A stretch of DNA of 64,000 nt from Candidatus Kuenenia stuttgartensis (lineage in GTDB: Bacteria > Planctomycetota > Phycisphaerae > Phycisphaerales > SM1A02), in contig CAMDMA010000002.1 in NCBI GenBank assembly GCA_945902075.1, forward strand, positions 62,001 through 126,000, in the 5' to 3' direction. Below, piece by piece: positions 1-64,000 of the stretch (position 1 is the stretch's first letter; each line of letters begins with the position of its first letter). A program made the position numbers and the translations under genes. The notes beneath the pieces were generated by a model that was given only the letters and a program-made list of their open reading frames with translations, did not search any database and had not been told where the DNA came from.

Positions 1-1756
1 GAAAACTCTCGGCGTTCTCTGCACAGGACGCGTTTGAACTCGCCATCCGCAACAACTTCGACCAGGTGGCCGTTCCGTAGACCGCTCGGGGCTGAGTGAC
101 CTCTACTCCGATTTTCCCATCGGCGAGAGCGGTCATCCAATCATTGCCGCCACTACACGACATGAAACTTTCGTGTTTGGCGCATTGATTTCGCTTGGCA
201 GTCGCAACCGCATGCATTGCCCTTCCTCGCACCGCACGCAACGTCATACGCCACCGGAATACATGCGAGACATCCGACTCAGATATATGACGGGTCGAAC
301 GATGTTCATGATCAGTGTGCAATGCGAGCGCATCGTGTGGATCAACTCCGCCCGCTGCATCAACGGACCAACGCGTGGCTGCCGGATGCCGACGCACATT
401 TCTTCCATCATCTTTCTCTGGAGGACAAATCACAAGAATAAGAACAGCGATATCGCATTCCGATGCTGCGAGCTGAAGCCTTCTCCATGTGCTGAAATCA
501 AAATCAGTGCCGTCAAGGATCATGATGGAAGCGGCCGCTGATCGTAACGCTTGCTCGGCACACCAGGCACGAGCCTGCGACGGATTCATTGGCGCATGAA
601 TGACTCGTCTTGATTTTCCCGAAGTGCGTTTAGACAAAATTTCTGGACTTGCATCTGCCACATACATTGAGCATTCAAGAAGAAAAAAATCGATGCCAAC
701 TGATTCTGTATTCGATTGCTCACAGACGGAGACTAATGTCGAGGGATCAGGATGGACGCGATCACCAATCCAGATGATGGGTCTTCCTTGTAATTTTTCG
801 TGCGCTGCCGCACGACGAACAACATGCATGATGCTTCCGAATGGAACGATCCAATCAGATACATGATGATTGCTGCTCACAACCGATTCTGTTTCCGTGC
901 GGGAAAAATGTTCTTTCTGAAAGTCTCGGCATGGCGTGGCTCTGGATTTCATTTTCTGACTATCGCTACCGACATGATGACCAATGACCTGATCCCTTTG
1001 CCACCTAGGGTCACGTCCCGTGAAGACACCGCTTATCTCATGCAAGACTCCGCAAAGTAGACCTCCGCCAAGTAATGCGTCACAGGCCGCATCGTCAATC
1101 GAAACAGCAACTGGGGAAACGGGATCTACAAGAGTCGATTTCGTACAAACATGCGTGGCAAAAACAGGGACAACATCAGCAGCCGCCTTCTCGCCGAGCA
1201 CTGCATCAACAAACACACTTTTATTCACTTTCCGTATATCTCGTACGCCTTCATTTTGCGTGTGTTGAGGGGAATGAAGCGATGCGTGTATGCGCTCAAA
1301 GAGATCGGCTGTGCCCAACTGCGTTTCGGTTAGATGCGACGAAGTATCTTCACGCTGAGACGGATGCGGAATCTCTCCGCTTTCAATTACCGACAACGCC
1401 TCTCGAATACTTCTTGAGATGTCGACCGACCGCTGTCCAAACGTCTTTCGAATTCGAACTTTTGATATGCGATTCTCTCTCAGCACTTGCGGAGAGTCCA
1501 TGCCTTCAAATTCGATTCGAAGTTCATCTGTGCGATCATGAGCCACTTTGGGCAGTACCTTTTGATCAATAGGCACCGCTTCAAAATCGCACCGCATTGC
1601 CGTGTTCGGATTCACATCAAGTCGCCCTTCAAGCAACGTACGTGCGTGATGAATACGCCGCTCCTTCTGTCGGTCAGCCGATGAAACGCTCTGGATGCGC
1701 TCGTCTCCAAGCGGATATTTCGCATGGGTGAACACGGAATGTTCTTGCACTGACAT
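1..1756 (-). CDS. imuA: ImuA-like RecA-fold protein (SOS mutasome), partial
   Basis: Reading the minus strand from an ATG at 1756, the frame stays open for 585 codons to the window edge, so the C-terminus is missing. I checked every in-frame triplet and saw no stop. The ATG has an AAGG-type ribosome site about 7 bases upstream. Residues after about 225 match the ImuA pattern: a degenerate P-loop region LLGGGLLCGVLHEISG, a strand PIIWIGD, then AWCAEQALRSAAASIMILDG followed by WRRLQLAA, and a late TRWSV / FRWRMTLRAVRG block. ImuA is the RecA-like partner of ImuB and DnaE2 in damage-induced translesion synthesis; those genes would be expected beyond the left edge. Odd points: an N-terminal extension of about 200 residues that I do not recognise, and G+C near 45-50 %, clearly below the neighbours. 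Family call by motif only. Confidence 0.72.
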   Translation of the reverse strand, partial: MSVQEHSVFTHAKYPLGDERIQSVSSADRQKERRIHHARTLLEGRLDVNPNTAMRCDFEAVPIDQKVLPKVAHDRTDELRIEFEGMDSPQVLRENRISKVRIRKTFGQRSVDISRSIREALSVIESGEIPHPSQREDTSSHLTETQLGTADLFERIHASLHSPQHTQNEGVRDIRKVNKSVFVDAVLGEKAAADVVPVFATHVCTKSTLVDPVSPVAVSIDDAACDALLGGGLLCGVLHEISGVFTGRDPRWQRDQVIGHHVGSDSQKMKSRATPCRDFQKEHFSRTETESVVSSNHHVSDWIVPFGSIMHVVRRAAAHEKLQGRPIIWIGDRVHPDPSTLVSVCEQSNTESVGIDFFLLECSMYVADASPEILSKRTSGKSRRVIHAPMNPSQARAWCAEQALRSAAASIMILDGTDFDFSTWRRLQLAASECDIAVLILVICPPEKDDGRNVRRHPAATRWSVDAAGGVDPHDALALHTDHEHRSTRHISESDVSHVFRWRMTLRAVRGRAMHAVATAKRNQCAKHESFMSCSGGNDWMTALADGKIGVEVTQPRAVYGTATWSKLLRMASSNASCAENAESF

Positions 1757-1793
1757 GGACAGCCTTCGCGCATGGCGCGTTTAACGTTTTCAT

Positions 1794-1890
1794 GTGCTCC
1801 TTCACGTGCTCCTTCACGTGCTTTAAGTGCGCATCAACAACATCTATCTCTTTCATGCTCTTTCATGCTCTTTCATGCTCTTTCATGCCG
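1794..1890. repeat. Two short tandem arrays (12 bp and 10 bp units)
   Basis: GTGCTCCTTCAC is repeated twice at 1794-1817, followed by a partial copy. TTTCATGCTC is then repeated at 1851, 1861 and 1871, with a fourth, slightly altered copy ending at 1890. The two units are unrelated in sequence. Neither period preserves a reading frame across the whole tract. Confidence 0.9.
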
Positions 1891-2090
1891 TGCACACGCG
1901 CGATGGCAGCACATCACCCCGCGCAGCACGCGTTTGCGTCAACCGCAGTTTGGATCGCAGTTCCACCAATATGCCCCGAATCTTGTTCGGTGTTTGTTAG
2001 TGTATCGTGGCTTGATGCTGCTTCAACAGGTTGTGGCAAAAAAACAGCAACATCGCCAATTTCGTCTTTGGCTTGCGTTCAACACCATGC

Positions 2091-2129
2091 TTCACCCGTC
2101 GGCTTCACCCGTCGGCTTCACCTGTTGGC
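2091..2129. repeat. Tandem array, 13 bp unit x3
   Basis: TTCACCCGTCGGC occurs at 2091 and 2104 as perfect copies, and a third copy with two changes runs from 2117 to 2129. It lies about 40 bases beyond the 3' end of the minus-strand kinase gene. Confidence 0.88.
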
Positions 2130-2168
2130 TTCGCGCCGCCGACGTCACACTGTCAGCTTCACGACGCG

Positions 2169-4058
2169 TCAGTTTGGTTGTGCCGTACTCGCGCGGGTCA
2201 CCCGGCGCACCGCCTCAAGCAACGTACTAATCTCAAATGGCTTCGGTAAAAGGCAAACCCGAGTGGGCGAGCCCGGTGGCAACACGGTCGCAGGATCGCC
2301 GGACACAAACACGCATCCAATCGCGCGACCGAGCACCTCCTCGGCGCGCGCGTGAATTCGGAAACCGTCCATACCGGGTAACAGCACATCAAGAACGAGA
2401 AGGTCGACCGGGAATGACGGATCGACCGCCGCCTTCAGCGCTGCCGTGCCATCACCGACATCCACGACCGTATGTCCACCGGCGCGCAACGCTTCGGCGA
2501 GCATTGGACGCAAAAGCGGATGATCTTCGGCGACCACAACATGGAGCGAGCCTACTTGGTCAAGCATGCCCACCGTCGCTGGCTCTGCGCTCGGCAACGC
2601 AGGAAGCTCAATGATGAAGCGCGTGCCGCGACCAACCTCGCTCTCGACACGCACGCGTCCGTGGGCACCTGTGATTGCTTGGTGAACCACGGCAAGACCG
2701 AGGCCCGTTCCCACACCTTTGGGCTTGGTCGTGAAAAACGGTTCAAAGATCCGAGCGAGTACCTCGGGCGAGATTCCACAGCCGCTGTCTGTCACCGTGA
2801 TGCATACGCGCGATGGATCACGCCCATCGGGCGACGATGGTGCAATGGGATGCGCGTCGACACGCAGCGAACCGCCGACCCCCATCGCATCGCGAGCATT
2901 GATCGCAAGATTGAGGATCGCCTGCTGGAACGCGCCCGGATCCATCTCAATATCAATACCGGTTGCGGCTGAAACATCCACTGATACGCGGATTGACTTG
3001 GGAAGACCAATTCGCGCGAGTTGCATCGTCTCTTCAATCGAGGCGCACAGCGGAAACCGACGCACCTCCTCATCGCGTGGTTTTCCAAGCGCGAGCATGT
3101 TGAGCGAAAGTATTTTTGCTTTGGTTGTCGCGAGTTGGATGGCCTCAAGCGACTCAAGTACCGCTGGCGCAGTTCCAGGTTCGGTCGCTGCGAGCGCTGC
3201 CTGACCACGAATCGCCGCGAGTAGATTGTTGAGATCGTGCGCAAAACCACCAGCGAGTAAACCAAGCATCTCAAGCCGCTGCGAGTTGCGGAGCAATTCC
3301 TCGGTGGCCTGCTGCTCGGTGATGTCGGTCGCCGTGCCAACGATACGCGTTGGCCGACCGCCATCAAACTCCACTGCGCGTCCGCGTTGACGCAACCATC
3401 GGACAGCTCCGTCACGACCAACGACACGGAGCGTGCACTCGAAGCGCCCAACATGTCCGTCGAGATATGCCTCCCATGCATCCTCTACCCGCGCACGATC
3501 ATCGGTGTGAATCCACGGAAGCCGAGATGGCTCGCAACTTGGGAGCGCGCCCTCGCCGACACCAAGCAGTTCGCTCATTCGCTCGGCGTAACGCGTTTCG
3601 CCACCGACAGCGCAGTCCCACCACGCGTCGGCGGTTGCATCGAGGAAAAGCTCGAGTCGATCGCGTTCATTCTTTCCCGCGCTATCGCGGGCAACCCGAT
3701 CGCTCACGTCACGAATGACCGCATGGAAGATCTCACCACGCCGCTCCGGATCGAGAAAGATTCCGAGCTCAATCGGAAATCGTCGGCCGGTTCGATTACG
3801 GGCGACGATATCGATACGGCGATTGATGACTGGCCCGTGGCCAGTTGCGGCAAACCGAGCCATGCCACGATCATGCTGCGCGCTCAATTCAGGAGGAATA
3901 ATTGTCTCCGCGAGCGTTCGCCCGATGAACTCTGCAGCTGGGAAGCCAAACAATGCTTCTGCTGCCTCATTCACATGAATGACCGTACTGGTGCGATCGA
4001 TCGAGACGATCGCGTCAGGGAGCGCGGCGACGATTGCGGCGGAGAGCGAATGGATCAT
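2169..4058 (-). CDS. Hybrid PAS-PAS sensor histidine kinase with receiver domain
   Basis: 629 residues. Two PAS domains (about 5-120 and 135-250, the second ending in the usual [10 protein letters not shown]) precede a HisKA segment with the H-box [10 protein letters not shown] (phospho-acceptor His274). A HATPase_c domain follows, with N-box [10 protein letters not shown] (about 383-392), G1 DSGCGIS and G2 GTGLGLAVV. The C-terminal receiver domain (about 505-620) has the acidic pair ED near 511 and the acceptor Asp557 in [11 protein letters not shown]. There is no transmembrane segment or signal peptide, so it should sense a cytoplasmic signal. The presence of both transmitter and receiver suggests a phosphorelay to an unlinked partner; no response regulator gene is adjacent. 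The ATG at 4058 starts directly on the first PAS domain. The input signal cannot be told from sequence. Confidence 0.93.
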
Positions 4059-4096
4059 CGGACGCGGATCCTACCGAAAGACCGCAGAATCTCACC

Positions 4097-4136
4097 AAAA
4101 AAGATGCGCGGCCCGCGGAGTGATCCGCGGGCCGCG
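4097..4136 (-). terminator. Rho-independent terminator of the dockerin-protein gene
   Basis: A perfect 13-bp G+C-rich stem (4107-4119 with 4124-4136) and a 4-base loop are followed on the minus strand by a run of six T (4097-4102). It lies about 50 bases past the stop of the gene ending at 4188 and separates it from the histidine kinase gene. Confidence 0.85.
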
Positions 4137-4187
4137 TGAGGAGTGGAGCTTCGGCGCCTCTGCTTTCGCAGAGTTCGTCCCGCCAGT

Positions 4188-6677
4188 TCAGCTCCAGTTT
4201 GCGAGGATCATTGAGAGATCCTGTGCATCGGTCTCACCATCACCGTTCAGGTCTGTCGCGCCGGGCTGTCCCCAAGAAGCGAGGACGAGCGCAAGGTCGG
4301 CCGCAGTCACGGCACCATCACCATTCACATCGCCGGGCGTCGAACTCCCAGCTTGTGCCGGAACAGTGATCTCGATTTCGTGGAAGCAGCACGGATGGAA
4401 GGACTGCGAGTGCATTCCGACGATGAGGATGATCGTCGAGCCTGCGGGAAGCGCGGTCGTCACAGTCACTGGCGCAATCGCGCTGCCGGTCCACGGGTTG
4501 AGTGAAGGGATGTTCACAAGCGACGGGGAAACCGTTGCCGCGTAACCTGGTGCGACCGCGAAGGTAAACCACTCGCCGACGAAGGTCTCGACATTGAAGG
4601 CCGTCAGGGAGACCTCAAAGCTGCCAGCCCCGGGGAGATCCTTCACGGTGGTCTCATAGAGGAAGCACTCGCACCCGGGCATCTCGAGGCAGATGTCTTC
4701 GGTGCAGCACTCCTGTGCGCCGCTCGCTGCGAGCGTTGCGGTGAAGCAGAGGACGTCACCCGAAACAAGACCTGCGATCGGGATATTCAGCACGATCGAA
4801 CTTCCAGTGGTAAGCGGCGGGTCTAGCACGATGACGTTGTTTGGAGCGAACGCCGGGTCGCTGAGGATCAGAATGTTGGCGTCGTGGGCCGAGTTGTTGG
4901 TGATTTCGATCTCCCAGTTGAAGCCCATCATGCCTGGCTTTCCCGGGACGCAGTCGATCGCGTTGGTGGTGAACTCGCAGTTGCTGGTGATCGCGTCGAC
5001 ACAGGAGAGATCGATTGAGCCGTAAAAGGTCTTTAATTGCGTGGTGTAAACGTCGTCGAAGTCAAGGAGGATCGAGTTGTCCCGATCACCGCCAGCTGAT
5101 GGGAATCCGATGAGACCGTAAATGTTTGGATTCCCAATGTTGAGTGCGTCACCGATCGACCACACACGGTCGTTCACGCCACCCTCGATATCCACGCCGC
5201 CGACGGAGTTGTTGCCAAAGGTCGATTGTCCAACGTAGAAGAGTTCTGGCGCTGACGACCAACCTGCCTTGCTGCTACAGAACTTGAGCAGACGCCCGAT
5301 GTGCGCTGCAGTATCTGAGATTCCGTACATGCCACGCTCAGCGGTGAACATGCAGCAGTTCGCATCGAAAGCGATGTCCGCGACCGGGTTTGTCACATCG
5401 ACCGTGTCCTGCGGCATGTTGAGTTCGAGCTGTGCGGTGTTTGCAACAAAGAGACCGTTGGCGTCGAGCGCGACCGACCAGATTTCGTTGTTGCGCGCAG
5501 GATTCGGGTTCGACGAGTCCTCGACCCAAAGCGAGTAGACGAGGCGGCCGTCGACGGCCTTTACAGCCCACACGCGTTCGCCAAGATCCGCCGGACCCAC
5601 TGGGTCGTTCGGCTCATCAAGTCCACCCATGGGAAGCGCACCGGTGACCGCGCCAGTCGCGTGATCGAACGTTCCCTTGACGACGCCCGACTTGTCGATC
5701 GCGTAGACGCGACCGTCTTCGAAGTTCGAGACGTAGTAGAGATTCGACAGGCAGCTGAAATCGACCTGCCCGAGACCGGCACCTGATGCGTTTGGGAGTC
5801 GAATGAGTTCGCTCGCCGCGCCCGAGGTTCCATCAAGGCGATAGACGCTTCCCGCGCCACCGATGCTACCGATCGTGTCCGTGCCGTACACGATGGTGTG
5901 GGTCACCACGATGTCGCCCGCGTCGTCAATCACAACGCCGAAGACCGTGCCGAGATTCGCGCGCGTCCATGATGGATGCGAGTAGCGGCCGGTGTTCCAA
6001 CTTTGGACGAGACCAATAGGCGCTGTGCCCTGATTTCCGAGGTCGAACAGAGTGACCGTGGTTTCGTTGCTGCCTGCCGGGCAGTAGGTGCCCGCGGAAA
6101 CTGCACCAGCATTGAAGTTCACATCTGCGGAATCAACGATTTCAGGACGACCTCCGCAGCATGGCGCGCAGACGATCGGCTCGCCCGGCTCGCCGCTGCC
6201 GCCGCAGGGTTGTCCGTCGCACTGGATGAGAATGTCACCGGTATAGATCGGTGAGTTTTTCGCTGCAATGCGGATCATGTAGCGCTGACCACAACGAACT
6301 TCGCATGTGATGCGCGCCTGCTTGCCACAGCTATCGTCGCTACAGCAGAGCGGCGGAAGGTCGCCCGGGCAAGCGCAGCCGATATCAGCGGGATAGATCG
6401 CGAGCATGGTGTCAACTTGCACTGCAGTGCAGGTTGAAATGGTCACCATGCCGTCACAGTCGGCAGTCCAGCAGTACCAACCGTCGCGTGGCGGAGCTGC
6501 CGTTTGTGCGAAGCAGCCTGGAGAGATGCCGACGCTTGGCGTCGAGTTGGTGAGATCAAATGGATACACCCCGGTGCCGTTGATCGGAGTCGGGGTTGAG
6601 CAATCATCAGACTGCGCATGAAGGGCGGATGCCACGGCGGCAACGGCTACGAAGGATGCAAGGATTCGGGTCTTCAT
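4188..6677 (-). CDS. Secreted protein with C-terminal dockerin-like EF-hand pair
   Basis: 829 residues. The N-terminus (MKTRILASFVAVAAVASA, cleavage after LHA) is a signal peptide. A cysteine-rich segment (about 25-190) looks like a planctomycete surface domain: DGWYCWTADCDG, then CACPGDLPPLCC. The middle (about 210-560) has irregular strands with phrases such as GSVYRLDG and GRVYAIDKSG and may be a beta-propeller, but this is only an impression. The tail holds two calcium-binding loops, DVNGDGAVTAADLALVLASW and DLNGDGETDAQDLSMILANW, the dockerin type I pattern usual in planctomycete exported proteins. The gene stands alone between a terminator (4097-4136) and the tRNA-Leu region. Catalytic residues were not recognised; an adhesion or surface role is inference. 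Confidence 0.88.
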   Translation of the reverse strand: MKTRILASFVAVAAVASALHAQSDDCSTPTPINGTGVYPFDLTNSTPSVGISPGCFAQTAAPPRDGWYCWTADCDGMVTISTCTAVQVDTMLAIYPADIGCACPGDLPPLCCSDDSCGKQARITCEVRCGQRYMIRIAAKNSPIYTGDILIQCDGQPCGGSGEPGEPIVCAPCCGGRPEIVDSADVNFNAGAVSAGTYCPAGSNETTVTLFDLGNQGTAPIGLVQSWNTGRYSHPSWTRANLGTVFGVVIDDAGDIVVTHTIVYGTDTIGSIGGAGSVYRLDGTSGAASELIRLPNASGAGLGQVDFSCLSNLYYVSNFEDGRVYAIDKSGVVKGTFDHATGAVTGALPMGGLDEPNDPVGPADLGERVWAVKAVDGRLVYSLWVEDSSNPNPARNNEIWSVALDANGLFVANTAQLELNMPQDTVDVTNPVADIAFDANCCMFTAERGMYGISDTAAHIGRLLKFCSSKAGWSSAPELFYVGQSTFGNNSVGGVDIEGGVNDRVWSIGDALNIGNPNIYGLIGFPSAGGDRDNSILLDFDDVYTTQLKTFYGSIDLSCVDAITSNCEFTTNAIDCVPGKPGMMGFNWEIEITNNSAHDANILILSDPAFAPNNVIVLDPPLTTGSSIVLNIPIAGLVSGDVLCFTATLAASGAQECCTEDICLEMPGCECFLYETTVKDLPGAGSFEVSLTAFNVETFVGEWFTFAVAPGYAATVSPSLVNIPSLNPWTGSAIAPVTVTTALPAGSTIILIVGMHSQSFHPCCFHEIEITVPAQAGSSTPGDVNGDGAVTAADLALVLASWGQPGATDLNGDGETDAQDLSMILANWS

Positions 6678-6834
6678 CTTTGATTTTTCCAGTTCTCAGG
6701 ATCAGTGGGAATCGAGCGAGGACGCGGGATACGACGCGTGAACCCCCTCCGGCTGGGATGGGGGTGTCTCTCAGCAGAGCCGCGAAAAATGAGGAATCCA
6801 TCCAAAGGGGGCCTGCGCTACACTCCGTCCCCTC

Positions 6835-6919
6835 GCCGGTGTGGCGGAATTGGCAGACGCAGCGGATTCAAAATCCGCCGCCCTCTAAAGGCTTGCAGGT
6901 TCGATTCCTGTCACCGGTA
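6835..6919 (+). tRNA. tRNA-Leu (CAA)
   Basis: A complete cloverleaf can be drawn. The acceptor stem GCCGGTG pairs with CACCGGT (first pair G-U). The D arm contains TTGGCAGAC, the anticodon stem CGGA/TCCG encloses the loop TTCAAAA (anticodon CAA), and a long variable arm typical of class II tRNAs precedes the T arm GCAGGTTCGATTCCTG. The discriminator base is A, as expected for leucine. The CCA end is not encoded. Confidence 0.95.
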
Positions 6920-6926
6920 TGAAAAG

Positions 6927-6958
6927 CGCGGCGCCCGTTTGGGCGCCGCGTCGTTTTT
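6927..6958 (+). terminator. Terminator after tRNA-Leu
   Basis: A 10-bp perfect stem (6927-6936 with 6941-6950), loop GTTT, then TCGTTTTT. It starts eight bases after the tRNA 3' end. Confidence 0.85.
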
Positions 6959-7006
6959 CAAAGCCATTTTCGAAACCATGTCCCCGCTCTTGATCGCGCC
7001 CTTGGG

Positions 7007-8488
7007 TCACTCCGTACGCACAGCGGCGCTGTAGTTTGGCGATTCCTTGGTAATCAAGATGTCGTGCGGGTGATTCTCAATGACGGTCGCGCCGGAAACC
7101 CGGACAAAGCGCGCCTTGGCTCGAAATTCCTCAAGCGTGCGGCAGCCGCAGTATCCCATCGAACTTCGCACGCCGCCGACCATCTGGTAGATGAAATCTG
7201 GCAGCGCACCGCGGTACGGCACCATCCCTTCCACGCCCTCAGGTACGAACTTCCGTGTGTCTTTGATCGCAGCTTGGCCGTATCGGTCGCCAGATCCAGC
7301 GGCCATGGCACCCTCGCTTCCCATTCCGCGATAACTCTTGAAGCGACGACCGCGATGCAGCACGACTTCACCGGGGCTTTCGTCAAGTCCGGCGAGGAGC
7401 GAACCGAGCATCACGCACGAAGCACCGGCAGCGATGGCCTTCGCGATATCACCAGACTGCCGAACACCACCATCGGCAATGACGGGAATCCCAGCCTTAT
7501 CCGCCGCGCGTACCGCCTCCATGATCGCGGTGATCTGCGGGATTCCGACGCCGGTTACGACTCGCGTGGTGCAAATAGATCCAGGGCCGATACCGACCTT
7601 GACTGCATCAACGCCAGCGTCGATGAGCGCTTTCGCGCCATCTGCAGTGCCGACATTGCCGCCGATGACATCGATCTTAAAGCGTTTCTTGATGCCTTCA
7701 ATGGTCTCGATCACGTTCTTCGAGTGGCCATGCGCGGTGTCGACCACGATAACGTCGACTTCTGCCTCAACTAGTTTTTCTGCTCGTTCAAACTGTCGCA
7801 CGCCCACTGCTGCCCCAACGCGAAGTCGACCGCGTGCGTCGCGGCAAGCATTGGGATGGGTCCGGACATTTTCAAGGTCGCGCATCGTGATAATGCCCTT
7901 GAGGCGTCGCTGCGCATCGACGAGAATCAACTTCTCGACACGAGCGCTGTTCATCAGATGCTCCGCGTCGCTTGATGTTGTCTCGAACGGCGCAGTCACC
8001 AGTTCTTTCTGCGTCATCACCTCGCCAACCTTCGCCTCACTGCGCCCATCAAGAAACTTCATATCCCGCCGCGTGAGGATGCCGACTACCACTCCGCGAC
8101 TCGTCCCGTCCTGCGTGACTGGAAAGCCCGAAACGCCGTGCTCGGCCATCAACCGCGCAGCTCGGCCAACCGTGTCGCTCGGCGAAAGCGTGATCGGATC
8201 GACAACCACTCCGTTCTCGCTCCGTTTGACCTTGGCGACTTCGCGAGCCTGCAGTTCCGGCGGGAGATTTTTGTGAACGAACCCGATGCCACCCTCCTGC
8301 GCGAGGGCGATCGCGAGCGCGCCTTCGGTCACGGTGTCCATCGGCGCACTCACAAGTGGGATGCGCAACGAGATACTTCCGGTGAGGCGCGTCGATGTGT
8401 CAACGAGATCCGGCGTCAGGTCGCTGTAGGCGGGAATCAGGAGGACATCGTCAAAGGTGATGCCGTCGAGAATGATCTTGGATTCCAT
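7007..8488 (-). CDS. guaB: Inosine-5'-monophosphate dehydrogenase
   Basis: 493 residues, normal length. It oxidises IMP to XMP with NAD+, the committed step of GMP synthesis, in the cytoplasm. The TIM barrel begins with [15 protein letters not shown] and is interrupted by a CBS-domain pair (about 95-205). The catalytic loop GPGSICTTR carries Cys306, followed by [10 protein letters not shown], the flap motif [11 protein letters not shown] and GMVPYRGAL. The ATG start matches the conserved N-terminus of the family; no strong ribosome-binding site is seen before it. It is divergent from the pilT-like gene, sharing a 208-base upstream region, and its 3' end faces the tRNA-Leu terminator. Confidence 0.98.
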
Positions 8489-8696
8489 TGGGAGATGATG
8501 CGGTGGGCGGGTCGACTCGTCAATCCCCCCGCCCGAGAACCTCCGGGGCTTTCCGTTTCGTCTCGATTTGGGTTACCCTACGGAACTCCCCGCGTGTTCG
8601 CGGCGGACGTCGCGCGCAACTACGCCGCGACCTTGGAATTGCAATGCTTCGCGCACGATGCGCGGGGCAGTCACGACCGACGTAAGAGGCTTTCGC

Positions 8697-9860
8697 ATGT
8701 CCGCCGTCCGCAACGAATTGCTCGTCCCCCTCTCGATCAACCACCGGGGCACCGTGCCCGGCGAAGGCAAGCGCGCGTGGGTTTCTTGGCTTGAGGCGAT
8801 TATCCGCGTCGAGGGCTCCGACCTTATCGTCAAGAGTGGCTTGAGGCCACGCGTGCGTCACCGCGGCGTGCTGAAGGACCTCGAGACCGACTTCTGCACG
8901 CCTGACATCATGATGCAGGTTGCAAAGGACATCCTCGATCCAAATCAACTCGACTACTTCGCTCGCCACGGGTCGATCGACTTCGCCTACGACTACCGAA
9001 AAGATGGCGACACCGACGGAGCGAGCCAGCGCCGCTTCCGCGTGAATCTCTTCATGGCCCGCGGGAACCCCTCGCTCGCCGCGCGTCTTATCACGAGCAA
9101 TATCAAGAAGTTCGAGGAGCTCTACCTCCCGCCAATCCTCGGCGATGTGTCGATGGCGGCGCAGGGCCTCATTCTCTTCTCCGGCGTGACCGGCTCAGGA
9201 AAGTCGACCTCGATTGCATCGATGATCGACTTCGTGAACCAACGCAAGAAGGTCCACATCATCACGATCGAAGACCCGATCGAATACATCTTTAACGACG
9301 CCAAAGCAACGATCAATCAGCGCGAAATCGGCATTGATGCAACCAATTTCAACGACGCACTCCGCGCGCTCGTTCGTGAGAATCCGGATGTCGTTCTCGT
9401 CGGCGAAATGCGCGACTACGAGACCTTCGAAGCCGCTATCCGCGCTGCTGAGACCGGCCACCTTGTGTTCGGAACCATCCACGCAAGTTCGGCGTGGCAG
9501 ACCTTCGGGCGTATCTACGACCTCTTCCCGGAAAATGAGCGCGATCAGATTCGCAAGCTTCTGGCATACAACCTGCGCGCGATCATCTATCAGAAGTTGT
9601 TGCCCACTCTTCACGCGCACATCGCGCGCATCCCGGCGCTCGAAATCCTCCTCAATACTCCAGCCGTCCAGAAGTACATCCTTGAGGGCCGCGAGGGCGA
9701 GATTCTTGAACTCATCAAACAGAGCCACGACGAAGGCATGCTCGACTTCACGAGCGCGCTGGTCAAACTCGTTGAGGAGAACATGATCCACCAGCGCATC
9801 GCGCTTGAGGCCACGCCAAAGCCCGAAGAACTCAAGATGCGCCTGAAGGGCATCGGCTGA
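8697..9860 (+). CDS. pilT: PilT-family retraction ATPase
   Basis: 387 residues from ATG 8697, which has AAGAGG eight bases upstream; the open frame extends further 5' but that part is not protein-like. The PilT/GspE ATPase motifs are intact: Walker A GVTGSGKS (163-170), Asp box TIEDPIEY (Glu192, Asp193), Walker B VVLVGEMRD (Glu237) and His box TGHLVFGTIHAS. The N-terminal EGSDLIVKSG resembles the PilT 'GASDLH' segment. The family powers retraction of type IV pili; here there are no pilin genes nearby. It is followed 74 bases on by a membrane protein of the same ATPase superfamily lacking catalytic residues and then by a CvpA-like protein, probably as one operon. The exact machine is unknown. 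Confidence 0.9.
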   Translation: MSAVRNELLVPLSINHRGTVPGEGKRAWVSWLEAIIRVEGSDLIVKSGLRPRVRHRGVLKDLETDFCTPDIMMQVAKDILDPNQLDYFARHGSIDFAYDYRKDGDTDGASQRRFRVNLFMARGNPSLAARLITSNIKKFEELYLPPILGDVSMAAQGLILFSGVTGSGKSTSIASMIDFVNQRKKVHIITIEDPIEYIFNDAKATINQREIGIDATNFNDALRALVRENPDVVLVGEMRDYETFEAAIRAAETGHLVFGTIHASSAWQTFGRIYDLFPENERDQIRKLLAYNLRAIIYQKLLPTLHAHIARIPALEILLNTPAVQKYILEGREGEILELIKQSHDEGMLDFTSALVKLVEENMIHQRIALEATPKPEELKMRLKGIG

Positions 9861-9934
9861 GTAGGCGAAGTTTGTGAAGTGACAGAACTCAGACCTCCCC
9901 GACTCCAATCGCCTCCCGCGAACGAGCGTTTCAT

Positions 9935-11629
9935 ATGCAAGACACGTTGATTCCAGTTCTCCCCACGATGCTCGCCGAAGGCATGATCCTCTTGAGCATT
10001 GCGAAGCCAATCCTCTTGGTCACGACATTTGTCGCGTACACGCGCTATGTCGCGCGATTTGAGGCTGATGCACGCATGTTCAACCTGCCGGTTGCCGCAT
10101 GGAACTACGGCTACATCGGCGCAGCGATCATCGCGCTCGCTGCGACCCTCCTGATTCCGATTTTCTGGATCGGCTGGATCGTAGCAATCGCAATTCTCGC
10201 AGGAACCATGCTGTTTTACATGAACTTCCGAAATGCTCGCGTGCCCGCGGGACGGCAGTTCAGGCTTGGCGTAGACAACTTCGCGAAGGCGATGGCGGCG
10301 CGCAAGAATGCATCTGCCGAACGCGCTGCATCCGCGCTCTTCACCCGCGCCGATGGCACGAAAGAGCCCGTCCCGCAGAAGGAAGACGCGACACTCGCCA
10401 CCTATCTCGCTGTTGAGCAAATCCTTGTTGGTCCAATGAGCGCGCGGGCAAGCCGCGTTGATCTTGCCACCGCGCAGGGCGGCGTCGCTATCTCGATGCT
10501 CGTCGATGGAGTTCGAACGAAGCGCGAACCGCTCGCGCCTGAAGTCGGCAACGCAGCCGTCGACATGCTTAAGCGACTCACAGGTCTCGATGTGAGCGAT
10601 CGCCGTCGTCGGCAAACGGGCCACTGCACGATCGAGGGAAGTACGGGGAAGTCAAAGTTGACGCTCACCTCAAGCGGTTCAAGCAGCGGCCAAACGATCC
10701 GAATTGATTTCGACCGCGAGGCGAAACTTGGCCGCTCGATTGACACCATCGGACTTGCCCCAGCTCAACTCGAAGTACTCCGCCGTTTGGAAGATCCAAA
10801 GAAGCGCATCGGTGTGGTGCTCGTGAGTGCGCCGGTTGGACAAGGCCTGTCTACTCTTGGCTTCTCACTGATCAGCCGACACGACGCTTACACCAACAAC
10901 ATCAAGACCCTTGAGCGCGAGCTCCTCTACCGCGTGGAAGGTGTTGATCACAAGGCATTCGCACCGGAGACAGGTGCGGAAGACTACGCTGCGATGCTCA
11001 CCAAGATGATCCGTCGCGATCCGGACGTTGTCCTCTGCGGCGATATCTCGGAACCTGGCGCAGCGAAAGCCGCGACGTTGATGGGTATGGCGGCACCGCT
11101 TGTCTATGTGCTCGTCCCGGCAGATAGCATGGCGACAGCGATCGCCACTTGGATGCAGGCCGTAGGAGATCCGAAGACTGCAACCACGGCACTTGTCGCG
11201 GTCGTTCACCAACGGTTGATGCGCACGCTCTGCCCAAATTGCAAGTCGCCCTTCACCCCGGCGCCCGAGCAAGCGAAGAAGCTTGGTATCCCCACCGGCA
11301 AGCAAGTTGAGCTGTTCCGCCCGAGCGGCAAGGTGCAGGTCAAGAATCGCGTCGAAGATTGTCCGGTCTGCCAGGGAAGCGGCTATTTCGGCCAAGTCGG
11401 CATCTTCGAGGTGCTTTCACTCGACGACGAGGCCCGACGGTTGCTCTCTGAGAACGACTTCCGCACCGCCTACGCCCGCGCAGTGCGCGAGCAGAAGATG
11501 ATTCAACTGCAAGAGGCAGCTCTGCTCAAGGTGCGCGAAGGAGTCACCAGCCTTGAGGAGGTGCAGCGCATTTTCGCACCGAAGCAAAGTGCTGCGCCTG
11601 CAACCGCGAAGACCACGTCCAGCAGTTGA
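9935..11629 (+). CDS. Membrane-anchored PilB/GspE-like pseudo-ATPase
   Basis: 564 residues. Three hydrophobic segments (about 12-35, 58-78, 80-97) precede a soluble region that aligns with type II/IV secretion ATPases: the IGLAPAQLEVLRRL helix before the P-loop, a Walker A-like SAPVGQGLST (298-307), a Walker B-like DPDVVLCGDIS (363-372), LVAVVHQRLMRTLCPNC and a second CPVC pair (Cys433, Cys436, Cys476, Cys479) as in PilB zinc sites, then GYFGQVGIFEVL. The Walker lysine is Leu305, the Asp box reads LEREL, the Walker B Glu is Asp370, and the His box has no histidines. Loss of all four motifs argues against ATP hydrolysis. By analogy it may be a membrane adaptor for the PilT-like ATPase upstream; that is inference. 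Confidence 0.85.
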   Translation: MQDTLIPVLPTMLAEGMILLSIAKPILLVTTFVAYTRYVARFEADARMFNLPVAAWNYGYIGAAIIALAATLLIPIFWIGWIVAIAILAGTMLFYMNFRNARVPAGRQFRLGVDNFAKAMAARKNASAERAASALFTRADGTKEPVPQKEDATLATYLAVEQILVGPMSARASRVDLATAQGGVAISMLVDGVRTKREPLAPEVGNAAVDMLKRLTGLDVSDRRRRQTGHCTIEGSTGKSKLTLTSSGSSSGQTIRIDFDREAKLGRSIDTIGLAPAQLEVLRRLEDPKKRIGVVLVSAPVGQGLSTLGFSLISRHDAYTNNIKTLERELLYRVEGVDHKAFAPETGAEDYAAMLTKMIRRDPDVVLCGDISEPGAAKAATLMGMAAPLVYVLVPADSMATAIATWMQAVGDPKTATTALVAVVHQRLMRTLCPNCKSPFTPAPEQAKKLGIPTGKQVELFRPSGKVQVKNRVEDCPVCQGSGYFGQVGIFEVLSLDDEARRLLSENDFRTAYARAVREQKMIQLQEAALLKVREGVTSLEEVQRIFAPKQSAAPATAKTTSSS

Positions 11630-11763
11630 GCTCTGACTTGGCCTCCCCCTCCGAGGCCATTGCTCCATGAGGCGTCCGTTCTTTGTGACGCCACGATCGA
11701 TACCGAACGAACCCCCGCGTGCATCGCGCTCCGACTCGGCGCGCACTTCAGAAGGACCCGCAG

Positions 11764-13446
11764 ATGGAAATCGTCTTCAATCTCCTCGTGATCGGATTCG
11801 TCGCGCTGATCGCCTATTGGTGGGCGAATCAAGGCGTTCTGAGCGCGCTGCTTCACCTCATCGCGGTGATCGCGGCCGGTGCTCTCGCATTTGCTGGTTG
11901 GGAACCCATCTCACACAAGTTGCTCGCTATCGCGGCGCTTCAGCCCTATGCCTGGGGCATCGGACTCATGCTGCCGTTCGCGCTGTACCTCTTGGTCCTA
12001 CGGATCCTTTCCGACAAACTTGCGCCGGACAACCTGAACTTCCCGCAATACGTCAACCTTGCGCTCGGTGGTGCGCTTGGGGTCGCGGCAGCTGTGATCA
12101 CGCTTGGTATCGCGATCATTGGTGCCGGTCATACACACTCGTCGAACAAAATCCTCAACGTCGCAGGCGCTTCGCGCACATCGAATAGTCGTGGGCAGCC
12201 AACGCTCACCAGCTCGCCGCTGTGGGTGCCGGTGCATTCGATCACATCCGGACTCTACGAAACGCTATCCACGGGTTCGATGCGACCCACGCTCTCTGCA
12301 CCAACGCTTGCTTCGGAGCAGCCGTCACTTGATACGCAGGCGTTGGGCCTCTTCCGCGATACCTACGCGAAGGACGGCCGTATTGCGCGCGTCGCTGCGC
12401 CGGTTGGCGCGATCACAATCACGCGCGCGATTCTGGTTCCTGACTTTGAAGTGCCCGGCGTTGCAACCACGCGCGCGTATGTCGTCGACGTGCACCTTGA
12501 GTCAGGCGCAACCACTCCCGGCCAGGGCTTCGCGATCTCAGCATCTCAATTCCGACTCGTCGGTAAAGCGCGCGGCACCACCGGGCCGGGAAGCGGAATC
12601 GCCTATCCGATCGCGTGGTCGCAACCCAAACAAGATGGTGGTCGCGGCGTCTTCGTCTTCGATGATCGCTCTCACTATGTCTCCGGCCCTGCCGGTACGC
12701 AGACTCTCGATGTGAGCCTCATCTTCCCTGCCGACTCCTTCGCGCAAGGCGACGCGCCCCGATTCATGCAGACGATGGGCCTTCGTCTACCGTTCCCGAA
12801 GATCGACGCACAGTCGACGCTTGCCGATGCGCTTGCGATGGTGATGGGAAGCGACACGGGCGTTGCTCCTGTCATTCCAGAAGACATCGGGACCGTGAAT
12901 GGCAATGATTTGTCGATCAACGACACCATCCTTCCCGCAAGTGCCGATACCAACTCGATGCCGGGCAGCATGAAATTGCAGGACGGCAACTATCTGTTTG
13001 AGGGAACCGGCGACTTCGAGCAGGGCGGCTATCGCGGAAACAAGAGCGTCGTCGTCAAGGGCGTGTGGGCGCGCGGCGGAACGCGCATCGTGCGACTCAA
13101 TGTCTCGCGCGGTGGCTCGAGTTCGATCGACATTTGGGGCGACCGAAACAAACTGCGCGAGCGCGTCGGCGACACCGCGAAACTCGCGCTCGTTGATGAA
13201 CTCGGTCGCGAGTATTTGCCGATCGGGTTCATTCACATCACCTCCAGTGGTGACAAGCGTGTCACAATCGAACTCGACCGGAATGGACGCTATGCCGAAG
13301 TGGGTCAGTATCCCACCCTCTCCACCTCCGGCGCAGACACGCTGTATGCGCTCTTTAGCCCAGCAATCAATCGTCGCATCGTCGGGGTGAAACTCGGTGG
13401 CGAATGGCTCGCAAAGGGCGACCTCCTCATGGAAGAAAAGCGCTGA
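11764..13446 (+). CDS. CvpA-like membrane protein with large C-terminal domain
   Basis: 560 residues from ATG 11764, which has GAAGGA seven bases before it. Residues 1-125 hold four predicted membrane helices (IVFNLLVIGFVALIAYWW; LLHLIAVIAAGALAFAGW; WGIGLMLPFALYLLVL; YVNLALGGALGVAAAVITLG) arranged as in the CvpA/colicin V production family. The remaining 430 residues look extracytoplasmic and beta-rich, with no catalytic motif I recognise; a stretch near 390-480 (YLFEGTGDFEQGGY onward) resembles a DUF of planctomycete surface proteins only vaguely. It is the third gene of the pilT group (134-base gap) and is closed by a terminator. Function unknown. Confidence 0.75.
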   Translation: MEIVFNLLVIGFVALIAYWWANQGVLSALLHLIAVIAAGALAFAGWEPISHKLLAIAALQPYAWGIGLMLPFALYLLVLRILSDKLAPDNLNFPQYVNLALGGALGVAAAVITLGIAIIGAGHTHSSNKILNVAGASRTSNSRGQPTLTSSPLWVPVHSITSGLYETLSTGSMRPTLSAPTLASEQPSLDTQALGLFRDTYAKDGRIARVAAPVGAITITRAILVPDFEVPGVATTRAYVVDVHLESGATTPGQGFAISASQFRLVGKARGTTGPGSGIAYPIAWSQPKQDGGRGVFVFDDRSHYVSGPAGTQTLDVSLIFPADSFAQGDAPRFMQTMGLRLPFPKIDAQSTLADALAMVMGSDTGVAPVIPEDIGTVNGNDLSINDTILPASADTNSMPGSMKLQDGNYLFEGTGDFEQGGYRGNKSVVVKGVWARGGTRIVRLNVSRGGSSSIDIWGDRNKLRERVGDTAKLALVDELGREYLPIGFIHITSSGDKRVTIELDRNGRYAEVGQYPTLSTSGADTLYALFSPAINRRIVGVKLGGEWLAKGDLLMEEKR

Positions 13447-13498
13447 GTATCTCTTGGGGCGTCCCGAGCCCCGCACCGATTCACCTTCAAAACTCACA

Positions 13499-13524
13499 CA
13501 GCCCCGCCTCGAGCGGGGCTGTTT
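13499..13524 (+). terminator. Terminator closing the pilT-like operon
   Basis: A 9-bp stem (13499-13507 with 13513-13521), a 5-base loop and only three T after it. It lies 53 bases past the stop of the CvpA-like gene. The T tract is short, so efficiency is uncertain. Confidence 0.65.
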
Positions 13525-13689
13525 CATGTCGGACGACTGCATGCTGGGCTCGAGCACCAAGCCTGAGATTCGTTTCGTAAAAGTGTCGGAGTTTGCAGGA
13601 CCCCATGAGTCATCGGACATGATGCGATTGATCAATCGCCGCGCGCGCAGCACGTGGTCCACGATCCAAACAACACGAAAGGGGAAACC

Positions 13690-14442
13690 ATGAGCGAAAG
13701 CCCGAGGAAAATCATGAGCAGAATCATGAGCAGAATCGTGAGCAGAATCATGAGAAAGAATACGGAACCAAGTCACGCGCTCAGTCGCACGCAACAAGCT
13801 CACGGGAACGATGATCCGAGTGGCCGAAACAACGGCACCGTTCGCTCGGCCCTCCGCACTTGCACTGTGTTTTTGCGTGCACTGATGACCCATCTGCGGC
13901 AAGAAGGACTTGTCGTCGCACTTGCGTTTCTCGCTCACACACTTCAAGTTCGCCTTCGAAAGAACCGACGCGACGATGGCGAACGAGCAGCGGAAAAGTA
14001 CCTTCGTACCCTCGGGTACCGGATCATTGAGCGCAACTGGCGGAGCCCGCGCGATCGCCGAGACGAAGCTGATTTGATCGCACTTTCGCCCGACCGAAGT
14101 GAGGCTGTTCTCGTCGAGGTCAAACGCGCTGCTGGCCCGTGGGATGCGCTCGATCGCGTGGACGGACGCAAAAAGGAAGTGCTTTGGCGACTACTCCTTG
14201 ATCTTGAGTCGTTGACATGCGCAACGACGAGCACTCAATCGATGCCACCCGCTGTCCGTTTGCAGCACCCTCGGACTGTGGGGCGCGGGCTTCGCCGAGC
14301 GATTGCGGATGTGCGTTCGCTTCGCGTCGATCTCATCGGCGTGCGCGGAGAAGGCCGCACCGCGAGCGTAGTGCGTCATATCACTTCCGTTTTCGAACGA
14401 CGCGCAAAGAGCTCTCGGGCACACGCGCGCGAGCCGACCTAA
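13690..14442 (+). CDS. yraN: YraN/UPF0102 family nuclease-like protein
   Basis: 250 residues from ATG 13690, preceded by GAAAGGGG. The UPF0102 core lies at about 95-240: GERAAEKYLRTLGYRIIERN, DEADLIAL (the Asp of a PD-(D/E)xK-type site) and VLVEVKRA (the ExK pair), closing with LRVDLIGV. The family resembles Holliday-junction resolvases in fold; its role is not established. The 90-residue N-terminal part is not found in typical family members (about 120 residues), and its first residues are encoded by a 12-bp tandem repeat (MSRI-MSRI-VSRI), so the true start could instead be an internal ATG. It is convergent with the lipoprotein gene ending at 14509. Confidence 0.85.
   Translation: MSESPRKIMSRIMSRIVSRIMRKNTEPSHALSRTQQAHGNDDPSGRNNGTVRSALRTCTVFLRALMTHLRQEGLVVALAFLAHTLQVRLRKNRRDDGERAAEKYLRTLGYRIIERNWRSPRDRRDEADLIALSPDRSEAVLVEVKRAAGPWDALDRVDGRKKEVLWRLLLDLESLTCATTSTQSMPPAVRLQHPRTVGRGLRRAIADVRSLRVDLIGVRGEGRTASVVRHITSVFERRAKSSRAHAREPT
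13714..13749 (+). repeat. In-frame 12 bp tandem repeat x3 at the yraN start
   Basis: ATGAGCAGAATC at 13714 and 13726, with a third copy at 13738 starting GTG; a degenerate fourth copy follows. Because the period is a multiple of three it reads as repeated Met-Ser-Arg-Ile and offers several alternative start codons. Confidence 0.92.
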
Positions 14443-14508
14443 ACAACGAACGAACACGCCCTCCGAACACGGCTGCTTGGTTCCACTGTCCGTGTTCGGC
14501 AAACGAAC

Positions 14509-15783
14509 TCAGCGCCAGTATCGCTCGATGGCGATCTCAAGGAGCCTGCGCTCCATGTTGCCGATCTCATCAGTCACCCACCGACTCCGCAGCGTGGTGA
14601 GATATCGCTCGCGCTCGATGATTTCACGCCGGTTCTTCAGCTCCGATTGCAATTGCAACTGCACGCTCTTGTCAAAGATGGATCGTTCGGCGCGGCTATC
14701 GATTGCAAGTACCGCAAGCCACATGGTGAAACCACGCTGCTCAAACGGCGCGCTGATCGCATCAACACCGAGGCCTTCGAGGCGTTCCTTGTAGGCATCC
14801 GAAAATGGGAGTCCCTTGAGTCCGTCGGCAGGAAGGTCAAACGTGTTCCATAAGCCACCATCCGGCAACTTCATGTCGGCTGCGATCTGGGAGAAAGTCT
14901 TCCCCGCAGCGGCTGCTTGCTGGACGCGTGTGATTACTTCCGCTTCTGTCTGCGTATTCAGTCGAATACGACCAACCTTCATCGTGGGAGGTGGATTAAA
15001 TTCAACCTCGCGTCGATCGTACTCCTGCTGCACATCGCGCCACGCAACGATGGTCCGCGGTTCAATCCGTTCGTTGAGGAGCCTGCGCGCGAGCACAATA
15101 TCGCGGCGCTGTTGCATGAATTCTTCGAGCGACTGTGAGCCCTCTGCCTCAAGGCTTGCTTCCGCAGCAGCTCGGCTTCCGCCGCGCTCCGCGATGGTCT
15201 CTTCTTGCATGGATCTCAACCATGCAAAGAGTCCCTGCTGCTGTTCAGGCGAAAGTTTCGACTCTGCCTCCGCAACGATCAACTCGCTGTCGACCGTTTC
15301 CTTGAAGCTCCGACGCACAATCTCGACCAACGCGCGCCGCGCCTCCACTCGATCACGCATTGCCGCCACTTGCAGCAGCTGATCGCTGATCGGCTCGAAG
15401 AACGCATCGGCAAACACCGGGCGCCCATTGACCTGCCCGACGAGGCCCTCCACAGGCCATGATTGCCCCGGCTCGAGGCTGCGCTCGACGATGACTGGCG
15501 TCACCGCATCAACTTCGGTTGAGCCATCGGCACGCTGCGAGGTAATCTCCCTTTCCGCCGAAACGAATTCTCGGTCGCCTGAACGGAAGCCCTCTTTCTG
15601 AATGTGGACGGTCGGACCGCCGAGAACTTCTGGCGACATCTCCACAACATCCGTCACCAATCCAGCGGGCGGATGGGCAAAGTCGGAGAGGGCGATCGGA
15701 CTCGTGTCGGGTCGCGACCCCGTAGAGCACGATGCGAGCATGACGCAGAGCGGGAGGAAGGTCACTCGAATCGAGCGGGACAT
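14509..15783 (-). CDS. Parvulin/SurA-like peptidyl-prolyl isomerase lipoprotein
   Basis: 424 residues from ATG 15783. The N-terminus MSRSIRVTFLPLCVMLASCS carries a lipobox (L-A-S-C), so it should be anchored to a membrane on the outer face. A SurA-N-like helical region begins at VNGRPVFADAFF, with repeated Arg/Glu-rich helices to about 270. A parvulin-like stretch follows (TMKVGRIRLNTQTEAEVI, AGKTFSQIAADMKLPDGGLWNTF, FTMWLAVLAID), then a long charged helix to the end. The isomerase motifs are weak and catalytic residues cannot be assigned with certainty; a chaperone role for exported proteins is the best guess. The divergent gene on the plus strand starts 58 bases away. Confidence 0.72.
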   Translation of the reverse strand: MSRSIRVTFLPLCVMLASCSTGSRPDTSPIALSDFAHPPAGLVTDVVEMSPEVLGGPTVHIQKEGFRSGDREFVSAEREITSQRADGSTEVDAVTPVIVERSLEPGQSWPVEGLVGQVNGRPVFADAFFEPISDQLLQVAAMRDRVEARRALVEIVRRSFKETVDSELIVAEAESKLSPEQQQGLFAWLRSMQEETIAERGGSRAAAEASLEAEGSQSLEEFMQQRRDIVLARRLLNERIEPRTIVAWRDVQQEYDRREVEFNPPPTMKVGRIRLNTQTEAEVITRVQQAAAAGKTFSQIAADMKLPDGGLWNTFDLPADGLKGLPFSDAYKERLEGLGVDAISAPFEQRGFTMWLAVLAIDSRAERSIFDKSVQLQLQSELKNRREIIERERYLTTLRSRWVTDEIGNMERRLLEIAIERYWR

Positions 15784-15841
15784 TGCCGGAATCCTACCGC
15801 TCTCGCGCGCGAGCGTGTCGCCTCCCGGATATTCTCGCGCC

Positions 15842-16423
15842 ATGAACGACGAAGCTCCAAAGTTGCACATCGACTCGGATTGGAAAGCGCAGGCACAGGC
15901 CGAGAAGGACAGGCTGGCTGAAAAGGAAGCCGCCCGCGCAGCGCAGGCACCAACAGGCGAGCTCGGCGAAGGCGAACTTCCTCCTGCTGACTTTCGTGCG
16001 CTCGTCGCGACTCTCGCAAGCCAAGCGATGATGGGCCTTGGCGCGTACGGTGATCCTCAGACGGGCCGGGTCGTCCTTGATGTGGTCGGTGCGCAGTTTG
16101 CGATCGACCTGCTTGGCGTGATTGAGGAAAAAACAAAGGGGAACCTCACCGCGGAAGAGGCGGCGGAACTCACCGATGTCCTCGCACAACTGCGTGCTCG
16201 GTTCGTGCAGATCGCAAAGCTCGTCGCCGCGCAGATGCAACGAGAGATGGCTGCAGGTATGGGTGGTGGCGGCATGGGTGGCGGCATGGGTGGCGGCATG
16301 GGTGGCGGCATGGGCAGTGCCCACTCGGGCATCGCTGGCTCGATCGGCGGTGGATCCATGTCAGCAGGATCCATGTCAACAGGATCCTCGGCGACCAAGT
16401 CTGGGCTCATTCTGCCCGACTAA
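15842..16423 (+). CDS. DUF1844 domain protein
   Basis: 193 residues from ATG 15842. The core (about 55-135) has the DUF1844 pattern: DFRALVATLASQAMMGLGAYGDPQTG, then AQFAIDLLGVIEEKTKGNLTAEEA and LAQLRARFVQIAK. A charged N-terminal linker precedes it, and a low-complexity Gly-Met tail (GGGMGGGMGGGM) encoded by 12-bp repeats at 16274-16309 follows. The family is small, helical and of unknown function. Nothing in the neighbourhood settles the role. Confidence 0.88.
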   Translation: MNDEAPKLHIDSDWKAQAQAEKDRLAEKEAARAAQAPTGELGEGELPPADFRALVATLASQAMMGLGAYGDPQTGRVVLDVVGAQFAIDLLGVIEEKTKGNLTAEEAAELTDVLAQLRARFVQIAKLVAAQMQREMAAGMGGGGMGGGMGGGMGGGMGSAHSGIAGSIGGGSMSAGSMSTGSSATKSGLILPD

Positions 16424-16593
16424 TGCACGCATCATCCGTTCTTCGTCGAACAACGACCGCGCGGCTATCTGCGAGCGCATGAACCCGCGCATGTTTGTCC
16501 GCGCCAGGCACGCTTTCATGCACCTGCAGTCGAGCGGCGAGTTTCTATACTGCGCGATTCCCGCCTACCCGGCGACTTCCCCGGAGATACCTC

Positions 16594-17433
16594 GTGTCCG
16601 ATCCGTCCGCCCACGCAGCCAACCACTCCGCAACCGCCGAGTCCTCGTTCATCGACCGTCACTACCACTTGCTTCGACGGCTTCACTCGGCGACGGGCAT
16701 CTTCCCGATCGGCCTATTCCTGCTTCCCCATCTCACGACAAACTCGTCGATCGTGTGGGGCGCGATGCTCAACAGTAAGAAGTACGAAGCGCTCGGTGCG
16801 GACAATGCCGGGATCGCGACTTTCCAGCACGAAGTCGACTTCATCCATGATCTTCCAGCACTGATCTTCATTGAGATTTTCGTGCTTTGGCTTCCCATCG
16901 CCTACCACGCGATTCTCGGCGTGTACTTCGCGCGCTCTGGAAAGACAAATACCGACCGCTACCGCTACCAATCGAACTGGCGCTACGCCGCGCAGCGCCT
17001 CACTGGCTACGTCGGCGTGCTCTTCATCTTTATGCATGTCTCGAGCCTGCGCTGGGGTTGGACCTACGGTGGGCTGATGCCTTCGTTCGACGCATCGCAT
17101 GCCGCCAGCACAACGGCGCTGCACTTGCAGGGTGGAATCGTTCCCTACTTCAACGCGGCCTTCTACGCGATTTGCGTGCTCGCACTGATCTTCCACTTCG
17201 CCAATGGCCTGTGGACAGCTGCGATCACCTGGGGCCTCACGATTAGTAAGCAGGCGCAACAGCGTTGGGGCGTGGTCTGTGCTGGTGTCGGCGTCGCGCT
17301 TGCTGGCGCAGGCATGACGGCGGTGCTTGGCTTCGCCACGCTCAATCCAGAGCGCGCGGAAGCAGTCGAAACCGACATGAAATTGGACGCGAACACGCCG
17401 GTCCTGATCGTCCCCGCGTCCCGCGCCGAATGA
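16594..17433 (+). CDS. sdhC: Succinate dehydrogenase cytochrome b subunit
   Basis: 279 residues from GTG 16594, with GGAG seven bases upstream; the frame upstream is open but not protein-like. It is the membrane anchor and haem-binding subunit of complex II, of the b558 type with five hydrophobic segments. Visible motifs are RRLHSATGIFPIGLFLLPH at the first helix, HAILGVYFARSGKTN, QRLTGYVGVLFIFMHV and LIFHFANGLWTAAITWGL, supplying the conserved haem-ligand histidines. It is followed 103 bases on by sdhA. A Gly/Ala-rich last helix and a short charged tail end the protein. Confidence 0.95.
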   Translation: MSDPSAHAANHSATAESSFIDRHYHLLRRLHSATGIFPIGLFLLPHLTTNSSIVWGAMLNSKKYEALGADNAGIATFQHEVDFIHDLPALIFIEIFVLWLPIAYHAILGVYFARSGKTNTDRYRYQSNWRYAAQRLTGYVGVLFIFMHVSSLRWGWTYGGLMPSFDASHAASTTALHLQGGIVPYFNAAFYAICVLALIFHFANGLWTAAITWGLTISKQAQQRWGVVCAGVGVALAGAGMTAVLGFATLNPERAEAVETDMKLDANTPVLIVPASRAE

Positions 17434-17536
17434 TCGCTTCAGTTTGGAACTTGAGACTGGAACGAGAAGCGGCGGGGAATCGAAGCGACAGAAGTTCAAC
17501 GAAACAGTGCTCGGCAACTCAGAACGGATTCACACC

Positions 17537-19384
17537 ATGGCAGTTTCTTCAAAGCGTCGCGTGATCGTTGTTGGCGGCGGACTCGCAGGCCTTGCAGCCG
17601 CACTCCGCGTCGCCGAGGCTGGCGTTTCGGTCGACCTCTTCTCGATCGTCCCGGTCAAGCGTTCCCACTCGGTTTGCGCCCAGGGCGGTATCAACGCCTG
17701 CAATGAAATCGCGCGTCAACAAGGCTACTCGGAGTATGAGCACTTTGATGAATCGATCTACGGCGGCGACTTTCTCGCGCACCAACCGCCGGTGTATGAG
17801 ATGGCGCACTGGGCGCCGAAGATCATCGACCTGCTCGACCGGATGGGAGTCCCCTTCAACCGCACGCTTGAGGGCCAGCGCGACCTTCGGCTCTTCGGCG
17901 GATCGCTCTACAAGCGCACCCACTTCGCGGGCGCGACCACGGGGCAACAACTCATCTACGCCTTTGACGAGCAAGTGCGCCGATTCGAGAGCGAAGGCAG
18001 GGTTACGAAGTATGAGCACTGGGAGTTTCTCCGTCCGATCCTCGATGCGAACGGGGTCTGCCAAGGGATCGTTGCACAAGACCTTCGCTCGATGCAGATC
18101 CGCGCCTTCCGCGCCGATGCTGTCGTGATGGCGACCGGTGGTTGCGGTCTGGTGTTTGGCAAGAGCACCAACTCCGTCATGTGCACCGGAGGCGCCGCCA
18201 GTCGCTGCTATCAGCTTGGCGCGTGGTACGCCAACGGTGAATTCATTCAGGTCCACCCCACTTCGATCCCGGGCTCAGACAAACTTCGCCTCATGAGCGA
18301 ATCTGCGCGTGGCGAGGGCGGGCGCGTGTGGGTTCCGCGCAAGAAGGGCGACACGCGCGACCCACGACAGATCCCCGATGCCGAGCGGTACTACTTCCTC
18401 GAAGAGCGCTACCCAAAGTATGGAAACATCGTGCCGCGCGATATCGCGACACGTGAGATCTTCGAGATTTGCGTGAAGGACGGCCTTGGCGTTGGCGGCG
18501 GAAACATGGTGTTCCTCGACCTTACGCACCTTGGTCGCGAATACTTGGAGCGCAAGCTCGGCGGCATCATCGAGATCTACCGTAAGTTCGTCGGTGACGA
18601 TCCGGCAGAACTTCCGATGAAGATCTTCCCAGGCGTCCATTATTCGATGGGCGGCTTGTGGACCACCTATAGCGCCAAGCCGGATGGCAAGGGCATGGTC
18701 TACGGTGCGCCCAACTCGATGATGACCAACATCGAAGGTCTCTACGCCTTCGGTGAGGCGAACTACCAATATCACGGCGCGAATCGACTCGGTGCGAATG
18801 CGCTGCTCTCGTGCATCTTCGATGGGCTCTTCTGTGGCGCTGGCGTTGCAAACTATGCGCGCGATCGCAAAGTCGGAGCCGACTCGCTTGATGCGTCGCT
18901 CTTCTCTACCAACGAAAAACTGGAGAGCGACAAGATGCAACGGCTCGTCGACTCCCGCGGTTCGGAGAATCCCTACGCGATCGCGAAGGAGATGGGTGAA
19001 GAAATGACCGCGGCGAGTACGGTGGTGAAGAGTGCCGACCGACTCATGCAATCTCGAGTCAAACTCGCCGAACTCCGCGAGCGCTTCCGCCGCATCTCAC
19101 TCTCAGACACGGGGCTTTGGACCAACCAAAATCTCTCGTTCGCGCGAGCAGCTGGCGACATGCTGATTCTCGCGGAAGCGATGATCGAAGGTGGACTTGA
19201 GCGCAAGGAATCGCGAGGCGCCCATTTCCGCAGCGACTATCCGGAGCGTGATGATCCAAACTTCATGAAAACGACCATCGCTCGATTTGATCCCGAATCA
19301 ACGCGACCGTCGATCTCATTCGAGCCGTATGACCTTCCGCTGGTCAAGCCGCGGCTTCGCACCTACGGCAAAGTTGGCGGCTAG
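17537..19384 (+). CDS. sdhA: Succinate dehydrogenase flavoprotein subunit
   Basis: 615 residues from ATG 17537. It oxidises succinate to fumarate using covalently bound FAD. The sequence shows the dinucleotide fold VIVVGGGLAGLAAALRVAEAG, the flavinylation region KRSHSVCAQGGINAC, substrate-site blocks HPTSIPGSDKL, SESARGEGGRVW and HYSMGGLWT, and EANYQYHGANRLGANALL. Length and motif order match the SdhA form paired with a cytochrome b558 anchor. The stop codon lies inside the first unit of a 22-bp tandem repeat. A terminator follows at 19460, so sdhB, 2.6 kb away, is not in the same transcript. Confidence 0.98.
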   Translation: MAVSSKRRVIVVGGGLAGLAAALRVAEAGVSVDLFSIVPVKRSHSVCAQGGINACNEIARQQGYSEYEHFDESIYGGDFLAHQPPVYEMAHWAPKIIDLLDRMGVPFNRTLEGQRDLRLFGGSLYKRTHFAGATTGQQLIYAFDEQVRRFESEGRVTKYEHWEFLRPILDANGVCQGIVAQDLRSMQIRAFRADAVVMATGGCGLVFGKSTNSVMCTGGAASRCYQLGAWYANGEFIQVHPTSIPGSDKLRLMSESARGEGGRVWVPRKKGDTRDPRQIPDAERYYFLEERYPKYGNIVPRDIATREIFEICVKDGLGVGGGNMVFLDLTHLGREYLERKLGGIIEIYRKFVGDDPAELPMKIFPGVHYSMGGLWTTYSAKPDGKGMVYGAPNSMMTNIEGLYAFGEANYQYHGANRLGANALLSCIFDGLFCGAGVANYARDRKVGADSLDASLFSTNEKLESDKMQRLVDSRGSENPYAIAKEMGEEMTAASTVVKSADRLMQSRVKLAELRERFRRISLSDTGLWTNQNLSFARAAGDMLILAEAMIEGGLERKESRGAHFRSDYPERDDPNFMKTTIARFDPESTRPSISFEPYDLPLVKPRLRTYGKVGG

Positions 19385-19431
19385 CGCCGATGGGGTTGGC
19401 GGCTAGCGCCGATGGGGTTGGCGGCTAGCGC
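19374..19431. repeat. 22 bp tandem repeat spanning the sdhA stop codon
   Basis: The unit TTGGCGGCTAGCGCCGATGG plus GG occurs at 19374-19395 and 19396-19417, with a 14-base partial copy to 19431. The copies are identical. The sdhA TAG (19382-19384) sits in the first copy, so it looks like the last codons of sdhA were duplicated downstream. Confidence 0.95.
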
Positions 19432-19459
19432 GAAGCCTCGCGGATGACTTCGAATTCAA

Positions 19460-19486
19460 CAGGACGCGCAATCGCGCGTCCTGTTT
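19460..19486 (+). terminator. Terminator after sdhCA
   Basis: A 10-bp perfect stem (19460-19469 with 19474-19483), a 4-base loop, then three T. It lies between the convergent sdhA and GT-C gene ends and may serve sdhCA. Confidence 0.7.
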
Positions 19487-19505
19487 CATGCGTGCGATGA
19501 TGCAA

Positions 19506-20819
19506 TCAGCCGCCGACGCGAGCCACATTGAACGCGCTGAGGCCAAGCGCAACAATCGTCGCGATGACCAGCGGCCACGCGCGCATGGAGCGACCGGCGA
19601 TACCGACCGCTGCGAGCACGCAGCACACGACCACCAGGGGCTGCAAGTAGCGCTCAAAGCACTGCTGGTTTGCCGTCTGCGCAGCGGTCATGCCCACGAG
19701 TACGAACAGTGCGAAGACGCCGACGCCACGACCAGCGATGTCTGCACTCCGTGACCACAATCGGAGATAGGCGCCGAGCGCAGCGGCTCCGAGTCCTGCG
19801 AGCACAACGAGGAGAATCGATCGATCAAACGGTGCGGGAAGTTTGCTCGCAACGGTCCAAAGAATGCCGCCGAACCGAACATGCACGATGTAACTCGAGG
19901 GAACAATGCAGGCGACCATCGCGGCCAATACGCCGAGAAACGCCATGCGCGTGGTGCACAACTCGCGCACGAATCCAGGAATCGTTACGAAGGCCGCCAT
20001 GCCCCAAATCGCAACGAGCGCGAGCACGTAGACCGGGGTCACCGGATTCGCGCCGCCACCGTGGTACTCGCGAAATGAGGGAGGCACGAGTCCGCCCCAA
20101 AGTGCAACGAACGCAAGGACAACAAGAAACGCTGGCAACAGCGTCATTCCGGCAAGAAACAGTGCGCCCGGCGCAGGCATTCGCCGCTGCGCGCAAGCAC
20201 GCGCAACCACAGCCGCTCCAGGAAACGCCGCTGCATAGATAAGAATCTGTCGAATCAAAACAGCGAACGTCGCCCACGCCGACGCGATCAGACCGACACG
20301 AATCGGCATCCTCGCTGAACCATCCGCAATGGAAAGCGACGCCGCCGCCGCAAGCAACAGCGCGAGTGACGCAAGGTTGTCTGTCGTGAGCCAAATCGAC
20401 GAACTCAATACGTAGGGTGAACAGCCGAGCATGCAGCCAGCGGCGATTGCGACACCCGCGCTTGCACGCCGCGCAACTATTGCGGTCAAGAGTCCGACGA
20501 ACGTCGCACCAAACAGTGCATTGAGAAACGCGAGCGCGACTCCGTCGATGCCGAATCGAACGAGGGTCGCCATGATCAAGTGGTAGCCCGGAGTGGTCGC
20601 CGACTTGTAATCACCGAGTTCAGGCAGCGGCAATTGCTCTGCAAACTGCTTGATGACCGGAAGGTGGTAATCCGTTTGGTCCGCCCACTCACTTGTGCCA
20701 ACCACACCCATCGCAATGACCGTACCCGCAAGCACCAGATGGACAGCAACTGTCACCACCACCGCGCGCTGCCGCATGCGACGACTCGATATCGGTTCGA
20801 CATCCACCCCGACGCTCAC
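19506..20819 (-). CDS. Multi-pass membrane glycosyltransferase-like protein (GT-C, ALG10-like)
   Basis: 437 residues with about 10-11 hydrophobic segments. After the first helix comes WADQTDYHLPVIKQFAEQLP and ATTPGYHLIMA, reminiscent of the D-x-x-x-H and T-P-G-x-Y loops of the DIE2/ALG10 glucosyltransferase group of GT-C enzymes, which use polyprenyl-phosphate sugars. It starts with GTG at 20819, overlapping the stop of the UbiA-family gene by four bases (GTGA), so the two are translationally coupled. That pairing fits a polyprenyl-phosphate sugar made by one protein and used by the other. The specific acceptor cannot be told. Confidence 0.68.
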   Translation of the reverse strand: MSVGVDVEPISSRRMRQRAVVVTVAVHLVLAGTVIAMGVVGTSEWADQTDYHLPVIKQFAEQLPLPELGDYKSATTPGYHLIMATLVRFGIDGVALAFLNALFGATFVGLLTAIVARRASAGVAIAAGCMLGCSPYVLSSSIWLTTDNLASLALLLAAAASLSIADGSARMPIRVGLIASAWATFAVLIRQILIYAAAFPGAAVVARACAQRRMPAPGALFLAGMTLLPAFLVVLAFVALWGGLVPPSFREYHGGGANPVTPVYVLALVAIWGMAAFVTIPGFVRELCTTRMAFLGVLAAMVACIVPSSYIVHVRFGGILWTVASKLPAPFDRSILLVVLAGLGAAALGAYLRLWSRSADIAGRGVGVFALFVLVGMTAAQTANQQCFERYLQPLVVVCCVLAAVGIAGRSMRAWPLVIATIVALGLSAFNVARVGG

Positions 20820-21799
20820 CGCTCAGCCCCAACACCGTTCGCTGCACTTGTGGCCGTCTGCTGGAGAAACACCGACTCAAGCGTGTTGCCAACCTGTGGA
20901 ACGAACAACACCATGCCGAGCAAGACGCCAAAGAACAGCATCGAGAGAAGCACGACCCGATCGCTCTTGAGCGCATCGAGCGGACTGTCGGAACTTCCAT
21001 CATTGGCTCGGCGCCAGAATCGATGGATCGCCACAAGTACGATCGGCGTGAGAAGCGCAAGTCCGGTCGCACGCGGCCCGAAGAGGTTCCACGCGTGGTC
21101 AGAGAGCGTGTAAGAGAGGTACATCAGCGTCGTCATCACCGCCGAAAGCCCGAGGAGCCATTGCAGTTCTTCACGGCCGCGATATCCGGCCGGTGACTTC
21201 CATGCGCTTCCCGCGCGCTCCGCTGAAACAAGATCGCACATGCGCTTGATAAAGCCGAGATAGAGGCAAAGAAAGAAGACGCAGAGAACAAGCCAAACAC
21301 TGATCTGCACATCAATCGCGATCGCGCCAGCCGCCGCGCGCAATCCGAAACCCGTCGCGATGACCGCCACATCAACGAACGCCACGCGCTTCAGCCCGCC
21401 GTTGTAGGTGAGTTGAAGCAAAGCGTAGATTGCCACTGAACCGGCAAGCGCGACAGACACCGTCGACGCGAGTCCAAGCGCAGCCACCACGAGACCGATG
21501 CCGAATGCCGTCGCGAAACCGGGAGTCACCGCGCCAGCCGCGACTGGCCGACGACGCTTCACCGGATGCACGCGGTCCTTCTCAGCATCTATCGCGTCGT
21601 TGACGCAGTAGAAACCGCTCGCGACGAGGCAGAATGCTGCGAAAGCAATCCCCGCGGCCGTGGCCTTCGCCGCCACAAGTTCCGGCGCGTGCGTTCGCAC
21701 AGCATTCGCGGCCCAGAAGACGAAGGCGAGCAGCACGAAGCTGTTCTTTGCCCAATCTCCGGGACGGCAGAGCTTGAGGATGTCCCGGGGTGCCGCCAT
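20816..21799 (-). CDS. UbiA-family prenyltransferase (decaprenyl-phosphate phosphoribosyltransferase-like)
   Basis: 327 residues from ATG 21799, which has GGAAAG about seven bases upstream; an upstream in-frame extension to 21919 is open but would crowd the sdhB start. The first Asp-rich motif is VNDAIDAEKDRVHPVKRRRP (N-D-x-x-D) and the second region is DVAVIATGFGLRAAAGA, with about nine membrane helices. The opening LKLCRPGDWAKNSFVLLAFVF is typical of the branch that moves a phosphoribosyl unit to polyprenyl phosphate. It is coupled by overlap to the GT-C protein downstream and divergent from sdhB. Assignment to the phosphoribosyl branch rather than another UbiA activity is moderately secure. 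Confidence 0.85.
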   Translation of the reverse strand: MAAPRDILKLCRPGDWAKNSFVLLAFVFWAANAVRTHAPELVAAKATAAGIAFAAFCLVASGFYCVNDAIDAEKDRVHPVKRRRPVAAGAVTPGFATAFGIGLVVAALGLASTVSVALAGSVAIYALLQLTYNGGLKRVAFVDVAVIATGFGLRAAAGAIAIDVQISVWLVLCVFFLCLYLGFIKRMCDLVSAERAGSAWKSPAGYRGREELQWLLGLSAVMTTLMYLSYTLSDHAWNLFGPRATGLALLTPIVLVAIHRFWRRANDGSSDSPLDALKSDRVVLLSMLFFGVLLGMVLFVPQVGNTLESVFLQQTATSAANGVGAER

Positions 21800-21953
21800 C
21801 GTGAACTTTCCTATCGGCGCTTTCGCAGGTGCATCGTCACAAGGGATCACGGAAACGGAAACGGATTTCCTCCGATTCGACTCCGCGAGGATGCCTCCGG
21901 CGAAGCACGCCGCAGTCAAGTCAGACTATCATCGCCGACCTCCTGAGAACTCC

Positions 21954-22787
21954 ATGGTTTCCGACTCCGCCCACCCCCAGCGTCCCGGCCAGCGTCCCGC
22001 CTCGAGCACCAATCGATCGGTTCGGTTCCGCATCAAGCGGCAAGACCGCCCGGGCGAGGGTGCGCGTTGGGAGGATTTTGTCGTCGACGTGGAGCCAGGC
22101 GCGAATGTCATCGCCTGCCTCCAGCAGATCGCGCGACTCTCGAAGACCGCCGAGGGGAAGGCGACGACCCCCGTCTGCTACGACTCCGGCTGCCTCGAAG
22201 AGGTTTGCGGCTCGTGCGCGATGATCATCAATGGCAAGGTCCGTCCTTCCTGCTCCGCGCTCATCGACAATGTGGTCGGCGAGGACGGCACGATCACCCT
22301 TGAGCCGCTGTCGAAATTCCCTGTCGTGCGCGACCTTGCGGTCGATCGATCGCGCGCCTTTCATAATCTTGAGCGCGTCAAGGCGTGGGTTCCCGTTGAC
22401 GGCACCTACCACCTCGGAGCTGGTCCGAAGGACACTCCCGAGAATCAAGAGATGCGCTACACGCTCTCGACCTGCATGACCTGCGCGTGCTGCCTTGAGG
22501 CATGCCCGCAGTTCAACCTCGAAGAGAACGCCGACAAGTGGGATTCTGAATTCATCGGGGCCCACGCGATCAGCCAGGCGCGACTCTTCAACACCCATCC
22601 GACCGGTGCCACTCTCGCCAACGAACGGCTTGACGTGCTCATGGCCAAGGGCGGCATCAACGACTGCGGGAACGCGCAGAACTGCGTCAAGGTGTGCCCC
22701 AAGGAAATTCCACTGACTGAGTCGATCGCAGCAATGGGCCGCGCAGTCACCGTGCACGGTGTGAAGAAGTTCTTCTCTGGGCGCTGA
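21954..22787 (+). CDS. sdhB: Succinate dehydrogenase iron-sulfur subunit
   Basis: 277 residues from ATG 21954. It carries electrons from SdhA to the membrane anchor. The plant-type [2Fe-2S] site is CYDSGCLEEVCGSCAM, the first cysteine run of the ferredoxin-like half is CMTCACCLEACPQFN, and the second is CGNAQNCVKVCPKEIPLTE, giving the [4Fe-4S] and [3Fe-4S] clusters. An N-terminal extension of about 20 Ser/Pro/Gln-rich residues precedes VRFRIKRQDR. It is separated from sdhCA by two minus-strand genes and a terminator, so it must have its own promoter in the 154 bases shared with the UbiA gene. It is convergent with hemW. Confidence 0.98.
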   Translation: MVSDSAHPQRPGQRPASSTNRSVRFRIKRQDRPGEGARWEDFVVDVEPGANVIACLQQIARLSKTAEGKATTPVCYDSGCLEEVCGSCAMIINGKVRPSCSALIDNVVGEDGTITLEPLSKFPVVRDLAVDRSRAFHNLERVKAWVPVDGTYHLGAGPKDTPENQEMRYTLSTCMTCACCLEACPQFNLEENADKWDSEFIGAHAISQARLFNTHPTGATLANERLDVLMAKGGINDCGNAQNCVKVCPKEIPLTESIAAMGRAVTVHGVKKFFSGR

Positions 22788-22800
22788 TCGCTGCGGCCTT

Positions 22801-24015
22801 TCACACGAGTTGCGCGAGCACTTCGTTTGCGAGGAGCGTTCCTCGTCGCGTCAATCGCAGCCGTGATGTGTGTTGATCCCGCTCGAGAAAACCATCGGCG
22901 ATCGCCTTCGCGAACACTTGCGCGCGCGTCGGAACGAGACGCACCGCGTGCGCTTCAAGGGCTGCATCGATACCTTCGAGCAGCCGAAGTCCGAGCATCA
23001 GTGCCTCGCTGACATGACGACCCTCATCCGGAGCTTCGTGGTCGACCACCGACTGCGAATGGCGTGTTTCTCGAGCGAGCCAATCGCCAAGCCTCGGCAC
23101 AACCTTGAAACGGTGTCCGGCGATGAACCCACTCGCGCTCGGCCCAATGGCCCACCACGGCTCACTTCGCCAATAGACGAGGTTGTGCCGACAGGCGCGC
23201 CCCGGCTTCGCGTAATTCGAAATCTCATATTGCGCAAAGCCCGCTGCCGCGAGCATCTCCACGGTGGCCTCGTACATCTCGGCCTCCTCGCCCTCATCGC
23301 ACGGTTCGAACTGCCCGAGCTCGAGTCGCTTTGTCATCGCAGTATTCGCTTCGTAGGTCAGCCCGTAGCACGAGAGGTGCTCTGGCCCAAGAGCGAGCGC
23401 GCGGGAAAGATCCGATTGCCAGTCTGCAAGTGATTGACCGGGAATTCCGAAGATGAGATCGAGGTTGAAGTTCGTCAACCCCGCGCCACGCAGCGCGTCC
23501 ACCGCGCGAGAAACATTCGCAGGATCATGCCAGCGCTCAAGCGTCTTCAAGTGTCGCGGATCGAAACTCTGCGCGCCGATCGACATACGGTTCACACCGG
23601 AATCGACCAGAACTCGCGCCTTCTCCGCATCGATCGTTTCGGGATTGGCTTCAACCGTCCACTCGACATCACGCGCCAGCGGAAATCGGCGAATCTGCGC
23701 AGCAAGAACCGTGAGTTCTTCCGCAGTGAGCAGGGTCGGCGTACCCCCCCCGATAAACACCGTGTCAATCTCTCCCGCAACGCGGTCGAGCGTCCAATCG
23801 ACGTCCGCGATGAGGCGCGCGAGGAATTCGCCGCTTCGCGCCTCGCGGTCGACGAATGAGTAAAAATCGCAGTAATGGCACTTGTGAAAGCAGAACGGAA
23901 CGTGCACATAAAGCCCACGCGCATGGTGCCGTCCAATAGGAAGGAAGTCGCTGAGCGGACGCGCAAGAGGCGCGTCGCGCGTCGCGCCGTCGTCGTGAAG
24001 CCTGAGATCCGTCAC
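22801..24015 (-). CDS. hemW: HemW-like radical SAM protein
   Basis: 404 residues if translation starts at GTG 24015, chosen because longer versions overlap the zinc-ribbon gene on the other strand and are not protein-like. The radical-SAM cysteines are C-F-H-K-C-H-Y-C after GLYVHVPF (CX3CX2C), followed by FIGGGTPTLL, TVEANPETID, RMSIGAQSFD, LDLIFGIPGQ and HLSCYGLTYEANTAM. A HemW C-terminal domain (ALMLGLRLLEG) follows. The family was once annotated as oxygen-independent coproporphyrinogen oxidase, but HemW acts as a haem chaperone and lacks the extra cysteine of HemN. It is convergent with sdhB, 13 bases apart. Confidence 0.9.
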   Translation of the reverse strand: MTDLRLHDDGATRDAPLARPLSDFLPIGRHHARGLYVHVPFCFHKCHYCDFYSFVDREARSGEFLARLIADVDWTLDRVAGEIDTVFIGGGTPTLLTAEELTVLAAQIRRFPLARDVEWTVEANPETIDAEKARVLVDSGVNRMSIGAQSFDPRHLKTLERWHDPANVSRAVDALRGAGLTNFNLDLIFGIPGQSLADWQSDLSRALALGPEHLSCYGLTYEANTAMTKRLELGQFEPCDEGEEAEMYEATVEMLAAAGFAQYEISNYAKPGRACRHNLVYWRSEPWWAIGPSASGFIAGHRFKVVPRLGDWLARETRHSQSVVDHEAPDEGRHVSEALMLGLRLLEGIDAALEAHAVRLVPTRAQVFAKAIADGFLERDQHTSRLRLTRRGTLLANEVLAQLV

Positions 24016-24138
24016 GATGGCAGCATAGGAAGTCCCGAAATGTCTGCGCTCTGAACCAACTGCCCTCAAGCGGGTGCCCAAACTTGCCGATTCCGTCCCC
24101 GGTGGCGGTCTACACGCCACCACCGGAGGCAGTTCCCG

Positions 24139-24342
24139 ATGGCAGGCGACGAAGTCATTCGAATCATGTGCCCAAACCTTGGGTGCCAACGCGTGCTCGC
24201 GGTTCCCTCGAGCGCGCGCGGCAAACTTGTTCGCTGTCGTGGCTGCGGTTCAAACATCCGCATTCCAGTTCCCCGCGTTGATGGCGCCCCCCCGTCACAG
24301 TCGGGAAGTTCGTCCGCGCAGCAGCAGAAGCCCGCAGCGTAA
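24139..24342 (+). CDS. Small zinc-ribbon protein
   Basis: 67 residues. The N-terminal half is a zinc ribbon: CPNLGC (CX4C) and, 20 residues later, CRGC (CX2C), spaced by SSARGKLVR. The C-terminal half is a Pro/Ser/Gln-rich tail. Similar mini zinc ribbons are common in planctomycetes, often as the N-terminus of larger proteins; here the stop comes soon after. The ATG at 24139 has GGAGGCAG upstream. Role unknown. It lies between divergent hemW and purA. Confidence 0.75.
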   Translation: MAGDEVIRIMCPNLGCQRVLAVPSSARGKLVRCRGCGSNIRIPVPRVDGAPPSQSGSSSAQQQKPAA

Positions 24343-24416
24343 ACCCTCACGCGGCGAGCGGCTGATGCCGACTTCCAACGCACAAAACCCAACAAACGCG
24401 CTGCTACACTGCGTGC

Positions 24417-25784
24417 TTGTCTCCTTCTACGCACCACCGTTCTTCTTCCTCGCCCGCAGTTCATGCAGCCGTTGTCGGCCTCCAATGGGGCGATGAGGGC
24501 AAGGGCAAGATTGTCGACCTCCTCACCTCGCGCTACGACTGCATCGTGCGATACAACGGCGGCGCGAATGCCGGGCACACCGTGCAAGTCGGTACTGAGC
24601 GTTACGCGCTGCATCTCATCCCCTCTGGCATTCTCGGCAGCGGAAAGATCAACATCGTCGGGAACGGCGTCGTGGTCGATCCGGAAAAACTCCTCGACGA
24701 GGTCGACGGACTCCGCAAGCGCGGGGTGCATGTTGGCGACAATCTGCGTATCTCCGATCGCGCCCATGTGGTGATGCCCTACCACAAGGAGCAGGACGCC
24801 GCGCTTGAAGAACTGCTTGAGAAGAAGTCTGGCAAGTCGGGAGCAGGGCAGATTGGTACCACGCGTCGTGGCATCGGCCCTGCGTATTCCGACAAGGTTC
24901 GCCGATCGACCGCATTGCGCATGGGCGACCTCCTCGACCACGCGCTTCTCCTCCGAAAGCTCGAGACGATTTGCGGCCTTCGCATGGCTGAACTCGAAGC
25001 GCTTGGCGCAAGCGTAACCCCGCTCATTCCTGAACAACTCGCTGCGCGCTTCGCTGCCGCCGGAGAGCGGCTGCGTCCACACATCACGGACACCGTCTAC
25101 CTCGTTCACGATGAAATCAACGCCGGGCGGAGCGTGCTCTTCGAGGGCGCGAACGCGTGCCTCCTCGATATCGACCACGGGACATTCCCCTACGTCACGA
25201 GTTCGAACTGCTCGACGCTCGGCATCCCCGCTGGCTCTGGCGTCCCGGGTCGCATGATCGGCAAGGTCTATGGCATCATGAAGGCCTACTCGACCCGTGT
25301 CGGTGGCGGACCCTTCGTCACCGAGTTGCTTGACGAAACCGGCAACCGCATTCGCGCGCGCGGCCGCGAGTACGGAACCACGACGGGTCGCCCGCGTCGG
25401 TGCGGCTGGCTTGATCTCGTGGCTGTGAAATACTCCGTGATGGTCTGCGGTGCCGACGCGATCGCGTGCACCCTGCTTGACGTACTGAGCGGCTTTGATG
25501 AGCTCAAGATTTGCGTGGGCTACCGTCGCCCGGACGGCAGCGTGACAGATCGCTTCGTTCCCGATGCCGAGCGCATGAACGGGTTCACCCCCATCTATGA
25601 AACGCTTCCGGGTTGGGAGCGCGAACTCACCGCGTGTACCGATCGCGACGACCTCCCGCGCGAGGCTCAGGCGTACCTCGGATTCGTGGAGAATTTCGTC
25701 GGAATCCCGGTCGAGCTCGTCAGCGTCGGCCCTGAGCGCTCACAGACTTTCGAATCATCGCAGCGCTTTGCCGCGGCGCACTGA
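24417..25784 (+). CDS. purA: Adenylosuccinate synthetase
   Basis: 455 residues. It couples IMP and aspartate with GTP hydrolysis to make adenylosuccinate. The start is unusual: no ATG or GTG lies in frame before the conserved GLQWGDEGKGKIVD P-loop, so TTG 24417 is the best candidate. Other blocks are NGGANAGHTV, QIGTTRRGIGPAYSDK, LFEGANACLLDIDHGTFPYVTSSN, TRVGGGPFVTEL and GTTTGRPRRCGWLDL. Length is slightly above the usual 430 because of the Ser-rich leader and a small insertion near 165-205. It is followed by uppS after 11 bases, probably co-transcribed. Confidence 0.97.
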   Translation: MSPSTHHRSSSSPAVHAAVVGLQWGDEGKGKIVDLLTSRYDCIVRYNGGANAGHTVQVGTERYALHLIPSGILGSGKINIVGNGVVVDPEKLLDEVDGLRKRGVHVGDNLRISDRAHVVMPYHKEQDAALEELLEKKSGKSGAGQIGTTRRGIGPAYSDKVRRSTALRMGDLLDHALLLRKLETICGLRMAELEALGASVTPLIPEQLAARFAAAGERLRPHITDTVYLVHDEINAGRSVLFEGANACLLDIDHGTFPYVTSSNCSTLGIPAGSGVPGRMIGKVYGIMKAYSTRVGGGPFVTELLDETGNRIRARGREYGTTTGRPRRCGWLDLVAVKYSVMVCGADAIACTLLDVLSGFDELKICVGYRRPDGSVTDRFVPDAERMNGFTPIYETLPGWERELTACTDRDDLPREAQAYLGFVENFVGIPVELVSVGPERSQTFESSQRFAAAH

Positions 25785-25795
25785 CCACTTCGCTC

Positions 25796-26605
25796 ATGGA
25801 ACCGCCCGTTGCATCCGTTCGAACCAGCGCGGCAGAGACCGCCGGGGCGCTTGTCGGCGTTCCCCGTGAGCGTTGGCCGCGACACATAGCGTTCATCATG
25901 GATGGCAACGGTCGATGGGCAGAGGCGCGCGGGCTCCCACGCGTCGCTGGGCACCGTGAAGGGGTCGATGTCGTGCGTCGGATCGTGACCGAGTCGGCGC
26001 GCCTTGGGCTTGAGGTGATCACGCTGTACTCATTCTCGAGCGAAAACTGGAAGCGCCCGGCCGACGAGGTTTCCGCGCTGATGCTCCTTTGTGCAGAGTT
26101 CCTGCGACAGGAGCGACCAACCATGGTGCGGGAGAACATTCGTTTCCGGCGGATCGGGCGCCGCGATGGGCTTCCGTCTGACGTCCTAGAAGAACTCGAT
26201 CGGACCGAACAGGTCACCTCCGGTCACACCGGACTCACGCTCTGCCTCGCACTCAATTATGGTTCCCGGACTGAAATCGCCGACGCCGCGCGCGCCCTCG
26301 CACGCGAAGTGGCCGATGGCACACGATCGCTCGACTCGATCGACGAGCACGCCATCTCGAGCCGCCTCTACACAGCGGGCCTTTGCGACCCCGATCTTCT
26401 CGTTCGGACTGCTGGCGAAATGCGGGTGTCGAATTACCTGCTCTGGCAAATCTCCTACGCCGAACTCCACGTCACCTCCGTGCTTTGGCCAGACTTCTCG
26501 GTCAACGATCTCTCCACCGCGATCGCAGCCTTCGCTGGGCGCGAGCGGCGGTTCGGCGCGGTTCTCCCGCCGAAGGGCGAACTGGGCGCAACATGCGGCG
26601 GATAG
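25796..26605 (+). CDS. uppS: Undecaprenyl diphosphate synthase
   Basis: 269 residues. It is the cis-prenyltransferase that makes the C55 carrier for peptidoglycan and other envelope glycans. Motifs: HIAFIMDGNGRWAEARGLPR (catalytic Asp in MDGNGRWA), GHREGVDVVRRIV, TLYSFSSENWKRPADEV, LALNYGSRTEI, DPDLLVRTAGEMRVSNYLLWQ and ELHVTSVLWPDF. About 25 extra residues precede the core. The gene begins 11 bases after purA. Confidence 0.97.
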   Translation: MEPPVASVRTSAAETAGALVGVPRERWPRHIAFIMDGNGRWAEARGLPRVAGHREGVDVVRRIVTESARLGLEVITLYSFSSENWKRPADEVSALMLLCAEFLRQERPTMVRENIRFRRIGRRDGLPSDVLEELDRTEQVTSGHTGLTLCLALNYGSRTEIADAARALAREVADGTRSLDSIDEHAISSRLYTAGLCDPDLLVRTAGEMRVSNYLLWQISYAELHVTSVLWPDFSVNDLSTAIAAFAGRERRFGAVLPPKGELGATCGG

Positions 26606-27059
26606 CACGACGCGCGCGCGTGACTTCCTTGCCCGACTTGCAAGCATGACTCTCCGCGTCGCCCCGCGCATTGGACTCTTTGGCGGCTCAGCGAATCTTT
26701 CGGAAATGCCGCGTGCGGCTGCGGTTGGCTTGCAATGTGAGCCATTCGCACGATGATGTCCGAACGTGCGGTTGCGGCGGGCTGTCGGTCCGTCGCTGCA
26801 CTCAGCGAACGTCATGCGGACCTGCCCCCGGCTCCGCGCGAAAACGCGGAGAGGCACGGGCTCGTGCACAGGCTCGTGCACAGGCTCATGCACAGGCTCA
26901 TGCACAGGCTCGGGTGCACAGGTTTTCTAAAAGTGGGCGTTCGGCGAACAAAGTGCCCGCGCGCCGTGTTTGATCGCATCACCGTCGGCGTCCGCAGCGT
27001 TCCAGTTTGTCTGAGAGAACCATCGTCGGCCAAGGCGCGACGACACAACGAAATACCTC
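26606..27059. other. 454-base intergenic region with tandem repeat
   Basis: No protein-like frame was found on either strand between uppS and the reprolysin-like gene. It contains the 12-bp array at 26858-26919 and, at its right end, the upstream region of the next gene. Confidence 0.6.
26858..26919. repeat. 12 bp tandem array x5
   Basis: AGGCTCRTGCAC units start at 26858, 26870, 26882 and 26894. A fifth unit with a 2-base insertion runs 26906-26919. The unit core GTGCAC is itself palindromic, so the array could fold in several registers. Confidence 0.92.
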
Positions 27060-29897
27060 ATGTACTCCACCTGCCGCTTCAAAGCGCTTACCACCCTCGC
27101 CTCTGCCATCGCCCTCGCTGGCATTCCTGCGTCGTTGGCGTTCCGCGATTCCAACCGCGAAGTTGCGATTGTCGATCCAGCGCTTGCGAAGCTTGGCATC
27201 CAGGATGCGCGCGAGCTCTCCGCTGTCGATGCGCTCCCAGGCGCCGACCTCCGTTGGGATTTTCCGCGCCTTGATGCAGCACAACTCGAAATCGGTCAGA
27301 GCCTCACGTTCCTGCTGCCTGGGTTTCGCACCATCGAGATTCCGCTCGTCGATCGCATGCTGATCGCGCGCGATGCTGTTTCGTTCACGTTCGCCGATCC
27401 GACCATCGGCGCGAGCGCGGAGATCGTTGTCCACGCTGGCCTTGTATCGGGAACGATCCGCGCGCAACTCGCCACGGGTTTCGAGGCATGGGAACTCACG
27501 ACCGGCACCGATCGCTTCGGCATCGGTGGCGATTGGTACACGCCGGCAATCGACAATGTCATGATCGATCCACCGGTGGCGATGGAAGGAAATCAACTCG
27601 GTGAACCCGAAAGCGAAGGCGGTATCGCTGATGCGGGTTGTGAAGATACTGGCGCGTTCATCGATGTACTGGTGGCGTACACGCCGGGGTTTTTCGCGGG
27701 CTTCTCGTCCCTCGAGGCGATGAAGACGCTTGTCCTCGCAGATATCGCGCGCGCCAATGCTGGTCTTACGAATTCAAACGCGATTCCACGATTCCGTGTC
27801 GCGGGTTACTACGCGTGCCCGCAAAATTCAACCGGCGATGTCACCAGCGACCTCACCCGCTTGCAAGCTCCAACGGACGGTTGGAACGACGGCGTTCATG
27901 CTGCGCGCAACGACGCGCGCGCCGATCTCGTGATGCTGTTTGACCCGCCATCCGTCGCTGGTGGCGGCACGGCGTTTCAAGGAATCGCGGGGGGTTCGGC
28001 TACCGGTTTCTCGGTCAACGCCGCGCCAAACAGTTTCATCGCCGCTCGACTCCTCGGACTCAACATGGGTGCGTGTTTCGAGTCGTCATCGCCCGCCGCC
28101 TGCCCCGGCTATTTTCCCTACGCACACGGATTCATCTTCCGGCCACTCGGTGTTGCGGTCGACTACGGAACGATCATGGTCAATGCCGCGGTCGTCACGC
28201 AACCGATCTTCTCAAACATTTATGTCGACTGGATGGATACCGCGACTGGCTCAGACCTCGCGAATAACGCACGCACACTGAGCCTGACCGCGAACAATGT
28301 TGCGAACTACCGCTGTAGTAACGGCCCCGACGCTGATTGCGACAACGATGGCATCCTCGATGCAGATGCCATTGCTACGGGTCTTGTTCCCGACTGCAAT
28401 CGCACCGGACTCCCCGACAGTTGCGACATCGCGATCGGTATCAGTATTGATCTCAACAATGACGGTGTGCCCGACGAGTGCCCCCTGACCGACACGGAAT
28501 TCGGTCTAACTGGCGTTGTGCAACTCGACACCTTCGGAACAAGCGTCTCGCTTTCCGCGAAAGCCGCAGACCCCACGATTCTTCTCGGTATCGGTGCCCC
28601 TGGTGACGACACAGGTGCCTCGAATGCGGGTGAAGCGTTTGTTGTCGACGCAACTGCCGGCATCCTTGATGCCTCGAGCGCCGCGACTCTGCGTCCGCAC
28701 GACCCGATCACGAACTCGTACTTCGGCCGCTCCATCTCGGTATTCAAACGCCCATCGAGCCTGCTCCCCGCGTACCCCGCGCGCAACCTTGCACTCGTTG
28801 GCGCGTTCCGTTGGCCACAGTCCACGACATCGGGCAACTACCCGTCGAAGGGCGCGGTCTATCTGTTTGAAGAGAAGCCTGATGGAACGTGGGGCGCTGT
28901 AATGCAGCCAAACACAACCGGCCCCGCCACACCGTGGCGTTTCTCGCCAGCAGGTTCGGGCGGCTACGGCACGCAGAGTTATGCGCTGTTTGGTTACGCC
29001 GCGGAGATCGGCCATGCGGCGGTTGAAAATTCCGACATCATCGTCGTCGGTACACCGGGTCATGATGAGGCGAAGGGCGCGGTGTTCATCGTGCGCAATC
29101 CGTCGTTGAATGTGTCGACGTCCGTCAGGAGGGATCAGCCGATCGTGAGTCGGCGCGATGTACTTGTGGGCGCGCAGGCTGGCGACAATTACGGTGCAGC
29201 GATTGCACTCGAAGACAACTTGCAAACATCCGGCGCCTCGCGCGTCGTGTTTGTTGCCGGTGCTCCCGGGACAGCGGACGGGAGAGGCGCTGCCTACATC
29301 CGTGAACGCGCCGCCTCAACCAACGGCTTCGGAACAACCTGGCCAACCAGCTTTGGCTACAACTTCCCGATCAACAACCCCGTCGGTGCAGGTGCGCCGC
29401 TCGCGGCTGGCGATCGCTACGGCACTTCGGTTGCGATTTCGCAGCGACTCGTCGTGGTCGGCGCCCCCGGAACGGGCGGCGGTAAGGGACGCGTCCACTT
29501 CTGGGAACGGAATGATTTGTTTGGAACATCCGGCCGCTGGAATTACCGCGGCTTCTTCACCCTCGATGATCCGATGGTCGAGCAGTTCGGCTCCTCGGTC
29601 TCAATCGCGCCGTCGATGGTCGCCAACGAATTCACCGTGATCGTCGGCGCTGCCAAGGCGGATGTCCAAGTCGGCTCAACCCTCAAGGTTGACGCGGGTG
29701 CGGTCTTCGTACTGAAGAAGGTGTTTGGTACGTCCGGTGCGACACTTGTGGAGCGCCGAACCTCAAACGCGCCAGTTTCTGGCGACGAATTCGGCTACTC
29801 AACCACTGCTCTTCAAGGCTTCTCACTCATCGGCGCACCCTTCAAGGACAGCGGCGGACTCAACGCTGGAGCCGCGAAACTTCTCACGACCCCTTGA
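27060..29897 (+). CDS. Secreted reprolysin-like pseudo-protease with FG-GAP repeats
   Basis: 945 residues with an N-terminal signal-like helix (LTTLASAIALAGIPASLAF). A propeptide-like region is followed by a domain (about 198-418) built like M12B-type metalloproteases of bacteria: IDVLVAYTPG, a TNSNAIPRFRV strand, ARADLVMLF, HGFIF, YGTIMVN, PIFSNIYV and ANNARTLSLTANNVANYR. At the place of HExxHxxGxxH the residues are RLLGLNMGACF (330-340), so all zinc ligands and the general base are missing. Next are Asp-rich TSP3-like loops (about 420-475), then about seven FG-GAP units to the end (TFGTSVSL, YFGRSISV, NYGAAIAL, RYGTSVAI, QFGSSVSI, EFGYSTTA with paired G-A-P turns), forming an integrin-type propeller. 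A surface binding role is inferred. Confidence 0.85.
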   Translation: MYSTCRFKALTTLASAIALAGIPASLAFRDSNREVAIVDPALAKLGIQDARELSAVDALPGADLRWDFPRLDAAQLEIGQSLTFLLPGFRTIEIPLVDRMLIARDAVSFTFADPTIGASAEIVVHAGLVSGTIRAQLATGFEAWELTTGTDRFGIGGDWYTPAIDNVMIDPPVAMEGNQLGEPESEGGIADAGCEDTGAFIDVLVAYTPGFFAGFSSLEAMKTLVLADIARANAGLTNSNAIPRFRVAGYYACPQNSTGDVTSDLTRLQAPTDGWNDGVHAARNDARADLVMLFDPPSVAGGGTAFQGIAGGSATGFSVNAAPNSFIAARLLGLNMGACFESSSPAACPGYFPYAHGFIFRPLGVAVDYGTIMVNAAVVTQPIFSNIYVDWMDTATGSDLANNARTLSLTANNVANYRCSNGPDADCDNDGILDADAIATGLVPDCNRTGLPDSCDIAIGISIDLNNDGVPDECPLTDTEFGLTGVVQLDTFGTSVSLSAKAADPTILLGIGAPGDDTGASNAGEAFVVDATAGILDASSAATLRPHDPITNSYFGRSISVFKRPSSLLPAYPARNLALVGAFRWPQSTTSGNYPSKGAVYLFEEKPDGTWGAVMQPNTTGPATPWRFSPAGSGGYGTQSYALFGYAAEIGHAAVENSDIIVVGTPGHDEAKGAVFIVRNPSLNVSTSVRRDQPIVSRRDVLVGAQAGDNYGAAIALEDNLQTSGASRVVFVAGAPGTADGRGAAYIRERAASTNGFGTTWPTSFGYNFPINNPVGAGAPLAAGDRYGTSVAISQRLVVVGAPGTGGGKGRVHFWERNDLFGTSGRWNYRGFFTLDDPMVEQFGSSVSIAPSMVANEFTVIVGAAKADVQVGSTLKVDAGAVFVLKKVFGTSGATLVERRTSNAPVSGDEFGYSTTALQGFSLIGAPFKDSGGLNAGAAKLLTTP

Positions 29898-29964
29898 ACT
29901 TTCCGCGCCCCACCTGATCGCCATCGCGCTTCCCCCGACACTTGCCTCACCATCCTCCGCTTCC

Positions 29965-32946
29965 ATGCGCATCACACGACTCATCACCACGCTCGCCATT
30001 CTGTTCTCGGCAGGCCTTGCCTCGCTCCTCACAGCGAGCACAGTCCATGCCCAGGCCGCCTGCGGCGACGCGCCGAACGACTGCTTCACCACCAATCTTT
30101 TCGGTGGCGGATGCAGCAACCCAATCTGCTGTTCACTTGTCTGTACTGCTGAGCCCGCATGTTGCGACATCGCATGGGATGATGTCTGCGTCGCGCTCGC
30201 CGAGAAGTACTGCTCCGACTGTGGGCTTGTGAAGGACTCGTGCTTCGAATCCCACGCAACGCCGTCCTGCAACAATGGCGCGATCTGCGAACTTGTCTGC
30301 GCAACGCCCGGATACGAAGCGTGCTGCGACGTGCGGTGGGACGAAGCTTGCGTTCGCCGCGCCGTCGCATTGACCGCCGACTGCGGCCTGCCCGCGACCG
30401 GCTCGTGCGTCGTTGTGCACGAAAATCCCAACTGCCGTGATGCCGAATGTTGCCAGACTGTGTGCGCCATCGACCCACGCTGTTGCGATCTGACTTGGGA
30501 CCAGGCTTGCGTGAATTGGGCGGAGCGCTTCTGCATCACCTGCGGAAACCCACGCGCCGGCAGTTGCTGCCACTCGCACCAAGGCCCCCACTGCGACGAC
30601 CTGGTGTGCTGCGAGGCCGTCTGCACGATTGACCCGTTTTGCTGTGAGACTCGCTGGGACTTCGACTGTGCACGCCAAGCGTCCTCAACCACGATCTGCA
30701 ACATTCCAAGTTGCCGATGCGGCGAGGGTGGTGCTGAGGCTTCGTGCCGCGCCGTGCATGAAAACCCAGGCTGCAACGATCGCATCTGCTGCGACGAGGT
30801 CTGCTACTTCGACAACTTCTGCTGTGAGGCGGAGTGGGATTACACCTGCGTCCAGATGGCACTCGCCCGTTGCGCGCTTTCGCCGAGTCCGATCATCAAC
30901 GGTATTTGCGAAGATGCGACTGGAAGCTGCTTCGTCGATCACACCGGCCGTGGCTGCTCGGATGCTGCATGCTGCGCGCGGATTTGCCAAATCGATATCA
31001 CCTGCTGCGATGCCGTCTGGGATGCAGACTGCGCGGCACTCGCTCGAGTGAACTGCAACGGTTGCGGCGACATTGATGCCGGCAGTTGCTACTACCCGCA
31101 CGGCACACCGTCATGCCTTGATCGCACATGCTGTGACGCGGTCTGCGATATCGATCCCTCGTGTTGCGACATCGAATGGGACATCTTCTGTGTGATCAAC
31201 GCTGGCACCTACTGCCTTGATACCGTGATTACCTGCGGCGACCCGCGCGTTCGACCATGCGCGGTCGCGAGCTATCTCCCAGCCTGCGCCGACGAGGAGT
31301 GCTGCGCCTACATCTGCAACTCACTCGACCCCACTTGCTGCTCGCGCGGTTGGGACGAGACATGCGCTGCCAACGCCGTCTATGTCTGCGACCTCGGCAT
31401 CAACAACTGCCCCGCCACCGGTTCGCCACTTGTTGCGCACGGTACGCCAGGCTGCTCCGATGAACTCTGCTGTGCCGCCGTCTGCTCGATTGATCCTTTG
31501 TGCTGCTCATTCGGTTGGAGCGCAGAGTGCGTGCGCGTCGCGAAGGGCGTGTGCGTGACCTTTGGCGATTGTCCTGGCGCAGGCCCATGCGACGCGACCC
31601 ACGCGACGCCAGGCTGTGAAGACGCAACCTGCTGCACCATCGTCTGCCAGAATGATCCATTCTGCTGCGAAGTGAGTTGGTCGAGTTCGTGCGCCCAAGC
31701 AGCGCGCGCGCTCTGCGTCCCACGACCGTCATGGCCGTGCCCGTGCAACGGAAGTTGTTTCGAAGCGCATCCTGAGACTGGCGGCTGTAACGACGAGGTT
31801 TGCTGCTCGGGCGTGTGCAATATCGATCCACTCTGCTGCACGCAGAGTTGGGACGAAGGCTGCGTCACCATCGCACGAGTGACCTGCTGTAACTACCCCG
31901 GCTGTGGTGACATCTGTACGGGGAGCTGCCTTGTGCCCCACCAGACTCCGTTCTGTGATGACGCGTCGTGCTGCGAGGCGGTCTGCCGCTTCGAGCCCTA
32001 TTGCTGCGATGTTCGCTGGGACTCTTCGTGCGTTCTCGAAGCACGCCGAACGTGTCTCGGAGGTTGCGGACTCCCCGTCAGCGGTAACTGCTTCAACGAG
32101 CACGACCTCCCCGGCTGCAACAATGGCGACTGCTGCAGCAGCGTGTGTGCAGCAGAGGAGTTTGAGTATTGCTGCCTGACCAGCTGGGATTCCAACTGCG
32201 CTGATCGTGCGCGCAAACTCTGCGTAGACGATCTCCCAGAGTGTGGCCGTATCGGTCTGCCTGGCTGCAACATTCCTCACGACAGCCCATCCTGCGGCGA
32301 TCAAGATTGCTGCGAGGCGATCTGCAACATCGACGATTTCTGCTGCACCAACGAGTGGGACAGCGCATGCGTGGCGTACACCTATACGACCGCCGGCTGC
32401 GAGCGTTACCAAGCCGAGTGTGGCGGCGCGTGTGCGGGCTCGTGCTGTGAGCCTCACCTCGCCCCATGGTGTAACGATGAAGCCTGCTGTGATGCGATCT
32501 GCTTGATCGACATCTTCTGCTGCACGACGGAATGGGATGCGTTCTGCGCCCAATCCGCGCGTCAGAACACGGCTTGCAATGTCGCTTGCCCCGATCCCAA
32601 GTGTGGTACGCCCGAGGCTGGCAACTGCTGCGTCCCGCATGACAATGCCAACTGCAACGATGCGACCTGCTGCGACACCGTCTGTGCGACCGACCCGACC
32701 TGCTGCAATGTCGTCTGGGACGGTATCTGCGCTTCGATCGCCAATGCGGAATGCGACAACTGCGGCGGCGGATCAAGTTGTGGGGCGGCGGATGCAGGCT
32801 CGTGCTGCAACGAGCACGAAACGACGCCGTTCTGTGACAACGCCAAGTGTTGCGTTCTGGTCTGCTCGCTCGACGAGACCTGCTGCATCGACGGGTGGGA
32901 CACCACCTGCGTAAAGCTCGCGCAGATTCTCTGCGGTTGCGATTGA
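29965..32946 (+). CDS. Secreted protein of 17 cysteine-rich modules
   Basis: 993 residues from ATG 29965, which opens a clear signal peptide (MRITRLITTLAILFSAGLAS, cleavage after VHAQ). The rest consists of 17 repeats of about 50-60 residues with the core CCxxVCxxDPxCCxxxWDxxCVxxA, each preceded by a G-S-C...H...PGCxD half. The Trp-Asp pair and the CC pairs are kept in nearly all copies; modules 9 and 10 have W-S instead of W-D. Cysteine content is extreme, so the protein must be disulfide-linked outside the cytoplasm or bind metal. No named family is claimed. It follows the reprolysin-like gene by 67 bases and is closed by a strong terminator, so the two may be one transcript. Confidence 0.9.
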   Translation: MRITRLITTLAILFSAGLASLLTASTVHAQAACGDAPNDCFTTNLFGGGCSNPICCSLVCTAEPACCDIAWDDVCVALAEKYCSDCGLVKDSCFESHATPSCNNGAICELVCATPGYEACCDVRWDEACVRRAVALTADCGLPATGSCVVVHENPNCRDAECCQTVCAIDPRCCDLTWDQACVNWAERFCITCGNPRAGSCCHSHQGPHCDDLVCCEAVCTIDPFCCETRWDFDCARQASSTTICNIPSCRCGEGGAEASCRAVHENPGCNDRICCDEVCYFDNFCCEAEWDYTCVQMALARCALSPSPIINGICEDATGSCFVDHTGRGCSDAACCARICQIDITCCDAVWDADCAALARVNCNGCGDIDAGSCYYPHGTPSCLDRTCCDAVCDIDPSCCDIEWDIFCVINAGTYCLDTVITCGDPRVRPCAVASYLPACADEECCAYICNSLDPTCCSRGWDETCAANAVYVCDLGINNCPATGSPLVAHGTPGCSDELCCAAVCSIDPLCCSFGWSAECVRVAKGVCVTFGDCPGAGPCDATHATPGCEDATCCTIVCQNDPFCCEVSWSSSCAQAARALCVPRPSWPCPCNGSCFEAHPETGGCNDEVCCSGVCNIDPLCCTQSWDEGCVTIARVTCCNYPGCGDICTGSCLVPHQTPFCDDASCCEAVCRFEPYCCDVRWDSSCVLEARRTCLGGCGLPVSGNCFNEHDLPGCNNGDCCSSVCAAEEFEYCCLTSWDSNCADRARKLCVDDLPECGRIGLPGCNIPHDSPSCGDQDCCEAICNIDDFCCTNEWDSACVAYTYTTAGCERYQAECGGACAGSCCEPHLAPWCNDEACCDAICLIDIFCCTTEWDAFCAQSARQNTACNVACPDPKCGTPEAGNCCVPHDNANCNDATCCDTVCATDPTCCNVVWDGICASIANAECDNCGGGSSCGAADAGSCCNEHETTPFCDNAKCCVLVCSLDETCCIDGWDTTCVKLAQILCGCD

Positions 32947-32961
32947 TCTCAACGAGATGGT

Positions 32962-34188
32962 TTAGCAGGCCCGCGCGACAATCGCGCGGGCCTGCGTGTT
33001 TTTCCGCGCAACGAACACAACCGTATCGCCCTGCGGTGTACAGCCAAGTTCGCGCGTGAGCCGATCGGCATCGGTGACGCCGCCTCGCAGACGGACGCTT
33101 CGCAGGGAGAGTTTGTGCTGTCGAACCACTTCGGAAAGCGCGACAGCAAGTGACTCAGGTCGGCCCGAAACTTCGCACACGAACTCGAACGATTCAAACC
33201 ACGGAGCCGCGAGTGGCGCGTTCGTCACAATGAGCCCAAGCCCGCGCGCAACTTCAAGAGCGCCCGTTCCACGCGTGGCTTCGGTCAGAAGTTGCGCCCG
33301 CTCGAGCGCCGATGCTGGTTCAGAAATGAAGCAGCCCGCTGAAAGCGACTCCAGCGCGACTCCAATCCGTTGAGCACAACAATCGTCAGGAAGCCCAACG
33401 ATCGTTGCTGCTGAGCCGACAGGCGTTCGCGTTCCAAGAACAGTTGCCCGCGTCTCCCGCGGATTTCCGGCAAATGCGCCGCTCCACGCAATCGCCTGGA
33501 CAAGTGCGTCATCCTCCTGAATCCACTCCCACTCAAGTGTCATCCCTGTGAATGCGCGACGATCGACACCTGGCGAAAACTTGATTCCGGCAGCGGCAGT
33601 CTCGCGCAGCGCCCGCTCGATCCAGTCGCGGCCGGGCTGGTGATCATCAAGGCTCCAGGATCGTGTGGACGCGCGCTCGTCCCGGCGCGCGGGATCCGCA
33701 TGGATGGCGCGACCGCGGATGTCGATCGACTCGACATCTGCGACGAGGGTTGCGCAACGCGCGTTCATTCCCGTCATCCACGCGCGCCGCGGGTCAAGAT
33801 CGATGGCGGTGACTGCAAGGCCGCCGGCAGTGAGGGCCATCGCATCTCCGCCGATTCCAGAGCACAGGTCGAGTATCTCTGCGCCCGGCCCAAGCGCTTC
33901 GACCATGCGCAGCGCCTTCCACGCGGCAACTCGCGCCCCGGATGCTTGCTCCACGCCCGCAACATCGCACCAAAGCGTTTTGTGCTCGGGAAATTTTCGG
34001 AACGCCTTTCGGCGCGCGGTCGCGAGCTCAATCGCAGCAGCCACCAGATCTGCCTCGAAACGCCGACGAAGCCGCATGATCGACGCAGCATCGCGTGGGT
34101 CGACCGCAGCGGCCGCCGCAACCACGCCATCTTCGCCGCCCCCGGCCGCGAGCCTTTTCCAAAGCGAGACGTCACGCCAATCGGTCAT
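32962..34188 (-). CDS. Class I SAM methyltransferase with THUMP-like C-terminus
   Basis: 408 residues from ATG 34188. The SAM-binding fold begins EILDLCSGIGGDAMALTAGG (motif I) with VTAIDLDPRRAWM (acidic end of strand 2) and VESIDI/AIHADPARRD (motif IV-like D-P-A-R). The N-terminal 100 residues are helical and Arg-rich. The C-terminal part (about 300-400) ends QHKLSLRSVRLRGGVTDADRLTRELG, the layout of the THUMP-like domain found in a family of putative RNA methyltransferases. Substrate unknown. It is convergent with the cysteine-rich-repeat gene and its last codons form that gene's terminator stem. Confidence 0.82.
   Translation of the reverse strand: MTDWRDVSLWKRLAAGGGEDGVVAAAAAVDPRDAASIMRLRRRFEADLVAAAIELATARRKAFRKFPEHKTLWCDVAGVEQASGARVAAWKALRMVEALGPGAEILDLCSGIGGDAMALTAGGLAVTAIDLDPRRAWMTGMNARCATLVADVESIDIRGRAIHADPARRDERASTRSWSLDDHQPGRDWIERALRETAAAGIKFSPGVDRRAFTGMTLEWEWIQEDDALVQAIAWSGAFAGNPRETRATVLGTRTPVGSAATIVGLPDDCCAQRIGVALESLSAGCFISEPASALERAQLLTEATRGTGALEVARGLGLIVTNAPLAAPWFESFEFVCEVSGRPESLAVALSEVVRQHKLSLRSVRLRGGVTDADRLTRELGCTPQGDTVVFVARKNTQARAIVARAC
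32965..33003 (+). terminator. Strong terminator overlapping a convergent gene
   Basis: A perfect 14-bp stem (32965-32978 with 32982-32995), a 3-base loop, then GTG and five T. It ends the cysteine-rich-repeat gene. The same bases encode the last residues of the minus-strand methyltransferase (stop at 32962). Confidence 0.88.
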
Positions 34189-34566
34189 CGCGGCAGCGTA
34201 ACTCTCGCGACGACCTGTCGGGAACTGTCGACCCACGAAGATCCGCGCTGCGAAGCGAATCCCGCGTATAACGCCGTGATGCTCCAGAGCGGTTGCTTGG
34301 CAACACCTCCTCGCTTGACCCTGCTCGACCCAAGCTCTGCGAGGAGAATCCAGTTTTTACTCACCGAAGCGGACAGTCCGTGCGCGCACGCCTCTCGACC
34401 CGCGCCAACACGCACCCGCGCGACCTTGCGGTCGAACCTCATTTTTGTCAGCCTTTTGTCTGCTGTTGGTGCCATTGCTCTCCACGCTGCGCCAACGACG
34501 GGCTCTCTCGCCGCCCAGGCGCGCGTTCCGCCGGGGCACTTCGAAGCCCGTGTAGAGGAGAGTGCG
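34189..34566. other. 378-base divergent upstream region
   Basis: Lies between the methyltransferase and the lectin/RCC1 gene, so both promoters should be here. The frame of the right-hand gene is open back through this region and reads a second hydrophobic stretch (LIFVSLLSAVGAIALHAA), but the downstream ATG 34567 has the better ribosome site and its own signal peptide. No other structure was seen. Confidence 0.5.
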
Positions 34567-36213
34567 ATGCGTAAGAATCCGAAGTCGTTCGCCATGGCCG
34601 CAGCCGCGGCGCTGTCCGTTGCCACCGGAGCCGCAGCGCAGGACGCCGTCCAATGGCGCGTCGAGGATGGTGGGAATGGGCATTGGTATGCGACGCTTGG
34701 CGAGGTACATCACTGGCCTGAGGCCCGAGCGCGCTGCGAGCAACTGGGCGGTTACCTCGCAACACTCACGTCAGCCGCCGAATGGTCGTGGGTGGTAACT
34801 GCAACGAATATCGAGCACGGGTATGTCGGCGGCTATCAGGATGCGTCGGCGAGTGACTACGAAGAGCCGTACGGTGGTTGGCGATGGGTGACCGGTGAGC
34901 AATTCGCGTTCAACAGCATCTCGATGCTTCCATTCGATGATTGCCCCGGCGCCGCTCCGGCATCGTGCGTTTGTGGTTCGGGCGCTCAGGATGTTCTATT
35001 TGCAATGGGCTGCTGTGGTCACATGATGAACGACAGTCAGGATGGGACGTCCTTCGACTGCAACATGGCGGGCGAGGTTCCTTACCCCCCTGTTGATTCG
35101 CTTATCGAATGGTCCGCCGACTGCAACAACGATGGGCTGGTCGACTACGGTCAGATCCGCGCGGGCGAACTCGAAGACACGAACGCGAACAACATTCCCG
35201 ATTGCTGCGAGGGACAGCTCGTCTCGTGGGGCGACAACTCTCTCGGCCAATCAACCCCACCGATCCTTCGTGCGCCGATCGACTCAATCACTGCGGGATA
35301 TGACCACAGCGCGTGTCTGCTCACCGACGGGACGGTGCTTGTGTGGGGCTACAACGCCTTCGGGCAACGCGATGTGCCAGCCAACCTTCAGAATGTCGTT
35401 CAGATTTCCGCGGGTGATCGTTTCATGCTCGCCCTACAAGCGAACGGCGTCGTACGCGCATGGGGATTCAACGACTACGGCCAATGCAATGTTCCTGCGG
35501 ATCTCCCCTTCGTCGTCAAGATCTCTGCAGGTGGCAATCACAGCATGGTTCAGTTGAGCGATGGGACACTGCGCTGCTGGGGAAACAACACAAGCGGAGA
35601 ATCTACGGTGCCGACCGATCTTGGATCGGTGAGCGTGTTTGAGGGTGGCGTCTACCACTCGATCGCTGTCACCACATCGAGCCTCATCCGCTGTTGGGGT
35701 CTCGACGACTACGGCCAATGCACACCACCCAAAGCAATCACCACTGCAGTCGCCGTGAGTGGTGGCGATCGCCACTCGGTCGCACTACTCGCAAACGGAT
35801 CCGTGCGCTGCTGGGGTCAGAACACTTATGGTCAATGCACGCCCCCTACCGATCTTCCGCCGCTGACAGCGATTTCCGCAAGTGATCGCTACACACTGGG
35901 ACTCACGACGGCAGGTCGGGTTGTGCCATGGGGCGTAGAAATCGGCCAAAGCCCTAGCTCAGGCACCATTTGCACAATGATCGCGGCAGGCGCGTACCAC
36001 GGGATTGCCGCGCTTGAGCAGGCGGAGTGCCCAATTCCTTGCGCTGCCGACGTCACTGGCAACGACAACGTCGATGCGGCGGATCTTGCGGCAATCCTCA
36101 GCGCGTGGGGCGGTGCGCCGACGGGTAAGGCGAACGCCGATGTGAACGGCGACGGCAGCATCGATGCGGCAGATCTCGCCGCGGTGCTGAGTTCGTGGGG
36201 CCCCTGTCCGTGA
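34567..36213 (+). CDS. Secreted C-type-lectin / RCC1 / dockerin protein
   Basis: 548 residues from ATG 34567 (GAGGAG six bases upstream). Order of parts: signal peptide (MRKNPKSFAMAAAAALSVAT to about 24), a C-type-lectin-like domain (about 36-135: YATLGEVHHWPEARARCEQL, GGYLATLTSAAEW, GGYQDAS, GGWRWVTGE), and Asp/Asn loops DCNNDGLVDYGQ and DTNANNIPDC. Six or seven RCC1-type propeller blades follow (about 212-450, each with WGDNxxGQ or CWGxNxxGQ and AGxxHS). Finally comes a dockerin-like pair, DVTGNDNVDAADLAAILSAW and DVNGDGSIDAADLAAVLSSW. Exported and probably cell-surface; carbohydrate binding is inferred from the lectin fold only. Its stop overlaps the start of the next gene, a sigma factor. 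Confidence 0.88.
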   Translation: MRKNPKSFAMAAAAALSVATGAAAQDAVQWRVEDGGNGHWYATLGEVHHWPEARARCEQLGGYLATLTSAAEWSWVVTATNIEHGYVGGYQDASASDYEEPYGGWRWVTGEQFAFNSISMLPFDDCPGAAPASCVCGSGAQDVLFAMGCCGHMMNDSQDGTSFDCNMAGEVPYPPVDSLIEWSADCNNDGLVDYGQIRAGELEDTNANNIPDCCEGQLVSWGDNSLGQSTPPILRAPIDSITAGYDHSACLLTDGTVLVWGYNAFGQRDVPANLQNVVQISAGDRFMLALQANGVVRAWGFNDYGQCNVPADLPFVVKISAGGNHSMVQLSDGTLRCWGNNTSGESTVPTDLGSVSVFEGGVYHSIAVTTSSLIRCWGLDDYGQCTPPKAITTAVAVSGGDRHSVALLANGSVRCWGQNTYGQCTPPTDLPPLTAISASDRYTLGLTTAGRVVPWGVEIGQSPSSGTICTMIAAGAYHGIAALEQAECPIPCAADVTGNDNVDAADLAAILSAWGGAPTGKANADVNGDGSIDAADLAAVLSSWGPCP

Positions 36214-37001
36214 CGGAGCCGACGGGGGCGGGTCCGTCCGGCGGAGCTGAAGACGCGCGCATCGCAAGCGACGACGCGGGCTTTCCGCGCGCGCCGCTTC
36301 CGATCTCGCGACCGCGCGTCGATCACTTTCCAACGACGCAACTCACAACGCTTCTCGACGAACTCCGCACGCTGCACGGCGACGACCAACGCACGCGTCT
36401 CGCAGCGACAATCATGCACCGCTACGCTGAGCCGCTTGCGATCTACGCGCGCGGCTCAAGCCTGCGCGAGATTGCAGAGCCAGACGATCTCGTGCACGGA
36501 TTCTTCGCACAGGCGCTTGCGGATCACAGTTTCCTCGATCGCTACCTCGCGAGCGGCATGCGGCTTCGCCGCTGGTTGATGAACGGACTCCTGCTTCATG
36601 CGCGCAGCGTGATCCGTGATCGCGTGCGTGCGCAACGACGGGAAGGCGCGTCGATCGAGGCGGCGCCATCGACGGCGATCACAGCTACCCCCGAGTCAAA
36701 CGCAGAGAACGCGTTCGACCGCGCATGGGCGCTGGCGCTACTTTCCGAAGCATGTGCATCGGTTGAACAAGCGCTTCTTGCTGAAGGCCGCGACCGCGCG
36801 TGGACGGTGTTCCGCCGCCATGCGATCGACGGACGCAGTTACAGCGATCTCGAGCGTGAACTCGGCCTCGGCCGACAGCAGATGGCCGATCTCGTGCGCG
36901 GCGTCACGCGGCGGCTGCGCGAGCGGGTGATGGAGCTTCTCGAAGATGAAGGCGGTGACGCGGCGGATCAACTGCGCGAGGTGATCCGACTGCTCGGTTG
37001 A
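36210..37001 (+). CDS. Sigma-70 family RNA polymerase sigma factor (planctomycete type)
   Basis: 263 residues from GTG 36210, whose GTGA overlaps the stop of the lectin/RCC1 gene. Region 2-like helices include AEPDDLVHGFFAQALADHSFLDRYLASGMRLRRWLMN and the basic run VIRDRVRAQRRE. The C-terminal region 4 (HAIDGRSYSDLERELGLGRQQMADLVRGVTRRLRERV) is a helix-turn-helix. The F-L-D-R-Y...R-x-R-x-W/F-L pattern is that of a large planctomycete ECF-like group. No anti-sigma factor is adjacent; translational coupling to an exported lectin protein is unusual and may mean their doses are linked. Confidence 0.85.
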   Translation: MTEPTGAGPSGGAEDARIASDDAGFPRAPLPISRPRVDHFPTTQLTTLLDELRTLHGDDQRTRLAATIMHRYAEPLAIYARGSSLREIAEPDDLVHGFFAQALADHSFLDRYLASGMRLRRWLMNGLLLHARSVIRDRVRAQRREGASIEAAPSTAITATPESNAENAFDRAWALALLSEACASVEQALLAEGRDRAWTVFRRHAIDGRSYSDLERELGLGRQQMADLVRGVTRRLRERVMELLEDEGGDAADQLREVIRLLG

Positions 37002-37046
37002 GACAGACGAGTGCCTTCGACCTCTGCGGTCCACGAAAAAGCGCAC

Positions 37047-37086
37047 GAAGACCCGCGGATGCAGCGAAACGGCTGCGCGGGTCTTC
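37047..37086. terminator. Hairpin between convergent sigma and speA genes
   Basis: An 11-bp outer stem (37047-37057 with 37076-37086). On the minus strand a T-rich stretch (complement of 37036-37040) follows a few bases later. It could terminate speA and, weakly, the sigma gene. Confidence 0.5.
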
Positions 37087-37093
37087 GCGCGGA

Positions 37094-37209
37094 ATCAAGA
37101 CCGAGAGATCAAGACCGAGAGATCAAGACCGAGAGCTCAAGACCACGAGCTCAAGACCACGAGCTCAAGACCACGAGCTCAAGACCACGAGCTCAAGACC
37201 ACGAGCTCA
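37094..37209. repeat. 14 bp tandem array, eight units in two sequence classes
   Basis: ATCAAGACCGAGAG occurs three times (37094, 37108, 37122), and CTCAAGACCACGAG then occurs five times (37136 to 37205), followed by a 4-base remnant. Within each class the copies are identical. It lies between the sigma gene and speA, downstream of both. Confidence 0.96.
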
Positions 37210-37243
37210 GAATCCGGCGACACACGCCCCCGAGGGGCGCGTC

Positions 37244-39277
37244 TTACATCGCAGCGCCGTTCTCCGTCTCGAGGTAGGTGTACCCCGCGAGACCCGACTC
37301 GTATGCACGCACGAGCGCATTCGACTCTGCGACCGACATGTGCTTATCGCGCACCGCACGTTCGCACTCATGTCGGATTGCCTGCCCGAGTCGATTCGCG
37401 TCGTACTGCACGTACGACAGCACCTCGCGCACGCTATCGCCTTCGACGATCTCGTCGATCCACCAATTTCCATTCGCGTCGAGACGAATATGGGCGACGT
37501 GGGTGTCACCGAAGAGATTGTGGAGGTCGCCGAGGGTTTCCTGATACGCGCCGACAAGGAACGCACCAAGGAAGTAATCGTCGCCGTCCTTGATGTCGTG
37601 CAACTCGACGAACTTCTTGACATCGTGGTTGTCGACGAAGCGATCAATTTTTCCATCCGAGTCGCATGTCATGTCTGCGATCGTTGCCTTTCGCGTGGGT
37701 CGCTCGTCAAGCCGGTGAATCGGCATGATTGGAAAGAGCTGATTGATCGCCCAGATGTCCGGGAGCGACTGGAAGATCGACAGGTTGCAAAAGTATGTGT
37801 CGCTCGTCGAGTTCTCGAGGTCGGTGAGTTCTTCTGGGATTGAAGGCATGTCCTTCGCCTTGTCGCGCACGCGCGCGCAGGTTGCCCAGAACATCCGCTC
37901 CGCAAGCGCACGATGCTCAAGACTGAGGTAGCCGACGCTGAAGAGATTCATCGCCTCGTCGCGCGACTGCAGCGCATCGTGGTAACACTCGAGGAGCCGA
38001 CGCTCAGTGACCCCGTTGTAGGCCTCATAGAGATCGACAATCGGTCGCGGGACCTCGCCGTGCTCGTCTTTCGCGACAGTCTCAAGCGATGCAGGCACCG
38101 TGAATCGATCAAGTCGATTCGCGCCGAGCACATCAAACACCAACACACTCTGCTGCGCGACCATCGCGCGACCGCTCTCGGTCACGATGGTTGGGTGCGG
38201 CACGCCTTCTTCATCGCAAACCGACATGATCTTGTAGACCACGTTTGCTGCGTACTCCGGCAGCGTGTAGTTGGTGGAAAACTCGAAGTTCGTTTGGCTT
38301 CCGTCGTAGTCGATGCCGAGACCGCCGCCAACGTCGAGATAGCGCATGCCAGCGCCCATCTTGGCAAGCTCGGTGTAGATGCGCGCAAGCTCGTTGATAC
38401 CCGAGCTCACCTGGCGAATGTCGTGGATCTGTGAGCCCATGTGGCAGTGCAAGAGCTGCAGACAGTCCTCCATGCCACGCGACTTCAGATACTCAAGCAC
38501 GTCGATGACCTCAGTGAGCGACAGACCAAACTTGGCCTTCACGCCCGAGCTGTGCCGCCAACGCCCAGCCCCCGGCGTCGCAAGATTGACGCGAACGCCG
38601 ATCTTCGGACGGATCTGATACTTGTCGGCGTACTTCACAATGAGCCGAAGCTCCGTGAGATTTTCGATCACCGGGATGATGTTGCGCCCGAGCTTGGCAG
38701 CGAGCGTCACAAACTCGATGTATCGATCTTCCTTGAAGCCGTTACAAATGATGAGGCGATCCGCAGAGTCGCTCGTGAGCCCCATCACCGCAAGTAACTC
38801 GGGCTTTGAGCCGACCTCAAGTCCGAAGCCGTACTGCTCGCCATACTCGCGAATCTCCTGAACCACGCGTCGCTGCTGATTCACTTTGATCGGATAGACG
38901 GCGTTGTACTTACCCTTGTAGCCATTCTCGCGGATAGCGGTATCGAAGGCCTCATGCAGATCCTGCAACCGTCGATGCAGAAGATCGCTGAAGTGGAGCA
39001 GCACTGGCGTTCGCAGACCGCGCTCGCGCAAGCCTTTCACGATCTCAAACAGATCAACTTCGTGGCCCGGCGTGCGCGTGGGGCGCACAAGAACATTGCC
39101 GTTCTTACCGACCTCGAAGAACCCCTTGCCCCAACCGCGAAGGTTGTAGACATCGGCTGCGTCATCGACCGTCCACGGATCAATGCCCGCTTTCACGCGG
39201 GCGATCGTAGAAGCGGAGTGCGTGCCGGCCTGAACACCCTGCGTTGCAGGAGAGACAGAAGGGAGAACCTGAGACAT
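37244..39277 (-). CDS. speA: Biosynthetic arginine decarboxylase
   Basis: 677 residues from ATG 39277. A PLP enzyme of the alanine-racemase-fold decarboxylases that converts arginine to agmatine for polyamine synthesis. Key blocks: YPIKVNQQRRVVQEI (Schiff-base lysine in PIKVNQ), GLEVGSKPELLAV, ICNGFKEDRYIE, VNLATPGAGRWRHSSGVKAKFGL, LLHCHMGSQIHDI, YLDVGGGLGIDYDGSQTNF, TESGRAMVAQQSVLVF and WAINQLFPIMPIHRL. Length is at the upper end for SpeA. A sigma-70-like promoter is visible upstream. No spermidine-pathway partner is adjacent. Confidence 0.97.
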   Translation of the reverse strand: MSQVLPSVSPATQGVQAGTHSASTIARVKAGIDPWTVDDAADVYNLRGWGKGFFEVGKNGNVLVRPTRTPGHEVDLFEIVKGLRERGLRTPVLLHFSDLLHRRLQDLHEAFDTAIRENGYKGKYNAVYPIKVNQQRRVVQEIREYGEQYGFGLEVGSKPELLAVMGLTSDSADRLIICNGFKEDRYIEFVTLAAKLGRNIIPVIENLTELRLIVKYADKYQIRPKIGVRVNLATPGAGRWRHSSGVKAKFGLSLTEVIDVLEYLKSRGMEDCLQLLHCHMGSQIHDIRQVSSGINELARIYTELAKMGAGMRYLDVGGGLGIDYDGSQTNFEFSTNYTLPEYAANVVYKIMSVCDEEGVPHPTIVTESGRAMVAQQSVLVFDVLGANRLDRFTVPASLETVAKDEHGEVPRPIVDLYEAYNGVTERRLLECYHDALQSRDEAMNLFSVGYLSLEHRALAERMFWATCARVRDKAKDMPSIPEELTDLENSTSDTYFCNLSIFQSLPDIWAINQLFPIMPIHRLDERPTRKATIADMTCDSDGKIDRFVDNHDVKKFVELHDIKDGDDYFLGAFLVGAYQETLGDLHNLFGDTHVAHIRLDANGNWWIDEIVEGDSVREVLSYVQYDANRLGQAIRHECERAVRDKHMSVAESNALVRAYESGLAGYTYLETENGAAM

Positions 39278-39600
39278 TGAAGTCTTGAACCGTCCTTTCG
39301 AGCTTGTCCGGTGAAAGTGCCACCCGCGCGGAGCGCGCCGTTGCGTGAGCAGAACGAACACTATAGGGCCTTACTCGTTCAGCCCCAAAGACTTCATTGG
39401 AAAGTGACTGAGAAAATCTTTGAGGACTCCGGGTTCTAGGTCATACTCAGCCTGCGGTCTTCCTCGCCGCGCGCGATCGGTTCCGGCAAGTCCCTCTGCC
39501 GCGATCGCGAAGTTCCTCCCTGTTGCGCGGTGTCCGCCGCGCGTCTCTCGTTCGTCCTTTCCCTGCACTTCTTGCGCCCCTTCTGCAAGGACCCTCCCCC
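39278..39600. other. 323-base divergent upstream region of speA
   Basis: It lies between speA and the PEP-CTERM-like gene. Apart from the speA promoter candidate at 39360-39388 no structure or coding frame was recognised. Confidence 0.5.
39360..39388 (-). promoter_or_regulatory. Candidate sigma-70 promoter of speA
   Basis: On the minus strand TTGGGG (39388-39383) and TATAGT (39365-39360) are separated by exactly 17 bases. It would start transcription about 75 bases before the speA ATG. Chosen by eye. Confidence 0.45.
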
Positions 39601-40362
39601 ATGCTTCCCACCTGTTTCCGCACCACAATTTGCACCTCGTCGCGTTTCACCAGCTGCGTCCTCATCTCGCAAACGACTTCGCTCGCGCCCGCACTCGCAG
39701 CCGTGCTCGTCGCGACGACCGCACTCGCGGGGCCGTCGTGGGATCTCGATCTCACCGACGATGCCAAGCAGGGCGCCAACAGCGCGCAGGTTGTCTCGAC
39801 AAGCGGCGTCGTGACCACCATCACAGGATCGCTCGGCAGCTCGCCGCTTCTCGGCGCGCCAGATCTCGTTGACATGTTTCTCATCCGCATCGCGAATCCG
39901 ACCTCGCTGAAGCTGTCGACCGCGGGTGGCCAATTTGGCGGTTCGGCTGAATTCAACTCGCAGCTCTACCTCTTCCGCGCCGATGGCATCTTGGGAAGCT
40001 TGAAAGCATTTGGGCTCCTCTCGAACAACGACGCCGAAAGCGAAAACACCGGCTCGCTACTCAGGAATTTTGCCAACGATGGCAGCGGATTTGTGCTCGA
40101 CACGCCCGGCTTGTACTTCGTCGCCATCAGTGCCTATGGCGCCTTTCCAACCACGAACCTTGGCGATCCCATCTGGGGACAACTTGCCCCGGGCGTCGTT
40201 GGATTTGGTCAACAGCGCGAACTGATTGATTGGTCGACCCCGCAACAAAGTGCGGGCGGAACATATTCGATCCGACTTGATGGCGTCACTGGCGTGCCTT
40301 CGCCGGGAGCACTTGCGTTGCTCGGTCTCAGTGGACTCATCGGCCGTCGTCGGTCGCGCTGA
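39601..40362 (+). CDS. Exported protein with PEP-CTERM-like sorting tail
   Basis: 253 residues if it starts at ATG 39601 (AAGGA upstream). An export-signal-like hydrophobic stretch (LAPALAAVLVATTALAG) lies near residues 32-48. The mature part is a small beta-rich domain (SWDLDLTDDAK, LVDMFLIRIANPTSL, FNSQLYLFRADG, SGFVLDTPGLYFVAIS), the pattern of planctomycete DVUA0089-like/PEP-CTERM exported proteins. The tail GVPSPGALALLGLSGLIGRR is a short helix after V-P-S-P ending in arginines, i.e. a PEP-CTERM variant for processing by an exosortase. The 3' end overlaps the convergent kinase gene by 26 bases. Confidence 0.8.
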   Translation: MLPTCFRTTICTSSRFTSCVLISQTTSLAPALAAVLVATTALAGPSWDLDLTDDAKQGANSAQVVSTSGVVTTITGSLGSSPLLGAPDLVDMFLIRIANPTSLKLSTAGGQFGGSAEFNSQLYLFRADGILGSLKAFGLLSNNDAESENTGSLLRNFANDGSGFVLDTPGLYFVAISAYGAFPTTNLGDPIWGQLAPGVVGFGQQRELIDWSTPQQSAGGTYSIRLDGVTGVPSPGALALLGLSGLIGRRRSR

Positions 40363-42463
40363 GTTTCTCGATCTCCTCCATCAACGCGACCGCTTGTCGG
40401 GTCATACTCGCCTCATCGCCTTTCCGTGCACGCAGCACAAGGATCGCGGCGCGCGCGTTTTCACGTGCCGCATCCAAATCGCCAAGTTGAACTTGCGCGC
40501 GTGCAAGGTTGTATCTCGTTCGCCCCACGCGATAGTCATCCTCAGGCACGAACTTGAGAAGCGCATCAAGGGCCTCGGCGTACTGTGCGCGCGCTTGGGC
40601 GAAATCGTTCCGTGCCCCCGCCAACGTGGCCCGTCCATTGAGGATGCCAACGCGGGTGATCGCTGCCGTGGCCGTTGACGGAAAAGACTGACTGCGCGCG
40701 AGTGCGTCGTCGAGGCAGGCCTTCGCCTCGTCGAGCCGTTGCGTCGTCCGCAGAACACTCGCGAGTTGCCGCAGCGTATCCACGGTGTCCACGTCGTCGC
40801 GACCCAGAGATTCCTCGCGCAGCACGAGTGCTGATCGGTAGAAGCGTTCGGCCGACACAAAGTCTGCGGTGTTGAAACAAACGCGGGCAAGCGCAAGTTC
40901 TGTCTCTGCGAGCTGCTGCGGTAACACGCTACCGAGCCGTACGCCCTCGACCTGCGTTCGGTACGCCTGCTCGATCGCCTCACGTGCACGATTCGGGTCA
41001 TCGAAGCCGAGGTGAATCAAGCCAACAGTGCGCAGCACACCCGCAAGGAGATAGGGCTCATCGACGAGTTCCGCACGCACCTGCTGCTCCACGATCGTGA
41101 GAAAGTCGTCGATTCTCATCGAACTCGAACCTGCGCCGGTTTCCGGATTTGCTGAACCAAGCGCATTCTGTAGGGTCGACAGCGTGCGCTCGCTGCGGAC
41201 GCGTTCGCGTTCAGCATGCGCATAGAGAAATCCGAGCGCAACACTTGCGGTGAGCACCGTCGCGAGCAGCGCACCTGCGGCGCTTGAGGCAATCCAATGC
41301 CGTCGCAGCGTTTTTCGCACCACGTAGGAAAGACTGTCGTCGCGCGCGAGAATTGGACGACCATCGAGAAACCGCGCGAGATCCTCGCTGAGGGCATCGG
41401 CAGTGTCGTATCTGCGCGCCGGCTCCGGCGACAGCAGCTTCATGACGATGACTTCAAGATCGCGATCAAGCGCAGGAACAAGCGCGCAGGGCCGTTGCGG
41501 TATGGAAGTCGTTTTCTGCGCGATAAGTTCTGCAATCGAACGCGCACCCTCAAACGGCTTGCGGCCGACGATGCATTCATAGAAAACGACTCCGAGCGCG
41601 TAGAGATCGCACCGCGTGTCGATGGCATTCGGGTCGCCTGAAAGCTGCTCCGGCGCCGCGTATGCGAAAGTGCCGAGAAACTCCCCAGCCATCGTTGTAC
41701 CAGCACCCGGCGCAATCGGGTTTGATCCATCGTCGAGGCGCGCAAGTCCAAAATCGAGGACGCGCGGCGTTCCATCGACGTCGACGAGGATGTTGCCTGG
41801 CTTCAAATCACGGTGAATCACACCACGCCGATGGGCATACGCAATCGCGTCGGTGACGCTCTGTAAAAGAAGCGCGACCTGACGGCCATGCAGTGCGTTT
41901 GTCCGCACGAAGTCGTCAAGGCGTGCACCCTCCACGAGTTCCATGGCGAACCATGGCTCACCCTCGCGCGTCAGCCCACTCTCATAGAGCGTCACGACAC
42001 TGGGGTGACGCATGCGCGCGACAACCTCAATCTCGCGCTCGAAACGCACGCGCTGTCGCTCGCTCGCAAAGCGCCCGCCGAGCAGCATCTTTACCGCACA
42101 CGCACGTCGCGTCGCGAGTTGCTCCGCGGCGTACACCGCACCTTGCCCACCGCGATGGAGTTCTCGCCCAAGCCGATAGCCGCGGATCGGACCCGACTCT
42201 GCATCTGGAACCGCGCGCGCGTCGGGTTCCGTCGGCGCGATCAACACGCCCTTGAATTCACCAAGAAATGCGTTGTCGCGGTCGAAGCCATCGACCGCCG
42301 TCTGACAACGTGCGCATTCTTTGAGATGCGGCAAGACACTCGCGTCGACTGGCACCTGTGGATCGTGTCGCGCAAGCGCCGCGAGTTCGAGTGCATCCAA
42401 CGAAAATCTACCGCAGCCTGCGGAGGGCTCGAATCCGCGGGTTTCCGTGCACTCGTCTTTCAC
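40337..42463 (-). CDS. Membrane Ser/Thr protein kinase with TPR sensor region
   Basis: 708 residues from GTG 42463, whose GTGA overlaps the stop of the ECF sigma gene. An N-terminal HLKECARC segment resembles the anti-sigma zinc finger. The kinase domain (about 95-355) has GRELHRGGQGAVYAAEQ (P-loop), AVKMLLGG (ATP lysine), HRDLKPGNILVD, DFGLARLDDG, FAYAAPEQLSGD and DLYALGVVFYE. One transmembrane helix (IASSAAGALLATVLTASVALGFLY) follows, then about six TPR-like repeats outside (for example FVSAERFYRSALVLREESLG). Coupling with an ECF sigma factor is the arrangement of planctomycete ECF-STK pairs, in which the kinase probably controls the sigma factor. Confidence 0.95.
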   Translation of the reverse strand: MKDECTETRGFEPSAGCGRFSLDALELAALARHDPQVPVDASVLPHLKECARCQTAVDGFDRDNAFLGEFKGVLIAPTEPDARAVPDAESGPIRGYRLGRELHRGGQGAVYAAEQLATRRACAVKMLLGGRFASERQRVRFEREIEVVARMRHPSVVTLYESGLTREGEPWFAMELVEGARLDDFVRTNALHGRQVALLLQSVTDAIAYAHRRGVIHRDLKPGNILVDVDGTPRVLDFGLARLDDGSNPIAPGAGTTMAGEFLGTFAYAAPEQLSGDPNAIDTRCDLYALGVVFYECIVGRKPFEGARSIAELIAQKTTSIPQRPCALVPALDRDLEVIVMKLLSPEPARRYDTADALSEDLARFLDGRPILARDDSLSYVVRKTLRRHWIASSAAGALLATVLTASVALGFLYAHAERERVRSERTLSTLQNALGSANPETGAGSSSMRIDDFLTIVEQQVRAELVDEPYLLAGVLRTVGLIHLGFDDPNRAREAIEQAYRTQVEGVRLGSVLPQQLAETELALARVCFNTADFVSAERFYRSALVLREESLGRDDVDTVDTLRQLASVLRTTQRLDEAKACLDDALARSQSFPSTATAAITRVGILNGRATLAGARNDFAQARAQYAEALDALLKFVPEDDYRVGRTRYNLARAQVQLGDLDAARENARAAILVLRARKGDEASMTRQAVALMEEIEKLSATDDGR

Positions 42464-43107
42464 GCGCCGAGCCCGGCGGAAGGCCGATGCCCGCTTGCAT
42501 CCCACTCGCCAGGCGCCTCCTCGTACTCGCTCTCGATGCGCTGCACGATCTCGCGGAGTTTCGCAGCGATGCGACTCTTTGCAAGATAGACATCGTGCGC
42601 AGACATCCCGAGTTCCGTTGCAACATGCTGCGTCGAGAGCCCGTGATATACGAGCATTTCAAATGCTTGAATCGTCTTTGGATCCGTCTTCGACCTCGTG
42701 CGCAATTCCTCAATCGCCTCACGTAATACGCCTTGCCGGCGCTCCGCCTCATAGGCGGCAGTGACCGAGCGCTCATCGTCGAGATCGACCATGGCACTCT
42801 CGCCACGCTCGATGCGCGCGACGCCGCGGCGCCGATGCTGGTCGAGCATTCGAAAGCGCGCGATTGTGACAAGCCAAGCGCCGAGTCGACCACGCGTGCG
42901 GTCGTACTTTCCCGCGCGATACTCCTCGACAAAGCGAACGATTGTCTCCTGCGCAACTTCCGCAGCATCGTTCTCACGAAGCCCGCAGTTCCGGCCAAAT
43001 CCAATAAGAATCGATCGGTAGCGACGATCAAAGAGCTCCCATGCGGCGGCATTCGTCGGATCAAAAAGTCCGGTCAGCATCGCGGTCGTGGTGCGGTCGA
43101 TATCCAT
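42460..43107 (-). CDS. ECF-type sigma factor coupled to Ser/Thr kinase
   Basis: 215 residues from ATG 43107. Region 2: WELFDRRYRSILIGFGRN, DAAEVAQETIVRFVEEYRAG, GRLGAWLVTIARFRMLDQHRRR. Region 4: RTRSKTDPKTIQAFEMLVYHGLSTQHVATELGMSAHDVYLAKSRI, a helix-turn-helix. The tail of about 20 residues is Gly/Glu rich. It is the first gene of a two-gene operon with the membrane kinase. No anti-sigma gene is present; the kinase very likely replaces it. Confidence 0.93.
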   Translation of the reverse strand: MDIDRTTTAMLTGLFDPTNAAAWELFDRRYRSILIGFGRNCGLRENDAAEVAQETIVRFVEEYRAGKYDRTRGRLGAWLVTIARFRMLDQHRRRGVARIERGESAMVDLDDERSVTAAYEAERRQGVLREAIEELRTRSKTDPKTIQAFEMLVYHGLSTQHVATELGMSAHDVYLAKSRIAAKLREIVQRIESEYEEAPGEWDASGHRPSAGLGA

Positions 43108-43162
43108 GGGGAAAGTCTACCATCGAGCCGCCGCAATTCGTTGGCCGCTACACGCGGCGTGA

Positions 43163-45049
43163 CTACCCCCGCAGCGTCCGCGCGATCGAGATCTCGTGAA
43201 CCCGCATCGAAAGTTGGTCGAGCGATTGCTTTGCCGCATGAAAACCATCCGCTTCGACCGCGCGCGGGTCGCGGGCTGCCCTGTCGCAAAGTCCCCGGAC
43301 CACCGCCATCGACGCCTCAAGCTCTGCGAGATAACCCGGCTCGAGTCCATCACGAACCCGAGCAACTGCCTCTGAGATCCACTTCAGATCAAGTTCGGAA
43401 TGAACGCGCAGATCAATCACGCGGTGCAACGTCATGTCCTCTCGCGCATGCTCCACGCTCTGCTGCTCGATGCGATCTACCTCGTCGCTTGTCAAACCAT
43501 AACTTGGCACAACCTGGATCGATGCCACGCATCCGCTGCGCTTCTCTGTTGCCTTCACAGACAACACGCCGTTTTGATCGACGAGAAATGCAACATCGAT
43601 CTGCGGGATGCCCGCTGGCATCGGTGGAATCCCCCGCAAGTCGAATGTCCCGAGCGAGCGACAGTGCTCCGCGAGTTCGCGCTCGCCCTGCACAACGTGG
43701 ATGCGCACATTAGTTTGGCCATCTTTTGAGGTTGAAAAGTGTTCGTGTGCCCGCGCCGGAATCGGGCTGTTGCGCATGACGAGCTTCGCGACAGCTCCAC
43801 CCATCGTCTCGATCCCAAGCGAAAGCGGAATGACATCGAGGAGAAGCAGATCGCGCCGCCCGCCCGCGACGATTGCCCCCTGCACCGCCGCTCCAAGCGC
43901 AACAACTCGATCCGGGTCGAGCGCTGCGTAAGGCTCCTGACCGAAGAAGCGGGTCACTGCCGTGCGCACCGGCAGGAGTCGCGTCGATCCCCCTACCAAA
44001 ACCACGCGATTGATCTCGCCGACGGTCACCCCCGCGTCACGGATCGCACGTGCACACGATGCAATCGTGCGTGCAACAAGCGGCTCGCAGATCGCATCGA
44101 GTTCTGTCACCGTCAGTTGGAATGTGCGGGGTCCGGAGGAAAGTATTGCATCCACTTCAACAGCGGGTGTTCTCGTATCGACCTCAAAGAGCGCGATTTT
44201 CGCACGCTCCGCAGCCTCAACCAGCGCCGCCCGATCTGCGGCTGTCAATGCGAGAGTTGCATCCGGCCCGGTCCAGTGCTCCGCAATTGCTCGATCGACA
44301 TCGTCGCCACCAAGCGCGGTATCGCCGGCCGTCGCGAGAACCTGAAAACAGTCCGCCCCAGCACCCGCATCCGCGGAGGGCACGATGTCGAGAATCGTCA
44401 CGTCGAAGGTGCCGCCTCCAAGGTCGTAAACCGCGATGCGTTCGGCGCGTCGTGATTGGCCGAGGCCGTACGCGAGACCGGCGGCGGTTGGCTCGTTGAC
44501 GATGCGGACCGCTTCGATACCGGCAAACCGAGCAGCATCGCGGGTCGCCTGCCGCTGCGCGTCGTCAAAGTAGGCCGGCACCGTGACCACCGCTCGCCGA
44601 ACGGTGACCCCGAGATCCGCCTCGGCAATTGCGCGCAGTTCGCGAAGGACATCTGCGGCCACTTCCTGTGGGGTCAACACACGCCCAGCGACCGCGAGCG
44701 CCGCAATTCCCCGCGGACCTTCGACCAAGGGCACCGAAAACGACCGCGCAAACTTCGCCGTCTCGGCCGCGGATCGCCCCATCAGCCGCTTCGCGCTTTG
44801 AATGGTTTCTCCGGGATGAGCGAGACGGTCGGCCCGCGCGGGAGCACCAACAATCGTTCGGCCATCGGGCAGATAGCGGACGACCGACGGGAGCACGACG
44901 CCACCTTTTCCTCCACCAAGAATTCGCGGGCCTGACTCGAAGCAAAAGGCAACCAACGAATTGGTCGTTCCGAGGTCGATTCCGACAATCGGGTCCCCCG
45001 GCACTTGAGCCGAGCCGTCCGACGAGGTTGCAAGAGAGGCGTCACCCAT
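43163..45049 (-). CDS. Hsp70-family chaperone (HscA/DnaK-like)
   Basis: 628 residues. ATPase domain: IVGIDLGTTNSLVAF, LPSVVRYLPDG, AVVTVPAYFDDAQRQATRDAA, RIVNEPTAAGLAYGLG, AVYDLGGGTFDVTILDI, GDTALGGDDVDRAIAEHW and VVLVGGSTRLLPVRTAV. The substrate domain has DVIPLSLGIETMGG and GQTNVRIHVVQGERELAEHCRSLGTFDL. The C-terminal lid is present but without the DnaK tail. Motif spacing is closer to HscA than to DnaK, but no Fe-S assembly genes are nearby, so the partner is unknown. It sits 55 bases upstream of the sigma-kinase pair on the same strand. Confidence 0.93.
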   Translation of the reverse strand: MGDASLATSSDGSAQVPGDPIVGIDLGTTNSLVAFCFESGPRILGGGKGGVVLPSVVRYLPDGRTIVGAPARADRLAHPGETIQSAKRLMGRSAAETAKFARSFSVPLVEGPRGIAALAVAGRVLTPQEVAADVLRELRAIAEADLGVTVRRAVVTVPAYFDDAQRQATRDAARFAGIEAVRIVNEPTAAGLAYGLGQSRRAERIAVYDLGGGTFDVTILDIVPSADAGAGADCFQVLATAGDTALGGDDVDRAIAEHWTGPDATLALTAADRAALVEAAERAKIALFEVDTRTPAVEVDAILSSGPRTFQLTVTELDAICEPLVARTIASCARAIRDAGVTVGEINRVVLVGGSTRLLPVRTAVTRFFGQEPYAALDPDRVVALGAAVQGAIVAGGRRDLLLLDVIPLSLGIETMGGAVAKLVMRNSPIPARAHEHFSTSKDGQTNVRIHVVQGERELAEHCRSLGTFDLRGIPPMPAGIPQIDVAFLVDQNGVLSVKATEKRSGCVASIQVVPSYGLTSDEVDRIEQQSVEHAREDMTLHRVIDLRVHSELDLKWISEAVARVRDGLEPGYLAELEASMAVVRGLCDRAARDPRAVEADGFHAAKQSLDQLSMRVHEISIARTLRG

Positions 45050-45185
45050 GTGGGCAGGAATCGTACGACAGATCCCGCCCCGAACTTCGGTCCATGGGGC
45101 TGCAGCAACGAGAGCGCCTGTAGTTTCCCAAAAACGAAGACGGGCACACGGACGAGATTTCCCGCACGCGCGCCCGCCTGAAAGT

Positions 45186-45201
45186 TGATTGACGTCAATC
45201 A
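45186..45201. other. 16-bp perfect palindrome at a stop codon
   Basis: TGATTGACGTCAATCA is a perfect palindrome; its right end contains the TGA of the 88-residue gene. It could be a protein-binding site or chance; no T tract follows. Confidence 0.6.
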
Positions 45202-45465
45202 GCGAATCGTCGGCGTCGAATGTTCCGCGAGGAATTCCGCGAGCGGGTTCCCCAGCGCGCGAATCTCATCTGTTGAAACTGGCGCCAGAGGTATCGCGGC
45301 GACCGGCGCCACGTCGGGAGTCACAGAATCAAACTCAGACGCAGTCGTTCCGCTGAAAAGACTCTCAGGATGACCGCATCGATGCAGAATACGCTGACGA
45401 GCAAAGGCCTTACTCTCTCGCGCTTCGGCGAGAATCTTTGCGTCATCTATCGCTTCAGCATCCAT
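45199..45465 (-). CDS. Small protein linked to ECF sigma factor
   Basis: 88 residues from ATG 45465, beginning 13 bases after the stop of the sigma-factor gene. The sequence is acidic and helical at the start (MDAEAIDDAKILAEARESKA), has a FARQRILHRCGHPE segment with one His-Cys-x-His cluster, and ends in a Pro/Val-rich tail. There is no membrane segment. By position it might modulate the sigma factor, but no anti-sigma motif is recognised. Confidence 0.6.
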   Translation of the reverse strand: MDAEAIDDAKILAEARESKAFARQRILHRCGHPESLFSGTTASEFDSVTPDVAPVAAIPLAPVSTDEIRALGNPLAEFLAEHSTPTIR

Positions 45466-45478
45466 GTCGTCGCCTGAC

Positions 45479-46108
45479 TTAACAGGCAGCTGAAATGGAG
45501 ACGGGCATGTGTCGTCCGGATGTCGGAGACTGAACGAGCTTTCGGAGTTTTGCAAGTCCACGGTGCTTCCAGTTGTTGATGGTCGATACAGGTACGCCCA
45601 AGGAACACGCTGCCGCCTGGTAGTCAAGACCCTCACAGACGATCAGCCGAACCGCGGTTTGCTCCTCGTCAGTTAGTTGGCACAGCACCGTATCGAGCCG
45701 GCCGACATCGCACTCGATGCCGTCCGGATTCATGACCTCAGGGAGGGACCCAGGAGTCACATCAAGATTCTCGGTCGCTGCGGACACCACCATGCCCGAT
45801 CGCTCAAGAATCACTCGATACCGTTGTGCCCGCTCAAACCGACGCTTCAGAAGGTTCTCCGCGATTCGCAACAGATAAGCAACAGAAATAGTCATCCTTT
45901 CGAGATTTCTAACTTTAAGTAAACGAACGAATGATTCGTGGGCAACTTCTTCGGCTTCCTCGTCGCCTACCGATTTTCGCGCGAAACAGTACACGCGGTG
46001 GTAAGCACGTTCGTAGAGCTCGCCCACGATGCGTGCCCGAATACTGCCCGACTCCTCCGATCGCGGACCGTCAACTGCACCAGAATCAGCGAGACTTGGA
46101 TTCGTCAT
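45479..46108 (-). CDS. ECF-type sigma factor
   Basis: 209 residues from ATG 46108; the frame is open far upstream but that part is not protein-like. Region 2: ELYERAYHRVYCFARKSVG, DEEAEEVAHESFVRLLKVRNLE, ISVAYLLRIAENLLKRRFERAQR. Region 4: LTDEEQTAVRLIVCEGLDYQAAACSLGVPVSTINNWKHRGLAKLRKLV. The tail is short and unstructured. The linker between the regions is longer than usual. It is probably transcribed with the 88-residue gene. The gene it controls is unknown. Confidence 0.85.
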   Translation of the reverse strand: MTNPSLADSGAVDGPRSEESGSIRARIVGELYERAYHRVYCFARKSVGDEEAEEVAHESFVRLLKVRNLERMTISVAYLLRIAENLLKRRFERAQRYRVILERSGMVVSAATENLDVTPGSLPEVMNPDGIECDVGRLDTVLCQLTDEEQTAVRLIVCEGLDYQAAACSLGVPVSTINNWKHRGLAKLRKLVQSPTSGRHMPVSISAAC

Positions 46109-46686
46109 GAGTTCGACGCACGGCGGAAGCTGCGAGGGAGGCGCGTGCTGTGTGCGCGGAGCCACCTCAACGCACTCCTCAAAGTGGGAGATCTGCGAAG
46201 CGTCCACGCGGCGAGCGGTTCCATGCTCCACCAAGCGCGGCCACTCTACGGCGCCTTCGGTGTCCATCAAGTTCCGAGATTGAAATCGGGTGACTCCGGA
46301 TGAATCGCCGCGCAAAAATGGCGGCTGGCATCGCCCGGAGTTTCGTGATTCTGTCCGTCGTCGTTCGGCAGCCTCTGCCGATCGTGCCTCGTTCTCGCGC
46401 ATCGTCATCTTTCGAGCAAGCATGTTGGCCACTCCTGTGGGTTCTCGGCACATCCTGTGCCCCAACGGCCTTCGCCGTTCTCGGACTTGCACGCGCGTCA
46501 ACCGCCGCGGCTTGAACGGAACCTCCCTCACCTTTCGTGGCTTTCGGCATTTTCTCAAGAAGCGTGATCGTTGCCACCAACTCGCGCAGGAAGTGCGCGA
46601 AAGAAAGCACCCGCGCAGAGGCAACGCGCGGGCACTCGGAGAGTTTCGAATGTGTCGCTGCGCTTGCATTCAAGTGCAGGTCGTGA
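46109..46686. other. 578-base region without a clear gene
   Basis: The sigma-factor frame runs open through most of it, but the translation (Arg/Ser/Glu-rich, with ATGs in NLMDTEGAVE and MTMRENEARS) does not look like a protein. If an upstream ATG were used the sigma factor would gain an N-terminal extension. It otherwise holds the promoter of the sigma gene; nothing else was recognised. Confidence 0.45.
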
Positions 46687-46732
46687 GTTTCACGAGAGTT
46701 CCCGGTTGGCCAACCAGGAACTCTCGTGAAAC
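46687..46732. repeat. 46-bp inverted repeat without loop (22 of 23 pairs)
   Basis: The left arm 46687-46709 and right arm 46710-46732 are reverse complements except for one position (CCGGG against CAGGA context). The centre reads GGTTGGCCAACC. No T tract follows on either strand, so it is not a normal terminator; it could extrude as a cruciform or bind a dimeric protein. The stop of the small minus-strand ORF lies inside it. Confidence 0.9.
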
Positions 46733-46983
46733 GGCGATGCGTTCGCTTCCGCGTCCATGCGGCGCGAGCCATCGCCTCGCGATGCAGTCCATTGCAACGC
46801 GGTCGTCATTTCCTCTGCGATGCACGAGCCTCCATGACTCAGCACATCGCTTCGGTTCAATCGTTCGGTCATTCGATCCGCGATCCCTGCGGGTCGTGCG
46901 GCAGCGTCCATGCAGCGCGCATAGAGAAAACCCACCTCATGCGCTGTGTCTTTCAACACTTCGCAATCTTGGCAAGCACACAA
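46690..46983 (-). CDS. Possible small Cys-rich ORF (zf-HC2-like)
   Basis: A frame opening right after the lipoprotein gene at 47019 reads ITEKALQQFPHLLLCACQDC and then EVLKDTAHEVGFLYARCMDAA, with RPAGIADRMTERLNRS after it. The H-x3-C...C-x2-C cluster followed by a helix is reminiscent of the zinc-finger anti-sigma family, but no ATG or GTG start precedes the cysteines; TTG 46983 is the only candidate and would remove part of the motif. It could be a degraded remnant. Low confidence. Confidence 0.3.
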   Translation of the reverse strand: MCACQDCEVLKDTAHEVGFLYARCMDAAARPAGIADRMTERLNRSDVLSHGGSCIAEEMTTALQWTASRGDGSRRMDAEANASPFHESSWLANRELS

Positions 46984-47018
46984 CAGCAGATGGGGAAATT
47001 GCTGAAGCGCTTTTTCGG

Positions 47019-47501
47019 TTATCGCGTCCGCGGTCCAGCTTCAGGCTGCGCATCAATCAGATCGCGGAACTGGCGCAGCGCAATCTCCGCGCACCAGGCG
47101 CGCAATGCATCGACGGCGGGATCCACTCCGTACACAGTAAATTGATGGGATTTCCCCTGCTCGCGGACGATCACATCGCTCCGGTCACCAGCATCACCAG
47201 ATTCCTCTGGGCGAGACGCAAACACGGTCGCCGTCGTCAATCGCATGAAACTCGCGATATCTGCCTCACTGAGCGCACAAGCGAACGTCGTACCGCGATC
47301 AGTTGCGATCGCTCCACCGCCCGATCGGAACTTCCCTTCGGTTTCGACAACGTAGAAGGCCGTTCGATCCTTCGCGGCGCTGTTCCAAAAGAACTCAAGT
47401 GAGCGTCCTTCGGTGCGATCAATACGCATCGGCTTAGATCCACACGCAGTGAGCGCAAGAAGCGTCGCAACCGCACACATGATGCGCCACGCCCAGATCA
47501 C
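47019..47501 (-). CDS. Lipoprotein of unknown function (second of a pair)
   Basis: 160 residues from GTG 47501, overlapping the stop of the upstream gene (GTGA). The N-terminus VIWAWRIMCAVATLLALTAC ends in a lipobox (L-T-A-C). The mature part is a small alpha/beta domain with AFYVVETEGKFRSGGGAIA and DVIVREQGKSHQFTVYGVDP. It resembles its neighbour in overall build (both end in a DALRAW/RRVI-type helix after a strand), so the two may be related. Function unknown. Confidence 0.75.
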   Translation of the reverse strand: MIWAWRIMCAVATLLALTACGSKPMRIDRTEGRSLEFFWNSAAKDRTAFYVVETEGKFRSGGGAIATDRGTTFACALSEADIASFMRLTTATVFASRPEESGDAGDRSDVIVREQGKSHQFTVYGVDPAVDALRAWCAEIALRQFRDLIDAQPEAGPRTR

Positions 47502-48187
47502 TTGACTTTGTCTCCGGCCGCGGCATTCGCGGGTGAAGGCGTCGAACTTGGCTTCACAAATCGCGCGTACGGATCCGAGCCAAGATCGTACCGAAGCGGT
47601 AGTTCGGCGGTCTCTGCGAGTGCCTCGTCGCTCGACCATGCAAGCGATGCGATCGAACGAATCACGCGGCGCATGGCCTGCTCTTCGTCTCCGCCCGGCT
47701 TATATCGTCGAACAAAACAGAAGCGATCTCCGTCCGCGTGCAGTTCAAGTGTCGCGAGGACTTCGCCAACACCAGGTTCCATGAGTTTGACGTTCCCGCG
47801 CGTGTCAGCGAATGCGGCATCGGTGAAGCCAGCGCTCGCAAGGGCGGTCCACACGTCAACCATCTGCTCGCGCGACAACCGCCGAACACGCGCCGGCCGC
47901 AGCCCGTCGTGCGGCACGCGATCAGATTCTCCGTGCAACGCGCCGTCCGGGAGCAGAACAAAGCGAGCGGCCCGCTCTTCAACTTTCGCGCGATCCTCAA
48001 CCCCTCGGCCCGGCGAGACGTCGATTTCCAGCCAGAGATCAGCCGGAACACGACCAACCGGGTCCGTTTCGGCTGCCGAATCCGTGGAACGGTCAGGCCT
48101 CTGCGCAGAGTTGCAAGCAACGGGCAGACAGGCCGCGGCCAAAGCAAAAACGAATCTCGAAACGATTCCAGCAGTCGGCTTCCGCAT
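47498..48187 (-). CDS. Lipoprotein of unknown function (first of a pair)
   Basis: 229 residues from ATG 48187. A signal segment (FVFALAAACLPVACNS) contains two cysteines, either of which might be lipidated; neither matches the lipobox perfectly. The mature part has DLWLEIDVSPGRG, LSREQMVDVWTALASAGF and GDRFCFVRRYKPGGDEEQAM, the pattern of a small domain seen repeatedly in planctomycete lipoproteins. It is translationally coupled to the next gene and divergent from pheT (53-base gap). Confidence 0.72.
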   Translation of the reverse strand: MRKPTAGIVSRFVFALAAACLPVACNSAQRPDRSTDSAAETDPVGRVPADLWLEIDVSPGRGVEDRAKVEERAARFVLLPDGALHGESDRVPHDGLRPARVRRLSREQMVDVWTALASAGFTDAAFADTRGNVKLMEPGVGEVLATLELHADGDRFCFVRRYKPGGDEEQAMRRVIRSIASLAWSSDEALAETAELPLRYDLGSDPYARFVKPSSTPSPANAAAGDKVK

Positions 48188-48240
48188 GCTGGCAAGGTAC
48201 ACGCGAACGGCCATCCACGGACGCGCTACGCTGCGGGTCT

Positions 48241-50304
48241 ATGCGCACAAGTGTGCTTTGGATCAACGACTATCTCGACCGCCCAGCTCCTGCCGCCGAG
48301 CAAGCTGCGGTACTCACCGCTGCGGGACTGCCGCTCGACGGCGGCGATGTCGCGGAGAACGGCGAAGTCTGGCAAGAAATCGAGACAACCTCAAATCGAG
48401 GCGACTGCCTCTGCCACGTCGGTATGGCGCGAGAGATTGCCGCAGCAACGGGACGCAGCGTGCGCTTGCCCACGGTCGCGCTGGCACCGACCGGAGCGCG
48501 CGCGAGCGATTTCATCCGCGTTCACAACCACGAGCATGCGTTGTGCCCGCGCTACACGGCGCGTGTGATCCGCGGCGTCAAAGTCGGACCAAGTCCGGAG
48601 TGGCTTGCGCGCCGACTCGTCGCGATCGGGCAGATCCCTCGAAACAACGTCGTAGACGCGACCAATTTCGTACTGTTTGAGCTTGGTCAACCGACGCATG
48701 TGTTTGATCTGGCGACGCTCGCCGGCGGCGAGATCCATATCCGCCGCGCACGCTCGAACGAGGCATTTCTCCCGATTGGGAGTGATGCGAAGCCACTCAC
48801 GCTCACAACCGACGACCTTGTCATCGCGGACCGTGATCGCGCTGTTGCACTCGCTGGCGTCAAAGGTGGTGCGCTTGCGAGCGTCAGCGAGTCGACCACA
48901 GACCTCGTCCTTGAAGCAGCGACCTTCGATGCGGTTGCCGTACGCAGCGCAAGTCGACGCCATGGGATCGCATCCGATTCATCCTATCGATTCGAGCGCC
49001 ACGTCCATCCAGCCGAAGTCGATAGCGCCGCGGAACGCCTCGCGAGTTTGATCCTTGAAATCGCTGGCGGAACGCTCTGCGATGGTGTCATTGCCGATGG
49101 CGCGCCGCTTCCCCCGCCGCGCGCGATCACACTCAGGCCTTCGCGTGCCTGTCAGATTCTCGGCTTCGATGTTCCCACTTCTCGCATGACCGAATTGCTC
49201 GGCACGCTCGGCTTCGCACCAACTATCGTCGGCAGCGGCGCATCGGAAGTCATTGAGACGATTCCCCCGCCGCGACGCGTGGATGTTGAGCGCGAGATCG
49301 ATCTGATCGAGGAAATCTGTCGACTGAACGGGCTCGATGCCATTCCGATCGCCGACACGCTCTCTATCCGTGTTCCACAACGCAATCCCGTGGAGCGCGG
49401 CACCCGCGACCTCAAGAATCTGCTCGTTGGTCTGGGTTTCATCGAGACCGTTACCCACTCGCTCGTTTCCGAACGCGCGGGTGAAGCGTTTCTCACGCGC
49501 GGCGCGACGCTCCTCAAGGTCGAAGACGAACGCGCAGGTGGTGAGCCTGCACTCCGACCGAGTGTCGTAACGAGTCTTCTTCGTGTCCGACGCCACAACG
49601 AAGATCAGGGCGCGACAAATCTTCGACTGTTTGAGTACGCCAGCGCTTTCCATCACGCATCTGGCACCCATGTTGAGCGCCCGACACTTGCGCTCATTGC
49701 AGACGCCCCCGCCCATGCTCAAGATGGCGCCCGCGACGCGCAGGCGGCCTATCGGCTCGTGCGGGGCGTGGTCGAACGCATGCTTGCGCAGATCGCCCCG
49801 CGCACCGCAGAGGTCGCGTTCATAAAATCGGTCGAGCCTGCATGGATGTCGGTCGGCGCGCGTATCTCCGTCGGCGGCGTGGATATTGGTGCAGTTGGCG
49901 TCATCGACACACGGATCCTCAAGGCACACGGCATCGATCGCCCCATGGCTGGCGCGGAACTTGAGTTGCGCGGATTACTCTCGAAGTATCCGCCTGACAA
50001 CGCTGCGGTAGATCTGCCGGCATTCCCGGCTGCAGACCGTGATATCTCAGCCATCGTCGCCGAGAGCGTGGAGTACGGCGATATCGAGCGCGCTATCCGA
50101 ACCCTCGCACTTGATCACCTTGAGTCGATCGCATTTGTGACGACCTTCCGCGGCAAACAAATCGGCGAGGGGCGAAAGAGCGTTTCGCTGCGACTCGTCT
50201 TCCGAAAGCAGGATGGCACGATGACAAGCGAAGCTGCTGATGCCTCCGTTGGACGCGCGATCACGGCGCTGCGTGAGATGCTTGGCGCGGAGATCCGTGG
50301 ATGA
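48241..50304 (+). CDS. pheT: Phenylalanyl-tRNA synthetase beta subunit lacking the OB domain
   Basis: 687 residues, about 100 shorter than usual. The opening TSVLWINDYLDRP and TAAGLPLDG is normal, but the EMAP-like tRNA-binding OB domain (about 110 residues in most bacteria) is absent: GLPLDGGDVAENGEVW runs straight into EIETTSNRGDCLCHVGMAREIAAATG. The B3/B4 domain (RYTARVIRGVKVGPSPEWLA, NNVVDATNFVLFELGQPTH, FDL), B5 domain (ITLRPSRACQILGFDVP, EIDLIEEICRLNGLD), catalytic-like core and FDX-ACB domain (DLPAFPAADRDISAIV, FRGKQIGEGRKSVSLRLVF) are present. The alpha subunit is not in the window. It overlaps the next gene by four bases. Confidence 0.95.
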   Translation: MRTSVLWINDYLDRPAPAAEQAAVLTAAGLPLDGGDVAENGEVWQEIETTSNRGDCLCHVGMAREIAAATGRSVRLPTVALAPTGARASDFIRVHNHEHALCPRYTARVIRGVKVGPSPEWLARRLVAIGQIPRNNVVDATNFVLFELGQPTHVFDLATLAGGEIHIRRARSNEAFLPIGSDAKPLTLTTDDLVIADRDRAVALAGVKGGALASVSESTTDLVLEAATFDAVAVRSASRRHGIASDSSYRFERHVHPAEVDSAAERLASLILEIAGGTLCDGVIADGAPLPPPRAITLRPSRACQILGFDVPTSRMTELLGTLGFAPTIVGSGASEVIETIPPPRRVDVEREIDLIEEICRLNGLDAIPIADTLSIRVPQRNPVERGTRDLKNLLVGLGFIETVTHSLVSERAGEAFLTRGATLLKVEDERAGGEPALRPSVVTSLLRVRRHNEDQGATNLRLFEYASAFHHASGTHVERPTLALIADAPAHAQDGARDAQAAYRLVRGVVERMLAQIAPRTAEVAFIKSVEPAWMSVGARISVGGVDIGAVGVIDTRILKAHGIDRPMAGAELELRGLLSKYPPDNAAVDLPAFPAADRDISAIVAESVEYGDIERAIRTLALDHLESIAFVTTFRGKQIGEGRKSVSLRLVFRKQDGTMTSEAADASVGRAITALREMLGAEIRG

Positions 50305-50912
50305 GTTTCGATCTGACATCGATGACGGTGGGCGCATACCTCGACCAGCTTGCCGCGGCGGTTCCAGTCCCGGGCGGAGGTGCTGTTGCGGGCGTGACAC
50401 TCGCGCAGGCCAACGCACTCGGCGCGATGGTGGTTGGCTACGCGATCGGAAAGCCGAAATTCGCCGAATACGATGCGATTCACCGCGCCGCGCACGCTGC
50501 CTTTGAATACGGCCGACGGCACGCCCTCGAACTGGCGGAGCAAGACGCTGCGGCTTACGGCGAGCTCAACCGATTGTGGCGGTTACCGAAGGAAGATCCG
50601 GCGCGCGCAGGCTTCACCGATGCAGTGCTTGCCGCGATTGCTGCTCCCGAAGCGACACTCATGCTTGCTCATGCAACCATCGGCGAACTCGGAGTTCTCA
50701 TCGGAACGACGAGCGCAAGCCTTGCGAGCGATCTCCGGATCGCAATTGATTTGGTCGCCGCAGGCGCACGCGCGGGGCAGGAAAATGTTCGCATAAACCT
50801 TCCTTCGGTTGTGGACGAAGGGCTGCGTGCATCGATCGCTGCCCGCACCGAGAGCCTGCTGGCTCGGATCGGCGACGCCGCCCGGCACCAACTTGACCGC
50901 CTTGCCGCCTGA
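50301..50912 (+). CDS. Formiminotetrahydrofolate cyclodeaminase-like protein
   Basis: 203 residues, ATG 50301 overlapping the pheT stop (ATGA). The signature LDQLAAAVPVPGGGAVAG is the glycine-rich substrate loop of the FTCD cyclodeaminase / methenyl-THF cyclohydrolase (FchA) family; long helices with ALGAMVVGYAIG and LIGTTSASLASDLRIAIDLVAAGARAGQENVRINL follow, as usual. Expected reaction: release of ammonia from formimino-THF or interconversion of one-carbon folates. Coupling with pheT is not a known functional pairing. Confidence 0.9.
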   Translation: MSFDLTSMTVGAYLDQLAAAVPVPGGGAVAGVTLAQANALGAMVVGYAIGKPKFAEYDAIHRAAHAAFEYGRRHALELAEQDAAAYGELNRLWRLPKEDPARAGFTDAVLAAIAAPEATLMLAHATIGELGVLIGTTSASLASDLRIAIDLVAAGARAGQENVRINLPSVVDEGLRASIAARTESLLARIGDAARHQLDRLAA

Positions 50913-51001
50913 GTGCTTCGCACGATCCCCTCAACGCGCGTTCAAGTCCCCCACTGCCCGATGCCGAAGGAATGTTTGTGGCTGACCCGCGCGACATCGT
51001 C

Positions 51002-51046
51002 GATATTCAAGGTCTCGATATTCAAGGTCTCGACATCCGAGGTCTC
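51002..51046. repeat. 15 bp tandem repeat x3
   Basis: GATATTCAAGGTCTC at 51002 and 51017, with a third copy with three changes at 51032. It could be read in frame (DIQGL-DIQGL-DIRGL) from an ATG at 50972 as the N-terminus of the next small gene. Confidence 0.9.
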
Positions 51047-51124
51047 GACAACCATGGCGATGGTTTGCGCGCGCGCGAACCGAAGTCGTCGCCAACGAGT
51101 GCGTCGGCGCCCAAGCCCTTTCTC

Positions 51125-51277
51125 ATGATCTGGTTTCGATGCTGTTCCGCCTATGGTCGACTGCCAAAGTCGGCTGATGGCCTGAGTTATGCCGGGCGCT
51201 GCCCGAAGTGCCTCGCAAAGCTCGAGGTTCCGGTCGGCGAGGGTGGGACAAGTCGTCGAATGTTCGAGGCGGAGTAG
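51125..51277 (+). CDS. Mini zinc-finger ORF
   Basis: 50 residues from ATG 51125: MIWFRCCSAYGRLPKSADG with LSYAGRCPKCLAKLEVPVGE. The pattern C-x(n)-C..CPKC is a planctomycete-type mini zinc ribbon, here with R-C-C in place of the usual CxxC. An earlier ATG at 50972 would add 51 residues containing the 15-bp repeat, giving 101 residues. It lies 16 bases before the hydrolase gene. Similar in type to the protein at 24139. Function unknown. Confidence 0.5.
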   Translation: MIWFRCCSAYGRLPKSADGLSYAGRCPKCLAKLEVPVGEGGTSRRMFEAE

Positions 51278-51293
51278 CGCGCGATAGACTCCC

Positions 51294-52190
51294 ATGGTGC
51301 CTGACCCCTCCGCCATTCTCGGTGCTGCAACATTCCTTGGCCTCTCTGGCGCGCTGGTCTACGCGGGAACACTTGGGGGCATCGTTCGCGAAGCTCTGCG
51401 ACCGGATCGAAAGACCGTCGGTTGGGCACTTGGGCGTGGGACACCCTCAGAGCCGGATGCGTGGGGCCTGCCCGCGCGTGAATGGACGCACACCTTTGAG
51501 GGAGCTTCCTGCCCGGTCTTTGATATCGGTGAGAGCGATCCTGCTGCGCCGACAGCCGTGGTGCTGCACGGCTTCGCGCGTTCGCGCTACGACGCGCTCG
51601 CTCGGCTTGGACCCATCTTGCCGCACGCCCGTCGATTCATTCTCCCTGATCTTCCAGGGCACGGCGATGCATTTGGTCGTGGCACTCGTCTCGGCACCGA
51701 CGAAGACCGCTTTCTCGAGTCGCTGCTCTGCTCCGTGACGACCGGTTCTGTGCTCCTTGTTGGGCATTCGCTTGGTGCGACCGTCGCCCTTCACGCGGCC
51801 ACACTCCAGTCGCTTGCACCACGCGTGCGCGGAGTGGTTGCCCTTGCCCCTTATGAGCATCTTCGCACGCCGCTCGGGGCCCGACTTGACCTCCGTGCGC
51901 TCCCACGTGCACCGCTCGTCGGACCGGCCATCGCAACACTGGGTGTCTTTGGGATCCGTGAGCGTTCGACCCGCGACGCTGCTGCACGCACCTCCTGCCC
52001 CGTGGCGGTTCTCGCCGGCGCGCACGATCCGGTCACGCCACTCGCAGAGGCACGTGCGATCGCCGATGCCGCACGTCATGCACGATTCCACACCGTTGCA
52101 CACGGACGACACGATGACTTTCACACGCTCGGTCGCGAACAGATGAGCGCTGCACTTGATTGGATCGCCGAGAACGCCGCTGGTCGGTGA
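51294..52190 (+). CDS. Alpha/beta hydrolase
   Basis: 298 residues. An N-terminal hydrophobic segment (ILGAATFLGLSGALVYAGTL) suggests membrane anchoring. The catalytic domain has AVVLHGFARSRYD (oxyanion region), FILPDLPGHGDAFG, the nucleophile elbow VGHSLGATVA (Ser), AGAHDPVTPL (Asp) and HGRHDDF (His). The triad is complete. Substrate unknown; the layout is that of small lipase/esterase-like proteins. A G+C-rich hairpin follows. Confidence 0.9.
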   Translation: MVPDPSAILGAATFLGLSGALVYAGTLGGIVREALRPDRKTVGWALGRGTPSEPDAWGLPAREWTHTFEGASCPVFDIGESDPAAPTAVVLHGFARSRYDALARLGPILPHARRFILPDLPGHGDAFGRGTRLGTDEDRFLESLLCSVTTGSVLLVGHSLGATVALHAATLQSLAPRVRGVVALAPYEHLRTPLGARLDLRALPRAPLVGPAIATLGVFGIRERSTRDAAARTSCPVAVLAGAHDPVTPLAEARAIADAARHARFHTVAHGRHDDFHTLGREQMSAALDWIAENAAGR

Positions 52191-52236
52191 ATACGGGTAC
52201 TCGACAAAGGCTGGTCGCTGCTTGCGACCTCAAACA

Positions 52237-52266
52237 ACGCACGCCGCGCGTGGGCGCGGCGTGCGT
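52237..52266 (+). terminator. Hairpin after the hydrolase gene
   Basis: A perfect 13-bp stem (52237-52249 with 52254-52266) with a 4-base loop. No T run follows, only GTGTTGCGTG repeats, so intrinsic termination is uncertain. Confidence 0.55.
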
Positions 52267-52330
52267 GTGTTGCGTGTGTTGCCCATGTAATGGGCGTATC
52301 GTGAAAAACGATCTCGTCAGACTCGCGCAT

Positions 52331-52370
52331 GAACGTGCATGAACGTGCATGAACGCGCACGAACGCTTAC
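52331..52370. repeat. 10 bp tandem repeat x4
   Basis: GAACGTGCAT twice (52331, 52341), then GAACGCGCAC and GAACGCTTAC. It lies 25 bases beyond the 3' end of the minus-strand gene at 52395. Confidence 0.88.
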
Positions 52371-52394
52371 GAGCCGACATGCACCGCGCGAGTG

Positions 52395-54209
52395 TTACTT
52401 GGTCGCAGCCGGCATCAACCGCCAACGCGTCATGAATCCACCCTTTGTGGACGTGAAGTCAAGCATCGCGTCACCAAAGCAACGCTTGACGACCTCAGGC
52501 TTCATCAGCGTCCAGAACCCAGACACATCATCGAGTCCAACGCCGATGCCTGGGATGTCAGCTTCGTCATCGATTCCGGCCATGCCACCGAGCTGATCGG
52601 TCATGCCCTGAATCATCTGCGCCGACTGCTCGATTTGGCGACCAAAGTTCCACCACGCCATTCCGACAAGTGGCTGCTTCGGCATCGATGCAAGGGCGGC
52701 GACAAACTGGGCGTCGCCAGCAAGTCCGGCCTCGCCCTTCGCGTCGACCGAGCGCAGGCCCTGCTCAACATGCTTCACCTGCCCGAGCATCATGTATCCA
52801 CCGCCGATACCAACCGCGATCGGCGAGAACTCGTCGGACAAAATCGTCATGCCGTTGAAGTCGCGAGACTGAAGGCCGAGCGGAAGCAGATTGATAAAGT
52901 CACTCACGGCGCTTGCGGAATCCTTGTCGTTCTTCATCGTGATCGCCGCCACCGTGCCGCTCGACATCGGGTCACCCGCGTCAGGTTCAGTGCTCCAAAC
53001 ATGGACCTCGGGACCCATCGCCGCGAACGCAGCCGACATCGCCGGACGGAACATGTCGATCTGCGGCTTGATCATCTCCGCCTGCTCTTCGGGCAGTCCG
53101 CCAATGGCGTCGTCGATCATCGCAACGATCTTGTCAAAGCGCACATTGACGCGGCCGTAGCTCATTGCGTCGCTTGGCACGACCGACGGCGGCGCCTTCG
53201 GCTCACTTGAGGTGTCGATCAGTGAAAGAAGCCCGACCTTGCCATCCGGCACGTAGATTCCGGCACATTGGTTGAGGATGCCATCCTTCACTTGCAGCCC
53301 GAAACTCCACGCCTTGATGTCACCGAAGAATCGCTTGATCAGCGGCTCGACAAGCATGAACTGCGGAGCGATGCCAAGCAGCGGCTGCGCAGCCTCAGTC
53401 GAGATGACCGCGTACACACCATCCGTGCCGCCGGCAAGGTCCATCGCTCCCTTGAAGGTGGTGCTCTCACCAACAGACTTTGAGTGGTCGCCATCGACGC
53501 GTGCAAGCAGCATGTCCATGGCGGCGACGGAACCGGAGGCGAACAGTCGGCCCTTGTCGGAAACGACGCAAAGTTCCTTGGGCGCGAAGTCGGGGCCACC
53601 AAAACCCATACCCCCCATGCCGTCCATGCCGTCGCCCTCATCCAAACCCTCGTCCAAACCCTCGTCGGCACCGTCTGCGGCTTCGCCGCCGATCTTCGAC
53701 ACGAGCACGCGTCGACCGCGGATTTCCTCAGTCTTCGTCTCCGTGCCGCTTTCCTTCGCACTTTTCTCGATCTCGGCCATCATGGCATCGAGCATTTTTG
53801 CGGCGTTCTCCGCCTCGGCGCTCCAGTCGCAGAAGAACACGAATTGCGTCGTGGGCAATCCAAGTTCTTCATCGATTTCGGCCATCACCGCGAGGCCGAC
53901 GCTTGACGGCCACGACATCGCGCTGCGGTCGACGCCCGCCGCGGTCGCTGCCTCATTCAGTCCCTCTTCAAAGTCCGCCTTGAGTTTCTTCACTTCCTCA
54001 GCAAGCGCCGGGTCGTTCCAGAGCTTGCCAAGGGCAGTTGGGCCGAGGCTGTCGATCATCGCGCGGATATCGTCGGCACCCACGACGAGCAGCGCGTTGT
54101 CGGGCGCAATGTCACGAATGGTGAGCGCATCGCCAGCAAAGGCGGTCGAGCTCCAGAGGCATGCAATGAACGAGGTGGAGACGGCGAGTGTGGAGGTGAT
54201 TCGGTTCAC
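52395..54209 (-). CDS. Exported protein of unknown function
   Basis: 604 residues with a signal peptide (STLAVSTSFIACLWSSTAFA). The mature part resembles a repeated alpha/beta lipoprotein-like domain of planctomycetes (LTIRDIAPDNALLVVGADDI, MSWPSSVGLAVMAEIDEELG, VVSDKGRLFASGSVAAMDMLLAR, DGVYAVISTEAAQP). An acidic Gly/Met linker (DEGLDEGLDEGDGMDGMGG) lies at about 190-212. No catalytic motif. A 14-bp palindrome (54232-54245) sits 23 bases before the start and might be an operator. Confidence 0.8.
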   Translation of the reverse strand: MNRITSTLAVSTSFIACLWSSTAFAGDALTIRDIAPDNALLVVGADDIRAMIDSLGPTALGKLWNDPALAEEVKKLKADFEEGLNEAATAAGVDRSAMSWPSSVGLAVMAEIDEELGLPTTQFVFFCDWSAEAENAAKMLDAMMAEIEKSAKESGTETKTEEIRGRRVLVSKIGGEAADGADEGLDEGLDEGDGMDGMGGMGFGGPDFAPKELCVVSDKGRLFASGSVAAMDMLLARVDGDHSKSVGESTTFKGAMDLAGGTDGVYAVISTEAAQPLLGIAPQFMLVEPLIKRFFGDIKAWSFGLQVKDGILNQCAGIYVPDGKVGLLSLIDTSSEPKAPPSVVPSDAMSYGRVNVRFDKIVAMIDDAIGGLPEEQAEMIKPQIDMFRPAMSAAFAAMGPEVHVWSTEPDAGDPMSSGTVAAITMKNDKDSASAVSDFINLLPLGLQSRDFNGMTILSDEFSPIAVGIGGGYMMLGQVKHVEQGLRSVDAKGEAGLAGDAQFVAALASMPKQPLVGMAWWNFGRQIEQSAQMIQGMTDQLGGMAGIDDEADIPGIGVGLDDVSGFWTLMKPEVVKRCFGDAMLDFTSTKGGFMTRWRLMPAATK

Positions 54210-54231
54210 GAAGGTTCCTTCTTCTGTGGCA

Positions 54232-54245
54232 GCCGGACGTCCGGC
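54232..54245. promoter_or_regulatory. Palindrome upstream of the exported-protein gene
   Basis: GCCGGACGTCCGGC is a perfect 14-bp palindrome, 23 bases before the ATG at 54209. It is a possible operator; no copy was seen elsewhere in the window. Confidence 0.35.
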
Positions 54246-54375
54246 GGATCGAGCAAACTGAGGTCGCGGTTTGACGCGGCCAACGGGCTGTCGCGGAAAC
54301 GCCGCGCTCGGGAGGTGCCCCCATTTGGGAGGCGATCGGACTCATTTCACGCTGCGGCTATTCCATCGAAACGAC

Positions 54376-55365
54376 TCACACGCCGCGGGAGGTTGCACTT
54401 GGGGCCGAAGAGCCGTCCTTCAACGACGGTGGCGCACCGTCTTTCGTTCGGGTCGGCGGCTTTTGGTAATTGTGGCCAGAATTTGGGTTGTTGCGGTCGT
54501 AGGCAAATGCCTCGCGGTTCCGAATGAAATCCTTGACGTAGCGCGCCGGGATCGCGAAGCCCAGAGCCTCGCCTCCGCGGATTCCCATGTTGGTAATCCC
54601 GATGACCTCGCCCTTGGTGTTGAAGAGCGGACCCCCAGAGTTGCCTGGATTGATCGGCGTATCGGTCTGAATGTAGGTCAGTCCATCGAAGTTTCGTTGC
54701 GTGGTGGAGATGACGCCCTGCGTCAGCGTGCGCTCAAGCCCAAGCGGGTTGCCGATCGCGAAGACGTTCTGACCAATCTCAAGTTTCTCGGCGTCCTGCA
54801 CCGGGGCAAAGAGAAAGTCTTTGCCTTCTGGGTGTTTGAGCTTCACCAGCGCGAGGTCAATGTGATTGTTCACCGCGATAAGCTCGACGTCATCAATGTC
54901 TGTGCGCTTGAGTGTGCCGTCGGGTTGCGCAAACCACACCGTTGCGCGCAGGTTCGTTTCGCCCTGCACCACGTGGGCGTTGGTGATCGCGTAGCCCTCG
55001 CGCGAGAGCACGACGCCGGAGCCGAGGCCACCAGGGGTCGAGACTTTGATGACCGCTGGCCCAAGGATCTTTGCCTGCTCACGAGGAGGAAGTTCGGACA
55101 GACCCGAGGCGGTTGAGAAGAGCGCGTCGAGTTTCGTCTCAGCGTTGGCAGAGGCGTTCTTCGACTCGACCGCGAGCACGTCATTCATGTCGAAACTCAA
55201 AACGTCGGCGCCGACATCGATCCAGATGCGCCGATCGGTGCGCTTGAGCACTGAGCCGTCGATGGACGCGCCGCTCTTCAATTTGACGAGGTCTGCAGCG
55301 ACCGGCGCGGAGACGAGGAGCGCGGAGATTCCCGCGGAGGCGAGGAGGAGTCGTGTCAGGTTCAT
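54376..55365 (-). CDS. Exported trypsin-like serine protease (S1C, no PDZ)
   Basis: 329 residues from ATG 55365. Signal peptide MNLTRLLLASAGISALLVSA. An N-terminal strand-rich domain (VKLKSGASIDGSVLKRTDRRIWIDVG) is followed by the protease: TNAHVVQGE (His), IDLALVKL (Asp) and PGNSGGPLFN (Ser), with GLGSGVVLSREG and FAIGNPLGLERTLTQGVIS. The triad is intact and no PDZ domain follows, unlike DegP/HtrA; the tail is Pro/Lys-rich. It probably acts outside the cytoplasm on unfolded or surface proteins. It is divergent from the FG-GAP repeat gene across 74 bases. Confidence 0.93.
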   Translation of the reverse strand: MNLTRLLLASAGISALLVSAPVAADLVKLKSGASIDGSVLKRTDRRIWIDVGADVLSFDMNDVLAVESKNASANAETKLDALFSTASGLSELPPREQAKILGPAVIKVSTPGGLGSGVVLSREGYAITNAHVVQGETNLRATVWFAQPDGTLKRTDIDDVELIAVNNHIDLALVKLKHPEGKDFLFAPVQDAEKLEIGQNVFAIGNPLGLERTLTQGVISTTQRNFDGLTYIQTDTPINPGNSGGPLFNTKGEVIGITNMGIRGGEALGFAIPARYVKDFIRNREAFAYDRNNPNSGHNYQKPPTRTKDGAPPSLKDGSSAPSATSRGV

Positions 55366-55439
55366 GGTGGAGTCCGTACTATACCCAACCCGGTCGATCG
55401 AACGCCCGGAGTGACACGCACCCGCAATCGGATGATCGA

Positions 55440-57785
55440 ATGCTCCCACGAAGCTCTCACCCCGCGTTTCGTCTCGTCCTTGTCTCAGTCCTCACTTCGG
55501 TCCTCACCGCGGCAACTGCAAGTGCGCAAGATTCCGAAATCGCATCACACTTCGGGTTCGACGGCCTCGAGGTTGTCAAGATTGATCCGAACGCAGGGCC
55601 GATCGCCTCTGGCGATTTCGATGGCGACGGCAAGTCTGACCTCGTCGCGGCCAACAACTTCAAGAGCCGCCTCGAATTGCATGTGCAGAAGCCCAACGCA
55701 TCGCCGGATGATCCGGTGGATGCCACCAGCTCGGTGAACGAGGTCCCCCCCCACTGGCGGTTCAAACGGATCGAAGTTCCTGTTTCCCACCAAGTGAACG
55801 CCATCGTGCCTTTCGACTTCAACGGCGATGGGCTTCTTGACATCGTCTACGCGGGCCAACCCGGAACGATCGTGTTTTTGAAGCAGTCGAAGCCCGGGGT
55901 CTTTGAGGTCGAGCGACGCATTCCGCAGAAAGGTCTTTCGACGAGCCGTGATAGTTTCGTTATCGCGGATCTCATCGGCGATGCAAAGCCTGATCTTGCC
56001 GCGATCGTCGGAGGGCAGGCGTTGGTGTGGCCGATGGAGGGCACCAAACTCGGGGATGCGGTCGAACTCAGCTCCGGTGAACCGATCATCGCGCTTGTCG
56101 TCGGTGATTTTGACGGTGACACGCACAACGACCTAATCGGTGTCGCACCGGACAACACCGCACCCGTGCGACTGTGGCTTGCAAATGTAGAGGTCGGTCC
56201 AAACGGTCCAATTGCGCGGCTCGGATCTCAACGACGGTTCGAGATGCCGCCGTTGCGCGATCTGGCCGCGATACGCCTGCCGGGCTCGAAGAAGGATCTT
56301 CTCGCGCGCATCGAACGGCAAAGTAAGCGCATCGTGGTCGAAGAACTCGTTGAGGATGCGTCTGGATCGAAGGATGCCGCGCTTGAGGTCTTTTCTTCGG
56401 CTGGTGGTAAGAAGCGTTCCTATGCGGTCGCCGATGTGGATGGCGACGGACTCGCGGATGTGCTTGCGAGCGATCCCGCTGCGAGCGCGGTGATGGTCTA
56501 CCGACAACAGAAGGGACGCGGCCTCCAGCCTGGCGTCTCGCAGCCGAGCTTTGCAGAAATCGACGCGGTGGATGCGGGCGATGTCGATGGCAAGGCGGGC
56601 GATGAGGTCTTTGTGCTTTCCGAAAAGGAAGGCGTTGTGGGCCGCTCAGAGTGGCGCGATGGGGCGCTCAGTTTCCCGGTCGCGATGCCGCTCTCCGCTG
56701 GCTCGACGCCCGCGATCCTCTCGCTTGTCAGGCTTGAGAGCGGGCCACGGGTTGCAGTCGTCACAAAGGATGGACGCAACTACCAGATGGAGCTGCTTCC
56801 TGTTGATGGCACGACGCCTGACATCGTCAAACTCGGCTCGCTCGTCAAGGGTCCTGATGCAATGCTTGACCTCGATGCTGATCAGGATGGCAAAGTCGAC
56901 CTGCTGCTCTTCACCGCAGACAAGCCGATGTCGATGTTGCAAGCAATCGAGAAGGACGGCAAACCGACCTTTGAACTCCGCGAGTCAAAGGACATGGCGC
57001 AGTTCGGCCTCGCGCAGGCAGCAAACGCGGGGAACTCCGTTGCGTTTGATGTCGATGGCGATGGCAAGAACGAACTCGTGGTCGCCGATCGGAACTTTAT
57101 CCGCGCGCTGCGTTACGCACCTACTGCGACACCACCTGGCTGGCAGGTTGTAGCTCAGATGAATGCATCGCGCGCCGATGCCAAACTCGTCGCCCTCACG
57201 GTTCGCGGCGACTCCCTTGTCGCGAGCGATCGCGAGAACAACGAACTCGCGGTGTTTACCAAGTCCGTAGCCTCAAGCGACTCCGCAGCGACCAAGTGGG
57301 CGCAGACCGATGAACATGCGGTGACGGGTTTCAAGTTCAGCCTCGTCCGCGCCGGAAACTTCAGCGGCAGCGGATCAGACGACGTCATGCTCATCGGCGA
57401 CGATGGATTTGCCATCGCACGACTTGATGGCGCGCGACTCGCGCTCGAAGAACGTGCGAGCTACCGCGGCGACCGCATTCAGCAAGTAGATCATGAGCTC
57501 GCATCGGGCGACGTGAACGGCGATGGGTTCCTCGACATCCTCGCGCTCGACGCTGGGGAGCAGTCCCTGGGCGTACTCAGCTTCAGCGAATCAGGACGTC
57601 TGGTACCGATCACGCGCTTCAAGGTGTTCGAGTCACGCCTCTTCCAGGGCGGCGAGCCGCGTGAGTTCGAGCCGAGTACCGCACTCGTGGTCGATGTCAC
57701 CGGCGATGGCGCCGATGATGTCGTGCTCCTTTGCCATGACCGTATGCTTGTTTACCCGCAGTCGAAAAAGCCTGCTGCGAAGTAG
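55440..57785 (+). CDS. Exported FG-GAP/VCBS repeat protein
   Basis: 781 residues from ATG 55440. Signal peptide (LVLVSVLTSVLTAATASA). The rest is eleven blades, each with an Asp-rich calcium loop: GDFDGDGKSDLVAA, FDFNGDGLLDIVYA, DLIGDAKPDLAAI, GDFDGDTHNDLIGV, DVDGDGLADVLAS, GDVDGKAGDEVFVL, LDADQDGKVDLLLF, FDVDGDGKNELVVA, GNFSGSGSDDVMLI, GDVNGDGFLDILAL and VDVTGDGADDVVLL. This predicts one or two beta-propellers of the integrin type. No enzyme motif is seen. It is divergent from the serine protease and ends at a bidirectional terminator. Confidence 0.92.
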   Translation: MLPRSSHPAFRLVLVSVLTSVLTAATASAQDSEIASHFGFDGLEVVKIDPNAGPIASGDFDGDGKSDLVAANNFKSRLELHVQKPNASPDDPVDATSSVNEVPPHWRFKRIEVPVSHQVNAIVPFDFNGDGLLDIVYAGQPGTIVFLKQSKPGVFEVERRIPQKGLSTSRDSFVIADLIGDAKPDLAAIVGGQALVWPMEGTKLGDAVELSSGEPIIALVVGDFDGDTHNDLIGVAPDNTAPVRLWLANVEVGPNGPIARLGSQRRFEMPPLRDLAAIRLPGSKKDLLARIERQSKRIVVEELVEDASGSKDAALEVFSSAGGKKRSYAVADVDGDGLADVLASDPAASAVMVYRQQKGRGLQPGVSQPSFAEIDAVDAGDVDGKAGDEVFVLSEKEGVVGRSEWRDGALSFPVAMPLSAGSTPAILSLVRLESGPRVAVVTKDGRNYQMELLPVDGTTPDIVKLGSLVKGPDAMLDLDADQDGKVDLLLFTADKPMSMLQAIEKDGKPTFELRESKDMAQFGLAQAANAGNSVAFDVDGDGKNELVVADRNFIRALRYAPTATPPGWQVVAQMNASRADAKLVALTVRGDSLVASDRENNELAVFTKSVASSDSAATKWAQTDEHAVTGFKFSLVRAGNFSGSGSDDVMLIGDDGFAIARLDGARLALEERASYRGDRIQQVDHELASGDVNGDGFLDILALDAGEQSLGVLSFSESGRLVPITRFKVFESRLFQGGEPREFEPSTALVVDVTGDGADDVVLLCHDRMLVYPQSKKPAAK

Positions 57786-57827
57786 CGTTCTCTGTCCGCG
57801 AAGGGATGACTTCTCAGCATAGAAAAT

Positions 57828-57853
57828 CACGGCCCCGCACTTGCGGGGCCGTG
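57828..57853. terminator. Bidirectional terminator
   Basis: A perfect 11-bp stem (57828-57838 with 57843-57853) and a 4-base loop. The minus strand has ATTTTCT after it and the plus strand TCTT. It lies between the convergent FG-GAP gene and gltA. Confidence 0.8.
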
Positions 57854-57894
57854 TCTTGGAATTCTAAAGCTCTGCTCCGCGAGCTGTCTCGGCA

Positions 57895-59133
57895 TCAGAC
57901 GCGCTGCGCCAACGCAACATACTGCGCCGCGTGTGGTCCGGTGTACTTCGCCTGCGGACGAATGAGACGATTGTCTTGGAGCTGCTCGATGCAGTGACCT
58001 GCCCAACCCGACATGCGGCTCATCGCAAACATGCAGGTAAAGAGGTCGGTTTTGATGCCGAGGCAGTGGTAGGTCGTCGCTGAGTAGAAGTCGACGTTTG
58101 GGAAGATCCCCTTGTCGGCCTTCGCCGCAAGAACGATCCCTTCAATCTTCTGGCTCATCTCAAAGAGACGCAGGTTGCCGGTGTCAGTTGCGATCTGTTG
58201 GGCGAAGGTCTTGAGGTAGGTCGCGCGCGGGTCATACGCCTTATAGACGCGGTGACCAAAGCCCATGATGAGTTCCTTGCGCTCGAGCTTGCCCTTGATA
58301 AAGGGCTCGACGTTCTCCATCGAGCCGATTTCGTCGAGCATAATCATGACTTCTTCATTGGCGCCGCCGTGCAACGGCCCCTTCAGTGTGCCGACAGCGG
58401 TCGTCATCGCGCTGTACATATCGCTGAGCGTGGCGATGGTGACGCGACCCGCGAACGTCGACGCATTGAGTCCGTGATCGGCGTGCAAGATGAGGCAGAT
58501 ATCAAGGCCGCGCGTCATCGCAGTTGTCGGCACCTCGCCATTGAGCATCCAGAGAAAGTTGGTTGCAATATCGAAGGTGGTGTTTGGACGCACGAACGCT
58601 TTACCCAAGCGATGACGATCAAAGTTCGCAATCAGCGTGGGCGTCTTCGCAACGAGACGAAGTGCCTGACGCTTGGCCGACTCGATGCCGGTTGGCGTGG
58701 TCTCGCTTGAGGTTGCATCGGCATCGTGCAGCGCGAGTGCCGAGACGAGCGTTCGCAGCGCGTGCATCGGCACGGCATCGGTCGGGAACGACCGAATCAT
58801 GTCGTAGATCGCGTCGGGGATCTCGTACTCCGCTTGCAGCGCGGACTTGAGCGCATCAAGTTCTGCCTGCGTTGGCAGCTTGCAGTTCCAAAGGAGGTAG
58901 ACCGTCTCTTCGTAGGTTGAATTGCGCGCGAGTGAGTCGATGTCGATGCCGACATACTCAAGCACGCCCTTACCACCATCGATGAACGACATCTGCGTCT
59001 CAGCGACGATCGTGTTGGCGAGACCCTTGTCAAAGATCGGACCCTGTGGGGCTGGCGTGGTGGTCATGGCGTTCGGCTTGAGTTCTGCGGCGCTGTTCGC
59101 CGTCGGTTGTACAGTCGGTTCTGCAGTTGTCAT
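57895..59133 (-). CDS. gltA: Citrate synthase
   Basis: 412 residues. It condenses oxaloacetate and acetyl-CoA. Key residues lie in LILHADHGLNASTF (His), GPLHGGANEEVMIM (His), MGFGHRVYKAYDPRA and NVDFYSATTYHCLG (Asp). The shape is that of the short, two-domain type (no N-terminal beta domain as in E. coli GltA). The first 22 residues are Thr/Ala-rich and an internal ATG (MTTTPAPQGP) would also fit. Together with sdhCAB it gives the window two separate TCA-cycle loci. Confidence 0.97.
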   Translation of the reverse strand: MTTAEPTVQPTANSAAELKPNAMTTTPAPQGPIFDKGLANTIVAETQMSFIDGGKGVLEYVGIDIDSLARNSTYEETVYLLWNCKLPTQAELDALKSALQAEYEIPDAIYDMIRSFPTDAVPMHALRTLVSALALHDADATSSETTPTGIESAKRQALRLVAKTPTLIANFDRHRLGKAFVRPNTTFDIATNFLWMLNGEVPTTAMTRGLDICLILHADHGLNASTFAGRVTIATLSDMYSAMTTAVGTLKGPLHGGANEEVMIMLDEIGSMENVEPFIKGKLERKELIMGFGHRVYKAYDPRATYLKTFAQQIATDTGNLRLFEMSQKIEGIVLAAKADKGIFPNVDFYSATTYHCLGIKTDLFTCMFAMSRMSGWAGHCIEQLQDNRLIRPQAKYTGPHAAQYVALAQRV

Positions 59134-59352
59134 TCTTCAACCTTCTCCTCAACCCGCGTGAGGGTGGCGCCCCCTCCTTCGGGGCGGAAGGCGCAGGAAC
59201 GCGGTGCTTCGCCCCACCGTGATTAGGAGATGCGAAGAAGGGAAGATGCTAGCGGAAGCGCGGAAAAAGCGAACGCCTTCCCTCCGCGCAAGACGAGAAT
59301 CGGTCGGCTGTCCTCAACCCACTATCGCTGCATCATCCGATACGCTTTCACC

Positions 59353-60528
59353 ATGTTCATCCCAATTGGGACCAATCTTGATTCTCGTCGTCGACCCGTC
59401 GTGGTGCCCGCGCTTGTCGCGCTCAATCTCGTGCTCTACTTTGGCGGTCTGCTGCTCGCCCGTCAGGGCCGGATCAACCTTGACGGCCTCTACGACTTCG
59501 GCGCGATTCGATGGGTTGGGTTTCACTGGTGGCAGCCAATCACCTACCAGTTCCTGCACGATCCCCGCTCGATCATGCATGTTCTCAGCAACATGATCTT
59601 TCTGTGGGCATTCGGGGCTGTTGTGGAGGGCCGACTGGGCCGTGCGGGATTCCTTGCGCTCTACCTCGTCGGAGGGGCATTTGCGGGTGTCGTACAGGTG
59701 CTGCTCTCAAAGGGATCCGCAGTCGGCGCAAGCGGATCGGTCTCGGTGGTTGCAGGCGCCTTCCTCGCGCTTCATCCGCGAGGTGTGGTGCATGGCTACT
59801 GGCTTCTCCCTCCCATGCGCGTGGCGATCAGCGCCGCATGGCTTCTCGGGCTCTATGCGGCAATTGATTTCGTCAACACCTTCACCGATGCGTTTGGGAT
59901 GACCCGAACCGGTGTCGGTACGGTGGCGCATCTTTCGGGGCTTCTTTTCGGGCTTGTTGTAAGCACGGCACTCCTTGCAACCGGAGTCCTCGCGCGAAAC
60001 GATTTCGATCTCTTCTTTCTGATGAAACAGTGGAAGCGGAGGCGCGAGCTGCGTGAGGTTGCGGCGGCGGTTGGTGTTGGTGTCGCGGGCGGGCCGGTCG
60101 CTGCGCGCGTTTCAAGTACGAGCGCTACCGAGGAAACGCCAAACCAACGCACCCTTCGATCGACCATCGCGGCGGCACACCGCGAGCGCGACTACGTGCT
60201 CGCTGCGCAACTGTATGTGGAACTCCTCGGCTCACTTCCAGAAGCAACGTTGCCAGCTGAGATTCAACTCGACGTCGCAAACGAACTTGCGCGAAGTGGC
60301 CGCGATCGCGAGGCGGCGCGGGCATATGGGCGATTTATCGAGCGTTTCCGAACCCACCATGCGGTCGATGATGCGCGACTCATGCTTGCGGCGATTCAGG
60401 TGCGACGGCTCGGTGACGCGAAGGCGGGTCTTGAGACGCTTTCCGCGTTTGATCGGCGCGAGCTCGCGGCCGAGCGCGCACAGTTTATCGCCGCATTGCG
60501 CGCGGACTGTGGCGGAGTTCGATCGTGA
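59353..60528 (+). CDS. Rhomboid intramembrane serine protease with TPR-like tail
   Basis: 391 residues from ATG 59353. Six membrane segments with rhomboid motifs: WWQPITYQFLHD, HVLSNMIFLWAFG (H-x3-N), AVGASGSVSVVAGAF (catalytic Ser in G-A-S-G) and GTVAHLSGLLFG (catalytic His). The C-terminal 130 residues are soluble and contain TPR-like helices (AAAHRERDYVLAAQLYVELL, ANELARSGRDREAARAYGRF). The substrate is unknown. The stop overlaps the trpF start by four bases. Confidence 0.93.
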   Translation: MFIPIGTNLDSRRRPVVVPALVALNLVLYFGGLLLARQGRINLDGLYDFGAIRWVGFHWWQPITYQFLHDPRSIMHVLSNMIFLWAFGAVVEGRLGRAGFLALYLVGGAFAGVVQVLLSKGSAVGASGSVSVVAGAFLALHPRGVVHGYWLLPPMRVAISAAWLLGLYAAIDFVNTFTDAFGMTRTGVGTVAHLSGLLFGLVVSTALLATGVLARNDFDLFFLMKQWKRRRELREVAAAVGVGVAGGPVAARVSSTSATEETPNQRTLRSTIAAAHRERDYVLAAQLYVELLGSLPEATLPAEIQLDVANELARSGRDREAARAYGRFIERFRTHHAVDDARLMLAAIQVRRLGDAKAGLETLSAFDRRELAAERAQFIAALRADCGGVRS

Positions 60529-61160
60529 ATCAACGTACGAGTCGGATCGCAATCAAAATCTGTGGCGTGCGCGATCGCGCGACCGTCGATGTTGCAGCGG
60601 GCGCAGGAGCAGACTTCGTTGGTGTCGTGCTTGTCGCATCAAGCCCACGCTTCGTCTCTCCAACGATCGCACCCACAATTGCCCTCGCGATCGCGGATGC
60701 GGGTGCCATGCCCGTCGCGGTGGTTCGGCTGCCCATCGATCCCGAAACACGCGCGGCGCTCGACGCATTTCCGATCCTGCAGTTTCACGGCATCGAGGAA
60801 CCCGACGATCTGACGCGCTTCTCCAGTAGCGACGCACCGTGGGAGCTCTGGAAAGGCCTGCATTTCTCGGTGGAGGCGACCACTGCATGGCTGGCCAGTG
60901 GCCGCGTGCGCCGAGTGGTGGTTGATGGACCCGACGCGGGCAGCGGTGAGGCGTTTGATCACAACGTGTTCGCCGCACTCGACGACTCGGTGCGTGCGCG
61001 TTGCATGCTTGCTGGCGGACTTGATCCGGCTCATGTCGCTGAGGTAATCCGTGTCGCGCGACCGGGAGGTGTCGATGTATCGAGTGGCGTCGAGAGTGCA
61101 CGCGGCATCAAGGACCACGAGAAGATCCGTGAATTCATCCGCGCCGTGCGCGAAGCGTGA
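60525..61160 (+). CDS. trpF: Phosphoribosylanthranilate isomerase
   Basis: 211 residues from GTG 60525 (GTGA overlap with the rhomboid gene). Step 3 of tryptophan synthesis: PRA to CdRP. A (beta/alpha)8 barrel with IKICGVRD (catalytic Cys), ADFVGVVLVASSPRFVS, ILQFHGIEEPDD, VVVDGPDAGSGEAFD (catalytic Asp), MLAGGLDPAHVAEV and GVDVSSGVESARGIKD. It is the only trp gene in the window, so the pathway is dispersed. It is convergent with the RdgC-like gene, two bases apart. Confidence 0.96.
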   Translation: MNQRTSRIAIKICGVRDRATVDVAAGAGADFVGVVLVASSPRFVSPTIAPTIALAIADAGAMPVAVVRLPIDPETRAALDAFPILQFHGIEEPDDLTRFSSSDAPWELWKGLHFSVEATTAWLASGRVRRVVVDGPDAGSGEAFDHNVFAALDDSVRARCMLAGGLDPAHVAEVIRVARPGGVDVSSGVESARGIKDHEKIREFIRAVREA

Positions 61161-61162
61161 GC

Positions 61163-62401
61163 TCAGACGCCGACGGTGATCATCTTGCGCGTCGCGCCAA
61201 GTTCACTCACCCACGCGCGCATCTCTGCACGGCGCGAGTCCCAACTGCGCGAACACCGCTCCTCAATAAATGTTTGGTAGAGCGACATCAGCGCCGCATC
61301 AAACGTTGCGAAGCTGTCGAGACGTTCCTCCACCGCTGCTCGCAACGACTGTGGTTTGTCCTCAGGTTTCGGAAGCTTGAGCCCCGACACCTCAAAGCGA
61401 TCACCCTGAAGCGTGCATTCCCAGACGCGGCCAAAGCTGGAGAGTGTCAGCCCGATCTTGCGCGGCCATTTTCCAAGTTGCACAGCGCGAGCGGTTTCCG
61501 CGCGGCGGGTCGGCGCGTCTCCGCGGAGGCTCGTACGGCCGGTGAATCCCCACGCACACTCGAGGTCGAGCGTCTTGTCAATCAGAATCGATACTTCTCC
61601 GTCCGCAGTTTCCACGAGACCTTCGCGTGCATCGCAATGCCACCAGAGCCAGAACAGGAAGAGGTTGCCGAGAAAGTCCTGCGGCTCGTTCGCCGTCCAC
61701 GGAAGCTCCGGCCGATCGGGAGAGGCGCGCGAACCATCCTCGCGCGCGAGCTCAATTTCTGGCGGAGCGCTTGAGAGCGGCTCGGCGCGCAGGTCGTCGT
61801 AATCGTTGGTGCGCCCCTTGGCTGCGATGATGTCGAGCGCAAGTGTGCCTGCCGTGCGTGGCGCAATGGTCATGCCGAGCGAGTCGACCATGAGTCGTCG
61901 CAGTGCCTGAACCTCAGTGTCGGCAGAAATAGCTGCATAAAGCGTGGATTTCGAGAAGTCCCACCAGAGCGGCGCGTGCTTTGGTCGTCGGTATCGGCCC
62001 TCGGTGATCTCGTCATCGATGCGTCGCAGCGCATCCTCCCGCGCCTCTTTCTTCGCGGTCTTCGGGAGGTACGAGCCTGAACCGTCTTTCGAGGCCTGAA
62101 CGCGCGCATCCTCGGCCATCGCGATGTACGCCTTCTTGATCTCAGGCGGGACACGCACGCTATCGGCGCGGAAACCAATCATCATGCCGCTGCCAAAGCC
62201 AACGCGCTCGTAGTCAAACGCACGATCAAAGAGATGGCGACCCGCAGTCCAGCCTACATGGGTCTCGCCGGGCTTGATCGGCTCAAGCTCACCAAGCGCG
62301 TGCTCGCGCAGCGCGTCGAAGACCTTTGAATCCAAGAGATTCGGAACGTCTCCCGTGACGGAGAAGCGACGATAGGTGATGGCGCCAGAACGGAAGGGCA
62401 T
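61163..62401 (-). CDS. RdgC-like recombination-associated protein
   Basis: 412 residues from ATG 62401. The opening MPFRSGAITYRRFSVTGDVP, the segment HVGWTAGRHLFDRAFDYERV, the charged helix TAKKEAREDALRRIDDEITEG and then FSKSTLYAAISADTEVQALRRLMVDSLG followed by APRTAG follow the RdgC order (R..K.E.K helix, L-W-D strand, then VDxLGL). RdgC proteins are ring-shaped DNA-binding proteins that modulate RecA. The divergence is large, so the role is only suggested. The C-terminal half (FLGNLFLFWLWWHCDA; KIGLTLSSFGRVWECTLQGD) is specific. Confidence 0.65.
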   Translation of the reverse strand: MPFRSGAITYRRFSVTGDVPNLLDSKVFDALREHALGELEPIKPGETHVGWTAGRHLFDRAFDYERVGFGSGMMIGFRADSVRVPPEIKKAYIAMAEDARVQASKDGSGSYLPKTAKKEAREDALRRIDDEITEGRYRRPKHAPLWWDFSKSTLYAAISADTEVQALRRLMVDSLGMTIAPRTAGTLALDIIAAKGRTNDYDDLRAEPLSSAPPEIELAREDGSRASPDRPELPWTANEPQDFLGNLFLFWLWWHCDAREGLVETADGEVSILIDKTLDLECAWGFTGRTSLRGDAPTRRAETARAVQLGKWPRKIGLTLSSFGRVWECTLQGDRFEVSGLKLPKPEDKPQSLRAAVEERLDSFATFDAALMSLYQTFIEERCSRSWDSRRAEMRAWVSELGATRKMITVGV

Positions 62402-62523
62402 GGAGAAAGTGTCGCGTTTCGGAGCGAAACTTGCAGCGGCCGACAACTTGTACACACGCGGGTTGGGTCCCGCGCTGGTCGGAAAATCTCGAGGCGAAGC
62501 CACCTTCGGCGTCCACAACTCGA

Positions 62524-63696
62524 TTACGCCGTCTGCTTAAGCCGAATCGTTCGTTTGCCATCAGACGACTCAACATCCTCCGCAAGCCCAAGTTGCACGA
62601 GGTGAAGCGCCGGCCCGTGAGGCTTCGTCGCCTCCTGTTTCAGCCCCTCACGCGCTGCGGGGTTTGCGTACGTGCTGAAGAGCATCGCCTTCACAGTGGC
62701 GAAGAGTCCGCCCACGCTCGCAAAGGTGTGGTCAACCGCGCTCGCCTCGTACCCCGAGTGCACCATGCAGTTGGCACACTTCGCGTTACCGCTTGCGTGA
62801 CCGTAGTTGTCCCATGCGGTGTCCGCCATGAGTTCGGCGAACGTGTCGGCATAGCCCTCTTGCAGCAAGTAACAGGGCTTTTGCCATCCGAAAATGTTGA
62901 AGCACGGCATGCCCCACGGCGTGCAGTCGTATTCGCGACGGCCCATGAGAAACTCAAGGAAGAGCGGCGACTGGTTGAAGATCCACTTCTTCCGGCCGTC
63001 CTTCCGGTTGGCCAGGATCATCTCAAAGAGTTTGTTGGTCTCGCGACGCTTGAGAAAGCCGGTTTGATCGGGTGCCTTGTCGTAGGCGTAACCCGGTGAA
63101 ATCATCATGCCTTCAACGCCGAGATCCATCATCTCGTCAAAAAACGCGCGCACCGCGTTCGGATCGGCACCATCGAATAGCGTGGTGTTCGTTGTGACGC
63201 GGAAGCCCATCTTCACGGCAAGCCGAATACCTTCGACAGCCTTTTTGAACGTGCCCTCGCGGCACACGGCGAAGTCGTGGTTCTCCTCCTGCCCGTCCAT
63301 ATGAACACTAAAGGTGAGATACTTGGACGGTTTGAAGAGCCCTTCCTCAAGCTTCTCTTTGAGGAGCAGCGCGTTGGTGCAGAGGTAGATGTACTTCCCG
63401 CGCGCGACGAGTCCTTCGACGATCTGCTTGATCTCCGGATGGAGGAGCGGCTCGCCTCCCGGAATGGAGACCATTGGGGCGCCGCATTCTTCGGCAGCAT
63501 CAAAGCACTGCTGCGCGGTCAACTGGCGCTTCAGAATGTGCGCCGGATACTGGATCTTGCCGCAGCCAGCACAAGCGAGGTTGCAGCGAAAGAGAGGCTC
63601 CAGCATGAGGACGAGCGGGTAACGCTTCCGACCGCGGAGCTTCTGACCAAGCACATAACTGGCGACGGTCCACATCTGGCTGATCGGGACACCCAT
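62524..63696 (-). CDS. hpnH: Adenosyl-hopene transferase HpnH (radical SAM)
   Basis: 390 residues from ATG 63696 (GAGG upstream). It attaches 5'-deoxyadenosine to diploptene, the first step of extended hopanoid side chains. Radical-SAM cysteines Cys38, Cys42 and Cys45 lie in LEPLFRCNLACAGCGKIQYP. Other family blocks are ECGAPMVSIPGGEPLLHPEI, YIYLCTNALLL, FSVHMDGQEENHD, GVEGMMISPGYAY, FNIFGWQKPCYLL and the later CANCMVHSGYEASAV. No other hopanoid gene is visible; the frame at 63835 points the other way. Confidence 0.95.
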   Translation of the reverse strand: MGVPISQMWTVASYVLGQKLRGRKRYPLVLMLEPLFRCNLACAGCGKIQYPAHILKRQLTAQQCFDAAEECGAPMVSIPGGEPLLHPEIKQIVEGLVARGKYIYLCTNALLLKEKLEEGLFKPSKYLTFSVHMDGQEENHDFAVCREGTFKKAVEGIRLAVKMGFRVTTNTTLFDGADPNAVRAFFDEMMDLGVEGMMISPGYAYDKAPDQTGFLKRRETNKLFEMILANRKDGRKKWIFNQSPLFLEFLMGRREYDCTPWGMPCFNIFGWQKPCYLLQEGYADTFAELMADTAWDNYGHASGNAKCANCMVHSGYEASAVDHTFASVGGLFATVKAMLFSTYANPAAREGLKQEATKPHGPALHLVQLGLAEDVESSDGKRTIRLKQTA

Positions 63697-63834
63697 GAAT
63701 ACCTCGAGACTTCGCGATCGCCGGGAGTTCACTCCTGCGCGAGAATTCGCGCAGCGGCCAGACGAGGCTGAGGATTCTATGAAAAATCGGATGAAGGAAC
63801 GAACCACCCTCTACCCATCCGCCGTAGCGCGGCG

Positions 63835-64000
63835 ATGCTGCGCTGCGTTGCCCTTCCCGCACCCGAACCCTGCGACCTCGATGCGGCGGTTCGAGCGGCT
63901 GCGCGGGTCATCGATGGCGTCACAAAAGAACTGGGTGACCGCGCAGGTGCGCTCGTGCCGGGCTTTCTCACGACCGGAGTTTGCGTGGCCGTCAGCGCGA
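63835..64000 (+). CDS. N-terminal fragment of an unidentified gene
   Basis: From ATG 63835 the frame is open to the right edge (55 codons). It starts MLRCVALPAPEPCDLDAAVR and continues AARVIDGVTKELGDRAGALV and then PGFLTTGVCVAVSA. Codon use fits the neighbours. The family is not recognisable from this piece. It is divergent from hpnH, which makes a hopanoid or envelope role possible but unproven. Confidence 0.5.
   Translation, partial: MLRCVALPAPEPCDLDAAVRAAARVIDGVTKELGDRAGALVPGFLTTGVCVAVSA

Follow-up and report, generated by a model that had tools for sequence, protein, structure and literature searches.

The array gene and its modules

Within the window, that is, the whole 64,000-nucleotide stretch analysed, an ORF on the forward strand starts with an ATG at position 29965, and its stop codon ends at 32946. 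The ORF list and the translation give a product of 993 aa; a sequence-only reading of the same DNA had the strand and both ends of this gene right. The protein contains 179 cysteines (18% of its residues) and consists of 17 modules in tandem, each about 55 aa long (53-61 aa), followed by a short tail, GCD. Its mature chain is acidic, with 137 D+E against 40 K+R. On the same strand upstream lie two genes that we take from their sequences to be purA and uppS, the latter an envelope gene, and, 67 nt before the array gene, a reprolysin-like gene. The module boundaries are our own cuts, the first of which overlaps the leader by one residue; residue numbers follow the 55-position profile of the module.

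24417..25784, + strand: presumed purA, syntenic landmark (named from sequence)
25796..26605, + strand: presumed uppS, syntenic landmark (named from sequence)
27060..29897, + strand: reprolysin-like neighbour; strong match to FG-GAP_2, sub-threshold match to Reprolysin
29965..32946, + strand: array gene, 17 modules, 993 aa, 179 Cys (ORF and translation)
29965..30057, + strand: signal-peptide-like leader (by eye; similar leaders in orthologues)
30055..30213, + strand: module 1, 10 Cys
30214..30375, + strand: module 2, 8 Cys; lacks C24 and C52
30376..30534, + strand: module 3, 10 Cys
30535..30699, + strand: module 4, 11 Cys (odd); extra C11
30700..30873, + strand: module 5, 11 Cys (odd); extra N-terminal Cys
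30874..31056, + strand: module 6, 10 Cys
31057..31215, + strand: module 7, 10 Cys; modelled singly and with 6 and 8
31216..31389, + strand: module 8, 10 Cys
31390..31554, + strand: module 9, 9 Cys (odd); lacks C10, keeps C19; WS replaces WD
31555..31716, + strand: module 10, 10 Cys; WS replaces WD
31717..31887, + strand: module 11, 11 Cys (odd)
31888..32055, + strand: module 12, 12 Cys; most conserved module genus-wide
32056..32223, + strand: module 13, 10 Cys
32224..32400, + strand: module 14, 10 Cys
32401..32577, + strand: module 15, 12 Cys
32578..32754, + strand: module 16, 12 Cys
32755..32934, + strand: module 17, 12 Cys
32935..32943, + strand: C-terminal tail GCD, bearing the odd 179th Cys (module cuts)

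An alternative cut rule gives 9 cysteines each to modules 2 and 3. The protein looks exported, as had been proposed: its leader, a putative signal peptide, has a signal-peptide-like counterpart at the equivalent position in the genus orthologues, judged by eye in every case.

The sequence-only reading ascribed to each of 17 modules the core CCxxVCxxDPxCCxxxWDxxC, with two CC pairs and a Trp-Asp. Its count holds, in that a relaxed core and a profile each gave 17 matches in the protein, and all 17 modules carry the relaxed core. The strict core occurs exactly in only 5 of the 17: modules 9 and 10 have WS for WD, in module 2 the opening cysteine of the N-terminal CC pair is missing, and several modules lack DP. 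The tryptophan W40 is itself invariant across the window modules, as are C19, C25, C29, C35, C36 and C44. We use the name CC-WD module family, coined here, for segments with C19, C29, C35-C36, W40 and C44 in about 55 aa, a combination present in all 17 modules.

Searched as a DNA pattern, VCxxDPxCCxxxWDxxC matched five times in the window and never in 100 dinucleotide shuffles of it, a frequency far above chance. Tandem Repeats Finder reported 14 rows in the window, none of them inside the array gene, and the mean identity among modules is 39%; the repeat is detectable at the protein level only. A recent duplication or an assembly artefact was rejected as the origin of the array, given the lack of a DNA-level tandem repeat, this mean identity and the occurrence of 17 modules in 11 of 11 genus genomes.

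Predicted fold, cysteine conservation and pairing

AlphaFold2 predicted each modelled module as three short helices. For module 7 alone the model had a pLDDT of 94.0 and a pTM of 0.77, with helices at 22-31, 34-37 and 42-51; for modules 6-8 together, nine helices were predicted with a pLDDT of 92.6 and no residue below 70, while the pTM of 0.68 leaves the angles between modules uncertain. The single-module prediction suggested with the sequence-only reading thus yielded a confident three-helix model. (The module triplets of set A5 are 113 of the 151 available.) Directly before the three predicted helices stand D21, D32 and D41, which are D in 64, 81 and 91%, respectively, of 564 unique profile matches.

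Searches for a known family returned little. The whole array protein had no match in Pfam-A or NCBIfam at E 1, and ten single modules had no meaningful match in Pfam-A. A set of 106 diverse modules (A2: all 17 window modules plus 89 of the 90 chosen from the loci) had no match in NCBIfam; in Pfam-A it met three mutually unrelated families, through one member each, at E 0.03-0.08. No relevant match for the module was found among PDB sequences, where two matches to 4-hydroxy-2-oxoglutarate aldolase at E 0.3 were taken as chance. Foldseek, run with the models of one and of three modules, found nothing in the PDB at E up to 10, a search that small folds can escape; a fold search of BFVD gave four matches at E 0.8-3.9. 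No description of the module was met in the literature searched, a scope outside which subscription journals and preprint servers lie. The module, with no meaningful match to a described domain in Pfam-A or NCBIfam and none by Foldseek in the PDB, has no entry in the copies of Pfam-A and NCBIfam searched; its recurrence within this genome and across others, given below, shows it to be a real family.

Several known cysteine-rich proteins offer partial likenesses. Granulin is built of stacked beta-hairpins; progranulin resembles the array protein as a chain of small CC-rich modules in an exported protein, but differs in fold from the CC-WD modules, which are modelled as three helices, and none of the 106 modules matched the Pfam granulin family. 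Secreted phospholipase A2 and ShK domains contain short helices tied by CC-type motifs, a likeness drawn from general knowledge; the 106 modules had no Pfam match to either at E 0.1, and Foldseek gave no such match in the PDB. The cysteine-rich repeats TIGR02232 (myxo_disulf_rpt) and DUF4215 share 2 of 62 host proteins with the module, but none of the 106 modules matches them.

Eleven genus orthologues, with mature chains 53-88% identical, show how unevenly the protein is conserved. Invariant positions make up 176 of the 179 cysteines and 19 of the 20 tryptophans, versus 199 of the 784 other residues (25%). All eleven have 17 modules by profile and an odd number of cysteines (179 in ten, 181 in L183), and all keep the single cysteine after the last module. 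One further stretch of the 12 fetched, L184, holds no full array and is outside this set. With dN at 0.17-0.28 and dS at 1.5-2.3, near saturation, in four comparisons, cysteine and tryptophan are nearly fixed and most other residues drift under purifying selection. Outside the cysteines, mean identity is highest in modules 11 and 12 (0.68 and 0.69; 0.47-0.66 in the others). Within the genus the length and order of the array are fixed; its ends vary. The same-numbered module was the best match for 17 of 17 modules in L158 and again in L071, for 12 in L170 (where the cutting pattern missed one module and split another twice), for 8 in L130 and for 1-2 in L133, L120 and L150.

Profile iteration gave 825 matches, 564 of them unique, in the loci examined. 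Gaps apart, W40 and C44 are never replaced in the unique matches, and C35 is kept in 99%. For counts of joint loss, one sequence was kept per group of more than 80% identity and gapped rows were removed, which reduced the 564 to 416, 447 or 446 rows; these are counts of rows, and independent events are fewer. C29 and C36 are lost jointly in 10 of 446 non-redundant rows and singly in 3 (phi 0.87, p 9e-18), five of the ten belonging to one divergent variant. C24 or its substitute C27, which stands in for it in a CVC variant, is absent from 8 rows, all without C52, whereas 27 of the 438 others have no C52 at the usual position (p 6.5e-10); five of the eight rows are module 2 from this genus. From this natural co-loss we infer the disulfides C29-C36 and C24 (or C27)-C52. 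Within the genus, only two cysteine positions are lost in a single row, both in L183 and seven residues apart. They correspond to C29 and C36 within a single module, so that the pair proposed from the wider family is lost together here too.

Our guess at the remaining pairs is C10-C19, C35-C44 and C2 with either C25 or C11. C10 and C19 gave a phi of 0.58 at first count, a joint loss that shrank to 2 rows once slips were allowed, and module 9, which lacks C10 yet has C19, speaks against that pair; owing to the divergent variant, C10 also tracks C29 (7 rows) and C36 (5 rows). With three rows lacking C35 and none lacking C44, C35-C44 is likewise a guess. C11 is present in 126 of 147 rows without C25 versus 61 of 299 with it, a mutual replacement. 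A maximum matching of the cysteines chose C10-C35, C19-C25 and C2-C44 instead, differing from our guess for six of the ten cysteines; these pairs were set aside because few or no losses occur at the residues concerned. Of 299 tandem segments, 93 contain an odd number of cysteines. In 11 of 11 orthologues modules 4 and 5 contain 11 cysteines apiece, and wherever the cuts permit counting there are 9 in module 9 and 11 in module 11; these constant odd counts hint at bonds between modules, and the extra N-terminal cysteine of module 5 may possibly bond to module 4.

The count of pairs proposed with the sequence-only reading gives two pairs by co-loss, the others being tentative. The broader idea of a new, heavily disulfide-bonded extracellular repeat domain gains from the near-absolute conservation of cysteine, the pairwise losses and the lack of a family or PDB fold match, which support it short of proof. 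The alternative then offered, metal binding, is made less likely by the pairwise loss of two sets of cysteines and by the placement of D21, D32 and D41 just before predicted helices.

Profiles for DSBA, Thioredoxin_4, DsbB and VKOR had no match at E 0.001 in the array's own genome, which is 97% complete, and the controls were positive. VKOR matched in 10 of 41 relatives, 9 of them over the cut-off and 2 of these among 25 own-family genomes; Evr1_Alr had no match, and none in the controls either, which makes its absence uninformative. Unless a different oxidase is at work, the disulfide reading will have to be revised.

Distribution and genomic context

The own genome contains 36 module matches in 11 ORFs, 17 of them in the window ORF and 1-4 in each of the other ten. 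A profile of the 17 window modules, searched as had been proposed, matched 34 of the 61 genomes of nearest relatives, the own genome included; these were 34 of 37 genomes of the own family, while the 24 genomes representing the order's other families gave no match. One of the three unmatched family members (G033) gains a weak match with the 106-row profile. In a draw across the class, 53 of 298 genomes matched, 19 from the own family, 24 from another (f19) and 10 across four more, and in a draw across the phylum 2 of 294, both from this genus. A motif scan of genome contigs found at least 119 stretches, some on shared contigs. By their titles, the matches listed include at least 60 planctomycete stretches, at least 49 labelled Myxococcota or Deltaproteobacteria and at least 10 unassigned or (once) Limnohabitans. 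The distribution is patchy, dense in the own family and one more and common among Myxococcota-type labels, and the domain, going by these labels, extends beyond the planctomycetes. Among Myxococcota-labelled loci, L081, L160, L135, L102 and L145 encode proteins with 6-12 modules.

The scan of host proteins covered 47 of the 50 ORFs labelled Myxococcota or Deltaproteobacteria and 62 of the 83 others, the latter including unassigned contigs and two viral-collection loci. Domains found in those 62 proteins included Dockerin_1 (12), GBD_T9SS_assoc (9), Peptidase_S8 (4), Lectin_C (3) and Reprolysin_5 (3). Modules 7-8 gave nothing by tblastn against plasmid and phage collections at E 0.001, and a plasmid or phage origin was rejected on this result; three IMG/VR contigs (L172, L173, L174) do carry the motif, although they could be cellular DNA. 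L172 encodes a 107-aa module ORF with, by eye, a dockerin-like tail.

The reprolysin-like gene is the array's neighbour in all nine genus loci examined, L175-L183, and likewise in L071. The order purA, uppS, reprolysin-like gene, array is found in 8 of the 9; in the ninth, L182, the array is beside uppS and the contig ends before purA. In L185 and L186, from other genera of the same family, and in L120 the array is beside or between uppS and purA, and in L150 it is beside purA, but the stretches examined of L185, L186 and L120 had no match to the reprolysin-like gene. Neither uppS nor purA occurs in the short stretches of L130 (8 kb) and L133. Across L175-L183 and L071 the array is better conserved (54-76% identity) than the reprolysin-like/FG-GAP protein (43-60%). 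Elsewhere in the window, 34540-36213 encodes one protein with RCC1 repeats, Dockerin_1 and a sub-threshold C-type lectin, whose first 225 aa turn up again close to the array in L177, L178 and L181, and 37095-37209 holds a 14-base tandem repeat (8.2 copies, 97% matches).

An N-terminal extension precedes the array in L185, L186, L120 and L150 (cut), and L130 has a 17-module array without one. The extensions of L120 and L186 are related (34% identity, E 2e-51). That of L185 has a domain, here 'LNEIR', matching one repeated in L008, a module protein of the own genome (29%, E 5e-26); to us these look like lamin-tail domains, a name that Pfam did not confirm. Dockerin_1 is sub-threshold in the array relatives L186, L120 and L133 (E 0.005-0.02, Pfam) and unmatched by Pfam in L185 and L150; the window protein has neither dockerin nor cohesin, with no Pfam match at E 1. 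A galactose-binding-like domain lies at the C-terminal end in L133 (E 9e-7) and, below the cut-off, in L185 (E 2.5e-4). The array proteins of L176, L185 and L186 have basic or proline-rich tails, unlike the acidic array.

A cohesin/dockerin 'planctosome', with a lamin-tail anchor and an M12B peptidase, has been proposed in freshwater Phycisphaerae (PMC6461901), and the orthologue L071 comes from ZH-13MAY13-plancto44, listed there as a MAG. Several module proteins recall it through dockerin matches, 'LNEIR' domains or the adjacent reprolysin-like gene. The word 'cysteine' is absent from the main text of that paper, where the model includes no cysteine-rich spacer such as this array, and the text of a second paper (PMC11266412) contains neither 'cysteine' nor 'dockerin'. 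The YTV wall proteins mentioned in PMC8567305 are likewise cysteine-rich envelope proteins of planctomycetes; the array protein has no family match to them.

Possible roles of the array

We consider it reasonably likely that the gene product is an exported acidic rod of 17 disulfide-locked three-helix modules serving as a structural spacer, a function deduced from these features. Each module would adopt the three-helix fold predicted for modules 6-8 and be locked by the C29-C36 and C24 (C27)-C52 disulfides indicated by co-loss. With less support, nearly all remaining cysteines may also be paired, some perhaps between modules; consecutive modules may form a semi-stiff spacer; and this may act outside the cell, separating partner domains and resisting proteases. 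A load-bearing, protease-resistant spacer would fit a protein in which cysteine and tryptophan are nearly fixed and the rest drifts, with length and order fixed in the genus and variable ends. Because the array of L185, L186, L120 and L150 is preceded by an extension with an LNEIR domain and, where visible, a dockerin-like part, it looks like a stalk carrying a functional part at its front. The proteins of this genus lack such a part, and their lone C-terminal cysteine could link two chains. A bolder version, which we hold to be unlikely, makes the protein a covalent surface strut with about 89 disulfides per chain, chains joined by the C-terminal cysteine; it would form the stalk in an extracellular protease complex of dockerin type and be oxidised by an export-pathway enzyme other than DsbA, DsbB or VKOR.

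A multivalent adhesin or ligand-binding array, whose modules would attach to a glycan or protein carried by particles or by other cells, seems to us fairly improbable. In its favour, each module stays recognisable by its place in the array, non-cysteine conservation peaks in modules 11 and 12, and modules co-occur with lectin and galactose-binding-like domains; against it, most of the non-cysteine positions conserved across the family (W40, D21, D32, D41, V28, A48) are plausibly structural, and H14, P17 and G18 (58, 69 and 61%) are left over as residues that could form a site. We think it distinctly unlikely that the protein is a disulfide-rich wall or surface structural protein, a counterpart of the YTV proteins of other planctomycetes. 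Its cysteine content, its leader, the odd C-terminal cysteine that could cross-link chains and the neighbouring envelope gene would suit such a role, but it lacks any Pfam match, and the occurrence of the module in protease and lectin proteins and in Myxococcota-labelled genomes means that the module is not wall-specific.

The constant same-strand presence of the reprolysin-like gene in the genus and L071, together with the small, cysteine-rich tandem modules, could suggest a multi-headed protease inhibitor, comparable to inhibitor domains found in tandem in other proteins, targeting the product of that neighbour. This is very improbable, as the gene is unmatched in the examined stretches of L185, L186 and L120 and modules occur inside proteins with protease domains. 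We give least credence of all to a metal-binding or metallothionein-like sink. High cysteine content, CC pairs, acidity and the lack of a canonical thiol-oxidation family in the own genome would be in keeping with it; against it stand the loss of cysteines in pairs, which lowers any metal-binding reading, the confidently predicted helical fold with no low-confidence stretch, and the export leader.

The exported spacer that we favour raises the question of how 179 cysteines in one exported chain are oxidised in a genome with no match to DSBA, DsbB or VKOR. The protein of this genus is unusual in its exactly kept set of cysteines. An entry for the module itself would name a part found in many exported proteins, including proteases and lectins.
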